This document shows, in pieces, positions 1-64,000 of a DNA stretch of 64,000 bases. The position numbers and the translations under genes were made by a program. The notes under the pieces are model-generated. The model was not told the DNA's origin and did no database searches. It saw only the letters and a list, made by a program, of their open reading frames with translations. Origin of the DNA: Brooklawnia cerclae (GTDB lineage Bacteria > Actinomycetota > Actinomycetes > Propionibacteriales > Propionibacteriaceae). Numbering within the stretch: the stretch's first letter is position 1; every line of letters begins with the position of its first letter. The stretch spans positions 434,001 through 498,000 of the forward strand of contig NZ_JAAMOZ010000001.1 of assembly GCF_011758645.1 (NCBI RefSeq). The letters run 5' to 3'.

Positions 1-2
1 CC

Positions 3-506
3 GATGTCAATACGCGGGCCGACTACGCGTCCTTCATCACCTACGCGGCCACCGACGGTCAGCAGGAGGGCACCGACGACGGTGAGCTTCCGGCTGGTTA
101 CGCGCCGATCCCTGACGAATGGCGCACACAGGCGCTGGCCGCGGCCGAGGCGATCCGCTCGGGTGGGTGGCCCACGGTGGTCTCGCCGCCGTCCGGCAAC
201 GGGACCCAGCCGACCACGACCGCCCCGGGGACGGGCCAGAGATCCTCCTCGTCCGTCCCGGTCGCGACGGCTCCGGTGACGGTTCCCGCTCAGTCGGACG
301 CGTCGCAACCCGGCAGCGGTGCCGGCAACCCGGCCGCGAGCGGCGCCCCCAGCGGTGCCGTTACTGGTGCGCCCACCCCTGACGACCCCTCCATTGGTGC
401 TCTGGTCGCAGCCGTGCCCGCCGTCGGTGGCGTGGCGATGGCGGCCGCGATCGGGGCACCCGTGGTCACGCGTATCCGGCGTTCGCCGCGCGCGGGACCA
501 CCGTGA
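3..506 (+). CDS. C-terminal part of a membrane-tethered PstS-like substrate-binding protein (5' end outside window)
   Basis: Open in frame from base 3, with no start codon in the window. The first ~55 residues resemble the C-terminal end of PstS-like periplasmic-binding proteins (DYASFITYAATDGQQEGT, then a YAPIPDEWRTQAL stretch). A long Ser/Thr/Pro/Gly/Ala linker follows, then a hydrophobic segment (GALVAAVPAVGGVAMAAA) and a basic tail (RIRRSPR). This is the layout of an extracellular domain on a flexible stalk with one C-terminal membrane anchor. No LPxTG motif is present, so sortase anchoring is not supported. It lies directly upstream of a second PstS-like gene, which fits a phosphate-related surface cluster. 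The family call rests on a short fragment and on context. Confidence 0.6.
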   Translation, partial: DVNTRADYASFITYAATDGQQEGTDDGELPAGYAPIPDEWRTQALAAAEAIRSGGWPTVVSPPSGNGTQPTTTAPGTGQRSSSSVPVATAPVTVPAQSDASQPGSGAGNPAASGAPSGAVTGAPTPDDPSIGALVAAVPAVGGVAMAAAIGAPVVTRIRRSPRAGPP

Positions 507-514
507 AAAGACCA

Positions 515-546
515 CAGGCCGGGCGCGCTGCAACGCGCCCGGCCTG
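515..546 (+). terminator. 13-bp GC hairpin after the first gene
   Basis: Perfect 13-bp inverted repeat: CAGGCCGGGCGCG pairs with CGCGCCCGGCCTG around a 6-nt CTGCAA loop, starting 9 bp after the stop codon. There is no T tract, as is common in high-GC actinobacteria. Position and strength suggest a terminator or an mRNA 3'-end stabiliser. Confidence 0.6.
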
Positions 547-549
547 AGG

Positions 550-571
550 GATGACTGCGATCGCAGTCATC
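550..571. promoter_or_regulatory. Perfect 22-bp palindrome, possible operator
   Basis: GATGACTGCGA is followed immediately by its exact reverse complement, with no spacer. A dyad without a loop cannot form an efficient RNA hairpin, so a dimeric protein-binding site is as likely as a second terminator arm. It lies 4 bp beyond the preceding hairpin and 82 bp upstream of the next start codon. Confidence 0.4.
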
Positions 572-653
572 GACATCGATACACAACCGCAGTGAGAAAA
601 CCGAAAACCCTCCTACAGGCACTAACGGATCAATCACAGAGAGGTATCGACCA

Positions 654-1766
654 ATGAATCCTATCCGATTCATTCGGCGCACCGCCCTCGCCGCAGGCGT
701 GGGCGTCGCGGTGGCCGTGTTCGGGTTTGTCTCCCCGGCCTCGGCCGAGCCGGTGTCGAACAGCTACGTGCTGGTCGGCTCCGACACTTTGCAGGACTCC
801 CTCAATGCCATCACCAACGGCACCAACCTCGGTGGCTCGTTCGTGCGGTCCACCGGCGGTGGCAATACCGTTGGCAACTTCGACGCTTTCGGCTCGTCGT
901 TGATCCAGACCAAGCCGAACGGACCGTACTTCGTCCGCCCGGCTGGCTCCGGCAACGGCCGCAACGCCCTGATCTCCTCGATCACCGGCGCGGCGTGGAA
1001 CGGCAAGACCATCACCGGCCAGGTCGACATCGCCCGCTCGTCGGGTGGCCCGGGCAGCAACGTCGCTGAAGACGGCGATCTGCTCTACGTGCCCTACGGC
1101 CGCGACGCGGTGTCCTACGCGTACTACGGCACCGGCACCGAGCTGGCTTCCCTCACGACCGCTCAGCTCAAGCAGATCTACGAGAGCGACACCGCCATCA
1201 CCATCAACGGTGTCGAGGTCAAGCCCCTGATCCCGCAGAGCGGCTCCGGCACCCGGGACTTCTTCCTGTCCGCGATCGGGGTGGCTGCAGCCGACCTCGG
1301 TGACATCGTGAGCAGCACCTACAACGGTGTCGCAAACACGCTCCCGGAGAACGACGGCTCGGTTCTCACCACCGCCGGCCAGATCGTGCCGTTCTCGGCA
1401 GCGAGCTGGATCGCTCAGGCCAACGGCGCTTCCGGGGTCAACACCATCCCGACCTCCGGCAACGTCAAGCTGGGCAGCCCGAACGGTGTTGCGCCGTTCA
1501 CCGGTACGACGACCCTCGCGCCGGCCTCGGCCTACTACAGCAGCTCGTACGGCCGCGATACCTACCTGATCGTGGAGTACGCGCGGGTGAACCCGAATGA
1601 CTCGAAGTACGACGCCGGGCTCGCCGCGCTGGTAGACCCCTCCGCCACGACGAGCCTCACCAACTTCGGCTCCCTGCCCTCCACCACCGGCGCCGCCAAG
1701 CGGAAGTTCGGCTTCCTGGCGGTCGCTGACACCACCCCGATCCGGGCCTACCCGAACGTCTACTGA
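654..1766 (+). CDS. Secreted PstS-like substrate-binding protein
   Basis: 370 aa. A Sec signal peptide is clear: basic start, hydrophobic core LAAGVGVAVAVFGFV, cleavage after PASA near residue 31. The mature part has type-2 periplasmic-binding features seen in PstS-like proteins: a GSDTLQ loop near the start, a DIARSSGG segment, YVPYGRDAVSYAYYG, LTTAQLKQIYESD and QSGSGTRDFF. No membrane anchor or lipobox is visible, so it is predicted to be released or held by a partner. A GAGAGG ribosome site precedes the ATG. It starts a run with the WxL-like and DUF916-type genes. Phosphate as ligand is inferred from family and the nearby PstB-type gene; another oxyanion is possible. Confidence 0.75.
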   Translation: MNPIRFIRRTALAAGVGVAVAVFGFVSPASAEPVSNSYVLVGSDTLQDSLNAITNGTNLGGSFVRSTGGGNTVGNFDAFGSSLIQTKPNGPYFVRPAGSGNGRNALISSITGAAWNGKTITGQVDIARSSGGPGSNVAEDGDLLYVPYGRDAVSYAYYGTGTELASLTTAQLKQIYESDTAITINGVEVKPLIPQSGSGTRDFFLSAIGVAAADLGDIVSSTYNGVANTLPENDGSVLTTAGQIVPFSAASWIAQANGASGVNTIPTSGNVKLGSPNGVAPFTGTTTLAPASAYYSSSYGRDTYLIVEYARVNPNDSKYDAGLAALVDPSATTSLTNFGSLPSTTGAAKRKFGFLAVADTTPIRAYPNVY

Positions 1767-1788
1767 CAACTCCTGAAAGGAATGAATC

Positions 1789-3414
1789 GTGCGTATTGCC
1801 AAACTTAGGCGCGTAGCAGCGGTCGGCTTGGTCGCAGGCCTGCTGGCCACGGCGCTGCCGGCGACTCTCGCCCATGCGGCGGAGGAGCCGGTCTGGGACG
1901 ACACCTCCAGCGGCCCGCTCTACCTGCTCAGCAACGGTGACTACAACACTCCTGCCGCGGGAACAGAACTCACATGGGACTCTGGCATCGGCGTGGTCGG
2001 CTCGCCGGTCTTTGTCGACGGCGAGGAGGACTGGGGCACGGACTTCGCCAACCTGTACTTCCCCCACTCGGACGGCGAGTACGCCTACACCCCGTTCATC
2101 TCGCTGCCCGGTCAGGAGCGCACGGTGTCCGCCTGGCAGGCGTACGCCGACACTGTCATCATCTCGGCTCCCGGTATCCTGGCGCCGAACCTGACCCCGA
2201 TCCAGTTCCCGTACGGGACTCCTGGCCAGGCCGGCCTGAGGTCTGCCGGTGGCACCTACAGCATCGGTATCGCTGTCCGGGATCGGCTCGGTAGTGTTCC
2301 CGGCAACACCGTGTTGGCTGCCTACTACACCACCATCAGCGTCGACGCGGGCACTGGCAACTACAAGTTCGCCACCCCGACTGTGCCTGTCCCGCAGGCC
2401 CCGGTCGTGACCCAGCAGCCGGCGAACGTGTCGGTGGACCTGGGCGCGACGGCCACCTTCACCGCGGCCGCAACCGATGCGACAGAAGTGAAGTGGCAGT
2501 CGTCCTCTGACGGCACCACCTGGGCCGACGTCAACGGCGCGACCAGCGCGACCCTGACCGTGGCGAACGTCACGGCGGCACAGAACGGCACCCAGTACCA
2601 CGCCGTCTTCACCAACGCGAGCGGTTCGGTCACGACCGATGCCGCGACCCTGACCGTGACCGGCCCGGTTGAGCCCCAGGCGGGCGATCCGAACGAGGTC
2701 ACGATCCCCGCTCCGGCGGAGGGTGCCACGAGCATCACCGTGCCGGCGGGCGCTGCGAACGCCAACAAGACGTTCACGGTGTGGGCCTGGTCTGATCGCA
2801 CCAACCTCGGTCAGGTCACGACCGATGCCGATGGCAACGCGACCGTCGACGTCTCGTCGCTCGGCGTGGGCGAGCACACGATCGCGCTGGCCGAGTCGGA
2901 CTTCTCGATCAAGGCCTGGGGCGCCGTCACACTGGCGTCCCTGACCACGACCAAGACCGACCTGGCTGTCGACGTCACCACGAGCAACAAGTTCGAGCTC
3001 CAGGGTGTCGCGTCGTCGGCCGACCTCGGTCAGGTTCAGCGCGGTCAGACGAGCGCGCCGGTCGCGCTCGGGGCCTTCACGGTGGTCGACGACCGGGCCC
3101 TGCTGCCCGGCTGGACCCTGACCACCGCCGTCGACGACTTCACGAACGCTTCGGCGGACAACGACGTCGTCAGCAAGTCCGCGCTGGGCCTTGCGCCCGC
3201 CGCGGTCAGCGACCTGCCCGTCGGTGTCAGCCTCGGCACCGCCCAGACGGCCGGCTCGGGCGAGTACCCCGCGCTGTTCGCCCAGGGCGCCGAGGATTCC
3301 TCGACCCTCGAGGCCGGCACCCAGCTGAATGCCGACCTGAGCTTCGCGGCTCCGGCTTCGGCGAAGGCTGGCACCTACAGCTCGACCCTGACCCTCAGCC
3401 TCGTCTCGAAGTGA
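1789..3414 (+). CDS. Secreted WxL-like surface protein with an Ig-like domain
   Basis: 541 aa, GTG start with GAAAGG upstream; signal peptide ends at LAHAA near residue 31. Residues ~205-290 form an Ig-like/bacterial surface repeat (VTQQPANVSVDLGATATF ... VKWQSSSDGTTW ... YHAVFTNASGSVTTDAATLTV). The C-terminal ~150 residues resemble a WxL domain: W442-T-L in LLPGWTLTTAVDDF, and a second GTYSSTLTLSL motif in which the usual second Trp is Leu. WxL domains bind peptidoglycan non-covalently and are best known in low-GC Gram-positives, where they work with DUF916 proteins. A DUF916-type gene follows here, which supports the reading. No LPxTG motif or TM anchor is seen. Confidence 0.65.
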   Translation: MRIAKLRRVAAVGLVAGLLATALPATLAHAAEEPVWDDTSSGPLYLLSNGDYNTPAAGTELTWDSGIGVVGSPVFVDGEEDWGTDFANLYFPHSDGEYAYTPFISLPGQERTVSAWQAYADTVIISAPGILAPNLTPIQFPYGTPGQAGLRSAGGTYSIGIAVRDRLGSVPGNTVLAAYYTTISVDAGTGNYKFATPTVPVPQAPVVTQQPANVSVDLGATATFTAAATDATEVKWQSSSDGTTWADVNGATSATLTVANVTAAQNGTQYHAVFTNASGSVTTDAATLTVTGPVEPQAGDPNEVTIPAPAEGATSITVPAGAANANKTFTVWAWSDRTNLGQVTTDADGNATVDVSSLGVGEHTIALAESDFSIKAWGAVTLASLTTTKTDLAVDVTTSNKFELQGVASSADLGQVQRGQTSAPVALGAFTVVDDRALLPGWTLTTAVDDFTNASADNDVVSKSALGLAPAAVSDLPVGVSLGTAQTAGSGEYPALFAQGAEDSSTLEAGTQLNADLSFAAPASAKAGTYSSTLTLSLVSK

Positions 3415-3443
3415 CCCTTCGAGTGAGCTGAGTCTCCGCAAGA

Positions 3444-3485
3444 CCGCCGTGCGGGAGGGCGCACTGCAGCCCTTCCGCACGGCGG
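3444..3485 (+). terminator. 17-bp hairpin between the WxL-like and DUF916-type genes
   Basis: CCGCCGTGCGGGAGGGC pairs with GCCCTTCCGCACGGCGG (one G-T wobble) around an 8-nt loop, 30 bp after the stop codon. It probably ends or attenuates the upstream transcript, giving higher expression of the secreted proteins than of the membrane proteins downstream. Confidence 0.65.
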
Positions 3486-3525
3486 CGCGTGACAGCAGTG
3501 AACCCACAAGACCAACGAGAACGGG

Positions 3526-4647
3526 ATGGTCTCTTTCATGACTAGCAGTTTCGTTTCAGTCGCTCGCCGGTACGGCGCCCGTCTCGGGCGTGCGCTGGTG
3601 GCCTCGCTGCTCGCCTGCGGCCTGGTGGGTGCAGGCCTCCTGGGTGGCGCCTCGCCGGCTCATGCGGACGAGATCGGCATCTCCGGCCAGCCCGCCGGAG
3701 TTGACGGCGCCCTGGACGGCCGCACTCGCTTCAGCTACACCGCAGACCCGGGCCAGCAGATCAGCGACGCCTACCTGGTGAGCAATACCGGCTCGACACA
3801 GCAGACTTTCACCGTCTTCGCCACGGACGCCTTCAACGACGACAACGGCGAGTTCACCCTTCTCGACACCGACCAGGAGCCCACAGACCTCGGCACCTGG
3901 GTGGCGTTCGCCGATGGCTCGCGCAAACAGCAGTTCGATCTCGCACCCGGCGAGCAGCGCCTCGTCCCCTTCACCATCTCCGTGCCCGCGCAGGCGACCC
4001 CGGGCGACCATGCCGGCGGCCTCCTCAGCTCGGTGGTGACGCCGGGCTCGCAGGTGACTCTCGACCGGCGGGTCGGCACCCGTGTCTACGTGCGGGTCTC
4101 GGGCGACCTGCAGCCCGCGCTGAACATCGCGGGCGTCGAGGCGAGCCACGTGGGCCCGTGGTGGAATCCGTTCGCGGGCTCCGTGCGCCTGCGGTACACC
4201 GTCAAGAACACCGGCAACATCGCGCTGGCCACGAACGTCTCCACGGAGGCCACCACGTGGTTCGGGCGTCCCATCGGTGCCGAGAGCGGGGGCGGGGTCG
4301 ACGAACTCCTTCCCGGATCCTCGCGGGTGGTGGAGACCGAGATCCCCGGTGTCGGGCAGGTCGGCTACGTGATCGCCCAGATCAGGCTCAACCCGTTCGT
4401 CGAGGGGCCCGACACGGACAAGCAGATCCCCATCGCCGCGATCACCAGGAATGCGTTCGTCTTCGCGCCCCCGTGGACCGTGCTCATCGTGATCGCCCTC
4501 GTGGCACTCGCATTCGGCTACCGCATGTGGCGGCGTCGTCGCGACGCGAAGGCGACCGAGGAATGGGTGGCGTACACCGAGAAGGAGGCCGAGCGAAAGG
4601 CCGCCGAGCGCGTGGAAGGCCAGGGGGAAGGCGCTGACGAGCGGTGA
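3526..4647 (+). CDS. DUF916-type (WxL-interacting) membrane protein
   Basis: 373 aa. Signal peptide ends at SPAHA. The extracellular part begins with a DUF916-like beta-sandwich: YTADPGQQISDAYLVSNTGSTQQTFTV, then APGEQRLVPFTISVPAQATPGDHAGGLLSS. A second beta domain includes NPFAGSVRLRYTVKNTGNIAL. One TM segment (residues ~315-337, PPWTVLIVIALVALAFGY) is followed by an RRRR stop-transfer and a charged cytoplasmic tail rich in Glu, Arg and Lys. DUF916 proteins in Firmicutes bind peptidoglycan and WxL partners. The ATG at 3526 has GAGA about 6 nt upstream; ATG at 3538 is an alternative. It overlaps the next gene by 4 bp, so the two are co-translated. Confidence 0.75.
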   Translation: MVSFMTSSFVSVARRYGARLGRALVASLLACGLVGAGLLGGASPAHADEIGISGQPAGVDGALDGRTRFSYTADPGQQISDAYLVSNTGSTQQTFTVFATDAFNDDNGEFTLLDTDQEPTDLGTWVAFADGSRKQQFDLAPGEQRLVPFTISVPAQATPGDHAGGLLSSVVTPGSQVTLDRRVGTRVYVRVSGDLQPALNIAGVEASHVGPWWNPFAGSVRLRYTVKNTGNIALATNVSTEATTWFGRPIGAESGGGVDELLPGSSRVVETEIPGVGQVGYVIAQIRLNPFVEGPDTDKQIPIAAITRNAFVFAPPWTVLIVIALVALAFGYRMWRRRRDAKATEEWVAYTEKEAERKAAERVEGQGEGADER

Positions 4648-5417
4648 GGTTTCGGCAGTGGGCCCGGGTCGCGGGCTGCGTGGTGCTGGGGTTCCTCCTG
4701 CTCGCGCCGGTCACGACCGCGCGGGCGGACGAATCCGGGGGGCCGATCATCCAGGTCGAGGTGGTCGGTGCCTCGGAGCCCGAGTCCTCGCCGCCCCAGT
4801 CGTCCGCGCCCGGCACCGGCCAGACGACCGCCCAACCCGGTGGCACGCCCGCCCCGGTCACGACGAACCCGACCACCACGGTCGGGTCGGTGCCGGTCGT
4901 GAGCGACCCGGGCACCACGCAACCAGGGCAGGGAGCGGGCTCGTCCGGCTCGTCCACTCCCGGGCCGGACGAGCAGAGCATCAGCGGGATGTTGTACGTC
5001 AGCGGGCTCATCGCGCGATATTCGTACTCCGCGAATCCCTTCGGCGGGGGCCTGACCCTGCGGGGCACCGTCCGCAACGTGACGACCCAGACCGTGGACG
5101 CGTCCGTGCGGTTCTGGGTGACCAACGTCTTCGGGGGCCGTGTCGGCGGGGAGGTCGTGGTGCCCGTCACGGGGATCGCCCCGGACGAGACCCGCGAGAT
5201 GCGCGTGACCATCAGTGGCGTGGGCCAGTGGACGCCGGTCAAGGCGCACATGACCTTCACCCCACCCGACCGGATCGGCGCGGTGGAGATGGAGCCCATG
5301 ACCCGCGAGTTGTGGGTGTTCTTCGTTCCGTGGTTCGTGATGACGGGCGCGGCCGTGCTGGTCGGTGCTGCGGTGCTGGGACGCAGGTTGCGGCGGCGTA
5401 GTGGGGTTGCGGGTTGA
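4644..5417 (+). CDS. One-TM surface protein related to the second half of the DUF916-type neighbour
   Basis: 257 aa, GTG start within the GTGA overlap. Signal peptide ends at TTARA; then a ~70-residue Ser/Thr/Pro/Gly linker, one beta domain and a C-terminal TM (WFVMTGAAVLVGAAVLG) with an RRLRRR tail. The beta domain shares a pattern with the preceding protein: NPFGGGLTLRGTVRN against NPFAGSVRLRYTVKN, and ISGVGQW against IPGVGQV, in the same order and spacing class. This looks like a duplicated C-terminal DUF916 module without the peptidoglycan-binding half. Function is not known; by context it is part of the same surface complex. Confidence 0.65.
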   Translation: MRFRQWARVAGCVVLGFLLLAPVTTARADESGGPIIQVEVVGASEPESSPPQSSAPGTGQTTAQPGGTPAPVTTNPTTTVGSVPVVSDPGTTQPGQGAGSSGSSTPGPDEQSISGMLYVSGLIARYSYSANPFGGGLTLRGTVRNVTTQTVDASVRFWVTNVFGGRVGGEVVVPVTGIAPDETREMRVTISGVGQWTPVKAHMTFTPPDRIGAVEMEPMTRELWVFFVPWFVMTGAAVLVGAAVLGRRLRRRSGVAG

Positions 5418-6424
5418 TGGAGATGACGATGTCCGGTCCCCGGGCCGAGACAAGGCCTGCCACACCGCGTCCGCGCCGGGCGCGCGACCCCCACTCGCCC
5501 GGCACCGCCGGTTCCGGTCCGCCGCCCCCGCGTCCGCCTCGCCGGCCGCCGCGTCCGGCGAGGCAGTTGGCCCCGATGAGCGCCCGCAGGCTCGTGATCC
5601 GCAACGGCGTCACCTTGTTGGCGCTGCTTGCTCTGTTCCTGTTCCTCAATGTGACGGTGCTGAGCCAGATCCAGCACGCGGTCGCACAGGTTGAGCTACG
5701 CAGCCAGTTCACCGAGCAACTGGCCGAGGGCACGGCGCCGGTGAGCGAGGGCGACTTCGAGGACGTGCTGCTGACCGACGGCGATCCCGTGGCGCGGATC
5801 GAGATCCCGGCCATCGGGGTGGACGAGCTCGTCGTCGAGGGCACCTCGGCGACCGTCCTCACGAAAGGCCCCGGCCACAGGCGCGACACGAACCTTCCTG
5901 GCCAGTCGGGTGTGAGCGTCATCATGGGGCGATCCGCCGCCTATGGAGGGCCGTTCGCACGTCTCCAGCAACTCGAGCCCGGTGATCAGATCAGCGTCGT
6001 CACCGGCCAGGGCGAGCACATCTACGAGGTGATCGGCGTCCGTTACGCGGGGGACACCGCCCCCGCGGCGGTGACGGCCGGGCATGGCCGGCTGATCCTC
6101 GAGACCGCGCGCGGGGCGCCGTTCGTGCCGTCCGGCATCGTCAGGGTGGACGCCAACCTGGTCTCCGAGGTGCAGACGCCGGGGCAGCGCGACACGTTGT
6201 ACCGCAGCCTGTCGCCCGAGCAGAAGGAGATGGCCGGCGACACCCGCACCGTGTGGGCGCTGGTCTTCGCGCTTCAGTTCCTGATCGTGGCCGAGATCGG
6301 CGCGGCGTGGTCGCTGCGCCGGATGGGCCGGGCGAAGACCTGGTTGGTGTTCGCCCCGGTGATCCTGCTCGCCGGCCTGCTCGTGGCCGACCAGCTGACC
6401 CGCATGCTGCCCAACCTGATGTGA
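5417..6424 (+). CDS. Sortase-fold membrane protein lacking the catalytic His and Cys
   Basis: 335 aa. Pro/Arg-rich cytoplasmic N terminus, TM near residues 59-80, a sortase-like domain (~115-255), then two C-terminal TM segments. Sortase landmarks align: [39 protein letters not shown], where active enzymes have AGHR; and [10 protein letters not shown], where they have the TLxTC motif. The His position is therefore Arg172 and the Cys position Ala231, so transpeptidation is not expected. No substrate with LPxTG is present nearby. It starts at ATG 5417, overlapping the previous stop by one base. A structural or assembly role in the surface complex is inferred. A start further in (ATG 5576) would remove the Pro-rich part. 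Confidence 0.7.
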
Positions 6425-6447
6425 GTCGAACCGAGAGGACGATGACT

Positions 6448-7377
6448 ATGGCGACCGACGATGCGGCGACCCAGATCGCCGCGAGCGAGGACGAGATGGC
6501 GACCAGGGTGCTGCCCGCTGTCGGGCCGGGGCCCGAGACCGCGGCGCCGCTCCCCGAGCCGGACACCCCTGGCCCGCGGCAACCTGTGGTGTCGGGTGGT
6601 GGTTTGTCGTTGTTGGAGGCGCGGGGGGTGTCGGCGTGGTTTGGGTCGCATCGGGTGTTGGAGGGGGTGTCGTTGGTGATGGGGGCGGGTGAGGTGACGG
6701 CGTTGATTGGTCCGTCGGGGTGTGGGAAGTCGACGTTTTTGCGGGTGTTGAACAGGATGCATGAGTTGGTGCCGTCGGCGTCGTTGGCTGGTGAGGTGTT
6801 GTTGGATGGTGGGGATGTGTATGGGCGGGGGTGGCGGTTGCAGGATGTTCGTCGGGATATTGGGATGGTGTTTCAGAAGCCGAATCCGTTTCCTGCGATG
6901 TCTATTTACGACAATGTGGTGTCGGGGTTGAGGTTGACGGGTCGGCGGGTGTCGCGGGATGTGAAGGATGAGATTGTGGTGCGGTCGTTGGTGAGTGCGG
7001 GGTTGTGGGGGGAGGTGCGGGATCGTTTGCGGCAGCCGGGGGGTGGGTTGTCGGGTGGTCAGCAGCAGCGGTTGTGTATTGCTCGGGCGTTGGCGGTGCG
7101 GCCGCGGGTGTTGTTGATGGATGAGCCGTGTTCGGCGTTGGATCCGACGTCGACGCGGGTGATTGAGGAGACGATGGGGCAGTTGCGTCGTGAGGTGACG
7201 ATTGTGATTGTGACGCATAATATGCAGCAGGCTGCTCGGGTGTCGCAGCGGTGTGCGTTTTTTTTGGCGTCGCAGGGGATGCCGGGTCAGATCGTGGAGT
7301 ATGGGGATACTGATGCGATGTTTTCTGAGCCGCAGGATGAGCGCACCTTCGACTACGTCAACGGCCGCTTCGGATAA
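6448..7377 (+). CDS. pstB: PstB-type phosphate ABC transporter ATPase
   Basis: 309 aa. Complete ABC ATPase motifs in order: Walker A GPSGCGKS (88-95), Q-loop Q143 in the PstB-typical FQKPNPFP, signature LSGGQ (201-205), Walker [10 protein letters not shown]-loop SALDP, H-loop His257. About 50 N-terminal residues are extra and disordered. GAGAGGA lies 9 nt before ATG 6448; ATG 6442 and a GTG at 6421 overlapping the previous stop are alternatives. No pstC or pstA permease gene is in the window, so the membrane partners must be upstream or elsewhere. From about 6587 to 7340 the coding strand is strikingly C-poor: third positions are G or T (ttg, gtg, cgg, gat), unlike every neighbour. Both gene ends have normal codon use. 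Confidence 0.85.
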
Positions 7378-7404
7378 ACCCGCACAGGTGCACGACCGCT
7401 CGTT

Positions 7405-7433
7405 TTGGGGCTGCCATCCCGCATCGCTAGACT
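7405..7433 (+). promoter_or_regulatory. Candidate promoter of the menJ-like gene
   Basis: TTGGGG (7405-7410) and TAGACT (7428-7433) are separated by 17 bp, ending 27 bp before the start codon. The -10 box matches the TAnnnT pattern of housekeeping actinobacterial promoters. Confidence 0.45.
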
Positions 7434-7460
7434 GCCGGGGTCGGCGGGAGGAGGTGCTGG

Positions 7461-8792
7461 ATGTCCGAAGGTCCGGCGACTGAAGGACCACGTGGCCCTC
7501 GCGCATCCCTGCTGCCCCCGACGAAGGTGTCCGACGGCGACGAGGCCGACGTCATCGTCGTCGGTGCGGGCCCCGGAGGCTCGGCGGCAGCTACTTTCCT
7601 GGCCCGGCAGGGCGTCGACGTGCTCGTCCTGGAGAAGACGCAGTTCCCGCGTGAGAAGGTCTGCGGCGACGGCCTCACACCGCGGGCCGTGCGCATGCTG
7701 ACCAGGCTCGGCATCGACACGAGCGAGGACGCCGGCTGGCTGCACAACCGCGGGTTGTGCGTGCACAGCGGACGACCGGAGCCCCTGTACTTCACCTGGC
7801 CGCAACTCGTGGACTTCCCCTCCTACGGGCTCGCGGCACGCAGAGCCGTCCTGGACGATCTGCTGGCCGGCACCGCCGTGGAGGCGGGCGCGCGCCTGAG
7901 CACCGGGGTGAAAGTCACGGCACCGGTGGTCGATCAGCGCAGCGGCCGGATCGTCGGGGTGACCGACGACCAGGGACGCACGTTCCGCGCGCCGATCGTG
8001 GTCGCGGCGGACGGTAACTCCGCGCGTCTGGCGCTTCAGGCGGGCCGCGACCGCATTCCCAGTCGTCCCATGGGAGTCGCCGTCCGGAGCTACTACACCA
8101 GCCCCCGTGCGAACCTCGAATGGATGGACAGCTTCCTGGAGCTGTGGGACGGCCGGCCCGGGGAGTCGAACCTGCTGCCCGGATACGGCTGGGCGTGGGG
8201 AGTCGGCGACGGCGTCGTGAACGTCGGGCTGGGCATGCTCAACACGAGTGCGGCCTTCGCCAAGACCGACTACAAGGAACTCATGCGCCGTTGGCTCGAT
8301 GCCACCCCCGAGGAATGGGGGTACCGGGAGCCCAACAGGCTCGAGCCCATTCGCGGCGCGGCACTGCCCATGGCGTTCAACCGCAAACCGTTCTACCGCG
8401 ACGGCCTGGTGCTCGTCGGCGACTCGGCGGGCATGATCAGTCCCTTCAACGGCGAGGGGATCAGCTACGCCATGGAGTCGGCCGAGATGGCGGCGCGGGC
8501 GATCGCGGACGCCCACGGCCGGGGCTTCGGCAGCCGGGGCGCCGAGCTAGCGATGGCCGGCTACGAGACGTCCCTGCGGCAGGCCTGGGGCGGCTACTAC
8601 CGGCTCGGATCGGTTTTCGTCGAGTTGATCGGGCATCCGACAGTGATGAGGGTCTGCACGAAGTATGGTTTGCCGCGGAAGCGGCTCATGCGGCTGGTGC
8701 ACAAGCTATTGGCCAATCTGACGGATTCACCGGGGCGGGACATGGATGATCGCATCATCAACGCGCTGTCCGGAATGGCTCCCTCGATGTGA
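7461..8792 (+). CDS. Geranylgeranyl reductase family FAD oxidoreductase, MenJ-like
   Basis: 443 aa. N-terminal Rossmann FAD-binding motif VVGAGPGGSAAATFLARQG followed by VLVLEKTQFPREKVCGDGLTPRAV, typical of geranylgeranyl reductases. A second FAD motif, GLVLVGDSAGMISPFNGEGISYAMES, lies near residues 313-338. Family members saturate isoprenoid chains; the mycobacterial relative MenJ hydrogenates one double bond of the menaquinone side chain. Position just upstream of nuoA-N and, beyond them, a polyprenyl synthase supports a menaquinone-tailoring role at the membrane. The ATG at 7461 has GGAGG upstream. The exact substrate is inferred. Confidence 0.8.
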   Translation: MSEGPATEGPRGPRASLLPPTKVSDGDEADVIVVGAGPGGSAAATFLARQGVDVLVLEKTQFPREKVCGDGLTPRAVRMLTRLGIDTSEDAGWLHNRGLCVHSGRPEPLYFTWPQLVDFPSYGLAARRAVLDDLLAGTAVEAGARLSTGVKVTAPVVDQRSGRIVGVTDDQGRTFRAPIVVAADGNSARLALQAGRDRIPSRPMGVAVRSYYTSPRANLEWMDSFLELWDGRPGESNLLPGYGWAWGVGDGVVNVGLGMLNTSAAFAKTDYKELMRRWLDATPEEWGYREPNRLEPIRGAALPMAFNRKPFYRDGLVLVGDSAGMISPFNGEGISYAMESAEMAARAIADAHGRGFGSRGAELAMAGYETSLRQAWGGYYRLGSVFVELIGHPTVMRVCTKYGLPRKRLMRLVHKLLANLTDSPGRDMDDRIINALSGMAPSM

Positions 8793-8922
8793 CGTTTCGA
8801 TGGGGCTGGGCCAGAATGGACAGGGGCGGACGCGCAGAGGGGTCGCCCGCGAGTTCCACCAGTCTCGCAGCGACAGGTAGACGGACCCCCATCAAGCAAC
8901 AAGCGGAAGGGACGGAGCGGGC

Positions 8923-9282
8923 ATGAACGCCTATATTCCGATCATCGGGATGGTGGCCCTGGCAGCGATCTTCGTCGTGGCAGCCATCGCTGTGAGCACA
9001 GTCGTCGGTCCCGCGCGGTACAACCGCAGCAAGTACGACTCGTTCGAGTGCGGGGTGCAGGCCACACCGCAACCGGCCAACGGGGGTCGCTTCTCGGTCA
9101 AGTACTACGTGACCGCGATGTTGTTCATAGTCTTCGACATTGAGATCGTGTTCCTGTACCCGTGGGCGGTGAGCTTCGGGGTGCTCGGCGCGTTCGCTGT
9201 GGTGGAGATGATCCTGTTCATCGTCACCGTCTTCGTCGCCTACTTCTACGTCCTGCGCCGCGGCGGCCTGGACTGGGACTGA
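8923..9282 (+). CDS. nuoA: NADH-quinone oxidoreductase subunit A
   Basis: 119 aa, usual size. Three TM helices; conserved loop YDSFECGVQATPQPANGGRFSVKYYVTAM segment-wise typical of NuoA, and the FDIEIVFLYPWA signature in TM2. Membrane-arm subunit next to the quinone site. First gene of the operon; the 130 bp upstream hold no other gene and presumably the nuo promoter, for which I found no convincing -35/-10 pair. GGAAGGGACGGAG precedes the ATG. Confidence 0.97.
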   Translation: MNAYIPIIGMVALAAIFVVAAIAVSTVVGPARYNRSKYDSFECGVQATPQPANGGRFSVKYYVTAMLFIVFDIEIVFLYPWAVSFGVLGAFAVVEMILFIVTVFVAYFYVLRRGGLDWD

Positions 9283-9300
9283 GAGACCGGAGGGAATCGC

Positions 9301-9858
9301 ATGGGTCTGGAGGACAAGGTCCCGGCAGGAGTGGTGCTGACCACGCTGGAAGCCGTTGCCGGCTGGACGCGTAAGGCATCGTTCTGGCCATTGACCATGG
9401 GGCTCGCCTGCTGCGCGATCGAGATGATGAGCTACGGCGGCCCGCGCGCCGACGCAGGCCGGTGGGGGCAGGAGGTCTTCCGGGCCTCGCCCCGCCAGGC
9501 CGATCTGATGATCGTCTCGGGCCGTGTCAGCCAGAAGATGGCCCCGGTCGTGCGCCAGCTGTGGGACCAGATGCCGAACCCCAAGTGGTGCATCTCGATG
9601 GGCGTGTGCGCCAGCACGGGCGGCATGTTCAACAACTACGCGATCGTGCAGGGCGTCGATCACATCGTCCCGGTCGACATGTACATCCCCGGCTGTCCGC
9701 CGCGTCCCGACATGCTCATCGACGCGGTCTTCAAGCTTCGTGAGAAGGAAGTCCAGTGGGGTCGCATGGGCGCCCACCGGGCCGCCGAGATCGCTGACGC
9801 CGAGGAGGCCGCGCTGGCGGCGCCGGCCACCATCGAGCGGAAGGGGCTCATGCGATGA
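9301..9858 (+). CDS. nuoB: NADH-quinone oxidoreductase subunit B
   Basis: 185 aa. Carries the [4Fe-4S] cluster N2 that passes electrons to menaquinone. Ligand Cys are seen in [10 protein letters not shown], in [11 protein letters not shown] and in [23 protein letters not shown] leader precedes the ATG. It overlaps nuoC by 4 bp. The ~30-residue Ala/Glu-rich C-terminal tail is an ordinary actinobacterial extension. Confidence 0.97.
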
Positions 9859-10598
9859 CCGAACCCGGCACCCCGGAACCTCAGGCACAGCCCGACAGCG
9901 AGGCGGGCGGCGATCTGGTCGCTCACCACCCGTATCTGGCCCAGCTCTACGCCCCCGCCGAGGCCGACGCAGGCGTCACCCTCGGGGTCCGCAAGGGCAT
10001 GTGGGACGACGTGTCCGGTGCGTCCGGCCTGGTGCAGGTCGTCGAGCTCAACGGAACGTCCACTCCGCCCTTCGGCGGCTGGTTCGACGACGTCGCCGAC
10101 CGCATGGCCGAACTCGTCCCCAATTTCTGCACGCGAGTGCTCGTGTGGCGTGACGAGATCACGTTCTTCGTGGTGCGCGAGAAGCTGCTCGAACTCGTCA
10201 AGGCATGCCGGGACGACGAGCAGTTGCGCTTCGAGTCGTGCGTGAGCCTGTCCGGCGTCCACTACCCGGGCATCGAGGGCGGCGAGCTGCACGTGGTCTA
10301 CCACCTGCTCAGCTACACCCACAATCACCGGATCCGTCTCGAGGTGGCACTGCCCGACGCCGATCCCCACATCGACAGCGTGGTGTCGGTCTACCCGATG
10401 GTGAACTACCACGAGCGCGAGGCCTGGGACATGTTCGGCATCGTCTTCGACGGGCACCCGGCGCTCACCCGGATCCTGATGCCCGACGACTGGGTCGGGC
10501 ACCCGCAGCGCAAGGACTACCCGCTGGGCGGCATCCCGGTGGAATACAAGGGCGCCGTCGTCCCGCCCCCGGATCAGCGGAGGAGCTACCAGGCATGA
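9855..10598 (+). CDS. nuoC: NADH-quinone oxidoreductase subunit C
   Basis: 247 aa. 30-kDa subunit signature [17 protein letters not shown], then [21 protein letters not shown]. It connects the Q module to the peripheral arm. N-terminal ~40 residues are poorly conserved. Starts in an ATGA overlap with nuoB and ends in an ATGA overlap with nuoD; nuoC and nuoD are separate here, not fused as in E. coli. Confidence 0.96.
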
Positions 10599-11965
10599 GC
10601 GAGACCACGAGTCCGAACGCCGGCGTCCCCGGTGACGAGGACATCTTCGCCGTTGCGGGAGAGCCCGCGGTCGACCAGGCGTACCTGGCCAGCGGCAGCG
10701 ACTGGGCCCAGGTGATCGAATCGCAGCGCGAACGCGCCGACGAGATCATCGTGGTCAACATGGGGCCGCAGCATCCCTCGACCCACGGCGTCATGCGCCT
10801 GGTGCTGGAGATGGACGGCGAGACCGTGATGAGTTGTCGTCCCGGCATCGGCTTCCTGCACACCGGCATCGAGAAGAACGCGGAGTACCGCACGTGGACG
10901 CAGGGCTCCACGTTCTTCACCCGCTGCAACTATGTCGCCGGCATCCACAACGAGGCCGCGTACTCGATGGCCGTCGACAAGCTGCTCGGCATCACCGACG
11001 ACATCCCCCGCCGCGGCCAGGACCTGCGCGTCCTCATGCTCGAGGTCAACCGGCTCGCCTCCCACCTGACCGCCGTTGGGGCCTGCGGGCTGGAACTCGG
11101 CGCGACGTCGGTGCAGGAGGTCGGGCTCCGGGAACGCGAACGCGTGCTGGAGTTCACCGAGGCGGTCACGGGCCTGCGCATGAACAACGCCTACATCCGC
11201 CCCGGCGGGGTCGAGAACGACCTCCCGGACGACGGCATCGACCTGCTCGACGAGTTCATCAAGCAGCTCAAGATCAACCTCCCCGAACTCGGCCAGTTCA
11301 CGCTGACGAATCCGATCTTCAAGGGACGCCTCCAGGGCGTGGCCCACATGGACCTCGCGGCCTGCATGATGATGGGCGCCACCGGCCCGGTGCTGCGTGC
11401 GACCGGCTACCCGTGGGATCTCCGCAAGACCCAGCCGTACCTCACCTACGACCAGTACGACTTCGACGTCCCGGTCGAGACGACGTGCGACGCCTACGGG
11501 CGCTTCCGCATCCGGCTGAACGAGATGGAGCAGTCGGTGCGCGTCCTCGAACAGGTGCGCGACTCCCTGGCGAAGAGCACCGGTGAGCCCTACCGCGTCC
11601 AGGACCCGGATCTCGAATGGCCCAGCGACCTGACGGTCGGGCCGGACGGCCAGGGCAACTCGAACGAGCACATCAAGCACATCATGGGTGAGTCCATGGA
11701 GGCGTTGATCCATCACTTCAAGAAGGTGACCCAGGGGTTCAAGGTGCCTGCCGGTGAGGTCTACGCGGCGATCGAGGGCCCCGGCGGCGAACTCGGCTGC
11801 CACGTGGTGTCCGACGGCGGCACGCGCCCCTACCGCGCGCACCTGCGCGATCCAGGGTTCACTCACGTCCAGTCCCTGCCCCTGATGTCCGAGGGTGCGA
11901 TGCTGTCCGACCTGGTCATGGCGGTCGCCTCCATCGACCCGGTCATGGGCGGAGTCGACCGATGA
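10595..11965 (+). CDS. nuoD: NADH-quinone oxidoreductase subunit D
   Basis: 456 aa. 49-kDa subunit: [23 protein letters not shown] near residue 50, [17 protein letters not shown], and a conserved C-terminal [20 protein letters not shown]. It forms the quinone pocket with NuoB. The start chosen is the ATG that overlaps the nuoC stop (ATGA); upstream in-frame codons lie inside nuoC. Confidence 0.96.
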
Positions 11966-11996
11966 CCTTCATGAAGCTGACAAGGAGCACGATCCG

Positions 11997-12749
11997 ATGA
12001 GTGGCCACGACTTCGTCTTCGCGTTCGACGACGCGGTGGGCATCGACGTTTCCGATCAGACCACCGCCATCACCGACGAGACGATCGAGGAGATGCGGCA
12101 GATCATGGCCCGCTACCCCGAGCCGCGCTCGGCGTTGCTGCCGATGCTCCACCTCGTGCAGAGCGTGGACGGGCATCTGACCGACGCGGGTGTCAAGATC
12201 TGCGCCGATCTGCTCGGTATCTCGACGGCCCAGGTGAACGGCGTGGCCACCTTCTACACGATGTACCACCGCCAGCCGGCCGGAACCCACCACATCGGGG
12301 TCTGCACCACGACGTTGTGCGCGGTGATGGGCGGCGATGTGCTGCTCGAGCAGGTGTCGGAGAAGCTCGGCATCCACGAGGGCCAGACGACCCCCGACGG
12401 CATGTTCAGCCTGGAGCGCATCGAGTGCAACGCGGCCTGCGATTTCGCGCCGGTCATGATGGTCAACTGGGAGTTCATGGACTCCATGACCCCCGAGAAG
12501 GCCGATCAGTTGATCGAGGACCTGCGGGCCGGCAAGGACGTCCGCTCGACCCGCGGCGCGACGATCACGAGTTGGAAACAGTCCGAGCGGGTGCTCGCGG
12601 GCTTCCCCGACGGCCGCGCGGACGAGGGCCCGACGGCCGGTGAGGCCTCGATCCGGGGCCTCAAGATCGCCCGTGAGAGGGGCTGGACCGCACCCGACCC
12701 GGCGGACACGGGACGTCCGGCCGTCACCCAGGAGGGGGAAGCGAAGTGA
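11997..12749 (+). CDS. nuoE: NADH-quinone oxidoreductase subunit E
   Basis: 250 aa, with a C-terminal extension of about 80 residues beyond the ~165-aa core, as often in actinobacteria. Thioredoxin-like [2Fe-2S] protein (cluster N1a); ligand Cys in the GVCTTTLCAVMGG and IECNAACDFAP segments. AAGGAG lies 9 nt before the ATG, which decides the start 31 bp after nuoD. Overlaps nuoF by 4 bp. Confidence 0.95.
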   Translation: MSGHDFVFAFDDAVGIDVSDQTTAITDETIEEMRQIMARYPEPRSALLPMLHLVQSVDGHLTDAGVKICADLLGISTAQVNGVATFYTMYHRQPAGTHHIGVCTTTLCAVMGGDVLLEQVSEKLGIHEGQTTPDGMFSLERIECNAACDFAPVMMVNWEFMDSMTPEKADQLIEDLRAGKDVRSTRGATITSWKQSERVLAGFPDGRADEGPTAGEASIRGLKIARERGWTAPDPADTGRPAVTQEGEAK

Positions 12750-14083
12750 GCGTCGACACCCTGACCCCGATCCTCACCGACAACTGGGACGTCCCCGAGG
12801 CGTGGAAGATCGCCACCTACGAGGCCCAGGGCGGCTATCAGGCGGCCCGCAAGGCGCTCGGGATGACGCAGGCAGACCTGATCACACTGGTCAAGGACTC
12901 CGGGCTGCGCGGCCGTGGCGGCGCGGGCTTCCCGACCGGTGTGAAGTGGAGCTTCATCCCGCAGGACAACCCGAATCCCAAGTACCTCGTCATCAACTGC
13001 GACGAGTCGGAGCCCGGCACGTGCAAGGACATGCCGATGCTCATGGCGACCCCGCACACGTTGGTCGAGGGTGCGATCATCGCCAGCTACGCGGTCAACG
13101 CCCACCACGCGTTCATCTACGTGCGCGGTGAGGTGCTGCACGTGATCCGCCGCCTCCAGAAGGCCGTGGCGGACGCGTACGCGGCCGGCTACCTCGGCAA
13201 GGGCGTGTTCGGCACCGACTACGACCTCGACATCGTGGTGCACGCCGGCGCGGGCGCCTACATCTGCGGCGAGGAGACGGCACTGCTCGACTCGCTGGAG
13301 GGTCGCCGTGGCCAGCCCCGCCTGCGCCCACCCTTCCCGGCCGTCGCCGGTCTGTACGCGTCCCCGACCGTCGTCAACAACGCGGAGTCGATCGCCTCGG
13401 TGCCGGCCATCGTCCGCAACGGGGCCGATTGGTACAAGTCGATGGGCACCGAGCGTTCCGCGGGGGCGACCATCTACTCGCTGTCGGGCCACGTGAAGCG
13501 CCCGGGACAGTACGAGGCCCCGCTCGGCACGACGTTCCGCACGCTGCTCGACCTCGCGGGCGGCGTACGCGACGGGCACCAGCTGAAGTTCTTCACCCCC
13601 GGAGGGTCCTCCACCCCGATCTTCACGCCTGCCCAGCTCGACACCGCACTCGACTACGAGGGGGTGTCGGCCGCCGGGTCGATCCTCGGCACCAAGGCCC
13701 TGCAGATCTTCGACGAGACCGTGTCGGTGGTGCGGGCGACGCTGCGCTGGGTCGAGTTCTACAAGCACGAGTCCTGTGGCAAGTGCACACCCTGCCGTGA
13801 GGGCAGCTGGTGGCTCGTCCAGACCCTGCGCAACCTGGAGGCCGGCAAGGGCCACGAGGGCGACGTCGACAAGCTGCTCGACGTCTGCGACAACGTGTCG
13901 ATGAAGAGCTTCTGCACGCTGGCCGACGGCTTCGTCGCCAACGTGACCAGCTCGGTCAAGTTCTTCCGGGACGAGTTCGAGGCGGGCTACCACACCCCGG
14001 CCTGGGAGCTGTTCCCCTATGAGAAGAGCGTCTACTTCCCGGGCAGGGAGCGCATCACGGTGAGCGAGGGAGCGGGTCAGTGA
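12746..14083 (+). CDS. nuoF: NADH-quinone oxidoreductase subunit F, NADH/FMN-binding
   Basis: 445 aa. GLRGRGGAGFPTGVKW is the nucleotide-binding loop; GAGAYICGEETALLDSLEG binds FMN; ESCGKCTPCREGS plus a later Cys in KSFCTLADG ligate cluster N3. This is the NADH entry point, so the complex oxidises NADH rather than only F420 or ferredoxin. GTG start in a GTGA overlap with nuoE. Confidence 0.97.
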   Translation: MSVDTLTPILTDNWDVPEAWKIATYEAQGGYQAARKALGMTQADLITLVKDSGLRGRGGAGFPTGVKWSFIPQDNPNPKYLVINCDESEPGTCKDMPMLMATPHTLVEGAIIASYAVNAHHAFIYVRGEVLHVIRRLQKAVADAYAAGYLGKGVFGTDYDLDIVVHAGAGAYICGEETALLDSLEGRRGQPRLRPPFPAVAGLYASPTVVNNAESIASVPAIVRNGADWYKSMGTERSAGATIYSLSGHVKRPGQYEAPLGTTFRTLLDLAGGVRDGHQLKFFTPGGSSTPIFTPAQLDTALDYEGVSAAGSILGTKALQIFDETVSVVRATLRWVEFYKHESCGKCTPCREGSWWLVQTLRNLEAGKGHEGDVDKLLDVCDNVSMKSFCTLADGFVANVTSSVKFFRDEFEAGYHTPAWELFPYEKSVYFPGRERITVSEGAGQ

Positions 14084-16506
14084 GCACCGACGTCAAGAAG
14101 GACGAGGCAGGGGTCGCCAACCCCGACCTGGTCACCGCGACCATCGACGGCATCCAGGTCAGCGTCCCGAAGGGGACCTTGGTGATCCGAGCCGCCGAGA
14201 CCCTCGGCATCGACATCCCGCGTTTCTGCGACCACGAACTGCTCGACCCGGTCGCGGCCTGTCGTCAGTGCATCGTCGAGGTCCCGGACGCCGGCAACGG
14301 CCGTCCGATGAAGCCGCAGCCCGCGTGCGCGCTCACCGTCATGCCGAACATGATCGTGCAGACCGCCAACAGCAACGACAAGGTCGCCAAGCACCAGGCG
14401 GGTCTCCTGGAACTGCTGCTCATCAACCACCCCCTCGACTGCCCGATCTGCGACAAGGGCGGCGAGTGCCCCCTGCAGAACCAGGCGATGAGTCACGGAC
14501 GCGGTGAGTCCCGCTACGAGGGCGTCAAGCGCACGTACCCGAAGCCGGTGAACATCAGCAAGCAGATCCTCATCGACCGCGAGCGGTGCGTCCTGTGCCA
14601 GCGCTGCACCCGGTTCGGAACCCAGATCAGCGGCGACGACTTCATCTCGCTGGCCGAGCGCGGCGCGCTGAGCCAGATCGCGATCTACGCGGCGCGGCCC
14701 TACGAGAGCTACTTCTCGGGCAACATCGTCCAGATCTGCCCGGTGGGTGCCCTCACCAGCTCCGACTACCGCTTCCAGTCGCGTCCGTTCGATCTCGTGA
14801 GCACGACGACGACCTGCGAGAACTGCGCAGCCGGTTGCGAGCTGCGCACCGATCACCGGCACTTCCAGGTCAAGCGCCGCCTCGCCGGCAACGATCCGGA
14901 GGTCAACGAGCAGTGGAACTGTGACAAGGGACGCTTCGGTTTCCGGTACGCGCGCGGTGACGACCGGCTGACCCACCCGCTCGTCCGTCGCGACGGCCAG
15001 TTGGTGGCGGCGAGCTGGCCCGAGGCCATCGACGCGGCGATCGCCGGCCTGAAGGCTGCGGGTTCGTCGGCCGGTGTGCTCACCGGTGGCCGGCTGACGC
15101 TGGAGAACGCTTTCGCCTACAGCCGCTTCGCCCGCGCGGTACTGGGCACCAACAACATCGACTTCCGTTCGCGTCCCTACGGCCCCGAAGAGGCTGCCTT
15201 CCTGGCGGCCGAGGTCGCCGGGCGGACGCTCGGTGAGGCCGTCACCTACGCCGACCTCGAGAAGGCGAAGAAGGTCGTGCTCGTGGGTTTCGAGCCCGAG
15301 GACGAGTCCCCGATCGTGTTCCTGCGGCTGCGCAAGGCCTGGCGCAAGAAGAAGACCCGCGTGCTCGCGGTGGCGCCGTACCTCACCAACGGTTCGGTCA
15401 AGATGGGCGCCACCCTCGTGCCGTGCGAGCCCGGTGCCGAACCGGTCGCGCTGGCCGGGCTGGGCGACGAGTTGGACGCGGACACGATCGTCCTGATCGG
15501 CGAGCGGGCCGGCCTCGTGCCTGGCGCGCTGGCCGCTGTGGTCGGTGGGGCCGCGGAGAAGGGCTATCGATGGGCATGGATTCCCCGGCGCGCGGGTGAG
15601 CTTGCGGCGCTGGAGGCCGGATGCCTGCCCGACCTGCTGCCGGGGGCGCGTCCGGTCGCCGATGCGTCCGCACGCGTCGACCTGCAGGCGGCATGGGGAG
15701 TCGATCACCTGCCCGATGACGAGGGGCTCGACGCCGCGGGTCTCTTGCAGGCAGCCTCCGCCGGTGAGCTCGGCGCCCTCGTGGTGGCCGGGGTCGACTT
15801 GGACGACCTGGCCGATCCCGTCGCGGCGCGTGAGGCGCTGGGCGGCGAGACGTTCGTCGTCAGCCTGGAGCAGCGCGAGAGCGGCGTGACCGAGTTCGCC
15901 GACGTGGTCTTCCCCGTGGCACTGCTCGAGGAGCAGCTCGGCACCTTCATCAACTGGGAGCACCGTCAGCGGCCGGTGCGGGCGGTGAACACCCACGCGA
16001 CCAGCGCGATGACCGACGTCCGGGTGCTGGCCGCCCTGGCCGACGCGCTGGGTACCGATCTCGGGTTCCGCACACCGGCCCAGGCGCGGGCCGCGTTCGA
16101 CGAGATCGCGGATTGGGAGGGTGAGCGGGTCGGCTTCGCGACCGACCAGCAGCCGACTCCTGAGGCCCCGAAGGGGGATGGGTTGGTGCTGGCCACCTGG
16201 CGTCTCGCCCTCGACGACTCCCGTGCCCTCGACGGTGCGGATGCCCTGAGGGCGACCGCGCCCGGGGCTGTGGCGCGGATCTCGCCGGCCACGGCCGTCT
16301 CGCTCGGTCTCTCCTCGGGTGAGAAGGTCTGGATGGGGGAGGGCGCAGGACGCATCGCCCTTCTCGCCGACGTGACCCCGGGCATGGTTGACGGCGTGAT
16401 CTGGGCGCCGCAGAACTCGGGCGTCCACCTGCTGGAGGCGCTGGGCACCCGTCCCGGTGACCGGGTGGCCGTGGCAGTCGACAACACCGCTGGAGGTGTG
16501 GCATGA
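14080..16506 (+). CDS. nuoG: NADH-quinone oxidoreductase subunit G
   Basis: 808 aa. N-terminal [2Fe-2S] ligands in FCDHELLDPVAACRQCIVEV and QPACALTV; then HPLDCPICDKGGECPLQ and CVLCQRCTRF for the following clusters. After residue ~245 a molybdopterin-type domain begins with C-x2-C-x3-C-x27-C (CENCAAGC ... WNC), the exact spacing of the extra N7 cluster known in E. coli and Thermus and absent from many bacteria. The second half is more divergent, as usual. GTG start in a GTGA overlap with nuoF; ATGA overlap with nuoH. Confidence 0.95.
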   Translation: MSTDVKKDEAGVANPDLVTATIDGIQVSVPKGTLVIRAAETLGIDIPRFCDHELLDPVAACRQCIVEVPDAGNGRPMKPQPACALTVMPNMIVQTANSNDKVAKHQAGLLELLLINHPLDCPICDKGGECPLQNQAMSHGRGESRYEGVKRTYPKPVNISKQILIDRERCVLCQRCTRFGTQISGDDFISLAERGALSQIAIYAARPYESYFSGNIVQICPVGALTSSDYRFQSRPFDLVSTTTTCENCAAGCELRTDHRHFQVKRRLAGNDPEVNEQWNCDKGRFGFRYARGDDRLTHPLVRRDGQLVAASWPEAIDAAIAGLKAAGSSAGVLTGGRLTLENAFAYSRFARAVLGTNNIDFRSRPYGPEEAAFLAAEVAGRTLGEAVTYADLEKAKKVVLVGFEPEDESPIVFLRLRKAWRKKKTRVLAVAPYLTNGSVKMGATLVPCEPGAEPVALAGLGDELDADTIVLIGERAGLVPGALAAVVGGAAEKGYRWAWIPRRAGELAALEAGCLPDLLPGARPVADASARVDLQAAWGVDHLPDDEGLDAAGLLQAASAGELGALVVAGVDLDDLADPVAAREALGGETFVVSLEQRESGVTEFADVVFPVALLEEQLGTFINWEHRQRPVRAVNTHATSAMTDVRVLAALADALGTDLGFRTPAQARAAFDEIADWEGERVGFATDQQPTPEAPKGDGLVLATWRLALDDSRALDGADALRATAPGAVARISPATAVSLGLSSGEKVWMGEGAGRIALLADVTPGMVDGVIWAPQNSGVHLLEALGTRPGDRVAVAVDNTAGGVA

Positions 16507-17819
16507 CCCCGTTGGAAGCCGGCTTCGGCACCGATCCCTGGTGGATCGTCGTCATCAAGGTGGTGCTCGTCTTCGTCCTCCTGCTTCTCTGGACGATCTT
16601 CAACGTCTGGTTCGAGCGGCGCGTCCTCGGCAAGATGCAGAACCGCAAGGGCCCGATCATGAACGGCCCGTTCGGTCTTGGTCAGGCGATGGGCGACGGC
16701 GTGAAGCTCCTCTTCAAGGAGGACTTCCGGCCGGCCCGTACCGACGCGCTCGTGTACAACCTGGCGCCGGTCCTCACCGCTGTGGCGGCGTTCAGTTCCT
16801 GGGCGGTGATCCCGTTCGGTGGCACGGTGCGCATGTTCGGCGTCGAGACCCGGCTGCAGATCTCCGACCTGCCGATCGCGACGCTGCTGATCCTCGCCAT
16901 CGCGGGTGTGGGCTTCTACGGGATCGTCCTGGCGGGATGGGCGTCCAACGGCACGTACTCCTTGCTCGGCTCCATGCGCGCGACCGCGCAGGTGATCAGC
17001 TACGAGATAGCCATGGGGCTGTCGCTGGTCGCCGTGTTCATGTACGCGGGCTCGATGTCCACCAGCGAGATCGTCGCGGCCCAGCGCCTGCCCATGCAGC
17101 TGTTCGGCTGGCAGCTGCCCTTCCAGGGCTGGTACTTCGTCCTGCTGGCACCCAGCTTCGTCATCTACGTGATCTCGATGTTCGGCGAGACTAACCGGCT
17201 GCCGTTCGACCTCGCCGAGTGCGAGTCGGAGCTCGTCTCCGGTCACATCACCGACTACTCGGGCTTCCGCTACGCCATGTACTTCCTCGCGGAGTACATC
17301 AACATGGCCACGGTCTCGGCCGTGGCCACGACGCTGTTCCTCGGCGGCTACGATGCTCCGTGGCCGCTCAACAACATCGAGGTGCTGAACAGCGGCTGGA
17401 TCAGCGTGCTGTGGTTCCTCGTGAAGGTGCAGCTCCTGATCTTCTTCTTCAGCTGGGTGCGCGCCGCGCTCCCGCGTTTCCGCTACGACCAGTTCATGAA
17501 CCTCGGCTGGAAGGTGCTGATCCCGGTGAACCTGGTGTGGATCCTGCTCCTCGGCCTGGTCCGTGGCGCGGCCATCAACCAGTGGTTCGGCTCGCCGGTC
17601 TTCATCGGGACGATGGTGGTCGTCGTGTTGCTGCTGCTCGGGGCGGTCTGGTTCACCGGACGCGAGGAACCCGAGGAGGAGTTTCTCGCCGACGAGGCGG
17701 AACCTGACGAGTTCGACGCGTTCGCCGGCGGCTACCCGGTGCCGCCCATGCCGGGGCAGACCCGGATGCAAGAGGTTGTCGCATCGACGACCACCGAACA
17801 GATGGGAGCTGATGCCTGA
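16503..17819 (+). CDS. nuoH: NADH-quinone oxidoreductase subunit H
   Basis: 438 aa, about 100 longer than E. coli NuoH because of a hydrophilic C-terminal tail after the last TM segment (rich in Glu/Asp, then Pro). Eight or so TM helices; conserved [11 protein letters not shown] near residue 63, and [19 protein letters not shown], the acidic loop lining the quinone channel. Overlaps nuoI by one base (TGATG). Confidence 0.96.
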
Positions 17820-18370
17820 TGGGAGCCTGGTCGGGGTTCGGCATTACCTTCCGGACGATGTTCCGGAAGTCCTTCACGCAGGGTTACCCGCAGAAGGGCC
17901 AGGAGAAGATCACCGCACCGCGGTTCCACGGGCGTCATCAGCTCAACCGGTGGCCGGACGGGCTCGAGAAGTGCGTCGGCTGCGAGCTGTGTGCCTGGGC
18001 CTGCCCCGCGGACGCCATCTACGTCGAGGCCGCGGACAACACCGCTGACGAGCGCTACTCGCCGGGTGAGCGCTACGGGCGGGTCTACCAGATCAACTAC
18101 CTGCGCTGCATCCTGTGCGGCATGTGCATCGAGGCCTGCCCGACCAGGGCGCTGACGATGACCAACGACTTCAAGCTGGCGAACCGCACCCGCGAGAGCC
18201 TCATCTACGAGAAGGACGAGCTGCTCGCCCCGCTGCTGCCGGGCATGGAGGCTCCGCCGCATCCGCGTCGGCTCGGGGACGATGAGAAGGACTACTTCCT
18301 CGGCCTGCCGCCCACCGGCCAGCTCGACACCCGCTCGGCGAAAACCGTCGTCAAGGAGGCGGAGAAGTGA
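17819..18370 (+). CDS. nuoI: NADH-quinone oxidoreductase subunit I
   Basis: 183 aa. Two complete ferredoxin motifs, [12 protein letters not shown] and [12 protein letters not shown], bind clusters N6a and N6b that lead to NuoB. N terminus begins with an amphipathic membrane-facing helix ([11 protein letters not shown]). Ends in a GTGA overlap with nuoJ. Confidence 0.97.
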
Positions 18371-19266
18371 TCCCGCTCGTCACGGCCCAGGCGGTCGCCT
18401 TCTGGGTCTTCGCCCCGCTCGCGGTCGCGGGCGCTCTGGGCATGGTCGTGTCCCGCAAGCCGGTGCACTCGGCCCTGAGCCTGGCCGGCATGATGATCGC
18501 GCTGGGTTGCCTGTACGCGTCGCTCGACGCGCCGTTCCTGTTCGTGGCGCAGATCATCGTCTACACCGGTGCCGTCATGATGTTGTTCCTGTTCACGATG
18601 ATGATCGTCGGCATCGACAGCGTCGATTCGCTGGTCGAGACGCTGCGTGGGCAGCGGGTGGCCGCGGCGGTGCTGGTCTTCGCTCTCGGCGCCCTTCTCA
18701 TCGTCGCTGTCGGTCACGGCATCGTCTCCGATCCGGTCGGGCTGGACTCCGCCAATGCCGGCGGCAACGTCCAGGGCGTCGCCGAGATCGTCTTCGGCTC
18801 CTACGCCTTCGCCTTCGAGGCGACCTCCGCTCTTCTCATCACCGCGGCGCTGGCCGCGATCGTCCTCGCTCACGGCGAGCGGCTCAAGAAGCCCGAGACC
18901 CAGAAGGAACGGGTGTCCCGCCGCGTCCGCGACTTCATGGACGGCGGCGCCGATCCGGGGCCGCTGCCCTCGCCCGGCGTGTACGCGCGGCACAACTCGA
19001 TCGACTATCCGGCGTTGCTGCCCGACGGATCCGTGGCGGACACGAGCGTGTCGCCGACGTTAGCGGTGCGGGGCGTCGCGATCGTCGAGAACGATGGTCT
19101 GCGGGCTGCGCACCTGGCCGCGATCACCAAGTTCGTGGAGGTGCAGGACGAGGCCGAGGGCACCGATCTCGCAGGTGAGGTCGCGCAGGCGCTCGACGAC
19201 GGGCAGACTCCGGAGCTGACCACCGGTGCTGCCGAGCACGACGAGACCGAGGAGCAGTCCCGATGA
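18367..19266 (+). CDS. nuoJ: NADH-quinone oxidoreductase subunit J
   Basis: 299 aa. Five TM helices in the first ~165 residues, including the conserved [18 protein letters not shown] of TM3 with its pi-bulge. The last ~120 residues are hydrophilic and have no counterpart in E. coli NuoJ; similar tails occur in other actinobacteria. GTG start in a GTGA overlap; ATGA overlap with nuoK. Confidence 0.94.
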
Positions 19267-19562
19267 GCCCGAACGCCTATCTGGTCCTGTCGGCCCTCCT
19301 CTTCTCGATCGGCGTCCTGGGCTTTCTCGTCCGGCGCAACGCGATCATCGCGTTCATGTCGGTGGAGCTCATGCTCAACTCGGCCAACCTCGCGCTGGTC
19401 GCGTTCAGCAACGCGAACGGGAACCTGGACGGCCAGGTGGCCGCCTTCTTCGTGATGGTCGTGGCGGCGGCCGAAGTGGTGATCGGCCTGGCCATCATCA
19501 TGTTGATCTTCCGAACCCGACGCTCGGCCTCGGTCGACGACCAGAACCAGCTGAAGCACTGA
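19263..19562 (+). CDS. nuoK: NADH-quinone oxidoreductase subunit K
   Basis: 99 aa, usual length, three TM helices. Contains [20 protein letters not shown] with the conserved membrane Glu of TM2, and [12 protein letters not shown] with the second Glu of TM3, both on the proton path. ATGA overlap with nuoJ. Confidence 0.97.
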
Positions 19563-19572
19563 GGGGGCATCG

Positions 19573-21480
19573 GTGAATCCTTTGGAAATCGTCATCCCGG
19601 TCGAGGCGACCGGCCCGTACACGGTGGCCTGGCTGATGATCGCCATTCCGCTGGTGGTGGCGGCGATTCTTCTCCTCGGCGGCAAGGCGACCAACTCGTG
19701 GGGCCACTACCTCGGTGTCGCAGGCGCGGTGGGTTCCTTCGTCGTGGCTCTGGTGCTGTGGATCACGATGCTCGGGGCCCAGACGGCGCAACGCGCTGTG
19801 CACGTCGAGATGTTCGACTGGATCCGGGTGGGCACGCTCGATCTGAGAGCCGACCTGCTGGTCGATCAGTTGTCGATCCTGTTCGCACTGCTGGTGACGG
19901 GCGTCGGGTCGCTGATCTTCGTCTACTCGCTCGGCTACATGGCCCATGATCCCAACCGCCGCCGGTTCTTCGCCTTCCTCAACATCTTCATCGCAGCGAT
20001 GCTGACGCTGGTGCTGGCCGACAACTACGCGCTGCTGTTCGTCGGCTGGGAGGGCGTCGGTCTGGCGTCCTACCTGCTGATCGGCTTCTGGCAGGAGCGG
20101 CGCAGCGCCGCCCTGGCCGCCAAGAAGGCGTTCGTCGTCAACCGCATCGGTGACCTCGGGCTCCTCGCGGCACTGTTCACGATGGTGGCGCAGTTCGGCA
20201 GCGTGAACTTCGCCGAGGTCAACGAGAACGCACAGAACCTGAGCCCCGCCTGGGCGACCGCCATCGGCTTCTTCCTGCTGCTGGCGGCCTGTGGCAAGTC
20301 GGCCCAGGTGCCCCTGCAGTCCTGGCTGCTGGACGCGATGGAGGGCCCGACCCCGGTCTCCGCGCTGATCCACGCGGCGACGATGGTGACCGCGGGCGTC
20401 TACCTGGTCGTCCGCAGTCACACGATCTACGAGCTGACGGCTGCCGCCTCGCTCGCCGTGTGCATCGTCGGCGTCGTCACACTGCTCGCCGGTGCCTGGA
20501 TCGGCTCGACCAAGGACGACATCAAGAAGGTGCTCGCCGGCTCCACCATGAGCCAGATCGGGTACATGATGCTCGCCGCCGGCATCGGCCCGGCGGGCGG
20601 CGCCTTCGCGATCTTCCACCTGTTCACCCACGGGTTCTTCAAGGCCAACATGTTCCTCGGTGCCGGCTCGATCATGCATGCCATGGACGACGACACCGAC
20701 ATGCGGCACTTCGGAGCGCTGCGCAAGGCGATGCCGTGGACCTTCCTGACCTTCGGCATGGGCTACCTCGCGATCATCGGCATACCGCCGCTGTCGGGCT
20801 TCTACTCCAAGGACCACATCATCGTCGCCGCCTGGGACAAGGGATGGTACTTCGGAGTGCTGGCCATGATCGGTGCACTGATCACCGCGTTCTACATGAC
20901 CAGGCTCATGGTGATGACCTTCTTCGGCGAGAAGCGCTGGGCCGACGGCGTCCACCCGCACGAATCGCCGCGCCTCATGGTGGTGCCCTTGGTCCTCCTG
21001 GCCCTCGGCTCCATCGTCCTCGGCGTGATCCTGAACTCGGCGATCCAGACCTGGCTGGCCCCACCCACCGGCTTCCATCCACATGAGGCGAGCCTCTGGG
21101 AGGTTCCCTGGCAGGGGTGGGTCACGCTGGTGCTGGTGCTGGTCGGTGCCTGGGTCGGCTGGGTGACCTATCGCAGCGGGGTGAGCTTCGAACAGCCCCG
21201 CACGAAGAACCCGATCGTCTACATCGGCCGCAACGACCTGCTCGCCGACAAGTTCAACGACGTGGTGTTCGTGCGTGGTGGTGGGCAGCTCGTCAAGGGC
21301 GTCAGCGCCGTGGACGACGGCCTGGTCGACGGAGGCGTGCGGAGTGCGTCCGCGCTGGCCACCGCGACGGGCGGGGCATTCGCCAGACTGCAGAACGGCT
21401 ACTCGCGCAGTTACGGCCTGTTGATGGTCCTCGGGACCGTCCTGGTCAGCGCGGTGTTGATCCTCGGCCGGTTGGCCTGA
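19573..21480 (+). CDS. nuoL: NADH-quinone oxidoreductase subunit L, antiporter-like
   Basis: 635 aa. About 16 TM helices and the long lateral helix at the C terminus. Conserved FVGWEGVGLASYLLIGFW (key Glu of TM5), QVPLQSWLLDAMEGPTPVSALIHAATMVTAG, and HLFTHGFFKANMFLGAGS. It pumps protons at the distal end of the membrane arm. GTG start, 10 bp after nuoK. Confidence 0.96.
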   Translation: MNPLEIVIPVEATGPYTVAWLMIAIPLVVAAILLLGGKATNSWGHYLGVAGAVGSFVVALVLWITMLGAQTAQRAVHVEMFDWIRVGTLDLRADLLVDQLSILFALLVTGVGSLIFVYSLGYMAHDPNRRRFFAFLNIFIAAMLTLVLADNYALLFVGWEGVGLASYLLIGFWQERRSAALAAKKAFVVNRIGDLGLLAALFTMVAQFGSVNFAEVNENAQNLSPAWATAIGFFLLLAACGKSAQVPLQSWLLDAMEGPTPVSALIHAATMVTAGVYLVVRSHTIYELTAAASLAVCIVGVVTLLAGAWIGSTKDDIKKVLAGSTMSQIGYMMLAAGIGPAGGAFAIFHLFTHGFFKANMFLGAGSIMHAMDDDTDMRHFGALRKAMPWTFLTFGMGYLAIIGIPPLSGFYSKDHIIVAAWDKGWYFGVLAMIGALITAFYMTRLMVMTFFGEKRWADGVHPHESPRLMVVPLVLLALGSIVLGVILNSAIQTWLAPPTGFHPHEASLWEVPWQGWVTLVLVLVGAWVGWVTYRSGVSFEQPRTKNPIVYIGRNDLLADKFNDVVFVRGGGQLVKGVSAVDDGLVDGGVRSASALATATGGAFARLQNGYSRSYGLLMVLGTVLVSAVLILGRLA

Positions 21481-21494
21481 GGGGAGGAGCACAG

Positions 21495-23024
21495 ATGGAA
21501 ACCGCGACCCCCCTGCTCACCATCCTGGGCGTGCTGCCGCTCGTCGGCTCGCTGCTCGGCTTCGTGGTGCGCGGCCGTGCCGGCAAACAACTCGCCATGG
21601 TGTTCGCGTTGGCGACCCTCGTGTTCGGCGTGGTGGTCTTCTTCATTGCGGGCACCACCGACCTGTCGGAGACAGTCTCCTGGATCTCGCCCATCGGCGC
21701 CTGGTACGCGTTGTCGCTCGACGGCATGGGACGGGTGATGGTGCTGCTCACCGTGATCCTCGTGCCCATCGTCCTGCTGGCCGAGTGGCGGATCGACGAG
21801 GACGAGACCCCGGCGCAGGCCGCTCCCCGCTGGCAGGGCAACGTCTTCGCGGCGTTCGCCCTCATGCTGGAGGGCTTCGCCCTGTTCGTGTTCATGTCGG
21901 CCGACGTCCTGCTCTTCTACATCTTCTTCGAGGCCACCCTCGTCCCGATGTTCTTCCTCATCCAGGGTTGGGGCGGGGAGCGTCGCGGCCGGGCAGCGAT
22001 GAAGTTCCTGCTGTACAGCCTGGCCGGTGGGTTGATCATGCTCTTCGCCGTCGTCGGCGTCTACGCGGTCACGGCGGACGCCGGGCAACCGAGCTTCCTC
22101 GTGTCGGACGTGGCGGCCCTCGGCATCGGCGGGACGACGGGCAGGCTCTTGTTCGTCGGGTTCTTCGTCGCCTTCGCCGTCAAGGCCCCCATGGTGCCGG
22201 TGCACACTTGGCTGCCCGACACCGCCGAGCAGGCGACGCCGGGATCCTCGACCCTGCTCGTGGGCATCCTCGACAAGATCGGCACCTTCGGCATGATCCG
22301 GCTGTGTCTCGGCTTGTTCCCCGAGGCGAGCCAGTGGGCGACCCCGCTGGTCGTCGTCCTGGCGGTGATCTCGATCGTGTACGGCGCGATCATGGCCATC
22401 AGCAGCACCAACCTGCTGCGCCTGGTCGCCTACACGTCGGTCAGCCACTTCGGCTACATGGTGCTGGGCATCTTCGCCTTCACCACGGCATCGGTGAGCG
22501 GCTCGATCTTCTACATGCTGGCGCACGGCTTCAGCTCCGCGGCGCTGTTCTTGGTGGTGGGCTTCCTGCTGCGCAGGCGCGGGACCGTCGAGATCTCGGC
22601 CTTCGGCGGCATACAGAAGCTCGTCCCGCTGCTCGCCGGGGTGTTCCTGGTGTCCGGCCTGGCCACGCTGGGCCTGCCGGGCACGGCGAACTTCGTCGGT
22701 GAGTTCTCGATCATGACAGGATCCTGGCCACGGCAGATGGTCGCGGTCATCTTCGCGGTCGCCGGTACTGTGCTGGCCGCGGTCTACGTGCTGTGGGCCT
22801 ACCAGCGCGTCTTCGCCGGCCCGGTGAACCCCGAGGCCGCCGAGCATGTCACGCGCGATCTCGACCTGCGCGAGCGGACCGTCGTCGCACCCCTGATCGC
22901 GCTGCTGCTGGTCTTCGGCTTCTTCCCGCAGCCGATCATCGATGTGGTCGCGCCGACCGCCCAGGCCACCATGACGCAAGTCGGACTGACCGATCCGGAG
23001 CCCGGGTCGATGGGAGGCAAGTGA
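21495..23024 (+). CDS. nuoM: NADH-quinone oxidoreductase subunit M, antiporter-like
   Basis: 509 aa. Conserved FIFFEATLVPMFFLIQGWG (proton-path Glu), KAPMVPVHTWLPDTAEQATPGSS and HGFSSAALFL. The ATG at 21495 has GGGGAGGAG upstream; longer in-frame extension lies within nuoL and is rejected. Overlaps nuoN by one base (TGATG). Confidence 0.96.
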   Translation: METATPLLTILGVLPLVGSLLGFVVRGRAGKQLAMVFALATLVFGVVVFFIAGTTDLSETVSWISPIGAWYALSLDGMGRVMVLLTVILVPIVLLAEWRIDEDETPAQAAPRWQGNVFAAFALMLEGFALFVFMSADVLLFYIFFEATLVPMFFLIQGWGGERRGRAAMKFLLYSLAGGLIMLFAVVGVYAVTADAGQPSFLVSDVAALGIGGTTGRLLFVGFFVAFAVKAPMVPVHTWLPDTAEQATPGSSTLLVGILDKIGTFGMIRLCLGLFPEASQWATPLVVVLAVISIVYGAIMAISSTNLLRLVAYTSVSHFGYMVLGIFAFTTASVSGSIFYMLAHGFSSAALFLVVGFLLRRRGTVEISAFGGIQKLVPLLAGVFLVSGLATLGLPGTANFVGEFSIMTGSWPRQMVAVIFAVAGTVLAAVYVLWAYQRVFAGPVNPEAAEHVTRDLDLRERTVVAPLIALLLVFGFFPQPIIDVVAPTAQATMTQVGLTDPEPGSMGGK

Positions 23025-24574
23025 TGTTCGCAGATTTTCTCCCCGCCGCGCCGGTGATCCTGGTGCTCTTGGGGGGCGTGGTGAGCGTCCTGCTGGAAGT
23101 GGCCGTCCCGCGTCTGACCCGTGGCACGGTGCAGGCCGCATGGACGGTGATCGTCCTGCTCGTGGCCCTCGGCTGGACGGTGATCGAATGGGCAGCGGGC
23201 GAGGGGAGCCTCGCTGCGAGCAGCGCGCTCGCGGCTGACGGCCCCGCCTGGGCCGCCTGGTCGCTGCTGCTGGTCTTCGGTGGGCTGGCCAGCCTGCTGT
23301 TCGCCGAGCGCCGGGTCGGCGGTGGCGACTCGCCGTTCGCCCCGAGCGCCTCGGCCGTGCCGGGATCGCAGGCCGAGCGGGTCGCGATCGCGGCCCGTCA
23401 GGAACACTCCGAAGTGTTCCCGCTGCTCCTGTTCTCGCTCGCGGGCATGATGGTCTTCGTCGCGGCGAACGATCTGCTGACGATGTTCGTGGCCCTGGAG
23501 GTGTTCTCCTTCCCGCTGTACATCCTCGCGGGCCTCGCCCGGCGCCGTCGGCTGCTCAGCCAGGAGGCGTCGCTGAAGTACTTCCTGCTGGGTGCCCTGA
23601 GTTCGGCGGTGTTCCTCTACGGCGTGGCGCTCCTGTACGGCTATGCGGGTTCGTTCAACTTCCGCAGCGTCGACCTCGCGATTCAGCAGAACCTTCAGTC
23701 GCCCTGGCTGCTTCTGGCCGGCCTCGGCCTGGTCACGGTGGGCGTGTTGTTCAAGCTGGGTGCCGTGCCGTTCCACAGCTGGGTGCCCGATGTCTACACG
23801 GGCTCGCCGACGCCGGTGACCGGCTTCATGGCGGTGTGCACGAAGATCGCGGCCGCGCTCGGCCTGCTCCGTCTGCTCTACTCGGCGCTCGGAGCGCTTC
23901 GCTGGGACTGGCAGGTGGCCATCGCGGCGGTCGCGGTGCTCACCATGGCGGTCGGTGCGGTGATCGGGCTCGTGCAGACCGACGTCAAGCGGTTGCTCGC
24001 CTACTCGTCCATCGCGCATGCCGGGTTCATCCTGGTGGGCGTCGTCGGAGCCACGGCCGTGGCCGACGGTCTCGACTCGGGCCGTGTCGGCTCGGTGTCG
24101 TCCGTGTTGTTCTACCTGGCCGCCTACGGTTTCGCGACGCTCGGTGCGTTCGCGATCGTCACGCTGGTGCGTCGTTCGGGCAGCGAGGCGACCAGCTTCG
24201 ATGCCTGGGCGGGTCTCGGCCGGCGTAGCCCGCTGCTGGGCGTGCTGATGACCGTCTTCCTGCTGAGCATGGCCGGTATCCCGCTCACAGGCGGCTTCAT
24301 CGGCAAGGTGCTGGTCTTCGTCTCGGCGTGGACCGGCGGCTATTCCTGGCTCGTGCTCATCGCCGTGGTGTTCAGCCTTGTCACCGCCGCCTTCTACTTC
24401 AGGGTGATCTGGGTGATGTTCGGTCGCGAGCCGAGCGCCGAGACCGCGGTCGTCACCCCGGGCGCGGGCACGCAGGTCGTCATCTGGGTCGGTGTCTTCG
24501 GTACCATCCTGCTCGGCGTCCTGCCCGGGCCGCTGATGGACGCCGCCATCGATGCCGCAGGATTCCTGCGCTGA
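23024..24574 (+). CDS. nuoN: NADH-quinone oxidoreductase subunit N, antiporter-like
   Basis: 516 aa. Conserved FVALEVFSFPLYILAGL (Glu), KLGAVPFHSWVPDVYTGSPTPVTGF and LLAYSSIAHAGFILVG. Includes a ~50-residue loop (GGGDSPFAPSASAVPGS region) between TM3 and TM4 that is longer than in E. coli. A GGAGG site precedes the ATG; GTG 23021 directly before it is also possible. Last gene of the nuo run. Confidence 0.95.
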   Translation: MFADFLPAAPVILVLLGGVVSVLLEVAVPRLTRGTVQAAWTVIVLLVALGWTVIEWAAGEGSLAASSALAADGPAWAAWSLLLVFGGLASLLFAERRVGGGDSPFAPSASAVPGSQAERVAIAARQEHSEVFPLLLFSLAGMMVFVAANDLLTMFVALEVFSFPLYILAGLARRRRLLSQEASLKYFLLGALSSAVFLYGVALLYGYAGSFNFRSVDLAIQQNLQSPWLLLAGLGLVTVGVLFKLGAVPFHSWVPDVYTGSPTPVTGFMAVCTKIAAALGLLRLLYSALGALRWDWQVAIAAVAVLTMAVGAVIGLVQTDVKRLLAYSSIAHAGFILVGVVGATAVADGLDSGRVGSVSSVLFYLAAYGFATLGAFAIVTLVRRSGSEATSFDAWAGLGRRSPLLGVLMTVFLLSMAGIPLTGGFIGKVLVFVSAWTGGYSWLVLIAVVFSLVTAAFYFRVIWVMFGREPSAETAVVTPGAGTQVVIWVGVFGTILLGVLPGPLMDAAIDAAGFLR

Positions 24575-24662
24575 CGTGCTCCGCGGCGATGACATCGGGT
24601 TTCCGGTAGGGTGGGCCGAGATGTCTGGTTCGGTGTCGGGGGCTTTCTTGCCGGAGGTGTAG

Positions 24663-25637
24663 GTGGCGATGGTTGTGGACGACGAGTTTGCCGCCATTGT
24701 CGCGGGGCATCTGGAGACGATCGAGGAGCGGCTGTACACCGCCGCTGTCGCCGAGAACCCTTTCGTGACGCAGGCGGCCACCCACGTCGTGGCCGCCGGG
24801 GGCAAGCGGTTTCGTCCCGCGCTGGTGGTGGCCGCCGCGTACTGCGGTGACCGGGTGGATGCGGAACAACTGGTTCGTGCCGCTCTGGTCGTCGAACTGA
24901 CCCACGTCGCGAGCCTCTATCACGACGACGTCATGGACGAGGCCGACATGCGGCGTGGTGTGTCGAGTGCCAATGCCGCCTACGGCAACTCGGTGGCGAT
25001 CCTCGTCGGCGACTACCTGTTCGCCCGCGCGTCGAGCGAGGTCGCGCTCCTGGGCGTCGACTATGTGCGGCTGCAGGCCCAGACGTTCGCCGAACTCGTC
25101 CAGGGGCAGATCGCCGAGACGATCGGCGCCGGCCCCGACGACGACCCGGTCGAGCACTACCTGGGCGTCGTGGCGGGCAAGACGGCCTCGCTCATCCGCA
25201 CCTCGGCGGTCTTCGGTGGCATGGTCGGTGGTGCGCCGCCGGAGGTGCTGGAAGCGCTGGCGAGTTTCGGCTTCGAGATCGGCATGGCGTTCCAACTGTC
25301 CGACGATCTCATCGACGTCATCTCGGACGACACGGGCAAGACCCCGGGAACCGATCTGCGTGAGGGCATACCCACGCTCCCCACCTTGTTGCTGCGCGCA
25401 TCCGGCGATCCTGAGGATCGTCGGCTCGTCGAACTCATCGACGGTGGCCTCGACCGCGACGAGGACCTGGCGATCGTCCTGTCGGGTCTGCGGGCCAGCG
25501 CCGTCATCGGGCAGGTGCGCGAGACGATCGTCGGCCGCGCCGACACGGCGCGCGCCTACCTGGACGCATTGCCCGACGGTCCAGCCAAACGGGCGTTGCA
25601 GCGCCGTTGCGACGACGTCGTCACGCGCCTTTCCTGA
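24663..25637 (+). CDS. Long-chain polyprenyl diphosphate synthase
   Basis: 324 aa. Trans-isoprenyl synthase with the first Asp-rich motif DDVMDEADMRRG (near residue 91) and the second, DDLIDVISDD. GGKRFRPAL (residues ~42-50) binds isopentenyl diphosphate. No bulky residue directly before the first motif is seen that would stop at short chains (LYHDDVMD), in line with hepta- to nonaprenyl products. Next to the nuo genes and paired with the MenJ-like gene, it most likely makes the menaquinone side chain. GTG 24663 has GGAGG 5 nt upstream; ATG 24669 is the alternative. Exact chain length cannot be read from sequence. Confidence 0.85.
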   Translation: MAMVVDDEFAAIVAGHLETIEERLYTAAVAENPFVTQAATHVVAAGGKRFRPALVVAAAYCGDRVDAEQLVRAALVVELTHVASLYHDDVMDEADMRRGVSSANAAYGNSVAILVGDYLFARASSEVALLGVDYVRLQAQTFAELVQGQIAETIGAGPDDDPVEHYLGVVAGKTASLIRTSAVFGGMVGGAPPEVLEALASFGFEIGMAFQLSDDLIDVISDDTGKTPGTDLREGIPTLPTLLLRASGDPEDRRLVELIDGGLDRDEDLAIVLSGLRASAVIGQVRETIVGRADTARAYLDALPDGPAKRALQRRCDDVVTRLS

Positions 25638-25645
25638 CCCATGGG

Positions 25646-25680
25646 GAAGGGCCCCGGGAAACGCTTTCCCAGGGCCCTTC
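25646..25680. terminator. Bidirectional terminator between convergent genes
   Basis: GAAGGGCCCCGGGAAA pairs with TTTCCCAGGGCCCTTC (one mismatch) around a CGC loop. It sits 9 bp after the polyprenyl synthase stop and 28 bp from the 3' end of the minus-strand DUF805 gene, serving both. Confidence 0.8.
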
Positions 25681-25707
25681 GGTTTCGCGCGGATTTCCGC
25701 CCGGATA

Positions 25708-26118
25708 TCAGCCCTGGTAGGGGGCCTGCGGGGCGTAGCCGGTCTCGGGGCTTTCCGGGTTGGGGCCGTGGGCGTTGGGGCCGGGCTCCCCGGGCCGAAC
25801 GGCCATGATGATGTAGATGATCGTGCCGATGACCAAGAAGATGTTGAGCAGAATCCACCACCCGCTCTTGCCCTGGTCATGGAACCGACGGAATCCGACT
25901 GACCATGTGGGGACGAGCACAGCGAGCGAGAAGAGGGTCTGCACCCACGAGAACGGGGACGAGCCGGCGTCGTTGGCGGTGGCGCCGTTGATGATGCTGA
26001 GGACGATGTTGATGGCCAGGACGGTCAGGAACCAGTAGACCCACTCCTGCCGAGAGGCGCGACCGGTGAACTTTGCGTAGTTCGAAAGCGTGAACTTGAT
26101 GGAATCCGTGTAGCTCAT
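25708..26118 (-). CDS. DUF805 family membrane protein
   Basis: 136 aa. Typical DUF805 layout: SIKFTLSNYAKFTGRASRQEWVYWFL segment, three further hydrophobic stretches, and the FRRFHDQGKSGWW motif. A short Pro/Gly-rich cytoplasmic tail ends the protein. AGGAGG lies 9 nt before the ATG, which decides the start; longer extension runs into the upstream gene. Role of the family is not established. Confidence 0.85.
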   Translation of the reverse strand: MSYTDSIKFTLSNYAKFTGRASRQEWVYWFLTVLAINIVLSIINGATANDAGSSPFSWVQTLFSLAVLVPTWSVGFRRFHDQGKSGWWILLNIFLVIGTIIYIIMAVRPGEPGPNAHGPNPESPETGYAPQAPYQG

Positions 26119-26188
26119 GGTTGGGTTCCTCCTGTTGTGGATTGGCCCAACAAGGGTAAGCAAATCCGGGGTCACAACATGCGAAGAT

Positions 26189-28141
26189 TCACCAGATGCG
26201 AACACGTTCTGCCGGTTCGAGCCACATCGCGTCGGTCGGTGCCGTCCCGAACGCCTCGTGGAACTCCGGGATGTTCCGTGCCACCTGGTTGCAGCGGATC
26301 TCGTCGGGTGAGTGCGGATCGGTCGCCAGGCGCTCCTTCATGGCTTGGGGACGCGTGATCGTCCGCCAGGTCTGGGCCCAGCCGTAGAACAGCCTCTGGG
26401 CGGGCGCCATGCCATCGACGGGCTGGGGGTCGGCGTCGTGAGTGGCGATCCGCCACGCCTGGTAGGCGATCGCGAGCCCGCCGAGGTCGCCGATGTTCTC
26501 GCCGAGTGTGAGCTCGCCGTTGACGTGGACCTCGGGGGTCACGCTGGGTGCCAGCTGGTTGTACTGGGCGACCAGCGACGCTGTGCGCTCCTCGAACGCC
26601 TTCCGGTCGGCGTCGGTCCACCAGTTGCGCAGGCGGCCGTCACCGTCGCAGGTCGATCCCTGGTCGTCGAACGCGTGCCCGATCTCGTGGCCGATCACGG
26701 CGCCGATGCCCCCGTAGTTGACCGCGTCGTCGGCCTCGGCGTCGAAGAACGGCGGCTGCAGGATCGCGGCCGGGAAGACGATCTCGTTGCGCAGCGGGTG
26801 GTAGTAGGCGTTGACCGTCTGCGGATACATCAGCCATTCGTCGGGATCGATCGGGCCCGCCAGCTGCTCGATCATGTAGTCGAACGCGAAGCTGTCGGCG
26901 CGCAGCACGTTGCCCACCAGGTCGTCGGGGACGAGCTGGAGCCTGCTGTAGTCGCGCCACTTGGCCGGATAGCCGATCTTGGGGCGCAGCTTCGACAGCT
27001 TCAGCAGCGCCTCGGCACGGGTCTCGTCGGTCATCCAGTCCAGCTCGCTGATCGACCGCCGGTAGGCCTCCAGCAGGTTGGTGACCAACTCGTCGGCGCG
27101 GGCTTTCGTGGGCTCGGGGAAGTGCCGCTCCACGTACACGCGGCCGACGGCCTCGCCGAGCACCCCCTCCACCAGGCTCACGCCGCGCTTCCAGCGCTCG
27201 CGCAGCACCGGGATGCCCTGCAGGGTGCGCCCGTAGAAGTCGAAGTTCTCCTCCACGATGTCGGACGACAAGTAGGGCGCCAGCGCGTCGACGACCTGCC
27301 AGCGTGCCCACGCCTTCCAGTCGTCCAGGTTCGATGCGGTCACCAGAGCCTGCGCGTCCCCGAGGAACGTGCGCTGGCAGTTGACGACCTCCGCGACCGC
27401 GGATGCGGGCAGTTCGGCCCCGGCGAGGAACGCGTCCCAGTCGAGCGACGGCGAACTCGCCGCGAATTCCTCCCAGGTCTGCGGGAAGTACATCTCGACC
27501 ATGTCGCGGGTGCGCACCTTGTCCCAGTGGTGGGCGGCGATGCGGGTCTCGAGATCGAAGGCGCGCCGTGCCTGGTCGTCGGCGTCCGCCACCCCCGCCG
27601 CGGCCAGTGCCTTGGCGATGTGCGCGACGTAGGCCTCCCGGATCTCGGCGTGCTCGTCCAGTCGGTAGTACTCCTCGTCGGGCAGGCCGATGCCCGACTG
27701 GCCCACGAAGACCAGGTACCGGCCCGGGTTGCCGGGATCGGCGTCGTTGTCGAGGTCGAGCAGGGCGGTGATGCCGTGACGCACCGACCAACCCCAGAAC
27801 CTTGCCAGGTCGGTGGTGCTGCCGATCGCGTCCACCCGGTCGAGCAGCGGACGCAGGGGATCCGCGCCGAGGGACTCGACCCGGTCGGTGTCCATGAAGG
27901 ACGCGTAGAGGTTCGCGATCCGCGCCTCGTCGCCGTCGCCGGTGCCGGGCGTCAGCTCGTCGACGATCTCCCGGACGGCCTGCTCCGACTTCTCCCGCAA
28001 CTCGTGGAACGCCCCCCAGCTGCTCTTGTCGTCCGGGATGGTCGCCTGGCGTGCCCACGCGCCGTTCACGTGGCCGAAGAGGTCGTCCTGCGAGCGGGTG
28101 GACTGGTCGAAGTACGCGAGGTTCAAGGCATCGGTGGTCAC
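26189..28141 (-). CDS. M13 family zinc metallopeptidase (PepO/neprilysin-like)
   Basis: 650 aa, standard length. Zinc site HEIGH at residues 485-489 and the third ligand Glu548 in GENIGDLGG; substrate-binding NAYYHPLRNEIVFPAAILQPPFF lies upstream. All catalytic residues are present, so it should be active on oligopeptides. There is no signal peptide and no TM, so it is predicted to be cytoplasmic, as for other bacterial PepO-type enzymes without an export signal. GTG start; ribosome site weak. Intergenic space to DUF805 is 70 bp. Confidence 0.9.
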   Translation of the reverse strand: MTTDALNLAYFDQSTRSQDDLFGHVNGAWARQATIPDDKSSWGAFHELREKSEQAVREIVDELTPGTGDGDEARIANLYASFMDTDRVESLGADPLRPLLDRVDAIGSTTDLARFWGWSVRHGITALLDLDNDADPGNPGRYLVFVGQSGIGLPDEEYYRLDEHAEIREAYVAHIAKALAAAGVADADDQARRAFDLETRIAAHHWDKVRTRDMVEMYFPQTWEEFAASSPSLDWDAFLAGAELPASAVAEVVNCQRTFLGDAQALVTASNLDDWKAWARWQVVDALAPYLSSDIVEENFDFYGRTLQGIPVLRERWKRGVSLVEGVLGEAVGRVYVERHFPEPTKARADELVTNLLEAYRRSISELDWMTDETRAEALLKLSKLRPKIGYPAKWRDYSRLQLVPDDLVGNVLRADSFAFDYMIEQLAGPIDPDEWLMYPQTVNAYYHPLRNEIVFPAAILQPPFFDAEADDAVNYGGIGAVIGHEIGHAFDDQGSTCDGDGRLRNWWTDADRKAFEERTASLVAQYNQLAPSVTPEVHVNGELTLGENIGDLGGLAIAYQAWRIATHDADPQPVDGMAPAQRLFYGWAQTWRTITRPQAMKERLATDPHSPDEIRCNQVARNIPEFHEAFGTAPTDAMWLEPAERVRIW

Positions 28142-28179
28142 CTGGACAGCCTAGCCTCGCACCGGAATCGGTCCGGTCG

Positions 28180-29418
28180 TCAGGCGCCCGCCGTCGTCCA
28201 GGCGACCTCGAAGTCGTCCGCGTCGTCGACCAGCAGGGAGCCGGACAGGCCGGCCGAGACCGGGGCGAGCAGCTGCCGTCCGTTCGTGCTGCCGTCGGTG
28301 TAGGTGAAGCTGACGGCGAACTGCAGCACCACGGAGAGCTGGCCCACCGTCTGATCCGCGGGGTCGAGCGCGGGGACGGCGTCGGCGAACGGGGAGTTGA
28401 CGAGTTCCCACCGCACGCTGGCCGGATCGTACGGGTAGGAGGGGACGATGCTGTTCGGGCAGCCCTCGGGTTGCAGGGTGCCGGCGTTCATACACGCCTG
28501 GAGGGTCTCGCGCCCGGCGTCGAGCAGCGCCTGTTTGCCCTGGTCGGTCAGTTCCGGGGTGAGGACGCGCTGTACCTGGCCCTGGTACTCGAGGTTGGTG
28601 ATGGTGAGCTCGTTGTTGGCCGGATAGGTGATCAGCGGTAGCCCGGTGCCGACCTGGTAGCGTCCCGGCAACAACTCGGCCAGGCCTCCACCGGGCACGG
28701 CCGTGTCGTTGAGCAGGATCGGCAGCTCCTGGGCGTTGGGGTTGCGGAACTCGACCTGCACCGTGGACGCGGCGAGCTGCCACGAGCCGGTGTCGTCGCG
28801 GGTGACCCGGAACCGGGTCTGCACATCCTGGCCCCCGATGCGATAGCTCGCGGCCACCTCGGTGGTCGCGCTGTCCACCTGCGGAACTCGGATGTCGGAG
28901 ATCGGGAAGCTCGCCAGCGACCGTGCGTACGCGTCCGGCCTGATGGCGGCGGTGCTGCCGGCGCCGAGAGGGCCCATCGACATCGCGGTCGCGGTGTCGC
29001 CCGCGGCGAGGGCCTCCAGGTACTGGCGGACGACCTCGTCGGCCCGGGCGAACCTCGGCCCCTGCGTCTGGGACGGCTCGACGATCGTGTCCTGGTCGGG
29101 CAACGGGTCGTACCAGAAGCGCACGTAGGCCCATCCGGCGCCCACCCCCACGATGACCAGGGCGATCGTCCAGGCGATCATGCGTTTCCAGGGAAAGCGG
29201 AACACGCGGGCCTCGGGCTCCGGTGCCGGGATCTCGTATCTGTCGGCCGGCCGGTCGAATCGGCTCGCGGTGCGGGCCCCGGGCGGCCCCGACCAGGCGG
29301 GACGACGGATCGTCGTGTCGCCGCGTACGGGAGTGGCCTGTGAGACCGGATCGGCCTGGAAGACCGGCCGTGGTGAGACCGGACGCTCGAATCCGTCGTC
29401 GGCGTGCTGGTCGACCAC
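28180..29418 (-). CDS. Membrane-anchored protein of unknown function
   Basis: 412 aa; not recognised. Residues 1-79 are hydrophilic and Pro/Arg-rich (cytoplasmic). One TM at ~80-98 (MIAWTIALVIVGVGAGWAYV) leads to a ~310-residue outside domain. It starts with RADEVVRQYLEALAAGDTATAMSMG, which resembles the opening of NTF2-like/DUF4878 lumazine-type folds, followed by repeated beta strands. A second Cys pair (LQACMNAGTLQPEGC) may form a disulfide. GTG start with GGGAGG upstream. It lies 22 bp after korB on the same strand. Confidence 0.6.
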   Translation of the reverse strand: MVDQHADDGFERPVSPRPVFQADPVSQATPVRGDTTIRRPAWSGPPGARTASRFDRPADRYEIPAPEPEARVFRFPWKRMIAWTIALVIVGVGAGWAYVRFWYDPLPDQDTIVEPSQTQGPRFARADEVVRQYLEALAAGDTATAMSMGPLGAGSTAAIRPDAYARSLASFPISDIRVPQVDSATTEVAASYRIGGQDVQTRFRVTRDDTGSWQLAASTVQVEFRNPNAQELPILLNDTAVPGGGLAELLPGRYQVGTGLPLITYPANNELTITNLEYQGQVQRVLTPELTDQGKQALLDAGRETLQACMNAGTLQPEGCPNSIVPSYPYDPASVRWELVNSPFADAVPALDPADQTVGQLSVVLQFAVSFTYTDGSTNGRQLLAPVSAGLSGSLLVDDADDFEVAWTTAGA

Positions 29419-29440
29419 CAGGCTCCCTCCCGCTACCGGT

Positions 29441-30532
29441 TCAGTCGAGCACCCAGGTGTCGTCGCCCGTCAGCAGGGCCTGGAGAGCCTCGTCGGTAGC
29501 CGCTTCCGCATCATCGTCAGGGCTGACGGGACCATTGTGGCCGATCTCGGTGGCAATCTGCTGCCGGGCGAGGTCGTCGAAGGCCGGACGGTCGACGTCG
29601 CGGAAGATGCCGACGGGGCTCTGCCGCATCCGGCCGGAGTCGGTCAGCCGTGACAGGGCGAACGCGAAGGTCGGATCGGTCCGGTGCGCGTCGTGACGCA
29701 GCACGGCGTCCAACCCGACCTCGGCCACGGGTGCGAGCGTCAGCTCGCCGGTCGCGGGGTCGCGGACGACTCCCGTCGCGCCGCTCGCGGTGACGATGGG
29801 CTCGCCGTGCTCCAGCTTGATCAGGCCGTCCCCGCCGGGGTTCGTGAGGTCGTCCCAGGCCCCGTCGTTGAAGATCGGGCAGTTCTGGTACACCTCGACC
29901 AGCGACGAGCCGCGATGCTCGAACGCCGCCCGGAGCACCGAGGTGAGATGTGCCCGGTCGGAGTCGATGCTGCGGGCCACGAAGGTGGCCTCCGACCCGA
30001 GCGCGAGCGAGACCGCGTTGAGCGGCACGTCCACGCTGCCCATCGGGCTCGACTTGGTGACCTTGCCCAGTTCGCTGGTGGGGGAGAACTGTCCCTTGGT
30101 GAGCCCGTAGATGCGGTTGTTGAACAGCACGACGGTGAGGTTGATGTTGCGGCGCAGCGCGTGCACCAGGTGGTTGCCGCCGATCGACAGGGCATCCCCG
30201 TCGCCGGTGGCGACCATGATGGCCAGGTCGGGCCGGGTCATCGCCAGCCCGGTGGCGATGGTCAGGGCGCGGCCGTGGATCGAGTGCAGGCCGTAGCTGT
30301 TGACGTAGTAGGGGAAACGGGACGAGCAGCCGATGCCGGAGATCACGACCGTGTTCTCGCGGGCGATACCCAACTCCGGCAGGAGTGCCTGCACGGCGTT
30401 GAGCACGGCGTAGTCGCCGCAGCCGGGGCACCAGCGCACCTCCTGATCGGAGGTGAACGACTTCCGGGTGAGGGGCTCGAGCGCAAGCGGAACGCCGGCG
30501 AGCCCGCCGACCAGGGCATGCGGATCAGTCAC
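29441..30532 (-). CDS. korB: 2-oxoacid:ferredoxin oxidoreductase, beta subunit (KorB-like)
   Basis: 363 aa. Thiamine diphosphate-binding subunit: WCPGCGDYAVLNAVQ and GIGCSSRFPYY supply cluster Cys; ATGDGDALSIGGNHLVHA is the ThDP/Mg motif; NCPIFNDGAW holds another Cys. With KorA it oxidises 2-oxoglutarate (or another 2-oxoacid) to the acyl-CoA, reducing ferredoxin. GTG start; overlaps korA by 8 bp. The substrate is assigned by similarity of the two-subunit, gamma-alpha fused form to mycobacterial KorAB. Confidence 0.88.
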   Translation of the reverse strand: MTDPHALVGGLAGVPLALEPLTRKSFTSDQEVRWCPGCGDYAVLNAVQALLPELGIARENTVVISGIGCSSRFPYYVNSYGLHSIHGRALTIATGLAMTRPDLAIMVATGDGDALSIGGNHLVHALRRNINLTVVLFNNRIYGLTKGQFSPTSELGKVTKSSPMGSVDVPLNAVSLALGSEATFVARSIDSDRAHLTSVLRAAFEHRGSSLVEVYQNCPIFNDGAWDDLTNPGGDGLIKLEHGEPIVTASGATGVVRDPATGELTLAPVAEVGLDAVLRHDAHRTDPTFAFALSRLTDSGRMRQSPVGIFRDVDRPAFDDLARQQIATEIGHNGPVSPDDDAEAATDEALQALLTGDDTWVLD

Positions 30533-32369
30533 GATCGGCCTCCTCCAGGGTGGCGATCAGATGTTCGGTGAGTTCGGAGACCGACAGCGGCAGGCCGCGC
30601 AGCCGGTTCCACGGCTGTGCGTCCACCAGGTATCGCGCCCGAAGCACGGTGGCGAGCTGCCCCAGGTTGATCTCCGGCACGATCACCCGCTCGTAGCGGT
30701 GGAGCAGGTCGCCGAGGTTCGCGGGCAGCGGGTTGAGGTGCCGGAGGTGGATCTGGGCGATCGGACGCCCCAGTTCGCGGACGCGCTGCACGGCCGCGGT
30801 GATCGACCCCCAGGTCGAGCCCCAGCCGACGACGGCGACCCGGGCGGCGCCGCTGGGATCGTCTAGCCGGGCGTCGGGAACCGGGATGCGTGCAATGCGG
30901 TCGGCCCGGAGCCGCGTCATGCGGTCGTGGTTGTCGGGGGCGTACGAGATGTCGCCCTTTCCGTCCAGCTTCTCCAGCCCGCCGAGACGGTGTTCGAGGC
31001 CGGGGGTCCCAGGGATCGCCCACGGCCGGTCGAGGGTGATCGGGTCGCGCTCGTAGGGCAGGAACGTACCGTCCTCGCTGTTGGGCGCGGTGGCGAACTT
31101 CGGGTCGATGGGCCTCATGGACGCGAGGTCGGGCACCAGCCAGGGCTCGGACCCGTTGGCCAGGTAGGCGTCGCTGAGGACGACGACCGGGGTGCGGTGT
31201 TCCAGCGCGATGCGGCACGCGTCCACGGCCGCGGCGAAGCAGTCGGACGGCGAGCTGGCCGCGATGACGGGCACCGGCGACTCGCCGTTGCGTCCCCACA
31301 GGGCCTGCAGCAGATCGGACTGCTCGGTCTTGGTGGGCATGCCGGTCGAGGGACCCGCACGTTGCACGTCGACGACCACCAGGGGAAGTTCCGTCATGAC
31401 CGCGAGGTTGATCATCTCCTGCTTGAGCGTGAAGCCGGGCCCCGACGTCGTGCACACTCCGAGCGACCCGCCGAAGGACGCGCCCAGCGCGGCGCCGACG
31501 GCGGCGATCTCGTCCTCGGCCTGGAAGGTGAGCACCCCGAACGACTTGCGGCGGGACAGTTCGTGCAGCAGATCGGAGGCGGGCGTGATCGGGTAGGCGC
31601 CGAGGTACAGCTGCAGGCCGGCGAGACGGGCCGCGGTCATCAGGCCCAGGGCCATGGCCTGGTTGCCCGAGATCTGGCGGTACCGGCCCGTGGGGAGCGT
31701 CGCGGGGGCCACCTCGTAGCGCACCGAGAACGTCTCGGTGTTCTCTCCGTAGTTCCAGCCCGCGTTGAGGGCCGCGATGTTGGCGTCCCGCACCGCCGGA
31801 TTGCCGGCGAACTTGTCGCGCAGCCAGGCGAGGGTCGGCGACAGGTCGCGGCTGTAGAGCCAGCTGATCAGCCCGAGCGCCAGCATGTTGCGGGTGCGGG
31901 CGGTCGCCTTACGTCCGAGCCCGAACTCCTTGACGGCCGTGGTCGTGATGGCGGTCAGATCGAGCGCGACGACCTGCCAGGCGTCCAGCGACCCGTCTTC
32001 CAGGGGATTGTGCTCGTAGCCCGCGTGCGCGAGGTTGCGCCGGGTGTACTCCGCCGTGTCGGTGACCACGACTCCGCCGCGGCGCAGGGCACTCAGGTGC
32101 ACCTTGAGAGCGGCCGGGTTCATCGCTACCAGGACGTCGAGGTCCTCGCCCGGGGTGACGATGTCCCTGTCGGCGAAGTGCACCTGGAAGCTGCTCACCC
32201 CGCCCAGGCTGCCCTGCGGCGCCCGGATCTCCGCGGGGAAGTCCGGAAGTGTGACGATGTCGTTGCCCTGCCGTGCCGAGTCCGCCCCTAGACGGTTGCC
32301 GGTGAGTTGCATGCCGTCGCCGGAGTCCCCGGCGAACCGCACCACAACCCGGCTCACCTGCTGTGGCAC
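30525..32369 (-). CDS. korA: 2-oxoacid:ferredoxin oxidoreductase, fused gamma-alpha subunit (KorA-like)
   Basis: 614 aa. The first ~190 residues are the gamma domain (RFAGDSGDGMQLTGNRLG ... DFPAEIRAPQGSLGGVSSFQVHF). The alpha domain follows from ~230 (GNQAMALGLMTAARLAGLQLYLGAYPITPASDLLHEL, binding CoA/ThDP), ending in a domain with VGWGSTWGSI. No ferredoxin domain is present. AGGGGG lies 5-6 nt before GTG 32369; TTG 32372 directly upstream is possible. It is transcribed with korB, divergently from the mptB-like gene. Confidence 0.88.
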   Translation of the reverse strand: MPQQVSRVVVRFAGDSGDGMQLTGNRLGADSARQGNDIVTLPDFPAEIRAPQGSLGGVSSFQVHFADRDIVTPGEDLDVLVAMNPAALKVHLSALRRGGVVVTDTAEYTRRNLAHAGYEHNPLEDGSLDAWQVVALDLTAITTTAVKEFGLGRKATARTRNMLALGLISWLYSRDLSPTLAWLRDKFAGNPAVRDANIAALNAGWNYGENTETFSVRYEVAPATLPTGRYRQISGNQAMALGLMTAARLAGLQLYLGAYPITPASDLLHELSRRKSFGVLTFQAEDEIAAVGAALGASFGGSLGVCTTSGPGFTLKQEMINLAVMTELPLVVVDVQRAGPSTGMPTKTEQSDLLQALWGRNGESPVPVIAASSPSDCFAAAVDACRIALEHRTPVVVLSDAYLANGSEPWLVPDLASMRPIDPKFATAPNSEDGTFLPYERDPITLDRPWAIPGTPGLEHRLGGLEKLDGKGDISYAPDNHDRMTRLRADRIARIPVPDARLDDPSGAARVAVVGWGSTWGSITAAVQRVRELGRPIAQIHLRHLNPLPANLGDLLHRYERVIVPEINLGQLATVLRARYLVDAQPWNRLRGLPLSVSELTEHLIATLEEADRD

Positions 32370-32509
32370 CAATACCCCCTGGTCTCGTGGTGCCCCTGTG
32401 ACTCAGGGCACCCTTCCCAGACTAGCCAGCGTCCCCAATCGGGCACAGGTTCGGGCAGTAGGCTGATCGGCATGTCCGGCATTCCTCCCGCTCCCGGGGT
32501 CCGCGAGCT

Positions 32510-34108
32510 GTGAGCGATTGGCTGGCGGCCTGTTGGGGTGACATCGTCGAGGCCTGGCGGGTCAGGGTGGTCCGGCGCGGGGTCCTCGGCACGGGACTGA
32601 TCGCGATCGGGTCGCTGTCGCCCGCCTATCTGCCGCGGAACTCGCCGTGGTGGCAGCTGTTCACCGACTGGGACGCCACGGGTACCCCGGTGCGGCTGTT
32701 CGGGACGACGATCACCATGGCCGGTCTGTTCCTGCTGTTGGACGCGTGGTTCCGGCTGCGTCCCCGGTCGTCGTCCGGCCACGGTTCGAGCATCGGCGAC
32801 CGATACGCGGCCCGGCATCTGCGGCACTGGGCGATCCTGGCCATCTGGGGTGCTCCCTTCCTGTTCGCCCCGCCGATCTTCAGCCACGACGCCTACAGCT
32901 ACGCCGCCCAGGGCTGGCTGATTCACAACGGCATCAACGCGTACGACGCGGGCCCCGCCGTCCTCCCGGGCGCTTTCGCCGACCAGGTGTCGTGGGTGTG
33001 GCGCGACACGCCGGCACCCTACGGCCCGCTGAGCCTGCAACTGCAGCATCTCGTCGTGGACATCTGCCGCTTCCACCCCTACACCGCGGCCGTGGCCATG
33101 CGGGTGCCCGCCCTCATCGGGGTCGGCCTGATCGGGCTCCTCATCCCGCGCATCGCGCGCCAGCGGGGGGCCGACCCCGCTTTCTCAGCGTGGTTCGCGA
33201 CGCTCAATCCCGTGCTGGTGATCGACTTCGTCGGCGGAGCGCACAACGACAGCCTGATGATGGGCCTGGTCGTGGCCGCCTTGTGGGTGACCGGCCTGCC
33301 CATGCCCCGGTGGCGGTTCCGTGTGCTGGGGCGCACGATCGCGACTGATCGGCTGGGGAACCTGTGGTGGCTGGTCGGTGCGGTGCTGGTCGGTCTGGGG
33401 GCCGCGATCAAGCAGCCCGCGATCATGACGGCGTACGCGTTACCGCTGATGGCCAGACCGTGGCTCAGTTGGCGCTCGCGCGACGTGGCCATCACGGTCG
33501 GGCGGGTGCTGCTCAGCGCCGCCATCGCGATCGGCACGTTCAGCCTGGTCAGCGTGATGACCGGGCTGGGATTCGGCTGGATCAACGCGGTCAACGTGCC
33601 CGGCATGGTGATCACGATCGCGCCGTTCACCGTGCTCGGCCAGGGCGTGCAGCTCGTCCTCGACTTCTTCCGGCTCGATCCCACGGGGTGGGCCGGCGTC
33701 CGTGCGACCAGGACCGTGGGCGTCGTCCTGGCCGGCACCGCGATCGGGGCGATGGCCCTGACGATCGCCCGGCGTCGTCCGCTGCAGTTCCTCGCGCTGG
33801 GGTATCTGACGGCGGCACTGGCGCTGCCCGCCGTCCGCAGCTGGTACATCCTGTGGGGAGGACTGCTTCTCCCGCTCAGCAAGCCACGCGGCCGTACCAC
33901 CAGCATCGCCATTTGGACGACGGTCGTCCTGCTCTGTTACGACGGTATCAACATGGCATGGCGTAACGACGCGTTGGCGCTGGGCTTCGCCGCGGCAGCC
34001 GGCATCTGGTGGCTCGCACGCACCCATCAGGCGGCATCGGAGGGTGCGGGTGATCGCCGCCATCGGATTCCCGCCACCGCGGCACACATCGAACTGGAGA
34101 AGAGATGA
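32510..34108 (+). CDS. MptB-like polyprenol-phosphomannose-dependent mannosyltransferase
   Basis: 532 aa, 12 or more TM helices, GT-C fold. HDAYSYAAQGWLIHNGINAYDAGP (acidic first outside loop with the catalytic Asp) and NPVLVIDFVGGAHNDSLMMGL are characteristic of the MptA/MptB family. Those enzymes add alpha-1,6-mannose from polyprenol-phosphate-mannose to lipomannan/lipoarabinomannan precursors. In a non-mycobacterial host it would act in a related lipoglycan. GTG start whose TGA-overlapping position closes a 13-codon reading frame from ATG 32472. Overlaps the next gene by 4 bp although that gene is metabolically unrelated. Confidence 0.8.
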   Translation: MSDWLAACWGDIVEAWRVRVVRRGVLGTGLIAIGSLSPAYLPRNSPWWQLFTDWDATGTPVRLFGTTITMAGLFLLLDAWFRLRPRSSSGHGSSIGDRYAARHLRHWAILAIWGAPFLFAPPIFSHDAYSYAAQGWLIHNGINAYDAGPAVLPGAFADQVSWVWRDTPAPYGPLSLQLQHLVVDICRFHPYTAAVAMRVPALIGVGLIGLLIPRIARQRGADPAFSAWFATLNPVLVIDFVGGAHNDSLMMGLVVAALWVTGLPMPRWRFRVLGRTIATDRLGNLWWLVGAVLVGLGAAIKQPAIMTAYALPLMARPWLSWRSRDVAITVGRVLLSAAIAIGTFSLVSVMTGLGFGWINAVNVPGMVITIAPFTVLGQGVQLVLDFFRLDPTGWAGVRATRTVGVVLAGTAIGAMALTIARRRPLQFLALGYLTAALALPAVRSWYILWGGLLLPLSKPRGRTTSIAIWTTVVLLCYDGINMAWRNDALALGFAAAAGIWWLARTHQAASEGAGDRRHRIPATAAHIELEKR

Positions 34109-35049
34109 GCGACGATCCCGAACTGCTGATCGACAAGGCCGATGGTGTCGGCACCATCACCCTCAACCGCCCGAGGCGGATCAACGCGCTGTCCCTCGGC
34201 ATGATCGAGGAACTGACCGGCCGACTCACCTCCTGGGCCGACGACGCCTCGGTGAGCCGGGTCGTGTTGCGCGGGGCCGGGGAGCGGGGCTTCAGCGCGG
34301 GGGCCGACGTGCGGTGGCTGCGTGACGCCGTGCTGGACGACCAGGCGGCCGCCCTCGGCTTCCTGCTCGCCGAGTACCGGTTGGACGCACTGGTGGCGTC
34401 CTTCCCCAAGCCGGTGACCGCGCACCTCGTGGGCATCTCCATGGGCGGGGGGCTCGGCCTCGGTGCTCACCGGACGTATCGGGTGGGCGTGCCGGCCACA
34501 CGATGGGCGATGCCGGAGGTCGCGATCGGGCTGTGGCCCGACGTCGGCATGTGCTTCGAGCTGTCGCGGACGCCCGGGCAGGTGGGTGCGCACCTGGCGA
34601 TGACCGGTGACAGCATCGACGGTGCCTCCGCCCTGTGGGCGGGGCTGCTGGACGAGTGCCCCGGCGCCGAGGCATCGTCGTCGTCCCTGGCTCGTGCGGC
34701 GGTGTGGATCGACGAGTGCTACGCCTCGGACGATCCGGTGGAGATCGTGGGCAGGCTGGCCCAGCACGCCGATCCGGCGGCCCAGGAAGCGGCCCGGACC
34801 ATCCGATCGCGCAGCCCCTTGTCGGTGGCCGTGGCACTGGGGGCCGTACGCCGGGCCGCTCAGCTGCCCGACGTCGACGCCGTGCTCGACCAGGATCGTG
34901 CCCTCGCGCGGACGACCATGGCCGATCCGGACGACTTCGTCGAGGGCGTGCGCGCGAAGATGGTCGATCGGGACGGTGCTCCCCGCTGGCGCCACGCCCG
35001 CCTGGAGGACGTCACCCCCACCGAGGTCGAGGCGCGATTCGGCGCCTGA
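34105..35049 (+). CDS. Enoyl-CoA hydratase/isomerase family, 3-hydroxyisobutyryl-CoA hydrolase-like
   Basis: 314 aa. Crotonase fold: TLNRPRRINALSLGMIEEL, oxyanion loops GFSAGADVRWL and SMGGGLGLGAHRTYRV. MPEVAIGLWPDVGMCFELSRTPG matches the HIBCH signature, with catalytic Glu (MPE) and Asp (PDVG) both present. HIBCH releases 3-hydroxyisobutyrate in valine breakdown. It is somewhat shorter than the usual ~340-350 aa, lacking part of the C-terminal region. Start in an ATGA overlap with the mptB-like gene, preceded by GGAGAAGAG. Confidence 0.75.
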   Translation: MSDDPELLIDKADGVGTITLNRPRRINALSLGMIEELTGRLTSWADDASVSRVVLRGAGERGFSAGADVRWLRDAVLDDQAAALGFLLAEYRLDALVASFPKPVTAHLVGISMGGGLGLGAHRTYRVGVPATRWAMPEVAIGLWPDVGMCFELSRTPGQVGAHLAMTGDSIDGASALWAGLLDECPGAEASSSSLARAAVWIDECYASDDPVEIVGRLAQHADPAAQEAARTIRSRSPLSVAVALGAVRRAAQLPDVDAVLDQDRALARTTMADPDDFVEGVRAKMVDRDGAPRWRHARLEDVTPTEVEARFGA

Positions 35050-35087
35050 GCCGCCGCTGGCGGTGTCGTCCGGCCGCGTCTGCTTGC

Positions 35088-35152
35088 TCCCGCGCGCCAA
35101 ATGGCCTCCCGCGCGCGAGATTTCGATCGCGGGAGACGATCATGCGCGCGGG
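35088..35152. repeat. 65-bp direct repeat, copy 1
   Basis: Matches the copy at 36140-36204 at 61 of 65 positions, same orientation. Each copy has nested inverted arms: outer CCCGCGCGC/GCGCGCGGG and inner CTCCCGCG/CGCGGGAG. Copy 1 overlaps the last 13 bp of the minus-strand AbiEi-like gene, so the repeat supplies its final codons and stop. Confidence 0.85.
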
Positions 35153-36072
35153 AAGGAGGGACGGCCTCCGACCGCCCATGCGCGTCGTTCCAGCAGATCG
35201 CACAGGTCGCGGGCGAATCCCGGACCGTCCCTCAGGTCGTCCCACATCCAGCGGTGTATCCACCATTCCTGACGCAGAAGCCTGTTCTCGCGCCGCTTCT
35301 CCTGCGCGATGACGTCGCGAGCGGTTCGGCCCGGGGGAACGAGGCGGCCGTACTTGACGAGGCCGTCGAACTCCCCGAGGACGCCCAGGTCGGGCCAGGC
35401 GAAGTCGGCCCGCGCCAGCAGCCGGCCCGCGTCGTCGCGTATCTCGTGCTGCAGGAGCGGTCGCGGAACGCCGCACGTGATCATCCAGTAGCGGCTCTCC
35501 GATTCGCCGGGTGACTCCGCGAGGGGATCGGCATGGTCGAGCGCCCAGGCGATCGTCCTCGACCCGCGGCGGCGACCGAGCGCGGCCTCGTCTCGTAAAG
35601 GCTCGGACGAGGTCAGCAGCCGCCACCCGGCGTCGACCACCCAGAGGGCTTCGTCGGGTTCACAGAGGCCGGCCAGGTCGATGACCGTGCGCGCCAGCGA
35701 GGTGACCCTCATGCCCTGCAGTTCCACCACGTCGTCGTCTCGCAGAGGCCGCGCGTGCGTCCACAGCGTTTTCGTCGCCCGTCCGCCAGAAGCCCGGTCC
35801 CGCGTCACGTGGACGCGTCCCAGGAGCCTTCTCGGCACCGGCAGCCCCCACATGACCGCCGCGGACGCATGACTGAGCACGGCCCCCGGGCCGAGCGCCG
35901 GCAGCGTGGTACGGACGAGGACCAGGTGCCGGGCGTCCGGATCGTCGGGAAGCGCGCCACGCAGATAGCCACCGTGGCGGGGGTGGCTCAAGGCCCCGTC
36001 CCGCACCATCGAGCGCACGTCGGCGGGCGACAGCCCTGCGTCCATCAATTCTGTGTATCTGAGCGTGTCCAT
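35140..36072 (-). CDS. AbiEi-type antitoxin-domain protein with a C-terminal nuclease-like domain
   Basis: 310 aa. N-terminal wHTH of the AbiEi_4/type IV TA antitoxin class: YTELMDAGLSPADVRSMVRDGALSHPRHGGYLRG, then SHASAAVMWGLPVP. The C-terminal third resembles a PD-(D/E)xK/DUF559 restriction-like core: RADFAWPDLGVLGEFDGLVKYG then QEKRRENRLLRQ, with Asp, Glu and Lys in the expected order. Such solo proteins are common in actinobacteria, usually without a cognate AbiEii toxin; none is adjacent here. Clear ATG start. The gene is bracketed by 65-bp direct repeats. Function unknown; a mobile defence-like cassette is possible. Confidence 0.7.
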   Translation of the reverse strand: MDTLRYTELMDAGLSPADVRSMVRDGALSHPRHGGYLRGALPDDPDARHLVLVRTTLPALGPGAVLSHASAAVMWGLPVPRRLLGRVHVTRDRASGGRATKTLWTHARPLRDDDVVELQGMRVTSLARTVIDLAGLCEPDEALWVVDAGWRLLTSSEPLRDEAALGRRRGSRTIAWALDHADPLAESPGESESRYWMITCGVPRPLLQHEIRDDAGRLLARADFAWPDLGVLGEFDGLVKYGRLVPPGRTARDVIAQEKRRENRLLRQEWWIHRWMWDDLRDGPGFARDLCDLLERRAWAVGGRPSFPRA

Positions 36073-36139
36073 GCCCGGATCATGGGCGGATTCGGCAGCA
36101 GGTGGTCACGATCCACAGCCCCGCCCGACGTCGGGGCGT

Positions 36140-36204
36140 TCCCGCGCGCCAAATGGTCTCCCGCGCGCGAGATTTCGATCGCGGGAGACGATTTCGCGCG
36201 CGGG
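36140..36204. repeat. 65-bp direct repeat, copy 2
   Basis: Second copy, 68 bp upstream of the AbiEi-like start codon and 28 bp from the end of the exonuclease gene. It differs from copy 1 at four positions, three of them clustered beside the outer right arm. The nested palindromes are kept. Confidence 0.85.
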
Positions 36205-36231
36205 TCCGGGAGCCGTCGCCGCGAGCGGGCC

Positions 36232-37095
36232 TCACACCGCGTAGTCGACGACCACGGGGGCGTGGTCGCTCAGCCTCTCGTCCCGGCTCGGATCGCGGTC
36301 GGTGCCGCCCGAGGTGGCCAGACGTGCCAGGCCGGGGGTCGCCATGTGGTAGTCGATCCGCCACCCCACGTCGTTGGCGAAAGCCGCCCCACGCCAGCTC
36401 CACCACGAATAGGGGCCCGCCAGGCCGGGATGCAATGTGCGCACGACGTCGACCATGGTCCTCGGTGACAGCTGGGCGTCCAACCATGCCCGTTCCTCGG
36501 GCAGGAAACCCGCGGACCTGGTGTTGCTGCGCCAGTTGCGCAGATCGAGCGGGGTGTGCGCGATGTTGAAGTCACCGAGCACGAGATAGTGACGTCCCCG
36601 GGCCGCGGCGGCGCGCCGGGCGCGGACGAGGAACTGTTCGAAGCCGGCGAGGAAGGCCATCTTGTCGTCGTAGCGCCGCTTGGCCCCCTCGGGGTCGTCG
36701 CTGCGACCGTCGCCCTCGGGGGTGTCGCCCTTGGGCACATAGACGCTCGCGACGCACAGGGGTGCGTCCGCGAGATCGACCTCGACGTAGCGTCCCGCGC
36801 TCGCGAAAGCGCGCAGCCCTCGTGGCAGGACGCCACCCGACTCGCTCCAGTCGCGCCACGTGCGCACGGCGGCCGCGGGCTCGCGGGTGAGCAGGGCAAC
36901 CCCGTTCCGTCCGGCACGATCGCCCTCGTCGTAGGCGAGGTGATAGTCGCCGAAGGCGCCCGGCGGCAACTGGGGGGTGGGGCAGCGCACTTCTTGCAGC
37001 GCGATCACGTCGCAGCCCCTGCCGCCCAGCCATTCACCGAACCCCCGCCGCACGCTCGCCCGGATGCCGTTGACGTTGAAGGTGGCTATGCGCAT
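36232..37095 (-). CDS. xth: Exodeoxyribonuclease III family AP endonuclease
   Basis: 287 aa. EEP-fold nuclease: MRIATFNVNGIRASVRRG, VIALQEVR (metal-binding Glu), YVPKGD, LGDFNIAH (Asp/Asn), YSWWSWRG and the C-terminal LSDHAPVVVDY with catalytic His. Acts in base-excision repair on abasic sites. The ATG at 37095 gives a full-length domain; longer extension in the frame lies across the divergent neighbour and is rejected. Confidence 0.9.
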   Translation of the reverse strand: MRIATFNVNGIRASVRRGFGEWLGGRGCDVIALQEVRCPTPQLPPGAFGDYHLAYDEGDRAGRNGVALLTREPAAAVRTWRDWSESGGVLPRGLRAFASAGRYVEVDLADAPLCVASVYVPKGDTPEGDGRSDDPEGAKRRYDDKMAFLAGFEQFLVRARRAAAARGRHYLVLGDFNIAHTPLDLRNWRSNTRSAGFLPEERAWLDAQLSPRTMVDVVRTLHPGLAGPYSWWSWRGAAFANDVGWRIDYHMATPGLARLATSGGTDRDPSRDERLSDHAPVVVDYAV

Positions 37096-37140
37096 GACGG
37101 CAAAACTACCGCCATGGGGCCCCCGGTTAGTCTGGTCGTC

Positions 37141-37590
37141 ATGGGCCACCACGGACGAGTCGCCGAACGGCGGACCGCGACAGGACGACACCGGATACGC
37201 GTCGCCCTGATCGCCGTGATCGCGTGGTGGTTCGCCGCCGCGTTCGCCGTCGCGGCGTGGGCTCTCCTCGATCGGGCGATGTCGTCGGACGACGCCAGCA
37301 CACCCGCCATGGTGGGCACGTGGTTGATCGGCCTCGCCGCGCTCGCCTCCGTGATCGGCTGGGCGTCCAGCATCGGATCGGTGGTGCGTGACCGGGGACG
37401 CATCCGCATCGGTGCCCTGTGCCTGCTCGTCCTGCCCGTGTTGGGCGTCGCCACGGCCCTGTTCGCCGTTTCGTCCACGGTCGAGCGCTCGAACGATCCG
37501 CTCGCCGCCCTGTGGCTGTTGTTCTCCGGGCTGCTCCTGATCACGGGGACGCTGCTCATCGTCCCGCCGGAGCACCTGGGCACGGGCTAG
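37141..37590 (+). CDS. Small four-TM membrane protein of unknown function
   Basis: 149 aa. Basic N terminus (RRTATGRHRIR) followed by four hydrophobic segments: VALIAVIAWWFAAAFAVAAWALL, GTWLIGLAALASVIGWASS, IGALCLLVLPVLGVATALFAV and AALWLLFSGLLLITGTLLIV. No family recognised. ATG 37114 is an alternative start nine codons upstream. Its TAG stop shares the CTAG tetranucleotide with the stop of the convergent regulator. Confidence 0.6.
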   Translation: MGHHGRVAERRTATGRHRIRVALIAVIAWWFAAAFAVAAWALLDRAMSSDDASTPAMVGTWLIGLAALASVIGWASSIGSVVRDRGRIRIGALCLLVLPVLGVATALFAVSSTVERSNDPLAALWLLFSGLLLITGTLLIVPPEHLGTG

Positions 37591-38264
37591 GCGTCGCTCG
37601 CGACAGCACGGGCACGCTGCGTGACGACCAGCAGGCAGCCGCCCGGTGCGCCGTTCGGGATGAGTTCGACCTCGGCTTGTGGGACGTCGTCGCTCGCGCG
37701 GGCCAGTACCCGCATCAACCCCTTGTGAATGCCGCAGACGGCCTCGGGGTTGCGATTGGCTGCGGCCAGCACCGGGCAGTTGCGCAGCACCAGGTTGCCG
37801 TTGGCGACCTGCGCCGGCCCGAAACCGAGTTCGTTGAGCGCGGCGACGAGCCGGATCTCGCCATGCGTATCGGCCAGTTGCGCCGCCAGGCGGTTGCCCC
37901 ACCGTTCGCCCACCTCACGGATGAACGCGTCGCGGTCGGGCAGCACGTCGAGGGCGTCGAGGAGCGCCCCGAGCGTCTCCACGTAGTCGACGCCGCAGCC
38001 CAGCGGCGTGGCCCGGTAGTACTGCGCCGGACGGCCGGGACCGTCCGCTCGCGTCTCGCACATGTCGGCGAGCCCCTGGGCGGTCAATGCGGCCAGATGC
38101 TCGCGGATCGTGTTGCGGTGCAGGCCCAGGGCATCCCCGAGTTCCTGCACGGTCCACGGCTCACGTCGGCTCCGCAGCCGCGCCAGCACCCTTGCCCGCG
38201 CTGCGGTGATGCCCACCGAAGTGAGACCGGTATCCTGCGGCCCCCCTGCCGCCGACCTGATCAC
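37587..38264 (-). CDS. wHTH transcriptional regulator with C-terminal Cys motif (SufR-like)
   Basis: 225 aa. N-terminal winged helix: RVLARLRSRREPWTVQELGDALGLHRNTIREHLAALTAQGL (residues ~25-65) with wing RADGPGRPAQYYRAT. The C-terminal domain has Cys163 in NCPVL, Cys177 in AVCGIHKGLM and Cys210 near the end, which resembles the Fe-S-sensing domain of SufR-type regulators; a fourth ligand is not obvious (His180 is a candidate). It may sense iron-sulfur status or redox. GTG start. Targets cannot be inferred; neighbours are not suf genes. Confidence 0.7.
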   Translation of the reverse strand: MIRSAAGGPQDTGLTSVGITAARARVLARLRSRREPWTVQELGDALGLHRNTIREHLAALTAQGLADMCETRADGPGRPAQYYRATPLGCGVDYVETLGALLDALDVLPDRDAFIREVGERWGNRLAAQLADTHGEIRLVAALNELGFGPAQVANGNLVLRNCPVLAAANRNPEAVCGIHKGLMRVLARASDDVPQAEVELIPNGAPGGCLLVVTQRARAVASDA

Positions 38265-38325
38265 AAGTTCATGCTAGTCCCGGGCGGCCCGCTCGGCAGG
38301 GAGCACGCTGTGTCAGGATCGGCTC

Positions 38326-38547
38326 ATGGATATCGAGACCGTCGAGGTCGGGGGCACGATTCGCCTCGGCCAGTTCCTCAAGTTCGCCGGGTTGGCCGAT
38401 TCGGGTGCGCACGCGCACGAGCTGATCGCCGAGGGTGACGTGCAGGTCGACGGACGCGTGGAGACCCGTCGCGGGCGCCAGCTGCACGGTGGCGAGGTCG
38501 TGACGCTCGCCGATGGCCGGGCGGTGCGGACGGTCCGGGTGGGTTGA
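38326..38547 (+). CDS. S4-domain RNA-binding protein (YbcJ-like)
   Basis: 73 aa, almost entirely one S4 domain: IRLGQFLKFAGLADSGAHAHELIAEGDVQVDGRVETRRGRQLHGGEVV. Similar small proteins bind structured RNA, often in ribosome-related contexts. ATG start; the next gene begins one base after its stop, so the two are co-transcribed. Confidence 0.85.
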   Translation: MDIETVEVGGTIRLGQFLKFAGLADSGAHAHELIAEGDVQVDGRVETRRGRQLHGGEVVTLADGRAVRTVRVG

Positions 38548-38548
38548 C

Positions 38549-40522
38549 GTGGACTTCTGGAACCTGGTCGGCGAGGGCCTGGGGTGGTTGTACACCCTGG
38601 GCATCCTGGGGATCGTCACCGTGTTCGTGGCGCAGACGAGCCGCCGTGTCCTGGGCATCCGCGTGGCGTGGGTGCGGGCGCTGCTGGTGACCTTCGTGGT
38701 CATGGTGGCGGTCATGGCGGTGATCGCCGTCGTGGTCGGGCCGCCGGACATCGGGCCGGGTTCGAGCCTGTCGACCGTCGTCGCCTTCTGCCTCTCCGTG
38801 CTGTACATGGTGCTCGGCACGTTCGCCCTCGGCGTCCTGGGGCTCATGGTGCTCGAGATCGTCCTCCCGAGCGGCTCGATGCCACCGTTGCGCACGTGGT
38901 TCACGGGCTGGCGCAGGCGGTTCCACCGCCTCCGCCGGTATCTGCGGATCATGTTGATCCTGGCGCGGTACGGCCTCACCGCCCCGTTGCGCGGTGTGGG
39001 TCGTCCCGAGCGCGCCCAGGTCACGGCGGAGTCGATACGCCGGGCGATGGAGGACGCCGGGGTCACGTTCATCAAGCTCGGCCAGATGCTGTCGACCCGT
39101 TCCGACCTGCTGCCGGCCCCGTTCATCAAGGAGCTGTCCAAGCTGACCACCCAGGTGGGTCCGACCGAGTACCGGGCCATCGAATCCGTGCTCCGCCGCG
39201 AGCTCGGCGACCGCCTCGACCGCCTCGACGTCGATCCCGCGCCGTTGGCGTCCGCATCGGTGGCCCAGGTGCATGCCGCGGTGCTCGACGGCACCGACGA
39301 CGTCGTCGTGAAGGTCCGGCGCGACGGTGCCGCCGAACAGGTGACCATCGATCTCCAGATCCTCGAGCGGCTCGCCCGCACCTTGGCGGCCAACGCCGAG
39401 TGGGCGCGCAACCTCGGCGTGGTCGAGCTCGTCCGGGGTTTCGCCGATTCCCTGCGGGAGGAACTCGACTACTGCGTCGAGGTCGAGAACATGGGCGCCC
39501 TGCGTGCCTCTCTGGGCACCAGCGGAGTGCGCATCCCCCAGGTGTACGACGCGCTGTGCACCGATCAGGTGATCGTGATGGAGCGGTTCTACGGCACTCC
39601 GGTCGCCGAGGGCGACGAGCTCATCGCCACCCTGCCGGCCGACGTCCGGCGTCGTTCGGCCGACGTGCTGCTCTCGGCCGTGGTGGGACAGATCCTGGAG
39701 CAGGGGGTCTTCCACGCCGACCTGCACTCCGGGAACGTCCTGGTGTGGCCGGACGGCGCTGTCGGGCTCCTCGACTTCGGCTCGGTCGGGCGGTTGGACG
39801 CGTCCTCGCGCCACTATCTCGGGCTGTTGCTGTGGGCGGTCAACGCCGACGATCCCGCATTGGCCACCGACGCGGTGCTGGAGGTGCTCGACCACGACGG
39901 CCAGGTGGACGAGCGGGCGCTCCAGCGCGGGATGGGTCTGCTCATCACCCGGGTCCGGTCGTCCACGACCGGAGGGAGCCTCGCCTTCTTCCAGCAGCTG
40001 ATGGCGCTGGTGATGAAGCAGGGGATGAGCGTCCCGACGAACATCGCCACGGCGTTGCGATCCCTGGGCTCGCTGGAAGGCACGCTGAAGCTGCTCTATC
40101 CGCCCGTCGATCTCATCGAGAGCGCGATGCAGATGTCGCAGGACGTGATCGGCGACATGTCGGTGGAGGGGGCCAAACACCGGATCACCAATCAGGCCAT
40201 GCGCCTGGTACCCCTGGTCGAGCACCTTCCCCGTCGTCTCAACCGCATCACCGAGGACATCGAGACGGGGCGGCTCACCGTCCACATGCGTGTCGTGTCG
40301 CATCCGGACGACCGGGCGTTCCTCACCGGCCTGGTGCAGCAGGTGGTCGTCGCGCTGCTGGCCGGTTTCGCGGTGATCGCGGGGATCATGCTCGCGACGT
40401 CCAGCGGCGGTCCCACCCTCTTCGGCGCCCGGGTGTTCGACCTCCTGGGTTACCTGCTGGGTTTCGCAGGTTTCATCCTGTCGCTACGGGCGGTCGCCAT
40501 GGTCTTCGGCCGTCGCGGCTGA
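38549..40522 (+). CDS. UbiB/ABC1 family atypical kinase
   Basis: 657 aa. Residues 1-~125 contain three TM segments, not usual for the family. The kinase-like core has the KxGQ motif in TFIKLGQMLSTRSDLLP, the Ala-rich loop ASASVAQVHAAVL, the Lys in VVVKVRR, catalytic HADLHSGNV and the metal-binding DFGSVGRL. Two TM helices close the protein. UbiB members support quinone or lipid metabolism at the membrane, so a link to menaquinone is plausible but unproven. GTG 38549 is chosen because it follows a GGGTGGG and starts just after the S4 gene; upstream in-frame codons overlap that gene. Confidence 0.85.
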   Translation: MDFWNLVGEGLGWLYTLGILGIVTVFVAQTSRRVLGIRVAWVRALLVTFVVMVAVMAVIAVVVGPPDIGPGSSLSTVVAFCLSVLYMVLGTFALGVLGLMVLEIVLPSGSMPPLRTWFTGWRRRFHRLRRYLRIMLILARYGLTAPLRGVGRPERAQVTAESIRRAMEDAGVTFIKLGQMLSTRSDLLPAPFIKELSKLTTQVGPTEYRAIESVLRRELGDRLDRLDVDPAPLASASVAQVHAAVLDGTDDVVVKVRRDGAAEQVTIDLQILERLARTLAANAEWARNLGVVELVRGFADSLREELDYCVEVENMGALRASLGTSGVRIPQVYDALCTDQVIVMERFYGTPVAEGDELIATLPADVRRRSADVLLSAVVGQILEQGVFHADLHSGNVLVWPDGAVGLLDFGSVGRLDASSRHYLGLLLWAVNADDPALATDAVLEVLDHDGQVDERALQRGMGLLITRVRSSTTGGSLAFFQQLMALVMKQGMSVPTNIATALRSLGSLEGTLKLLYPPVDLIESAMQMSQDVIGDMSVEGAKHRITNQAMRLVPLVEHLPRRLNRITEDIETGRLTVHMRVVSHPDDRAFLTGLVQQVVVALLAGFAVIAGIMLATSSGGPTLFGARVFDLLGYLLGFAGFILSLRAVAMVFGRRG

Positions 40523-40632
40523 ACCTGCGATCGTCGTCCCATGGACTACGACGAAGTCGTGCTGCTGTGCCAGCATCTCGGGCACGCCGAGATCACCCGG
40601 GACGTCCTGCGCCTGGCCGCCTCGGGTGCGGC

Positions 40633-41124
40633 TCAGCGGTAGTTGACGAACTGCACCGCGAAATCGAAGTCGGCCTCCTTGAGGAGGCGCTGCACGGCCT
40701 GCAGGTCGTCCCGCGACTTCGAGCTGACGCGCAACTCGTCTCCCTGGATCTGCGCCTTGACGCCCTTGGGGCCCTCGTCGCGGATCAGCTTCGAGACCTT
40801 CTTGGCGTCGTCTGGGCCGATTCCGTTGCGCATGCTCGCGGTCATGTGCCAGGTCTTGCCCGACAGCCGGGGCTCTGACGCCTGCACCGACTTCAGGTCG
40901 ACCCCGCGTTTGACGAGCTTCGACTGGAAGACGTCCCAGATCGCCTTCACGCGTTCCTCGCCGTTCGCCTCCATCGCGATCTCGTCCCCGGACCACGCGA
41001 TGGACGCCCCGGTCCCCTTGAAGTCGAACCGCTGGCCGACCTCACGGGCGGCCTGATTGAGCGCGTTGTCGACCTCCTGACGGTCGACCTTGCTGACGAT
41101 GTCGAAGGTGCTGACGGATGCCAT
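40633..41124 (-). CDS. YajQ family nucleotide-binding protein
   Basis: 163 aa, usual length. Opening [22 protein letters not shown], then KWDx-like [12 protein letters not shown] region, and ending [20 protein letters not shown] are hallmarks. Family members bind cyclic di-GMP or RNA. ATG 41124 is preferred over ATG 41133 because AGGA lies 8 nt before it and the first residues then match the family. Confidence 0.92.
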
Positions 41125-41197
41125 GAAACCCATCCTGCCCGATTTCCCGAAGAGAGGGAGGTTTGCTAGTGTTGCTCGTCGCTGGCCCAGCCAGCAT

Positions 41198-41279
41198 GGC
41201 AGGTTGCCCGAGCGGCCAAAGGGAGCGGTCTGTAAAACCGTCGGCTCAGCCTACGATGGTTCGAATCCATCACCTGCCA
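41198..41279 (+). tRNA. tRNA-Tyr (GTA)
   Basis: 82-nt type II tRNA with a long variable arm, as expected for bacterial tRNA-Tyr. Acceptor arms GGCAGGT/ACCTGCC; anticodon stem GCGGT/ACCGT with loop CTGTAAA, anticodon GTA; T arm GGTTCGAATCC. No CCA is encoded. A TAGTGT box 25 bp upstream may be its -10. Confidence 0.95.
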
Positions 41280-41291
41280 CCCTCATTCGGG

Positions 41292-41774
41292 TCAATCGGC
41301 CTGGTCACGTCCCAGTACGCGGACGGTGATCCGGCCGCTCGGCCATCCGAGGTCGAGATAGACGGATTCGTCGCGCGTCTCGGCTGCCTCGGCCTGGACG
41401 GTGCCCGACCAGCACTGTCGCGCGAGCACGCCGAGGCTCGCGGGCTCAAGACTCTGCGCGAGCACCACGGTGCCGTCCGCGAACCCCAGCCGCGCTATTC
41501 CCGAGCGCGCCGACGGGCGTACGTAGCGTAGCGGTACCTTCCGCGCCACCATCGTCGTGAGGTGGGCCGCCATGGCCGTCACACGTTGGGGTAGGTCCTC
41601 CTGCTCGATCCGTGCGAAGGCCGCGGCCAGCGCCGCGTCGTCGAGCGGGTCCAGGCGCATCGTGCCCGGCCGCACGGCACGTCGCGAGCGGGCGACGGCG
41701 AGGCAGGTCAGTGTGATCGCCAGGACGACGGCCACGATCGCGATCCCGGCGACGACCACACCCCACCCCACCAT
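41292..41774 (-). CDS. N-terminally membrane-anchored protein of unknown function
   Basis: 160 aa. One TM at residues ~5-28 (VVVAGIAIVAVVLAITLTCLAVA) and a soluble domain with AFARIEQEDLPQRVTAMAAHL and LRYVRPSARSGIARLGFADGT. No family recognised. It ends 13 bp from tRNA-Tyr on the other strand and lies 14 bp downstream of the PsuG-like gene, probably in one operon with it. Confidence 0.65.
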   Translation of the reverse strand: MVGWGVVVAGIAIVAVVLAITLTCLAVARSRRAVRPGTMRLDPLDDAALAAAFARIEQEDLPQRVTAMAAHLTTMVARKVPLRYVRPSARSGIARLGFADGTVVLAQSLEPASLGVLARQCWSGTVQAEAAETRDESVYLDLGWPSGRITVRVLGRDQAD

Positions 41775-41788
41775 GGACGGCCTGCGCC

Positions 41789-42709
41789 TCAGTCGGTGTA
41801 CCGGGGCGTGGTCGCCAGCGCTTTGGCGACCTGCGCCGCCAGCGAGACGTTGCGCCGGTAGATCTCGGTGTTCGCCTGCCAGATCTCCCCGCCGGTGGCC
41901 TCTTCCAGGCTGACGAGCAGCACCTGGGTGTCGTCCTCGCCTCCGGCCGCGTACCTGGCCGCGATCTCCGCCGCCTCACCGAGGCGTTCCTCGTAGTCGC
42001 GCACCTCCAGCTCGGAGCTGATGGGGTTGGCGACCAGGAGCGCCTGCTGAAGGCCGAGCTCGTCGCGGGCGCGGGCGATGTCGGCGATCTCCCCGGGGGT
42101 CTCGACGCGATAGTCCACGGGGTAGCCCGAGTCGGCCACGTAGAACCCGGGGAAGCCGTTCGTGCGGTAGCCGAGGACGGGGACGCTCAGCGTCTCCAGT
42201 CGTTCGAGGGTGGCCGGGAGGTCGAGCATCGGGCGGACGCCGGAGGCGACCAGTACCACGGGATGTCCCGACAGCGCCGTGAGGTCGCTGGATTCCTGGA
42301 GCGGGTTCGTCCAGGCGCTGGCGCGGTGCACGCCGCCGAGCCCCGTGGTGGCACAGACCTGAATGCCGGCGCGGTGGGCCAGGTGCATCGTCGCGGCCAG
42401 CGAGGCCCCTCCGTTGAGGCCCTTGGTCTCGACGATCGGCAGGTCACGGATCGAGACGCGCCGGGCCGAGCGGTCGTCCGCCAACTGTGCCAGTTCGTCG
42501 TCGCTCAGCCCTACGACCGCGTCCCCGCCTACCACACCCATCGTGGCGGGGATGACGCCACCGGCGAGCAACTGCTCCTGGGCGGCGAGGGTCGCCTCGA
42601 GGTTGCGGGAGTGGGGGAGTGCGTGGGTGACGAGACTCGTCTCGAGTGCGACGACGGGGTAGCCGTTGTCGAGGGCGTCGCGTACCAGCGGGCTGAAGCG
42701 GATGGTCAC
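41789..42709 (-). CDS. Pseudouridine-5'-phosphate glycosidase-like protein, divergent active site
   Basis: 306 aa. PsuG fold landmarks are all there: ALETSLVTHALPHSRNLE (catalytic Glu), GVIPATMGVVGG, SIRDL, TGLGGVHRA, TLERLETLSVPVLGY, FPGFYVADSG and NPIS. In known PsuG the C-[AS]G-x-KS-I-L-D-I motif has the Lys that forms a Schiff base with the ribose; here it reads ASGVRPMLDL, so Arg replaces it. The Lys before the SRRDL motif also appears to be Arg. The reaction may differ. GGAGGA lies 5 nt before GTG 42709, which decides the start. Confidence 0.75.
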   Translation of the reverse strand: MTIRFSPLVRDALDNGYPVVALETSLVTHALPHSRNLEATLAAQEQLLAGGVIPATMGVVGGDAVVGLSDDELAQLADDRSARRVSIRDLPIVETKGLNGGASLAATMHLAHRAGIQVCATTGLGGVHRASAWTNPLQESSDLTALSGHPVVLVASGVRPMLDLPATLERLETLSVPVLGYRTNGFPGFYVADSGYPVDYRVETPGEIADIARARDELGLQQALLVANPISSELEVRDYEERLGEAAEIAARYAAGGEDDTQVLLVSLEEATGGEIWQANTEIYRRNVSLAAQVAKALATTPRYTD

Positions 42710-42799
42710 GTATTCCTCCAGAATCGAGCGGCGGTGAACTGCATCGATTCTTGCGCACCCTGGGGCGTGGGGGCAGTGATCGCGGTCCACGGGTTCGAT

Positions 42800-42829
42800 T
42801 TGAGTCCACAGGCCATGGTCCGATACATT
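42800..42829 (+). promoter_or_regulatory. Promoter of the tRNA-Thr/tRNA-Met/rpmG unit
   Basis: TTGAGT (42800-42805) and TACATT (42824-42829) with an 18-bp spacer, ending 13 bp before the mature tRNA-Thr 5' end. Confidence 0.6.
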
Positions 42830-42842
42830 GGTTCGTCGGCTG

Positions 42843-42915
<73 letters not shown>

Positions 42916-42947
42916 CTGTTGTGGGTGTGTGGTTGACCCCAACGTCC

Positions 42948-43020
42948 GGCGGGATAGCTCAGGCGGTAGAGCAAGCGGCTCATAATCGCTGTGTCGCGGG
43001 TTCGAGTCCCGCTCCCGCTA
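42948..43020 (+). tRNA. tRNA-Met (CAT), elongator type
   Basis: Acceptor GGCGGGA/TCCCGCT (first pair G-T), anticodon stem AGCGG/TCGCT with loop CTCATAA (anticodon CAT). It lacks the three G-C pairs before the anticodon loop that mark the initiator. The Thr-Met-rpmG order is conserved in actinobacteria. Confidence 0.92.
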
Positions 43021-43108
43021 CAATCCCGCCAGGGTTCGGTGATCGCCGAACCCTGGCGCTATCATTGTTCGACGTGCCCATTGGCACCGGAACCCGAAGA
43101 GGATCATC

Positions 43109-43279
43109 ATGGCCAAGAAGGCGCAGGACGTCCGCCCGAAGATCACCCTCGCCTGCACGGAGTGCAAGGAGCGCAACTACATCACCAAGAAGAATCGGCG
43201 CAACACGCCCGATCGTCTTGAGTTGAAGAAGTTCTGCCCGCGCGAGGGTCGTCACACCCTGCATCGCGAAACCCGCTGA
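43109..43279 (+). CDS. rpmG: 50S ribosomal protein L33
   Basis: 56 aa: [20 protein letters not shown] start, [17 protein letters not shown] middle, HTLHRETR end. The first zinc pair is present (C16, C19) but the second is reduced: CPREGRHT has one Cys (C43) where zinc-binding forms have CPRCxxHT. This is a partial zinc-ribbon. The ATG follows AAGAGGATC. Confidence 0.95.
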
Positions 43280-43322
43280 GGCACGATCCCGGCGGGTCGC
43301 GGCTGTGGGCTAGCGTGGGGGA

Positions 43323-43754
43323 GTGCCCATCACCTCAGACCACGTGGGACGCAGCTACCCGGCCACCCCGGCCTATCGTGTGAGCCGCGCCAAGATCGCC
43401 GAATTCGCCACAGCGCTCGGGGACCCCAACCCGGCGTATTTCGACGAGACCTCACCCATCGCTCCACCAACTTTCGCCGCGGTGATAGCCGCGCAAGCAT
43501 GGGGCGCGGTGTTCGAAGACCCCGAGTTGGGCCTGGCCCTCCACCGCACGATCCATGCCGATCAGAGGTTCGACATCGTCCGCCCGCTTCGCGAGGGGGA
43601 CGACGTGGTCGCCAGGCTCACCATCGAGAAAGTTCGTAACCGGGGCAACACCGACATGGTGACCATCGCCGTGGCGTTGTCCACGGCGGAAGGTGAGGAA
43701 CTCGGCACCGCGACGAGTCAACTCATCCACACCCGCCCGCAGGAGGAGCGATGA
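43323..43754 (+). CDS. HadA-like hydroxyacyl-thioester dehydratase subunit
   Basis: 143 aa, hot-dog fold of the MaoC/FAS1-type N-terminal class. ALGDPNPAYFDET aligns with the hydratase motif but lacks its catalytic Asp-His pair, as expected for the non-catalytic subunit. GTG start. It overlaps the next gene by 4 bp. The order rpmG-hadA-hadB before secE-nusG is as in mycobacteria, where HadAB acts in the FAS-II cycle; mycolic acids cannot be assumed for this organism. Confidence 0.8.
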   Translation: MPITSDHVGRSYPATPAYRVSRAKIAEFATALGDPNPAYFDETSPIAPPTFAAVIAAQAWGAVFEDPELGLALHRTIHADQRFDIVRPLREGDDVVARLTIEKVRNRGNTDMVTIAVALSTAEGEELGTATSQLIHTRPQEER

Positions 43755-44164
43755 AGCCCTCCGACATCTCCGTAGGCATCGAGTTGCCGCCCCTCGACCT
43801 GCATCTGACCAGGTCGGACGTCGTCCGCTATGCCGGTGCGTCCACCGATTTCAATCCCATTCACCACAGCGACCGCATGGCTCGCGCGCTCGGCCTGCCT
43901 GGCGTCGTCGTGCACGGCATGTGGACGATGGGGGCGGCCCTGCGCATCGTCACCGACTGGGTCGGTGATCCCGCGCTGGTCACGAGCTATTTCGCGCGAT
44001 TCACCGCACCGGTGGCGGTGCCCGACGACGACACCGGGACGACCGTCCAGGTGAGGGCGCGGGTCGTGGCCGTCTCGGACGGCGTGGCCACGATTGCCCT
44101 CGAGGCCGACCACGACGGGCACAAGGTGCTCGGCGCCGCCCGGGCGGAGGTGCGGTTGCCGTGA
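43751..44164 (+). CDS. HadB-like MaoC-type dehydratase, catalytic subunit
   Basis: 137 aa. Carries the complete hydratase 2 motif: YAGASTDFNPIHHSDRMARALGLPGVVVHGM, with catalytic Asp and His. With the HadA-like partner it should form a heterodimeric (3R)-hydroxyacyl-ACP/CoA dehydratase. ATGA overlap upstream, GTGA overlap with murB downstream. Confidence 0.85.
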   Translation: MKPSDISVGIELPPLDLHLTRSDVVRYAGASTDFNPIHHSDRMARALGLPGVVVHGMWTMGAALRIVTDWVGDPALVTSYFARFTAPVAVPDDDTGTTVQVRARVVAVSDGVATIALEADHDGHKVLGAARAEVRLP

Positions 44165-45270
44165 GCGAGGATTCCTGCAGTCTCGAACGCGTGTCGGCCG
44201 GCCTGCCCGGACGCGAGCACGCGCCCTCGTCGTCCCTCGCGGAGCACACCACGTTCCATGTGGGCGGGCCCGCGCGGCACCTGGTCCGTGCCACGACCGA
44301 GGCCGAACTGGTCGATGCCGTTCGTGCCGTCGACGAGGCGGGCGAGTCGCTGCTCGTCCTGTCGGGCGGATCGAACGTGCTCGTGGGCGACGAGGGGTTC
44401 GACGGCACGGTGGTGCTCGTGGACACCCATGGCCTGGACGCCGAGGTCTCCGGCTGCGGGGGTGCGCTCGTGCGCGTCGCGGCGGGCGAGACGTGGGACG
44501 ACGTCGTCGCGTTCACCGTCGATCAGGAGTGGGCCGGCATCGAGGCGCTCAGCGGGATTCCCGGCCTCGTCGGGGCGACGCCCATCCAGAACGTGGGAGC
44601 CTACGGGCAGGAGGTCTCGCAGACCGTGGCCCGCGTGCGCACGTGGGACCGCCAGGCCGGCGAGTACCGCACGTTCGTCGCCGACCAGTGCGGTTTCGGG
44701 TATCGGGAGTCCGTGTTCAAGAGATCCCGGCGCCCCGATCAGGCGACGGGACGATACGTGATCGTCGAGGTCACGTTCCAGTTCCGGCTGGCAAGCCTGT
44801 CCGAGCCCGTCGGGTACGAGCAACTCGCTCGCGTCCTTCGTGTGGAACCGGGCACGCGGGTGGATTCCCGGCGGGTGCGCGAGGCCGTCCTCACCCTGCG
44901 TGGCAGCAAGGGGATGGTCGTCGATCCGGACGACCACGACACCTGGTCGGCCGGCAGCTTCTTCACCAACCCGATCCTGTCGGCGGACCAGGCCGCGGCC
45001 CTGCCGGCCGACGCCCCGCGGTTCCCGCAGCCCGACGGCCGGTTCAAGTCGTCGGCGGCGTGGCTCATCGAGCATGCGGGGTTCGGCAGGGGCTACCCCG
45101 GTCACGGACCCGCCCGGCTGTCGAGCCGCCACGTGCTGGCCCTGACCAATCAGGGTGGGGCCAGGACCGCGGACGTCCTCGCGCTGGCGCGAGAGGTGCG
45201 GGAGGGTGTACAGGCGCGCTACGGGATCGCCCTGGAGCCCGAACCGGTGTTCGTCGGCGTCGCGGGCTGA
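44161..45270 (+). CDS. murB: UDP-N-acetylenolpyruvoylglucosamine reductase
   Basis: 369 aa. FAD-binding domain: TTFHVGGPARHLV, LSGGSNVLVGDEGFDGTVV, GIEALSGIPGLVGATPIQNVGAYGQEV segments; FGYRESVFK with the catalytic Tyr/Arg region; GSFFTNPI with the catalytic Ser. The C-terminal SAAWLIEHAGFGRGY is type I MurB. Makes UDP-MurNAc in the cytoplasm for peptidoglycan. GTG start in the GTGA overlap. Confidence 0.95.
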   Translation: MSEDSCSLERVSAGLPGREHAPSSSLAEHTTFHVGGPARHLVRATTEAELVDAVRAVDEAGESLLVLSGGSNVLVGDEGFDGTVVLVDTHGLDAEVSGCGGALVRVAAGETWDDVVAFTVDQEWAGIEALSGIPGLVGATPIQNVGAYGQEVSQTVARVRTWDRQAGEYRTFVADQCGFGYRESVFKRSRRPDQATGRYVIVEVTFQFRLASLSEPVGYEQLARVLRVEPGTRVDSRRVREAVLTLRGSKGMVVDPDDHDTWSAGSFFTNPILSADQAAALPADAPRFPQPDGRFKSSAAWLIEHAGFGRGYPGHGPARLSSRHVLALTNQGGARTADVLALAREVREGVQARYGIALEPEPVFVGVAG

Positions 45271-45276
45271 CCGCGC

Positions 45277-46473
45277 TTAGACGACAGCGGCGATCGAGCG
45301 CGCGACGCGGTCCACGTTGGAGGGGTTGAGTGCGGCGACGCAGATGCGTCCCGCGTCGGTGCCGTAGACGCCGAACTCCTCGCGCAGCCGCGCCATCTGC
45401 CGTGCGTCCAGCCCTGAGTAGCTGAACATCCCCACCTGATCGGTGATGAAGGACATGTCGTCCGGCACGCCCGCGCCGGCCAGGCCCTGCACCAGCGCCC
45501 CGCGCATCTGCTTGATGCGGTCGCGCATGCCGGCCAGTTCCTGCGTCCATGCCAGACGCAGTTGCGGGTCGCCGAGCACGGTCGACACCAGCAGGGCCCC
45601 GTGGGTCGACGGGCTGCTGTAGTTCGTCCGGATGACGACCTTGACCTGCGAACGCACCCGTGCCGCCTCGTCGGCGTCCGCGCAGACGATCGACAGCGCT
45701 CCGACGCGCTCGCCGTAGAGCCCGAAGCTCTTGCTGAAGGAACTCGAGCACAGGAAGGAGTCCGTCCGGGCGGCGAAAGCCCGGATGACCGCCGCGTCCT
45801 CCTCGAGCCCCTGGCTGAAGCCCTGGTAGGCCATGTCGATGAACGGCACCAGACCGCCCGCGACGACCACGTCGATGACGCGGTCCCACTGGTCGGCAGT
45901 GAGGTCGTAGCCGGTGGGGTTGTGGCAACAGGCATGCAGGACGACGATCGTGCCGGCCGGCGCCGCGGCCAGGTCGGCCAGCATGCCGTCGACGTCGATG
46001 CCGTGTGCCTCGGGGTCGTAGTAGCGGTAGCCGCGCACGGTGAAGCCCGCGCGGGTGAACAGCGCCCGGTGGTTCTCCCACGAGGGGGTGCTGACCAGGA
46101 CGGTCGCCTCGGGGCTGAGCTGGTGGAGGAAGTCCGCGCCGATCCGTAGCGCTCCCGTGCCGCCCAGCGCCTGGGCGGTGACGACCCGGTCGTCCATGAC
46201 GGCGGGGGAGCCCGGCCCGAAGACCAGCTCCTTGACCTCGCGGGTGTAGTCGGGCAGCCCGTCGATGGGCAGGTAGCCCTTCGGCCGGTGCTGACCCGCC
46301 AGGGTCTGCTCGGCGGCGTCGACGCACCGCAGGAGGGGCAGCGATCCGTTCTCGTCCTGGTAGACGCCGACGCCCAGATTGACCTTGTCGGGCCTGGGAT
46401 CAGCGATGAATCGCTCGGTGAGCCCCAGGATGGGGTCGCTCGGGGCCGGCTGAACGGTGGAGAACATGGACAT
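45277..46473 (-). CDS. Aspartate/aromatic aminotransferase (class I, AspC/TyrB type)
   Basis: 398 aa. Family Ialpha aminotransferase: KVNLGVGVYQDENGSLPLL, YLPIDGLPDY, GGTGALRIGADFL, HACCHNPTGYDLT, DMAYQGFSQGLEED, and the PLP-binding Lys in SSSFSKSFGLYGERVG. Uses aspartate, glutamate or aromatic amino acids with 2-oxoglutarate. Start at ATG 46473, with AAAGG 8-9 nt upstream; GTG 46482 is an in-frame alternative. It converges on murB with only 6 bp between the stops. Confidence 0.9.
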   Translation of the reverse strand: MSMFSTVQPAPSDPILGLTERFIADPRPDKVNLGVGVYQDENGSLPLLRCVDAAEQTLAGQHRPKGYLPIDGLPDYTREVKELVFGPGSPAVMDDRVVTAQALGGTGALRIGADFLHQLSPEATVLVSTPSWENHRALFTRAGFTVRGYRYYDPEAHGIDVDGMLADLAAAPAGTIVVLHACCHNPTGYDLTADQWDRVIDVVVAGGLVPFIDMAYQGFSQGLEEDAAVIRAFAARTDSFLCSSSFSKSFGLYGERVGALSIVCADADEAARVRSQVKVVIRTNYSSPSTHGALLVSTVLGDPQLRLAWTQELAGMRDRIKQMRGALVQGLAGAGVPDDMSFITDQVGMFSYSGLDARQMARLREEFGVYGTDAGRICVAALNPSNVDRVARSIAAVV

Positions 46474-46642
46474 CGGGCGCACCTTTCGACGCGGACAAGG
46501 GTACAGCGGTTCGGCGGCCGGTTGTCGCGACCGGTTTCGGTTCGCGTTGTCGCTGGCGACCGGGTATGCTTCAAGTCCTGGTGGCTCGCACCACCGTCAG
46601 ACTGCGCCCGCAGGCAGGGCCCGAAGGCGGGGTGGGGCCTGT

Positions 46643-46715
<73 letters not shown>

Positions 46716-46815
46716 CGAAGCGGCTGCGGCTGCTGCGGCACAGATCGCGAGCCGGGCCGGTTGCAGACAGTACGGCATATGGTTCACGGCACAAGGCATC
46801 GGCGAAGGACGATTT

Positions 46816-47367
46816 GTGGCTCAGAGCAGCAGGCGCCCGGGACGGCACAGCGGTTCCCGGGGCGGCGAGGATCGGCGCGACGGCGTCTCGGATTCCGAGG
46901 CGACCGAGTCGTTGACCCCGGACGGTGAAGCGCTCGCCCGCGGCGACCTCGCCGATCCCCCGGTCGATGTCGTGGACCAGGTCGACGATCAGACCGCGGA
47001 GGAACTGACCGAGACCGGCGATGACGACGAGACCGCCGACGAGGAGCAGTTGGACGACGCCACCGAGGAGGCCCGTGAGGCTGCCTCGAGCGTCCCGAAA
47101 CCGGTGAGGCGCAACCAGACCGTCGCGCCTGTGCGGAAGACGAAGCCGACGCCGAAGCGTGACGACGCCCCCGCGAAGCGGAAGCGGACGACCCCGGTCG
47201 CGTTCACGAAGCAGTCGGTAGGCGAGTTGAAGAAGGTCGTGTGGCCCTCCGCGAGCACTGTTCGACAGTATTTCCTGGTCGTTCTGGTGTTCGTGTTGTT
47301 CATCATGGGAATCGTGGCCGGTCTGGACGCACTGTTCGGCTGGCTGCTGCTCAAGGCTCTCGGCTGA
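46816..47367 (+). CDS. secE: Preprotein translocase subunit SecE with long acidic N terminus
   Basis: 183 aa. The SecE core is the last ~65 residues: FTKQSVGELKKVVWPSASTVRQYFLVVLVFV with one TM helix. The preceding ~115 residues are disordered and acidic, then basic (KPTPKRDDAPAKRKR). This extension is far longer than in E. coli but known in related actinobacteria. GAAGGA lies 6 nt before GTG 46816, which sets the start; longer frames run into the tRNA-Trp. Confidence 0.92.
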   Translation: MAQSSRRPGRHSGSRGGEDRRDGVSDSEATESLTPDGEALARGDLADPPVDVVDQVDDQTAEELTETGDDDETADEEQLDDATEEAREAASSVPKPVRRNQTVAPVRKTKPTPKRDDAPAKRKRTTPVAFTKQSVGELKKVVWPSASTVRQYFLVVLVFVLFIMGIVAGLDALFGWLLLKALG

Positions 47368-47385
47368 TCACGAAGGAGGAGACAC

Positions 47386-48222
47386 ATGGACACCGATCCC
47401 GTTGACGAGCTTCACGAAGAGGTCGAGATCGACCTCGACTCCGGTTTCGAGGATGATGAGCCGGCCGCCTCTGACGAGGTCGCCATCAACCTCGATTTCG
47501 ACGACTTCAGTTCCACGAACGAGGACGACGGCGTCGAGCTGAACCTCGATCTCGGCGAGGACGAGGCCGCGCAGGACGACCAGGACGCCGATGCGGACGA
47601 GACCGACGAGGCCCTGGAGAAGGCTCTCGAGGAGTTGCGCGCCGAGCTTCGCACCAAGCCCGGTGACTGGTATGTCGTGCACACCTACTCCGGCATGGAG
47701 AACAGGGTCAAGCAGAACATCGACGCCCGTGTGGTCACCCTGAACATGGAGGACTACATCTACGAGACCCTCGTGCCCACCGAGGAGGCCGTCGAGATCC
47801 GCAACGGGCAGAAGAAGACCGTCACCCGCACGTTCATGCCGGGATACGTGCTCGTCCGGATGGAACTGACGGACGAGTCGTGGGCCGCTGTGCGTCATAC
47901 CGCCTCGGTCACCGGTTTCGTCGGGCACGCGAACCAGCCCGTGCCGCTCGACATGGACGAGGTGGAGCGCATGCTCACCCCGTCCGTGCAGGCCAAGGTG
48001 GCTGCCGCGGGGCAGACGCCGACCAAGCGCCGCAAGAAGGTCGAGGTCGTCGACTACCAGGTGGGCGATTCGGTCACGGTCGTCGACGGCCCCTTCGCAG
48101 GGGTGCATGCGACGATCACCGAGATCAACCCGCACAACCAGCGCGTGAAGGCCATGGTCGAGATCCTGGGTCGGGAGACCCCGGTAGACTTGACCTTCGC
48201 CCAGGTCCAGAAGGTCGTCTGA
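47386..48222 (+). CDS. nusG: Transcription termination/antitermination factor NusG
   Basis: 278 aa. N-terminal acidic extension of ~85 residues (mostly Asp/Glu), then the NGN domain: [20 protein letters not shown], and [17 protein letters not shown]. The KOW domain closes the protein: [21 protein letters not shown]. Binds RNA polymerase and S10. GAAGGAGG precedes the ATG, 18 bp after secE. Confidence 0.95.
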
Positions 48223-48284
48223 CCCCTCTGGGCGGCGTGCCCCTGGGGTACGCGACATACACAGATTGGAAAAAGGACCCAAAC

Positions 48285-48713
48285 ATGCCTCCCAAGAAGA
48301 AGGTGGCGGCGATCGTCAAGATCGCCATTCCCGCGGGCCAGGCGACCCCGGCCCCGCCGGTCGGTACCGCTCTCGGTCCGCATGGTGTCAACATCATGGA
48401 GTTCGTCAAGGCGTACAACGCCCAGACGGAAGCCCAGCGTGGCACCATCGTCCCGGCGGAGATCACGATCTTCGAGGACCGGACGTTCACGTTCATCACG
48501 AAGACCCCGCCCGCGGCCGAGCTGATCAAGAAGGCAGCCGGTGTGCCGAAGGGCTCGGGCAAGCCGAACAAGGAGAAGGTCGGCAAGCTCACTCGCGACC
48601 AGGTTCGCGAGATCGCCGAGGCCAAGATGCCCGACCTCAACGCGAACGACGTCGAGGCCGCCATGAAGGTCATCGAGGGCTCCGCCCGTTCCATGGGCAT
48701 CACCGTCGAGTGA
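48285..48713 (+). CDS. rplK: 50S ribosomal protein L11
   Basis: 142 aa, usual length. [34 protein letters not shown] with the thiostrepton-site prolines, and [15 protein letters not shown] at the end. AAAAAGGA lies 9 nt upstream of the ATG, which excludes the longer frame overlapping nusG. Confidence 0.97.
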
Positions 48714-48821
48714 CGCTCCCCGCGGGCACCGCCGTGTCCGCTCCGATTCCCTGGCAGGACCGTGCGATCCGGACCAGGACCTGGTGGATCAGCCCGCGAG
48801 GCTGACGGAAAGGAACCAGAC

Positions 48822-49529
48822 ATGAAGCACAGCAAGCGCTATCGCGCCTCGGAGGAGTTGGTGGATCTCACCCAGCTCTACACTCCCGAGGAAGCCATCT
48901 CCGTCCTCAAGAAGTTCCCCGCGGGGGGCTTCGACGAGTCCGTCGAGGTGTCCATGCGGCTCGGCGTCGACCCCCGTAAGGCGGACCAGCTGGTCCGCGG
49001 CACGGTGAACCTTCCCCACGGCACTGGCAAGACGGCACGGGTCCTCGTCTTCGCCCAGGGCGCCAAGGCTGCGGAGGCCACCGAGGCGGGAGCCGACGAG
49101 GTTGGCTCCGACGAGTTGATCGAGAAGGTGGCCGGCGGCTACCTCGACTTCGACGCCGTCGTCGCCACTCCCGACCTGATGGGCAAGGTCGGCCGGTTGG
49201 GCCGCGTGCTCGGCCCTCGCGGCCTGATGCCGAACCCCAAGACCGGCACTGTCACCATGGACGTCACTAAGGCCGTCAGCGATATCAAGGGCGGCAAGAT
49301 CGAGTTCCGGGTCGACCGGCACTCGAACCTGCAGTTCATGGTGGGCAAGGCCAGCTTCTCGCCCGAGGCGCTGCTGGCCAACTATCAGGCCGCCATGGAG
49401 GAGGTGGCCCGGTTGAAGCCCAATACCGCCAAGGGCCGCTACGTGCGCAAGATCACGCTGTCCACGACGATGGGCCCCGGCATTCCGGTCGACCCCGTCG
49501 CGTCCAAGCCGGCCGAACAGATCGCCTGA
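48822..49529 (+). CDS. rplA: 50S ribosomal protein L1
   Basis: 235 aa. [12 protein letters not shown] start, core [15 protein letters not shown] and [17 protein letters not shown], ending near the [10 protein letters not shown] motif. AAAGGAA precedes the ATG. In many bacteria L1 represses its own mRNA; a hairpin-rich 108-bp gap after rplK is the likely target. Confidence 0.97.
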
Positions 49530-49543
49530 GCAAGGCAGACGGT

Positions 49544-49582
49544 GCTCGCCCCGTCCCCGATTTTGCCGGGGGCGGGGCGAGC
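49544..49582 (+). terminator. Terminator after rplKA
   Basis: GCTCGCCCCG-T-CCCC pairs with GGGGG-CGGGGCGAGC around a GATTTTGCC loop, 15 bp after the rplA stop. The right arm lies within the spacer of the next promoter, so rplKA termination and rplJL initiation overlap. Confidence 0.75.
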
Positions 49583-49591
49583 GCGTATTGT
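49563..49591 (+). promoter_or_regulatory. Promoter of rplJL
   Basis: TTGCCG (49563-49568) and TATTGT (49586-49591) with a 17-bp spacer. Start expected near 49598, which gives a leader of about 190 nt to rplJ. Confidence 0.65.
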
Positions 49592-49597
49592 GGCTAG

Positions 49598-49789
49598 AGC
49601 CGTAGACCGCTGGTAGCCGAGCTTCAAAGTCCGTGAGGACGCCCGCGCAGGTAACCAAAGCCCGTTGGGCGTCATGGGGAGTGACTCATGGTGCTCGGTG
49701 CCCCGGAGACCTGCGTCCCGGGGCTTTTTCATTGCCCGGGTAGCTCCCATGTGGTCGTCGGCTCGGAATGGAAGTGGGAAGGAGACCCA
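49598..49789 (+). promoter_or_regulatory. rplJ leader with attenuator (L10-type ribosomal protein leader)
   Basis: About 190 nt, not coding. Contains the segment around TAACCAAAGCCCGTTGGGCGTC expected of an L10(L12)4-binding leader in pieces, then a strong factor-independent terminator at 49700-49729: GCCCCGG/CCGGGGC with CTTTTT after it. This T tract is the only well-formed one in the window and sits 60 nt before the start codon, so it is best read as an attenuator. Excess L10-L12 is expected to favour termination. Confidence 0.75.
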
Positions 49790-50434
49790 ATGGCGAGGCC
49801 TGACAAGGCGGCCGCGGTCGAGCAGCTGACAGACGAGTTCACGTCGTCCAATGCGGCTGTGCTGACCGAGTACCGCGGACTCACCGTCGCGAACCTCAAG
49901 GACCTTCGCCGGTCCCTCGGTTCGGACGCCAGCTACGCCGTTGCGAAGAACACCCTGACCCTGATCGCGGCCAGGCAGGCCGGCATCGATGGACTCGATG
50001 ACGTGCTGCACGGTCCGACGGCTATCGCCTTCATCAAGGGCGACGTCGCACAGGTTGCCAAGGGGCTGCGTGACTTCGCAAAGGCCAATCCGCTTCTGGT
50101 CATCAAGGGTGGCGTTCTCGAGGGCAAGGTCCTCAACGCCGATCAGGTCAAGACGCTCGCCGACCTCGAGTCGCGCGAGGTGCTGCTCGCGAAGCTGGCT
50201 GGTGCCATGAAGGCTTCGCTCAGTACTGCGGTTGCCACGTTCGCGGCACCGCTCAGCCAGGCCGCCCGGCTTCTGGGCGCTCTGGAGACCAAGGCCGAGG
50301 CCGATCCGTCGGTCATCGGTGGCGCCGGCCAGGCGACCGCCGAGCCCAACCAGGAGCCTGACGACGCCGAGGGCGCCGTCATCGAAACCGCTGAAACCAC
50401 TGACGCGGCGCCCGACGCTGCATCGAACGAGTAG
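49790..50434 (+). CDS. rplJ: 50S ribosomal protein L10
   Basis: 214 aa. [17 protein letters not shown] start; [19 protein letters not shown] core; C-terminal helix for L12 dimers, then an Ala/Glu-rich acidic tail of ~40 residues. GGAAGGAG lies 6-7 nt before ATG 49790. The longer frame would read through the leader attenuator and is rejected. Confidence 0.96.
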
Positions 50435-50447
50435 GAAGGACGCCGAC

Positions 50448-50834
50448 ATGGCGAAGCTGAGCACCGAGGAGCTCCTTGACACCTTCAAGGAGATGACCCT
50501 CATCGAGTTGTCCGAGTTCGTGAAGGCATTCGAGGACGCCTTCGACGTCAAGGCTGCGGCTCCGGTCGCTGTCGCCGCTGCGGCCCCGGCTGCGGCTGCC
50601 GCCGCCGAGGAGGTCGAGGAGCAGACCGAGTTCGACGTCATCCTCGAGTCCGCGGGCGACAAGAAGATCGGTGTCATCAAGGCCGTTCGTGCGCTCACGA
50701 GCCTCGGCCTGAAGGACGCCAAGGATCTCGTCGAGTCCGCTCCGAAGGCGGTCGTCGAGAAGGCCAAGAAGGAGGACGCCGAGAAGGCGAAGGCGGCCCT
50801 CGAGGCGGAAGGCGCGACTGTCACCCTCAAGTGA
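50448..50834 (+). CDS. rplL: 50S ribosomal protein L7/L12
   Basis: 128 aa. N-terminal dimer domain [19 protein letters not shown], Ala-rich hinge ([20 protein letters not shown]), and the C-terminal factor-binding domain [34 protein letters not shown] lies before the ATG, 13 bp after rplJ. Confidence 0.97.
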
Positions 50835-50857
50835 CGCGAGCCGCTCCGGCAAAAGAA

Positions 50858-50905
50858 CTACGGCAATGGGTGGGACCTGGGTGAAGGTCCCACCCATTGC
50901 CGTAG
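50858..50905. terminator. 21-bp perfect hairpin after rplL
   Basis: Arms of 21 bp at 50858-50878 and 50885-50905 are exact reverse complements (begin CTACGGCAATGG, end CCATTGCCGTAG) around a GGGTGA loop. It is the longest perfect stem in the window and lies 24 bp after rplL. No T tract. It separates rplJL from the peptide/regulator module and from rpoBC. Confidence 0.8.
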
Positions 50906-50919
50906 TGGGGGTGGGCAGA

Positions 50920-50940
50920 GGCTACCGCGGTCCGGTAGCC
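50920..50940. terminator. Short hairpin after the minus-strand peptide gene
   Basis: GGCTACC and GGTAGCC around a 7-nt loop, 12 bp beyond the stop codon of the minus-strand peptide gene. Together with the 21-bp hairpin it insulates two convergent transcripts. Confidence 0.5.
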
Positions 50941-50952
50941 CTCAGGTTCGGA

Positions 50953-51135
50953 TCACGGCCAAGGGCCGAGGGACAGGGGTCCGATCCTGATGGGAAAATC
51001 GCTGATCTGGCTGGAAGAGGCAGCGGACGCTGCCTTGGTCTCGTCGGGTGCGGCCGTCGCCTGCGCGATAGGCAACATCGTCACACCTACAAGGGCTGCT
51101 GCCGCAACGACCCGGGCGATCCTGGGCTTTTGCAT
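50953..51135 (-). CDS. Small secreted peptide, candidate pheromone precursor
   Basis: 60 aa. Classical Sec signal peptide: MQKPRIAR, hydrophobic VVAAAALVGVTMLPI, AxA site QATA before APDE. The predicted mature 32-mer is Ser/Ala-rich and then ends DFPIRIGPLSLGPWP. No Cys, no TM, no lipobox. GAGGAG lies 5 nt before the ATG. Its own promoter and flanking hairpins make it a single-gene transcript, divergent from an XRE-TPR regulator 161 bp away. This layout resembles pheromone/receptor pairs, so a signalling role is inferred; an antimicrobial or structural peptide is the alternative. No family recognised. Confidence 0.65.
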   Translation of the reverse strand: MQKPRIARVVAAAALVGVTMLPIAQATAAPDETKAASAASSSQISDFPIRIGPLSLGPWP

Positions 51136-51174
51136 CGGTGCTCCTCATTGACTGGTAGGCGATATCTGTCGTAC

Positions 51175-51211
51175 TGACTAGACAGTAGACACAATTTGAC
51201 TAGTGTGTCAA
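51175..51211 (-). promoter_or_regulatory. Promoter of the peptide gene with overlapping TGACTAG repeats
   Basis: On the minus strand TTGACA (51211-51206) and TACTGT (51187-51182) are 18 bp apart, with a start expected near 51175 and a ~40-nt leader. On the plus strand TGACTAG occurs at 51175-51181 and 51197-51203, exactly 22 bp (two helical turns) apart, one at the start site and one in the spacer. TTGAC/GTCAA inverted arms (51196-51211) overlap the -35. A binding site for the divergent regulator is likely. Confidence 0.6.
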
Positions 51212-51296
51212 TATGATCGCGACAAGTTCTTGGAGATCGGTCAAACGATGATGGGGCCGATAGTTGACAAGGGTCTCGGCGAAGGGAGCGACCGTC

Positions 51297-52532
51297 ATGC
51301 CTGCGGTAGGTGAACGCATCCGGGAGCTGCGAATTGCCCGCGGGCTCTCGCAGGCCGAGTTGGGAAGCGGGCGATATTCGGGCAGCTACATCTGTCACAT
51401 CGAGACGGGGCGCAGGCGTCCGAATACCGAGGTGCTCGACTTCCTCGCGGAACGCCTGGGGTTGGACGCCTGGGAACTCGACCCTGACAGTCAGGAGGCG
51501 GCCGACGCCGACATGGTCGCGCTCCTGGCGAGCGCTCGGCGCCTCGTGCGAACCCGGCAGTGGGACGAAGCGGCGCGCATGGCGACCAGGGCGTCGGTGA
51601 TCGCGGCCGGTGCAGGCCGCGAGATGCGCCGTTGGGAGGCCGACCATCTGGTCGCCCAGGCCCTCATGTCGGGTGGCCGGTACGACGAAGCCGCGGAGCT
51701 CGCTGCTGGTTTGGCAAGGCGTTCCTCGGTGGTGGGAGTGGCTGATCTGAGGGTCGAGGCCCATATCCTCGCCTCGCGCGCCCATCGCGCGTCCGGACGC
51801 CTGGCGGACGCGGCCTCGGAGGCGAGGGCGGCGTTGGCCGAGGCTGATCAGATCGATCCCGGACTGCTGTCGTCCGCGATCGTCGCGCTGCTGGCCGCCC
51901 TGGAAATGGCCGATTCGCCGTCCGACACCTCCGAACTGGAGACCCGGCTGGAGGGTCTCGTGGACATCCTCGACCCGTCGGACGCCTCGCAGGCCGCCTG
52001 GGCACTGGGAAACCTGGCGTTCGGCCGCGGTGACACCGAGGCCGGGATCGTCTGGCATCGCAGGGCGGGGGAGCTGTGCGACCCGCGGGCCGAGCCACAG
52101 ACCTGGGCGCGGATCCTCCAGGCGACGGCCTACTTCCTCGTGCAGTCGGGCGGCGACCTGTCACTGGCACGGCGCTTGTTCGAGGATTCGCGGCCGCTGG
52201 TGACACTGCTCGGAAGCCCGGGTGACCGGGTCGACATGCGCCTGGTGCAGGCGCGCCTCGATCTGCGAGGCGACGATCCGGAGGCCGCGGAGCGACTGTT
52301 GGACCATCTCCTGGGCGAGACAGCGACGCTGGACGACGAACGGCTCCGCGGCGAGGTGCTCGAATCGCTGGCGGAGGCGCGGGCGGTGCTCGGCCGCGTG
52401 GACGAGGCGAGGGCGGCGTTGCGGGAGGCCGCCGGCGCGTTCGAGGCGGCGCAGGCGCCGGTACGGGCCCTTCGGCTGTGGCACCGGTACGCAGAGTTGG
52501 AGTCTCCCGGAAACTGTTGTCAGCGGAATTGA
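51297..52532 (+). CDS. XRE-family HTH regulator with C-terminal TPR-like helical region
   Basis: 411 aa. HTH at residues ~5-58: VGERIRELRIARGLSQAELGSGRYSGSYICHIETGRRRPNTEVLDFLAERLGL. The rest (~75-400) is all helical and shows recurring TPR-like spacing (RQWDEAARMATRAS, GRYDEAAELAAGLARR, GRLADAASEARAALAEAD, GRVDEARAALREAAGAFEAAQ). HTH plus a TPR array of this length is the plan of RRNPP peptide receptors (PlcR, Rgg, NprR, ComR) and of some actinobacterial regulators. GGGAG lies 9 nt before ATG 51297; TTG 51264 is less likely. It probably binds the repeats in the divergent promoter. Confidence 0.75.
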   Translation: MPAVGERIRELRIARGLSQAELGSGRYSGSYICHIETGRRRPNTEVLDFLAERLGLDAWELDPDSQEAADADMVALLASARRLVRTRQWDEAARMATRASVIAAGAGREMRRWEADHLVAQALMSGGRYDEAAELAAGLARRSSVVGVADLRVEAHILASRAHRASGRLADAASEARAALAEADQIDPGLLSSAIVALLAALEMADSPSDTSELETRLEGLVDILDPSDASQAAWALGNLAFGRGDTEAGIVWHRRAGELCDPRAEPQTWARILQATAYFLVQSGGDLSLARRLFEDSRPLVTLLGSPGDRVDMRLVQARLDLRGDDPEAAERLLDHLLGETATLDDERLRGEVLESLAEARAVLGRVDEARAALREAAGAFEAAQAPVRALRLWHRYAELESPGNCCQRN

Positions 52533-52566
52533 CAGATCGGGTCAATCTCTGTTGGCATTGAGATCT

Positions 52567-52614
52567 CGACGACGGGCCGGGAAGCTATCCCCCGAGGCTT
52601 CCCGCTCGTCGTCG
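52567..52614 (+). terminator. Hairpin after the XRE-TPR gene
   Basis: CGACGACG...CGGGAAGC pairs with GCTTCCCG...CGTCGTCG, with two short internal mismatches, 35 bp after the stop. The remaining sequence up to rpoB (52615-52895) holds no gene; it carries the rpoB promoter and leader. Confidence 0.65.
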
Positions 52615-52775
52615 GGTTGGCCCTGGGGTGGGACGTCATGATGCCCCACCGGGGGTGCCCGGCCGCATCTGTCCGAGGTATGTCATTCTTGACGAGGCGC
52701 CGGGTTTTGGTGCAATGTGCTGCTGCCGGGTTGTTCGGTGACCGAAGCAGCAGGATCGAAGATGATCCTCAGGGG

Positions 52776-52804
52776 TTGCGTAGGGGCGGAGCTTGCCCTA
52801 TAGT
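52776..52804 (+). promoter_or_regulatory. Promoter of rpoBC
   Basis: TTGCGT (52776-52781) and TATAGT (52799-52804) with a 17-bp spacer; start expected near 52811. The leader of ~85 nt contains a perfect 9-bp hairpin, GGCCCATGT/ACATGGGCC, at 52830-52850. rpoBC can thus be expressed separately from rplJL. Confidence 0.7.
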
Positions 52805-52895
52805 GGGCTCTTGCCCCATAACGTCTGTCGGCCCATGTTTGACATGGGCCGTTCAGCGTGCATAGAACCTCTGCGAGTTCTGGAAGGACCACATC

Positions 52896-55800
52896 TTGGC
52901 CACCTCGCGCACTGCGTCGAAGAACACGAATGTCATCTCGAACAGCGGCCGCATCTCCTTCGCGAAGATCGCCGAACCGCTGGAGGTACCGAACCTCTTG
53001 GACCTCCAGATCGATTCGTTCAACTGGCTTATCGGGAGCGACGCGTGGAAGCAGAAAACCGAGCTCGCCCTTGAGCAGGGCCGAACCGACGTCAACACGA
53101 AGTCGGGCCTCGAAGAGATCTTCGAGGAGATAAGCCCCATCGAGGACTTCAATCAGACGATGTCCCTGAGTTTCCGCGACCACCGGTTCGAGGAGCCCAA
53201 GCATTCCATCGACGAGTGCAAGGACCGGGACGTCACCTACGCGGCGCCGTTGTTCGTCACCGCCGAGTTCATGAACAACGAGACCGGTGAGATCAAGAGC
53301 CAGACGGTCTTCATCGGGGACTTCCCCCTGATGACCGACAAGGGCACCTTCGTCATCAGCGGCACCGAGCGTGTCGTGGTGAGCCAGCTCGTCCGTTCGC
53401 CGGGCGTCTACTTCGAGCAGACTCCCGACAAGACGTCCGACAAGGACATCTTCACATGCAAGGTGATCCCGTCCCGTGGCGCCTGGCTCGAGTTCGAGAT
53501 CGACAAGCGCGACCAGGTGGGCGTGCGGCTCGACCGTAAGCGCAAGCAGAACGCCACCGTGCTGCTGAAGGCCCTCGGCTGGACCGAGGACCGCATCCTC
53601 GAGCAGTTCGGCGAGTACGAGTCGATGCGTATGACTCTGGAGCGCGACCACGTCACGACCCAGGACGAGGCGCTGATCGACATCTACCGCAAGCTGCGTC
53701 CCGGCGAGCCGCCGGCGCGCGAGGCTGCCGAGCAGTTGCTGAACAACTACTACTTCAGCCCGAAGCGCTACGACCTGGCCAAGGTCGGCAGGTACAAGAT
53801 CAACCAGAAGCTCGGTCTCAACCTCCCGTTCGACCAGCAGGTGCTGACCATCGACGACATCGTCGCGGCGATCGAGTACGTGTGTGCGTTGCACGAGGGC
53901 AAGACCGAGCTGCCGCGTCCCGACGGCCCGGCGGTCATCGTGGAGCCGGACGACATCGACCACTTCGGCAACCGGCGCCTGCGCACGGTCGGCGAGCTGA
54001 TCCAGAACCAGCTCCGCACCGGTCTGGGACGCATGGAGCGCGTCGTCCGCGACCGCATGACCACCCAGGACATCGAGGCGATCACGCCGCAGACGCTGAT
54101 CAACATCCGTCCGGTGACCGCTGCGCTGAAGGAGTTCTTCGGAACCTCGCAGCTCAGCCAGTTCATGGACCAGAACAACCCGCTGGCCGAGCTCACGCAC
54201 AAGCGTCGCCTGTCGGCGCTGGGCCCCGGCGGTCTGTCCCGTGACCGCGCCGGCATGGAGGTCCGCGACGTCCACCCGTCGCACTACGGCCGCATGTGCC
54301 CGATCGAGACGCCTGAAGGCCCGAACATCGGGCTCATCGGCTCGCTCGCGTCGTTCGCGCGTGTGAACGCCTTCGGATTCATCGAGACGCCGTACCGCAA
54401 GGTCGTCGACGGCCAGGTCACCGACCAGATCGACTACCTCACGGCCAACGAGGAGGACCGGTACAACATCGCGCAGGCCAACGCTGCGCTCACCGAGGAC
54501 GCGCATTTCGCCGACGACCGGGTCATCGTCCGCGTGCGTCACGGCGACGTGGACGCGGTGCCCGCCTCCGAGGTCGGCTACATGGACGTCTCGCCGCGCC
54601 AGATGGTGTCGGTCGCGACCGCGCTGATCCCGTTCCTGGAGCATGACGACGCGTCCCGCGCGTTGATGGGCGCGAACATGCAGCGCCAGGCCGTCCCGTT
54701 GCTGCGCAGCGAGGCCCCCTACGTCGGCACCGGTATGGAGTACCGCGCCGCAGTGGATGTCGGTGACGTCACGCTGGCCACCAAGCCTGGTGTCGTCACG
54801 AGCGTCTCGGCCGATCTGATCGAGGTCGCGGCCGACGACGGTACCTACCAGACCTTCCGGCTGGAGAAGTTCCGCCGCTCGAACGCGGGCACCTGCGTCA
54901 ACCAGCGTCCCATGATCGCCCCCGGCGATCGCGTCGAGCCGGGCACCCCACTGGCCGACGGACCGTGCACCGACCAGGCCGAGCTGGCCCTGGGCCGCAA
55001 CCTGCTCGTGGCGTTCATGCCGTGGGAGGGCCTCAACTACGAGGACGCGATCATCCTCAACCAGCGCGTCGTGAGCGAGGACCTCCTCACCTCGATCCAC
55101 ATCGAGGAGCACGAGGTCGACGCCCGCGACACCAAGCTCGGGCCCGAGGAGATCACCCGCGACATCCCGAACGTGTCGGACGACATGCTGGCCAACCTCG
55201 ACGAGCGCGGCATCATCCGCATCGGCGCCGAGGTCGGCACGGGCGACATCCTCGTGGGCAAGGTCACCCCGAAGGGCGAGACCGAGCTCACGCCGGAGGA
55301 GCGCCTGCTGCGGGCCATCTTCGGTGAGAAGGCGCGCGAGGTGCGCGACACGTCGATGAAGGTGCCCCACGGTGAGGCCGGCACCGTCATCGGTGTGCGC
55401 GTGTTCGATCGCGAGGAGTCCGGCGACGAGCTGCCCCCGGGTGTGAACCAGATGGTTCGCGTGTACGTTGCGCAGAAGCGCAAGGTGCAGGAGGGCGACA
55501 AGCTCGCGGGCCGTCACGGCAACAAGGGCGTCATCTCGAAGATCCTGCCCGCAGAGGACATGCCGTTCCTCGAGGACGGCACCCCGGCCGACATCATCCT
55601 GAACCCGCTGGGCGTCCCGTCCCGTATGAACGTCGGTCAGGTGCTCGAGACCCACCTGGGTTGGATCGCACACTCCGGCTGGAACATCGAGGGTGTGGAC
55701 GAACCCTGGGCCGAGCGCCTGCGCGAGGTCGGCCTGGGCACCGTCCCCGGTCAGTCCCGCCTGGCCACGCCGGTGTTCGACGGCGCGAACGAGGACGAGA

Positions 55801-56387
55801 TCGGTGGCCTGCTGGCCAACGGGCTGCCCAACCGCGACGGCGATCGTGTGGTCGACTCCGACGGCAAGGCACTGCTCTTCGACGGACGCTCCGGCGAGCC
55901 GTTCCCCGAGCGAGTGGGCGTCGGCTACATGTACATGCTGAAGCTGCACCACTTGGTGGACGACAAGATCCACGCCCGTTCGACCGGTCCGTACTCGATG
56001 ATCACCCAGCAGCCTCTGGGCGGCAAGGCACAGTTCGGCGGCCAGCGTTTCGGCGAGATGGAGGTGTGGGCGCTGGAGGCCTACGGCTCCGCCTGGGCCC
56101 TGCAGGAGATGCTGACGATCAAGTCGGACGACGTCCCCGGCCGTGTCAAGGTGTACGAGGCCATCGTGAAGGGCGAGAACATCCCCGAGCCCGGCATCCC
56201 CGAGTCGTTCAAGGTGCTGGTGAAGGAGATGAAGTCCCTGTGCCTGAACGTCGAGGTGCTGAGCACCGACGGTGCGGTCGTCGAGCTGCGTGACAGCGAG
56301 GACGACTACCGGACGAGCGAGGACCTGGGCATCGACCTGTCCCGTCGTCCCGGCGCCGATTCGTTCGCGATCGTCGACGAAGTCTGA
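52896..56387 (+). CDS. rpoB: RNA polymerase subunit beta
   Basis: 1163 aa. TTG start with GAAGGA 8 nt upstream, as in mycobacteria. The rifampicin region is wild type: [20 protein letters not shown] then [16 protein letters not shown], with Asp, His and Ser at the usual resistance sites, so no rifampicin resistance is predicted. Other core motifs: [16 protein letters not shown], the GNKGV-type [14 protein letters not shown], and C-terminal [20 protein letters not shown]. Transcribed with rpoC 54 bp downstream. Confidence 0.98.
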
Positions 56388-56441
56388 CCTCCGGTCCGAC
56401 TCCATCCACACATCGACCCAATAAACGGGAGAGAGACTTCA

Positions 56442-60332
<3,891 letters not shown>

Positions 60333-60347
60333 GCCGTCGATGTCATC

Positions 60348-60399
60348 TGCCCGGGGCAGCGACAGCACGCCGACCGTCGGCGTGCTGTCGCCCCGGGCA
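60348..60399 (+). terminator. Terminator after rpoBC
   Basis: A long hairpin of ~24 bp with one 3-nt bulge: TGCCCGGGGC...GACAGCACGCCGA pairs with TCGGCGTGCTGTC...GCCCCGGGCA. It starts 16 bp after the rpoC stop. The str-operon promoter begins 12 bp beyond it. Confidence 0.8.
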
Positions 60400-60410
60400 C
60401 ATATGACGTT

Positions 60411-60439
60411 TTGACCAGGCATGGGGCGCAGGGTAGACT
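60411..60439 (+). promoter_or_regulatory. Promoter of rpsL-rpsG(-fusA) and its leader
   Basis: TTGACC (60411-60416) and TAGACT (60434-60439) with an exact 17-bp spacer; start expected near 60446. The leader to rpsL is about 229 nt (60446-60674). It holds no convincing gene; a 36-codon frame from ATG 60457 lacks a ribosome site. This is the best promoter match of the ribosomal block. Confidence 0.7.
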
Positions 60440-60674
60440 CGGCTGCCGTATCCGGTATGTCCGGAATATTGTGCGCACCCTGGCGGTTGAGCTGGGCACC
60501 TAAACGTTGCGAGGAGCCTGGGACAAGTGCGGAGTTCGCACGGCGGCCCACACCATTCGCCGGATAACGGTGGTTCGGCGGTTGGGAAGCGGTCGCAGCC
60601 AGGGAAGTGGAACAACGACGGCCGACGCCGGGGAACCGGTGTGGTCGAAACAACACGGAAAGAGATACCAGCAG

Positions 60675-61046
60675 GTGCCTACAATCCAGCAGTTGGTCCG
60701 CAAGGGCCGCACTGACAAGGTCAGCAAGAACAAGACGCCCGCGCTCAAGGGTTCACCGCAGCGCCGTGGCGTGTGCACGCGCGTGTACACCACGACCCCC
60801 AAGAAGCCGAACTCCGCCTTGCGCAAGGTGGCCCGCGTCCGCCTGAGCTCGGGGATCGAGGTGACCGCCTACATCCCCGGTGTCGGCCACAACCTGCAGG
60901 AGCACTCGATGGTGCTCGTCCGCGGCGGTCGTGTGAAGGACCTGCCGGGCGTGCGCTACAAGATCATCCGCGGCGCGCTCGACACCCAGGGTGTCAAGAA
61001 CCGCAAGCAGGCCCGCAGCCGCTACGGCGCGAAGAAGGAGAAGTAA
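60675..61046 (+). CDS. rpsL: 30S ribosomal protein S12
   Basis: 123 aa. [11 protein letters not shown] start; [19 protein letters not shown] with the Lys (K43 of E. coli) and [29 protein letters not shown], both wild type at streptomycin sites. GTG 60675 gives the standard N terminus; the longer frame reaching back into the leader is rejected. Overlaps rpsG by one base (TAATG). Confidence 0.97.
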
Positions 61047-61516
61047 TGCCTCGCAAGGGTCCGGCGCCCAAGCGCCCCGTGATCATCGATCCGGTCTACG
61101 GTTCCCCGCTGGTCTCGCAGCTGGTCAGCAAGATCCTGCTCGACGGCAAGAAGACCGTCGCGCAGAACATCGTCTACACCGCGCTCGAAGGCGCTCGCGA
61201 GAAGACTGGTGTCGATCCTGTCCAGACGCTGAAGAAGGCACTCGACAACGTGCGCCCCGCCGTCGAGGTGCGCAGCCGCCGCGTGGGCGGTGCCACCTAC
61301 CAGGTGCCGGTCGAGGTGAAGCCCGCTCGGTCGACGACCCTGGCGATGCGCTGGCTCGTGGGCTTCGCCCGCGACCGCCGCGAGAAGACCATGTCCGAGC
61401 GTTTGATGAACGAGATCCTGGACGCGTCCAACGGCCTGGGAGCATCGGTCAAGAAGCGCGAGGACACCCACAAGATGGCCGAAGCCAACCGCGCGTTCGC
61501 CCATTACCGCTGGTGA
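61046..61516 (+). CDS. rpsG: 30S ribosomal protein S7
   Basis: 156 aa, usual length. [36 protein letters not shown] start and the C-terminal [21 protein letters not shown]. Binds the 3' domain of 16S rRNA and nucleates the small-subunit head. GAAGGAG precedes the ATG. Confidence 0.97.
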
Positions 61517-61527
61517 CACGTCTTGGG

Positions 61528-61552
61528 GGGTCGCCCTCGCTGAGGGCGACCC
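61528..61552 (+). terminator. 11-bp hairpin between rpsG and fusA
   Basis: GGGTCGCCCTC/GAGGGCGACCC around a GCT loop, followed by TTCGC. It may lower read-through into fusA. The 94-bp gap otherwise holds only the fusA ribosome site. Confidence 0.6.
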
Positions 61553-61610
61553 TTCGCATGCCCGCACTCAATCGAACGAAACTCACACCCACCAAGAATT
61601 AGGGGATCTC

Positions 61611-63710
<2,100 letters not shown>

Positions 63711-63748
63711 CCGGTTTGACTACCGGCGCAGACATGGTGAAAATTGGT

Positions 63749-63779
63749 AAGGTTCGCGGGTTTTCCCCCGCGGTACCTT
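63749..63779 (+). promoter_or_regulatory. Hairpin in the tuf leader
   Basis: AAGGTTCGCGGG pairs with CCCGCGGTACCTT (one bulged base) around a short loop. It lies between fusA and tuf, ~97 nt before the tuf start. It may be a terminator for fusA or part of a tuf leader; a TTGACT at 63718 could mark a tuf promoter upstream of it, with no clear -10 box. Confidence 0.45.
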
Positions 63780-63875
63780 CCACAATTGAAGGACAGGACA
63801 AACCGCTGCGGGAAAACCCACAGCAGGACCCGTGTGCCACGCAACCAGCGTGGCGACAAACCAGAAGGAGCCCAA

Positions 63876-64000
63876 GTGGCAAAGGCCAAGTTCGAGCGGA
63901 CCAAGCCGCACTGCAACATCGGCACCATCGGCCACGTCGACCACGGCAAGACCACGTTGACCGCGGCGATCACCAAGGTGCTGCACGACAAGTATCCGGA
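63876..64000 (+). CDS. tuf: Elongation factor Tu, N-terminal fragment (cut by window end)
   Basis: 41 codons visible from GTG 63876: [28 protein letters not shown] segment-wise identical to the EF-Tu family, including P-loop [15 protein letters not shown] lies 5 nt upstream. It continues beyond the window. Confidence 0.97.

Follow-up and report, generated by a model that had tools for sequence, protein, structure and literature searches.

A conserved peptide-receptor gene pair between rplL and rpoB of Brooklawnia cerclae, probably an RRNPP-like signalling cassette

The divergent gene pair located between rplL and rpoB in Brooklawnia cerclae most probably encodes a peptide pheromone and its intracellular receptor, which would work in an RRNPP-like manner and govern the peptide gene and, probably, an RNA (probability of about 0.7). 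The analysis was performed on a window of 64,000 nucleotides (C1:434001-498000) of the 3.79-Mb genome of this species (G000). An earlier note had proposed an RRNPP-like signalling pair and had held that regulator homologues widely devoid of an adjacent small secreted ORF, or peptides varying at random, would speak against it. The proposal is supported by the conservation of the pair, the core of the peptide and the fold of the receptor, and neither of the two adverse patterns was found within the family of the host. To this proposal we add the peptide core G-x-[W/Y], the operators and the downstream RNA. The pair, its conservation, the operators, the promoters, the receptor fold, the co-occurrence of the components and the covariation of the RNA were computed. 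The following features were assigned in the window.

50858-50905, no strand assigned: terminator-like hairpin of 20 bp between rplL and the peptide gene
50953-51135, minus strand: pro-peptide gene, 60 aa, predicted Sec-type signal, C-terminus ..GPLSLGPWP (counterparts in other loci, motif control, dN/dS)
51129-51135, minus strand: start of the pro-peptide gene, with a ribosome-site-like GAGGAG just 5' (read from the sequence)
51182-51187, minus strand: predicted -10 (TACTGT) of the peptide promoter, spaced 18 nt from the -35
51196-51211, no strand assigned: palindromic operator TTGACTAGTGTGTCAA, in which the TTGACA read on the minus strand (51211-51206) forms the -35 of the predicted peptide promoter
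51297-52532, plus strand: receptor gene, XRE-type HTH (residues ~4-60) and about eight TPR-like helix pairs (63-400) (Pfam, AlphaFold, Foldseek, profile comparison)
52529-52545, no strand assigned: second palindrome TTGACAGATCGGGTCAA, overlapping the receptor stop codon, whose TTGACA is a predicted plus-strand -35
52550-52558, plus strand: predicted extended -10, TGT TGGCAT, 18 nt behind the -35 of the second palindrome
52567-52664, plus strand: two stable hairpins with CCCC in the first loop (AUCCCCCGAGGC), the divergent form of the downstream RNA (folding compared with shuffles)

The small ORF and the receptor ORF are separated by 161 bp, and the coordinates, lengths and divergent layout previously given for them were all borne out. 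Insulation of the pair by hairpins was likewise confirmed, with one hairpin 3' of rplL (50858-50905, T-rich tail on the minus strand) and the pair of hairpins behind the receptor gene (52567-52664). Among 57 relatives, nine in addition to G000 encode a full-length homologue of the receptor (E <1e-30). Thirty-five loci were obtained by scanning named genomes; L071, a weak match of 40 residues, was dropped, and the other 34 were used. Unless otherwise stated, counts refer to these 34 loci and the window, the loci of the remaining genomes, several of which are from the same species as the named ones, being left out. The 34 loci belong to Brooklawnia, Propionicimonas, Propionicicella, Micropruina, Desertihabitans, Auraticoccus, Ca. 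Avipropionibacterium and, outside the family, Curtobacterium sp. ISL-83; all are from Actinomycetota. The gene rplL is directly upstream in 29 of the 35 loci, and rpoB is also visible downstream in 26 of these 29. rplL was not seen at L062, L064, L065 and L070, and the sequence of L061 is too short to judge. The pair had been described as foreign to the ribosomal and polymerase cluster: its recurrence next to rplL makes it a standing resident there, and what stands of the description is that the receptor is present in just 35 of 198 family genomes (E ≤1e-15). The neighbours of pairs located elsewhere (L064, L065) did not reveal any target gene in common.

The small ORF of the window (MQKPRIARVVAAAALVGVTMLPIAQATAAPDETKAASAASSSQISDFPIRIGPLSLGPWP) has an intact divergent counterpart, with secretion predicted from the sequence, in 33 of the 34 named homologous loci, one of the scans behind this tally having required G.[WY] and the others not. 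At the 34th locus, in Micropruina SSC1, the signal part and a GEWP core are found in two frames of a metagenome-derived chromosome. The tail as a whole is not conserved, and the stretch between the signal and the core varies among the ORFs. Conservation is found in the core, which consists of G-x-[W/Y] followed by P or Y and is represented by GQGNWP, GQGDWP, GFGEWP, GEGWWP, GDGNWK, GEGHWK, GQGSYP, DHGVWP and SEGMWP, with SLGPWP in the window. At four of these loci and one further locus (G012), the core is repeated three to five times within one precursor: five copies of AGGGIWPK in G012, four of GEGNW in Curtobacterium (L065), and three of GIWY in L063, L069 and L070. Repetition of the core with variable spacers points to a short mature peptide of approximately seven residues, and the repeats suggest what this peptide is likely to be in many species together. 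Desertihabitans aurantiacus harbors two receptor-peptide pairs with different repeated cores, GEGIWY and DRGIWY (L063 and L070), and offers a natural test case for signal specificity.

The significance of the small ORF was assessed by two approaches. An ATG-initiated ORF in which G-x-[W/Y] follows an N terminus of signal type, located divergently within 500 nt upstream of the receptor, was detected in 32 of the 35 loci, as opposed to none of 1050 dinucleotide shuffles and three of 2462 other 500-nt stretches from the same loci, with a motif that was picked after the peptides had been inspected. Among the 25 closest pairs of sequences, which overlap, the dN/dS ratio did not exceed 0.50 in 22 and amounted to 0.51, 0.68 and 0.92 in the remaining three. 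The small ORF is under protein-level constraint. The corresponding region was also inspected in relatives lacking the receptor (25 genomes searched, one of them without rplL found, leaving 24 loci of which 23 had sequence to examine; L152 was dropped, having nothing behind rplL, and L167 offers only 216 nt there). Neither a divergent core-bearing secreted ORF nor a TTGAC-N5-7-GTCAA palindrome was present at any of these 23 rplL loci. The first count of this set took only ORFs of 36-110 aa with an ATG or GTG start and a strong hydrophobic stretch.

A palindrome of the form TTGAC-N5-TGTCAA was found within 450 nt upstream of the receptor gene in 29 of the 35 loci, where it overlies the -35 of the predicted peptide promoter. 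On the peptide strand, 27 of 32 loci have a TAnnnT located 17 or 18 nt behind TTGACA; the remaining spacings between 10 and 26 nt yield one match in total. A palindrome near the receptor stop codon is present in 25 of the 35 loci, and each of these 25 belongs to the 29 loci that have rplL upstream. In 17 of 24 loci (L042 left out), TGn+TnnnnT lies 17 or 18 nt behind the TTGACA of this second palindrome, as opposed to three matches for 14 other spacings tested. These results predict two promoters, one for the peptide gene and one directed toward the region preceding rpoB, each with a -35 embedded in a palindrome of the same type. The exact operator matches the G000 genome once, at 51196-51211, and the reversed control pattern twice. 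In 12 genomes, 12 of the 14 distinct sites fall within this locus, 10 of them preceding the receptor gene and two at its stop codon, and two sites are elsewhere; the reversed pattern gave seven matches in the same genomes. Thus, no wider regulon was seen in the exact-operator search of G000 and of these 12 genomes. Upstream of the receptor gene of the Streptomyces-like loci L109, L110 and L111, TGGCAA..TTGCCA palindromes, of the TTGGCA type, replace TTGAC..GTCAA, indicating that the operator changes with the clade.

The receptor is a protein of 411 aa, with its ATG at 51297. Pfam assigned it an HTH_31 domain (1.2e-9, above the cut-off) and TPR matches below theirs; PHROGs and NCBIfam matched it at the HTH level only. 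An AlphaFold model built from a 59-row homologue alignment (mean pLDDT 94.7, pTM 0.88) consists of the HTH, a linker helix and approximately eight helix pairs. The top Foldseek matches of this model are eukaryotic TPR proteins of the LGN type. Among the 50 hits listed, PlcR in complex with PapR7 and DNA ranks 27 (E 2.6e-5), with a poor global superposition (TM 0.31/0.41, rmsd 13.9), and complexes of Rap with pheromones appear from rank 42 on; among the listed hits close to PlcR, domain III of MalT has the best TM (0.62/0.68). Comparison of the family profile with PlcR gave an E of 3.7e-6 over positions 3-179, corresponding to the HTH and the first repeats, designed and other TPR proteins scoring better. 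Five residues located on A helices (R164, W235, W270, R272 and D310) are invariant in all 32 family rows. L042, L067, L069 and L070 were left out of alignment A2. Conservation is slightly higher for A than for B helices (1.78 versus 1.98 bits). According to the TPR pattern, as distinct from coordinates, the invariant residues would line the groove of the superhelix. The earlier note also called for a search for oligopeptide importer genes: the B. cerclae genome gave 15 matches to binding proteins of the SBP_bac_5 type.

Directly behind the second promoter, we found a candidate RNA comprising a short hairpin with a C-run in its loop followed by a long hairpin with CCUCCC in its loop, the latter motif being present in all 19 aligned sequences (alignment A3, 19 of 25 loci; left out are the window, L049, L051, L054, L056 and L059). 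Double changes were observed in 11 of the 21 pairs. The covariation score was 0.449 versus 0.235 for shuffled alignments (none of 500 reached it) and no more than 0.165 after sliding of the pairing; for a weaker measure that takes in further pair types, 21 of 500 shuffles were as high. The RNA model R1 gave a single match in each of 22 out of 197 family genomes, always on the strand of the receptor gene and 44-75 nt behind it, and all 22 are among the 35 genomes encoding the receptor. R1 was built from most of the matched species, and the telling facts are consequently the lack of matches elsewhere and the match in Propionicicella (G030), which is absent from the model. There was no R1 match in the remaining 13 receptor genomes, including the RNA of the window itself and g7. 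The corresponding region of the window forms two hairpins on folding (z -2.95, none of 200 shuffles being equally stable), and its first loop is identical to that of Propionicicella; owing to the two-hairpin fold and the shared loop, the RNA of the window is probably a divergent member.

Rfam gave no match near the RNA in five loci, and for the stretch of the window it gave nothing over E 0.5 bar one unrelated weak match. Identity with the 6C RNA (RF01066) was rejected, there being no match at the curated threshold and none in 10 genomes searched, with a model that may be insensitive here as it picked up just one of 14 control genomes. Structural variants were observed behind the receptor gene of other loci. 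In L049, L051, L054, L056 and L059, there are three hairpins, with CCCCC in loop 1 and without CCUCCC. In L037, a Brooklawnia MAG that is the closest relative of the window, the place of the two hairpins is taken by a long stem around three runs of C (CTCCCCCC, CCTCCCCCC and CACCCCC).

The search for the receptor was extended to the class, in which 88 of 394 genomes gave a match (E ≤1e-15). Twenty-nine further loci were sorted by visual inspection, with the weak ORFs of L108 and L119 scored as none and L113 truncated at the edge of its contig. A divergent secreted ORF containing W is present in 13 of the 29, a divergent CC-ended ORF without W in five and a co-directed CC-ended ORF in one, and none was seen in 10. 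The W-containing peptides comprise GNWPDPM repeats (f6), DIEWP, DISWP and DIGWP (f22, a large-genome family), ends in xWPxMCC on ORFs of ~42 aa (f23), NWPKCC and LDWPWI. Repeats also occur outside the family of the host, with two to three copies of GNWPDPM in L101 and L102 and of xWP in the Streptomyces-like loci L109-L111. The f23 receptor faces ORFs of ~40-54 aa ending in ..WPxMCC or ..CC at L112, L114, L117, L120, L121 and L122, and the same kind is seen at L118, L124, L126, L127 and L128; judging from these sequences, the paired-cysteine ends possibly define a second peptide class. On the receptor tree, the peptide class requires eight changes, as opposed to a mean of 25.1 for shuffled classes (0 of 200 as low), a relationship that shared descent alone may also produce. 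Variation of the peptides is not random, given the conserved core and the agreement of peptide class with receptor tree. The outcome is mixed as regards regulators without an adjacent peptide gene: this situation is not encountered in the family of the host (33 of 34 loci intact, one frameshifted), and it is encountered in the wider class, in the 10 loci mentioned above and in Streptomyces plasmids, where a secreted W-peptide ORF is missing from the vicinity of all six homologues examined, out of 36 records.

These plasmid homologues (L176-L181) are HTH-TPR proteins encoded inside biosynthetic clusters with condensation domains, ketosynthases and phosphopantetheinyl transferases, and they may listen to peptides made elsewhere. 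The f23 receptor was found in 15 plasmid records, and neither the Curtobacterium nor the f6 receptor was found on plasmids. The Curtobacterium receptor gave two matches at E ≤1e-25 among 396 phylum genomes. Carriage by phages was rejected, phages having given no match and viral contigs none that was confirmed.

The proposed mechanism is as follows. The product of the small gene would be exported by Sec as a pro-peptide and processed outside the cell to a short peptide that spans the G-x-G-x-W-[P/Y] core (..LSLGPWP in the window). Oligopeptide importers would take up the peptide, and the HTH protein encoded next to the small gene would bind it in the inner groove of its TPR superhelix. The receptor is predicted to occupy the TTGAC palindromes over the -35 of the peptide promoter and over the promoter at its own stop codon. 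It would act there as a repressor, and the peptide would release it from both promoters; repression is favoured because both -35 elements lying under the operators are perfect TTGACA. Release would establish a positive loop for the peptide and switch on the transcript behind the receptor gene, in many relatives a putative two-hairpin RNA with C-rich loops and in the window its divergent version. A more specific proposal, which we advance tentatively and hold at somewhat less than even odds, is a pheromone circuit with a small-RNA output: a G-x-G-x-W-P heptapeptide-type signal would lift repression from two TTGACA palindromes flanking the receptor gene, and an RNA of ~100 nt with the loops CCCCCC and CCUCCC (anti-Shine-Dalgarno) would act on many mRNAs, the system being one clade of phylum-wide peptide codes (GxGxWP, GNWPDPM, DISWP and WPxMCC).

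The mode of action of the receptor and the role of the downstream promoter were weighed against other explanations. The receptor might be an activator whose peptide-bound form recruits the polymerase to the palindromes. PlcR and Rgg are peptide-dependent activators, and the palindromes are indeed located at promoters. We nevertheless consider activation rather unlikely, since the palindrome overlies a perfect TTGACA -35 with the -10 at 17-18 nt, an arrangement more like that of a repressed promoter. The downstream promoter might also be that of rpoBC, with the hairpins as its leader, in which case the peptide signal would tune the synthesis of RNA polymerase. This promoter faces rpoB with no gene between, a hairpin lies upstream behind rplL, and the cassette is exactly there in the 26 loci with both neighbours seen. 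However, the rpoB frame or motif begins ~390-850 nt behind the palindrome, leaving space for a promoter of its own, and there is no conservation behind the second hairpin; furthermore, relatives without the receptor transcribe rpoB without the cassette, and at L062 and L064, located elsewhere, the pair works without rpoB. A separate RNA is favoured over an rpoB leader because rpoB is distant and conservation is lost behind hairpin 2, and we regard the leader as distinctly improbable.

It is very doubtful that the small gene encodes a bacteriocin or a peptide of the cell surface, with the HTH-TPR protein as its ordinary regulator that senses something else. Bacteriocin pairs share the layout of a divergent regulator and a small secreted ORF, and secretion of the peptide is a prediction. 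Yet no immunity or modification gene is present beside the pair, three to five copies of a seven-residue core with variable spacers suit a cut-out signal better than a toxin of 30 residues, and the protein has a TPR fold with conserved A-helix residues. Finally, GC-rich DNA yields short ORFs by chance, and a non-functional pair with a chance frame would then result. The shuffles, the control stretches and the dN/dS values reported above refute this explanation for the family, and its probability is negligible.

The preferred reading remains a peptide pheromone paired with an intracellular receptor. The conserved pair and a readable peptide code across several actinobacterial families would open the phylum to experiments with synthetic peptides and reporters. 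If the RNA behind the receptor gene is the output, a peptide-to-small-RNA switch becomes directly testable; if the small-RNA reading is true, an RRNPP-like sensor has been wired to an RNAIII-like effector.

Peptide signalling through intracellular HTH-TPR receptors is regarded as a trait of Bacillota, quorum sensing in actinobacteria relying mainly on small molecules of the gamma-butyrolactone type, according to the portions consulted of a survey and of a review of actinobacterial quorum sensing (PMC10075063; PMC4748050); another review covers quorum sensing (PMC13220807). The same survey, performed with RRNPP_detector, deals in its consulted portion with Firmicutes and viruses only and describes actinobacterial signals as typically small molecules (PMC10075063). 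One Streptomyces was searched for signalling peptides, and the excerpt consulted mentions no strong candidate (PMC11019849). The term "actinobacteria" does not occur in the excerpts of PMC9765709 and PMC11343458. Open-licence full texts, a body that leaves out preprints and most subscription journals, contained no report of such a system in Actinobacteria.

The pair is not classed as an RRNPP member despite its RRNPP-like working. The RRNPP(A) systems of Bacillota comprise PlcR-PapR, NprR-NprX, Rgg-SHP, ComR-XIP, Rap-Phr and AimR. As in these systems, Rap excepted for the HTH, the receptor combines an HTH with a TPR superhelix, of five to nine repeats there, as excerpted from PMC9765709, and about eight here. 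A gene for a pro-peptide of predicted secretion is adjacent in both cases, here in the window and at 33 of 34 loci, and multi-copy pheromone pro-peptides occur in both (excerpts of PMC9765709 and PMC11343458). The differences are the phylum, RRNPP(A) having been described from Bacillota whereas these loci are from Actinomycetota, and, in the present system, the obligate aromatic residue of the core, the operator TTGAC-N6-GTCAA, the fixed rplL-rpoB site and the RNA gene behind the receptor. Streptomyces plasmid HTH-TPR regulators have the same receptor architecture and are 51-55% identical to the receptor of the Streptomyces-like locus L110. The 6C RNA of Actinobacteria (Rfam RF01066) consists of two hairpins with C-rich loops. 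By this description the downstream RNA resembles it, RF01066 itself being without a match. The agr-RNAIII system of Staphylococcus is based on a membrane kinase and a cyclic peptide, its output being a structured RNA with C-rich loops. The cassette would share with agr-RNAIII a peptide signal whose output is a structured RNA with C-rich loops, and it differs from it by an intracellular HTH-TPR receptor and an RNA of ~100 nt.
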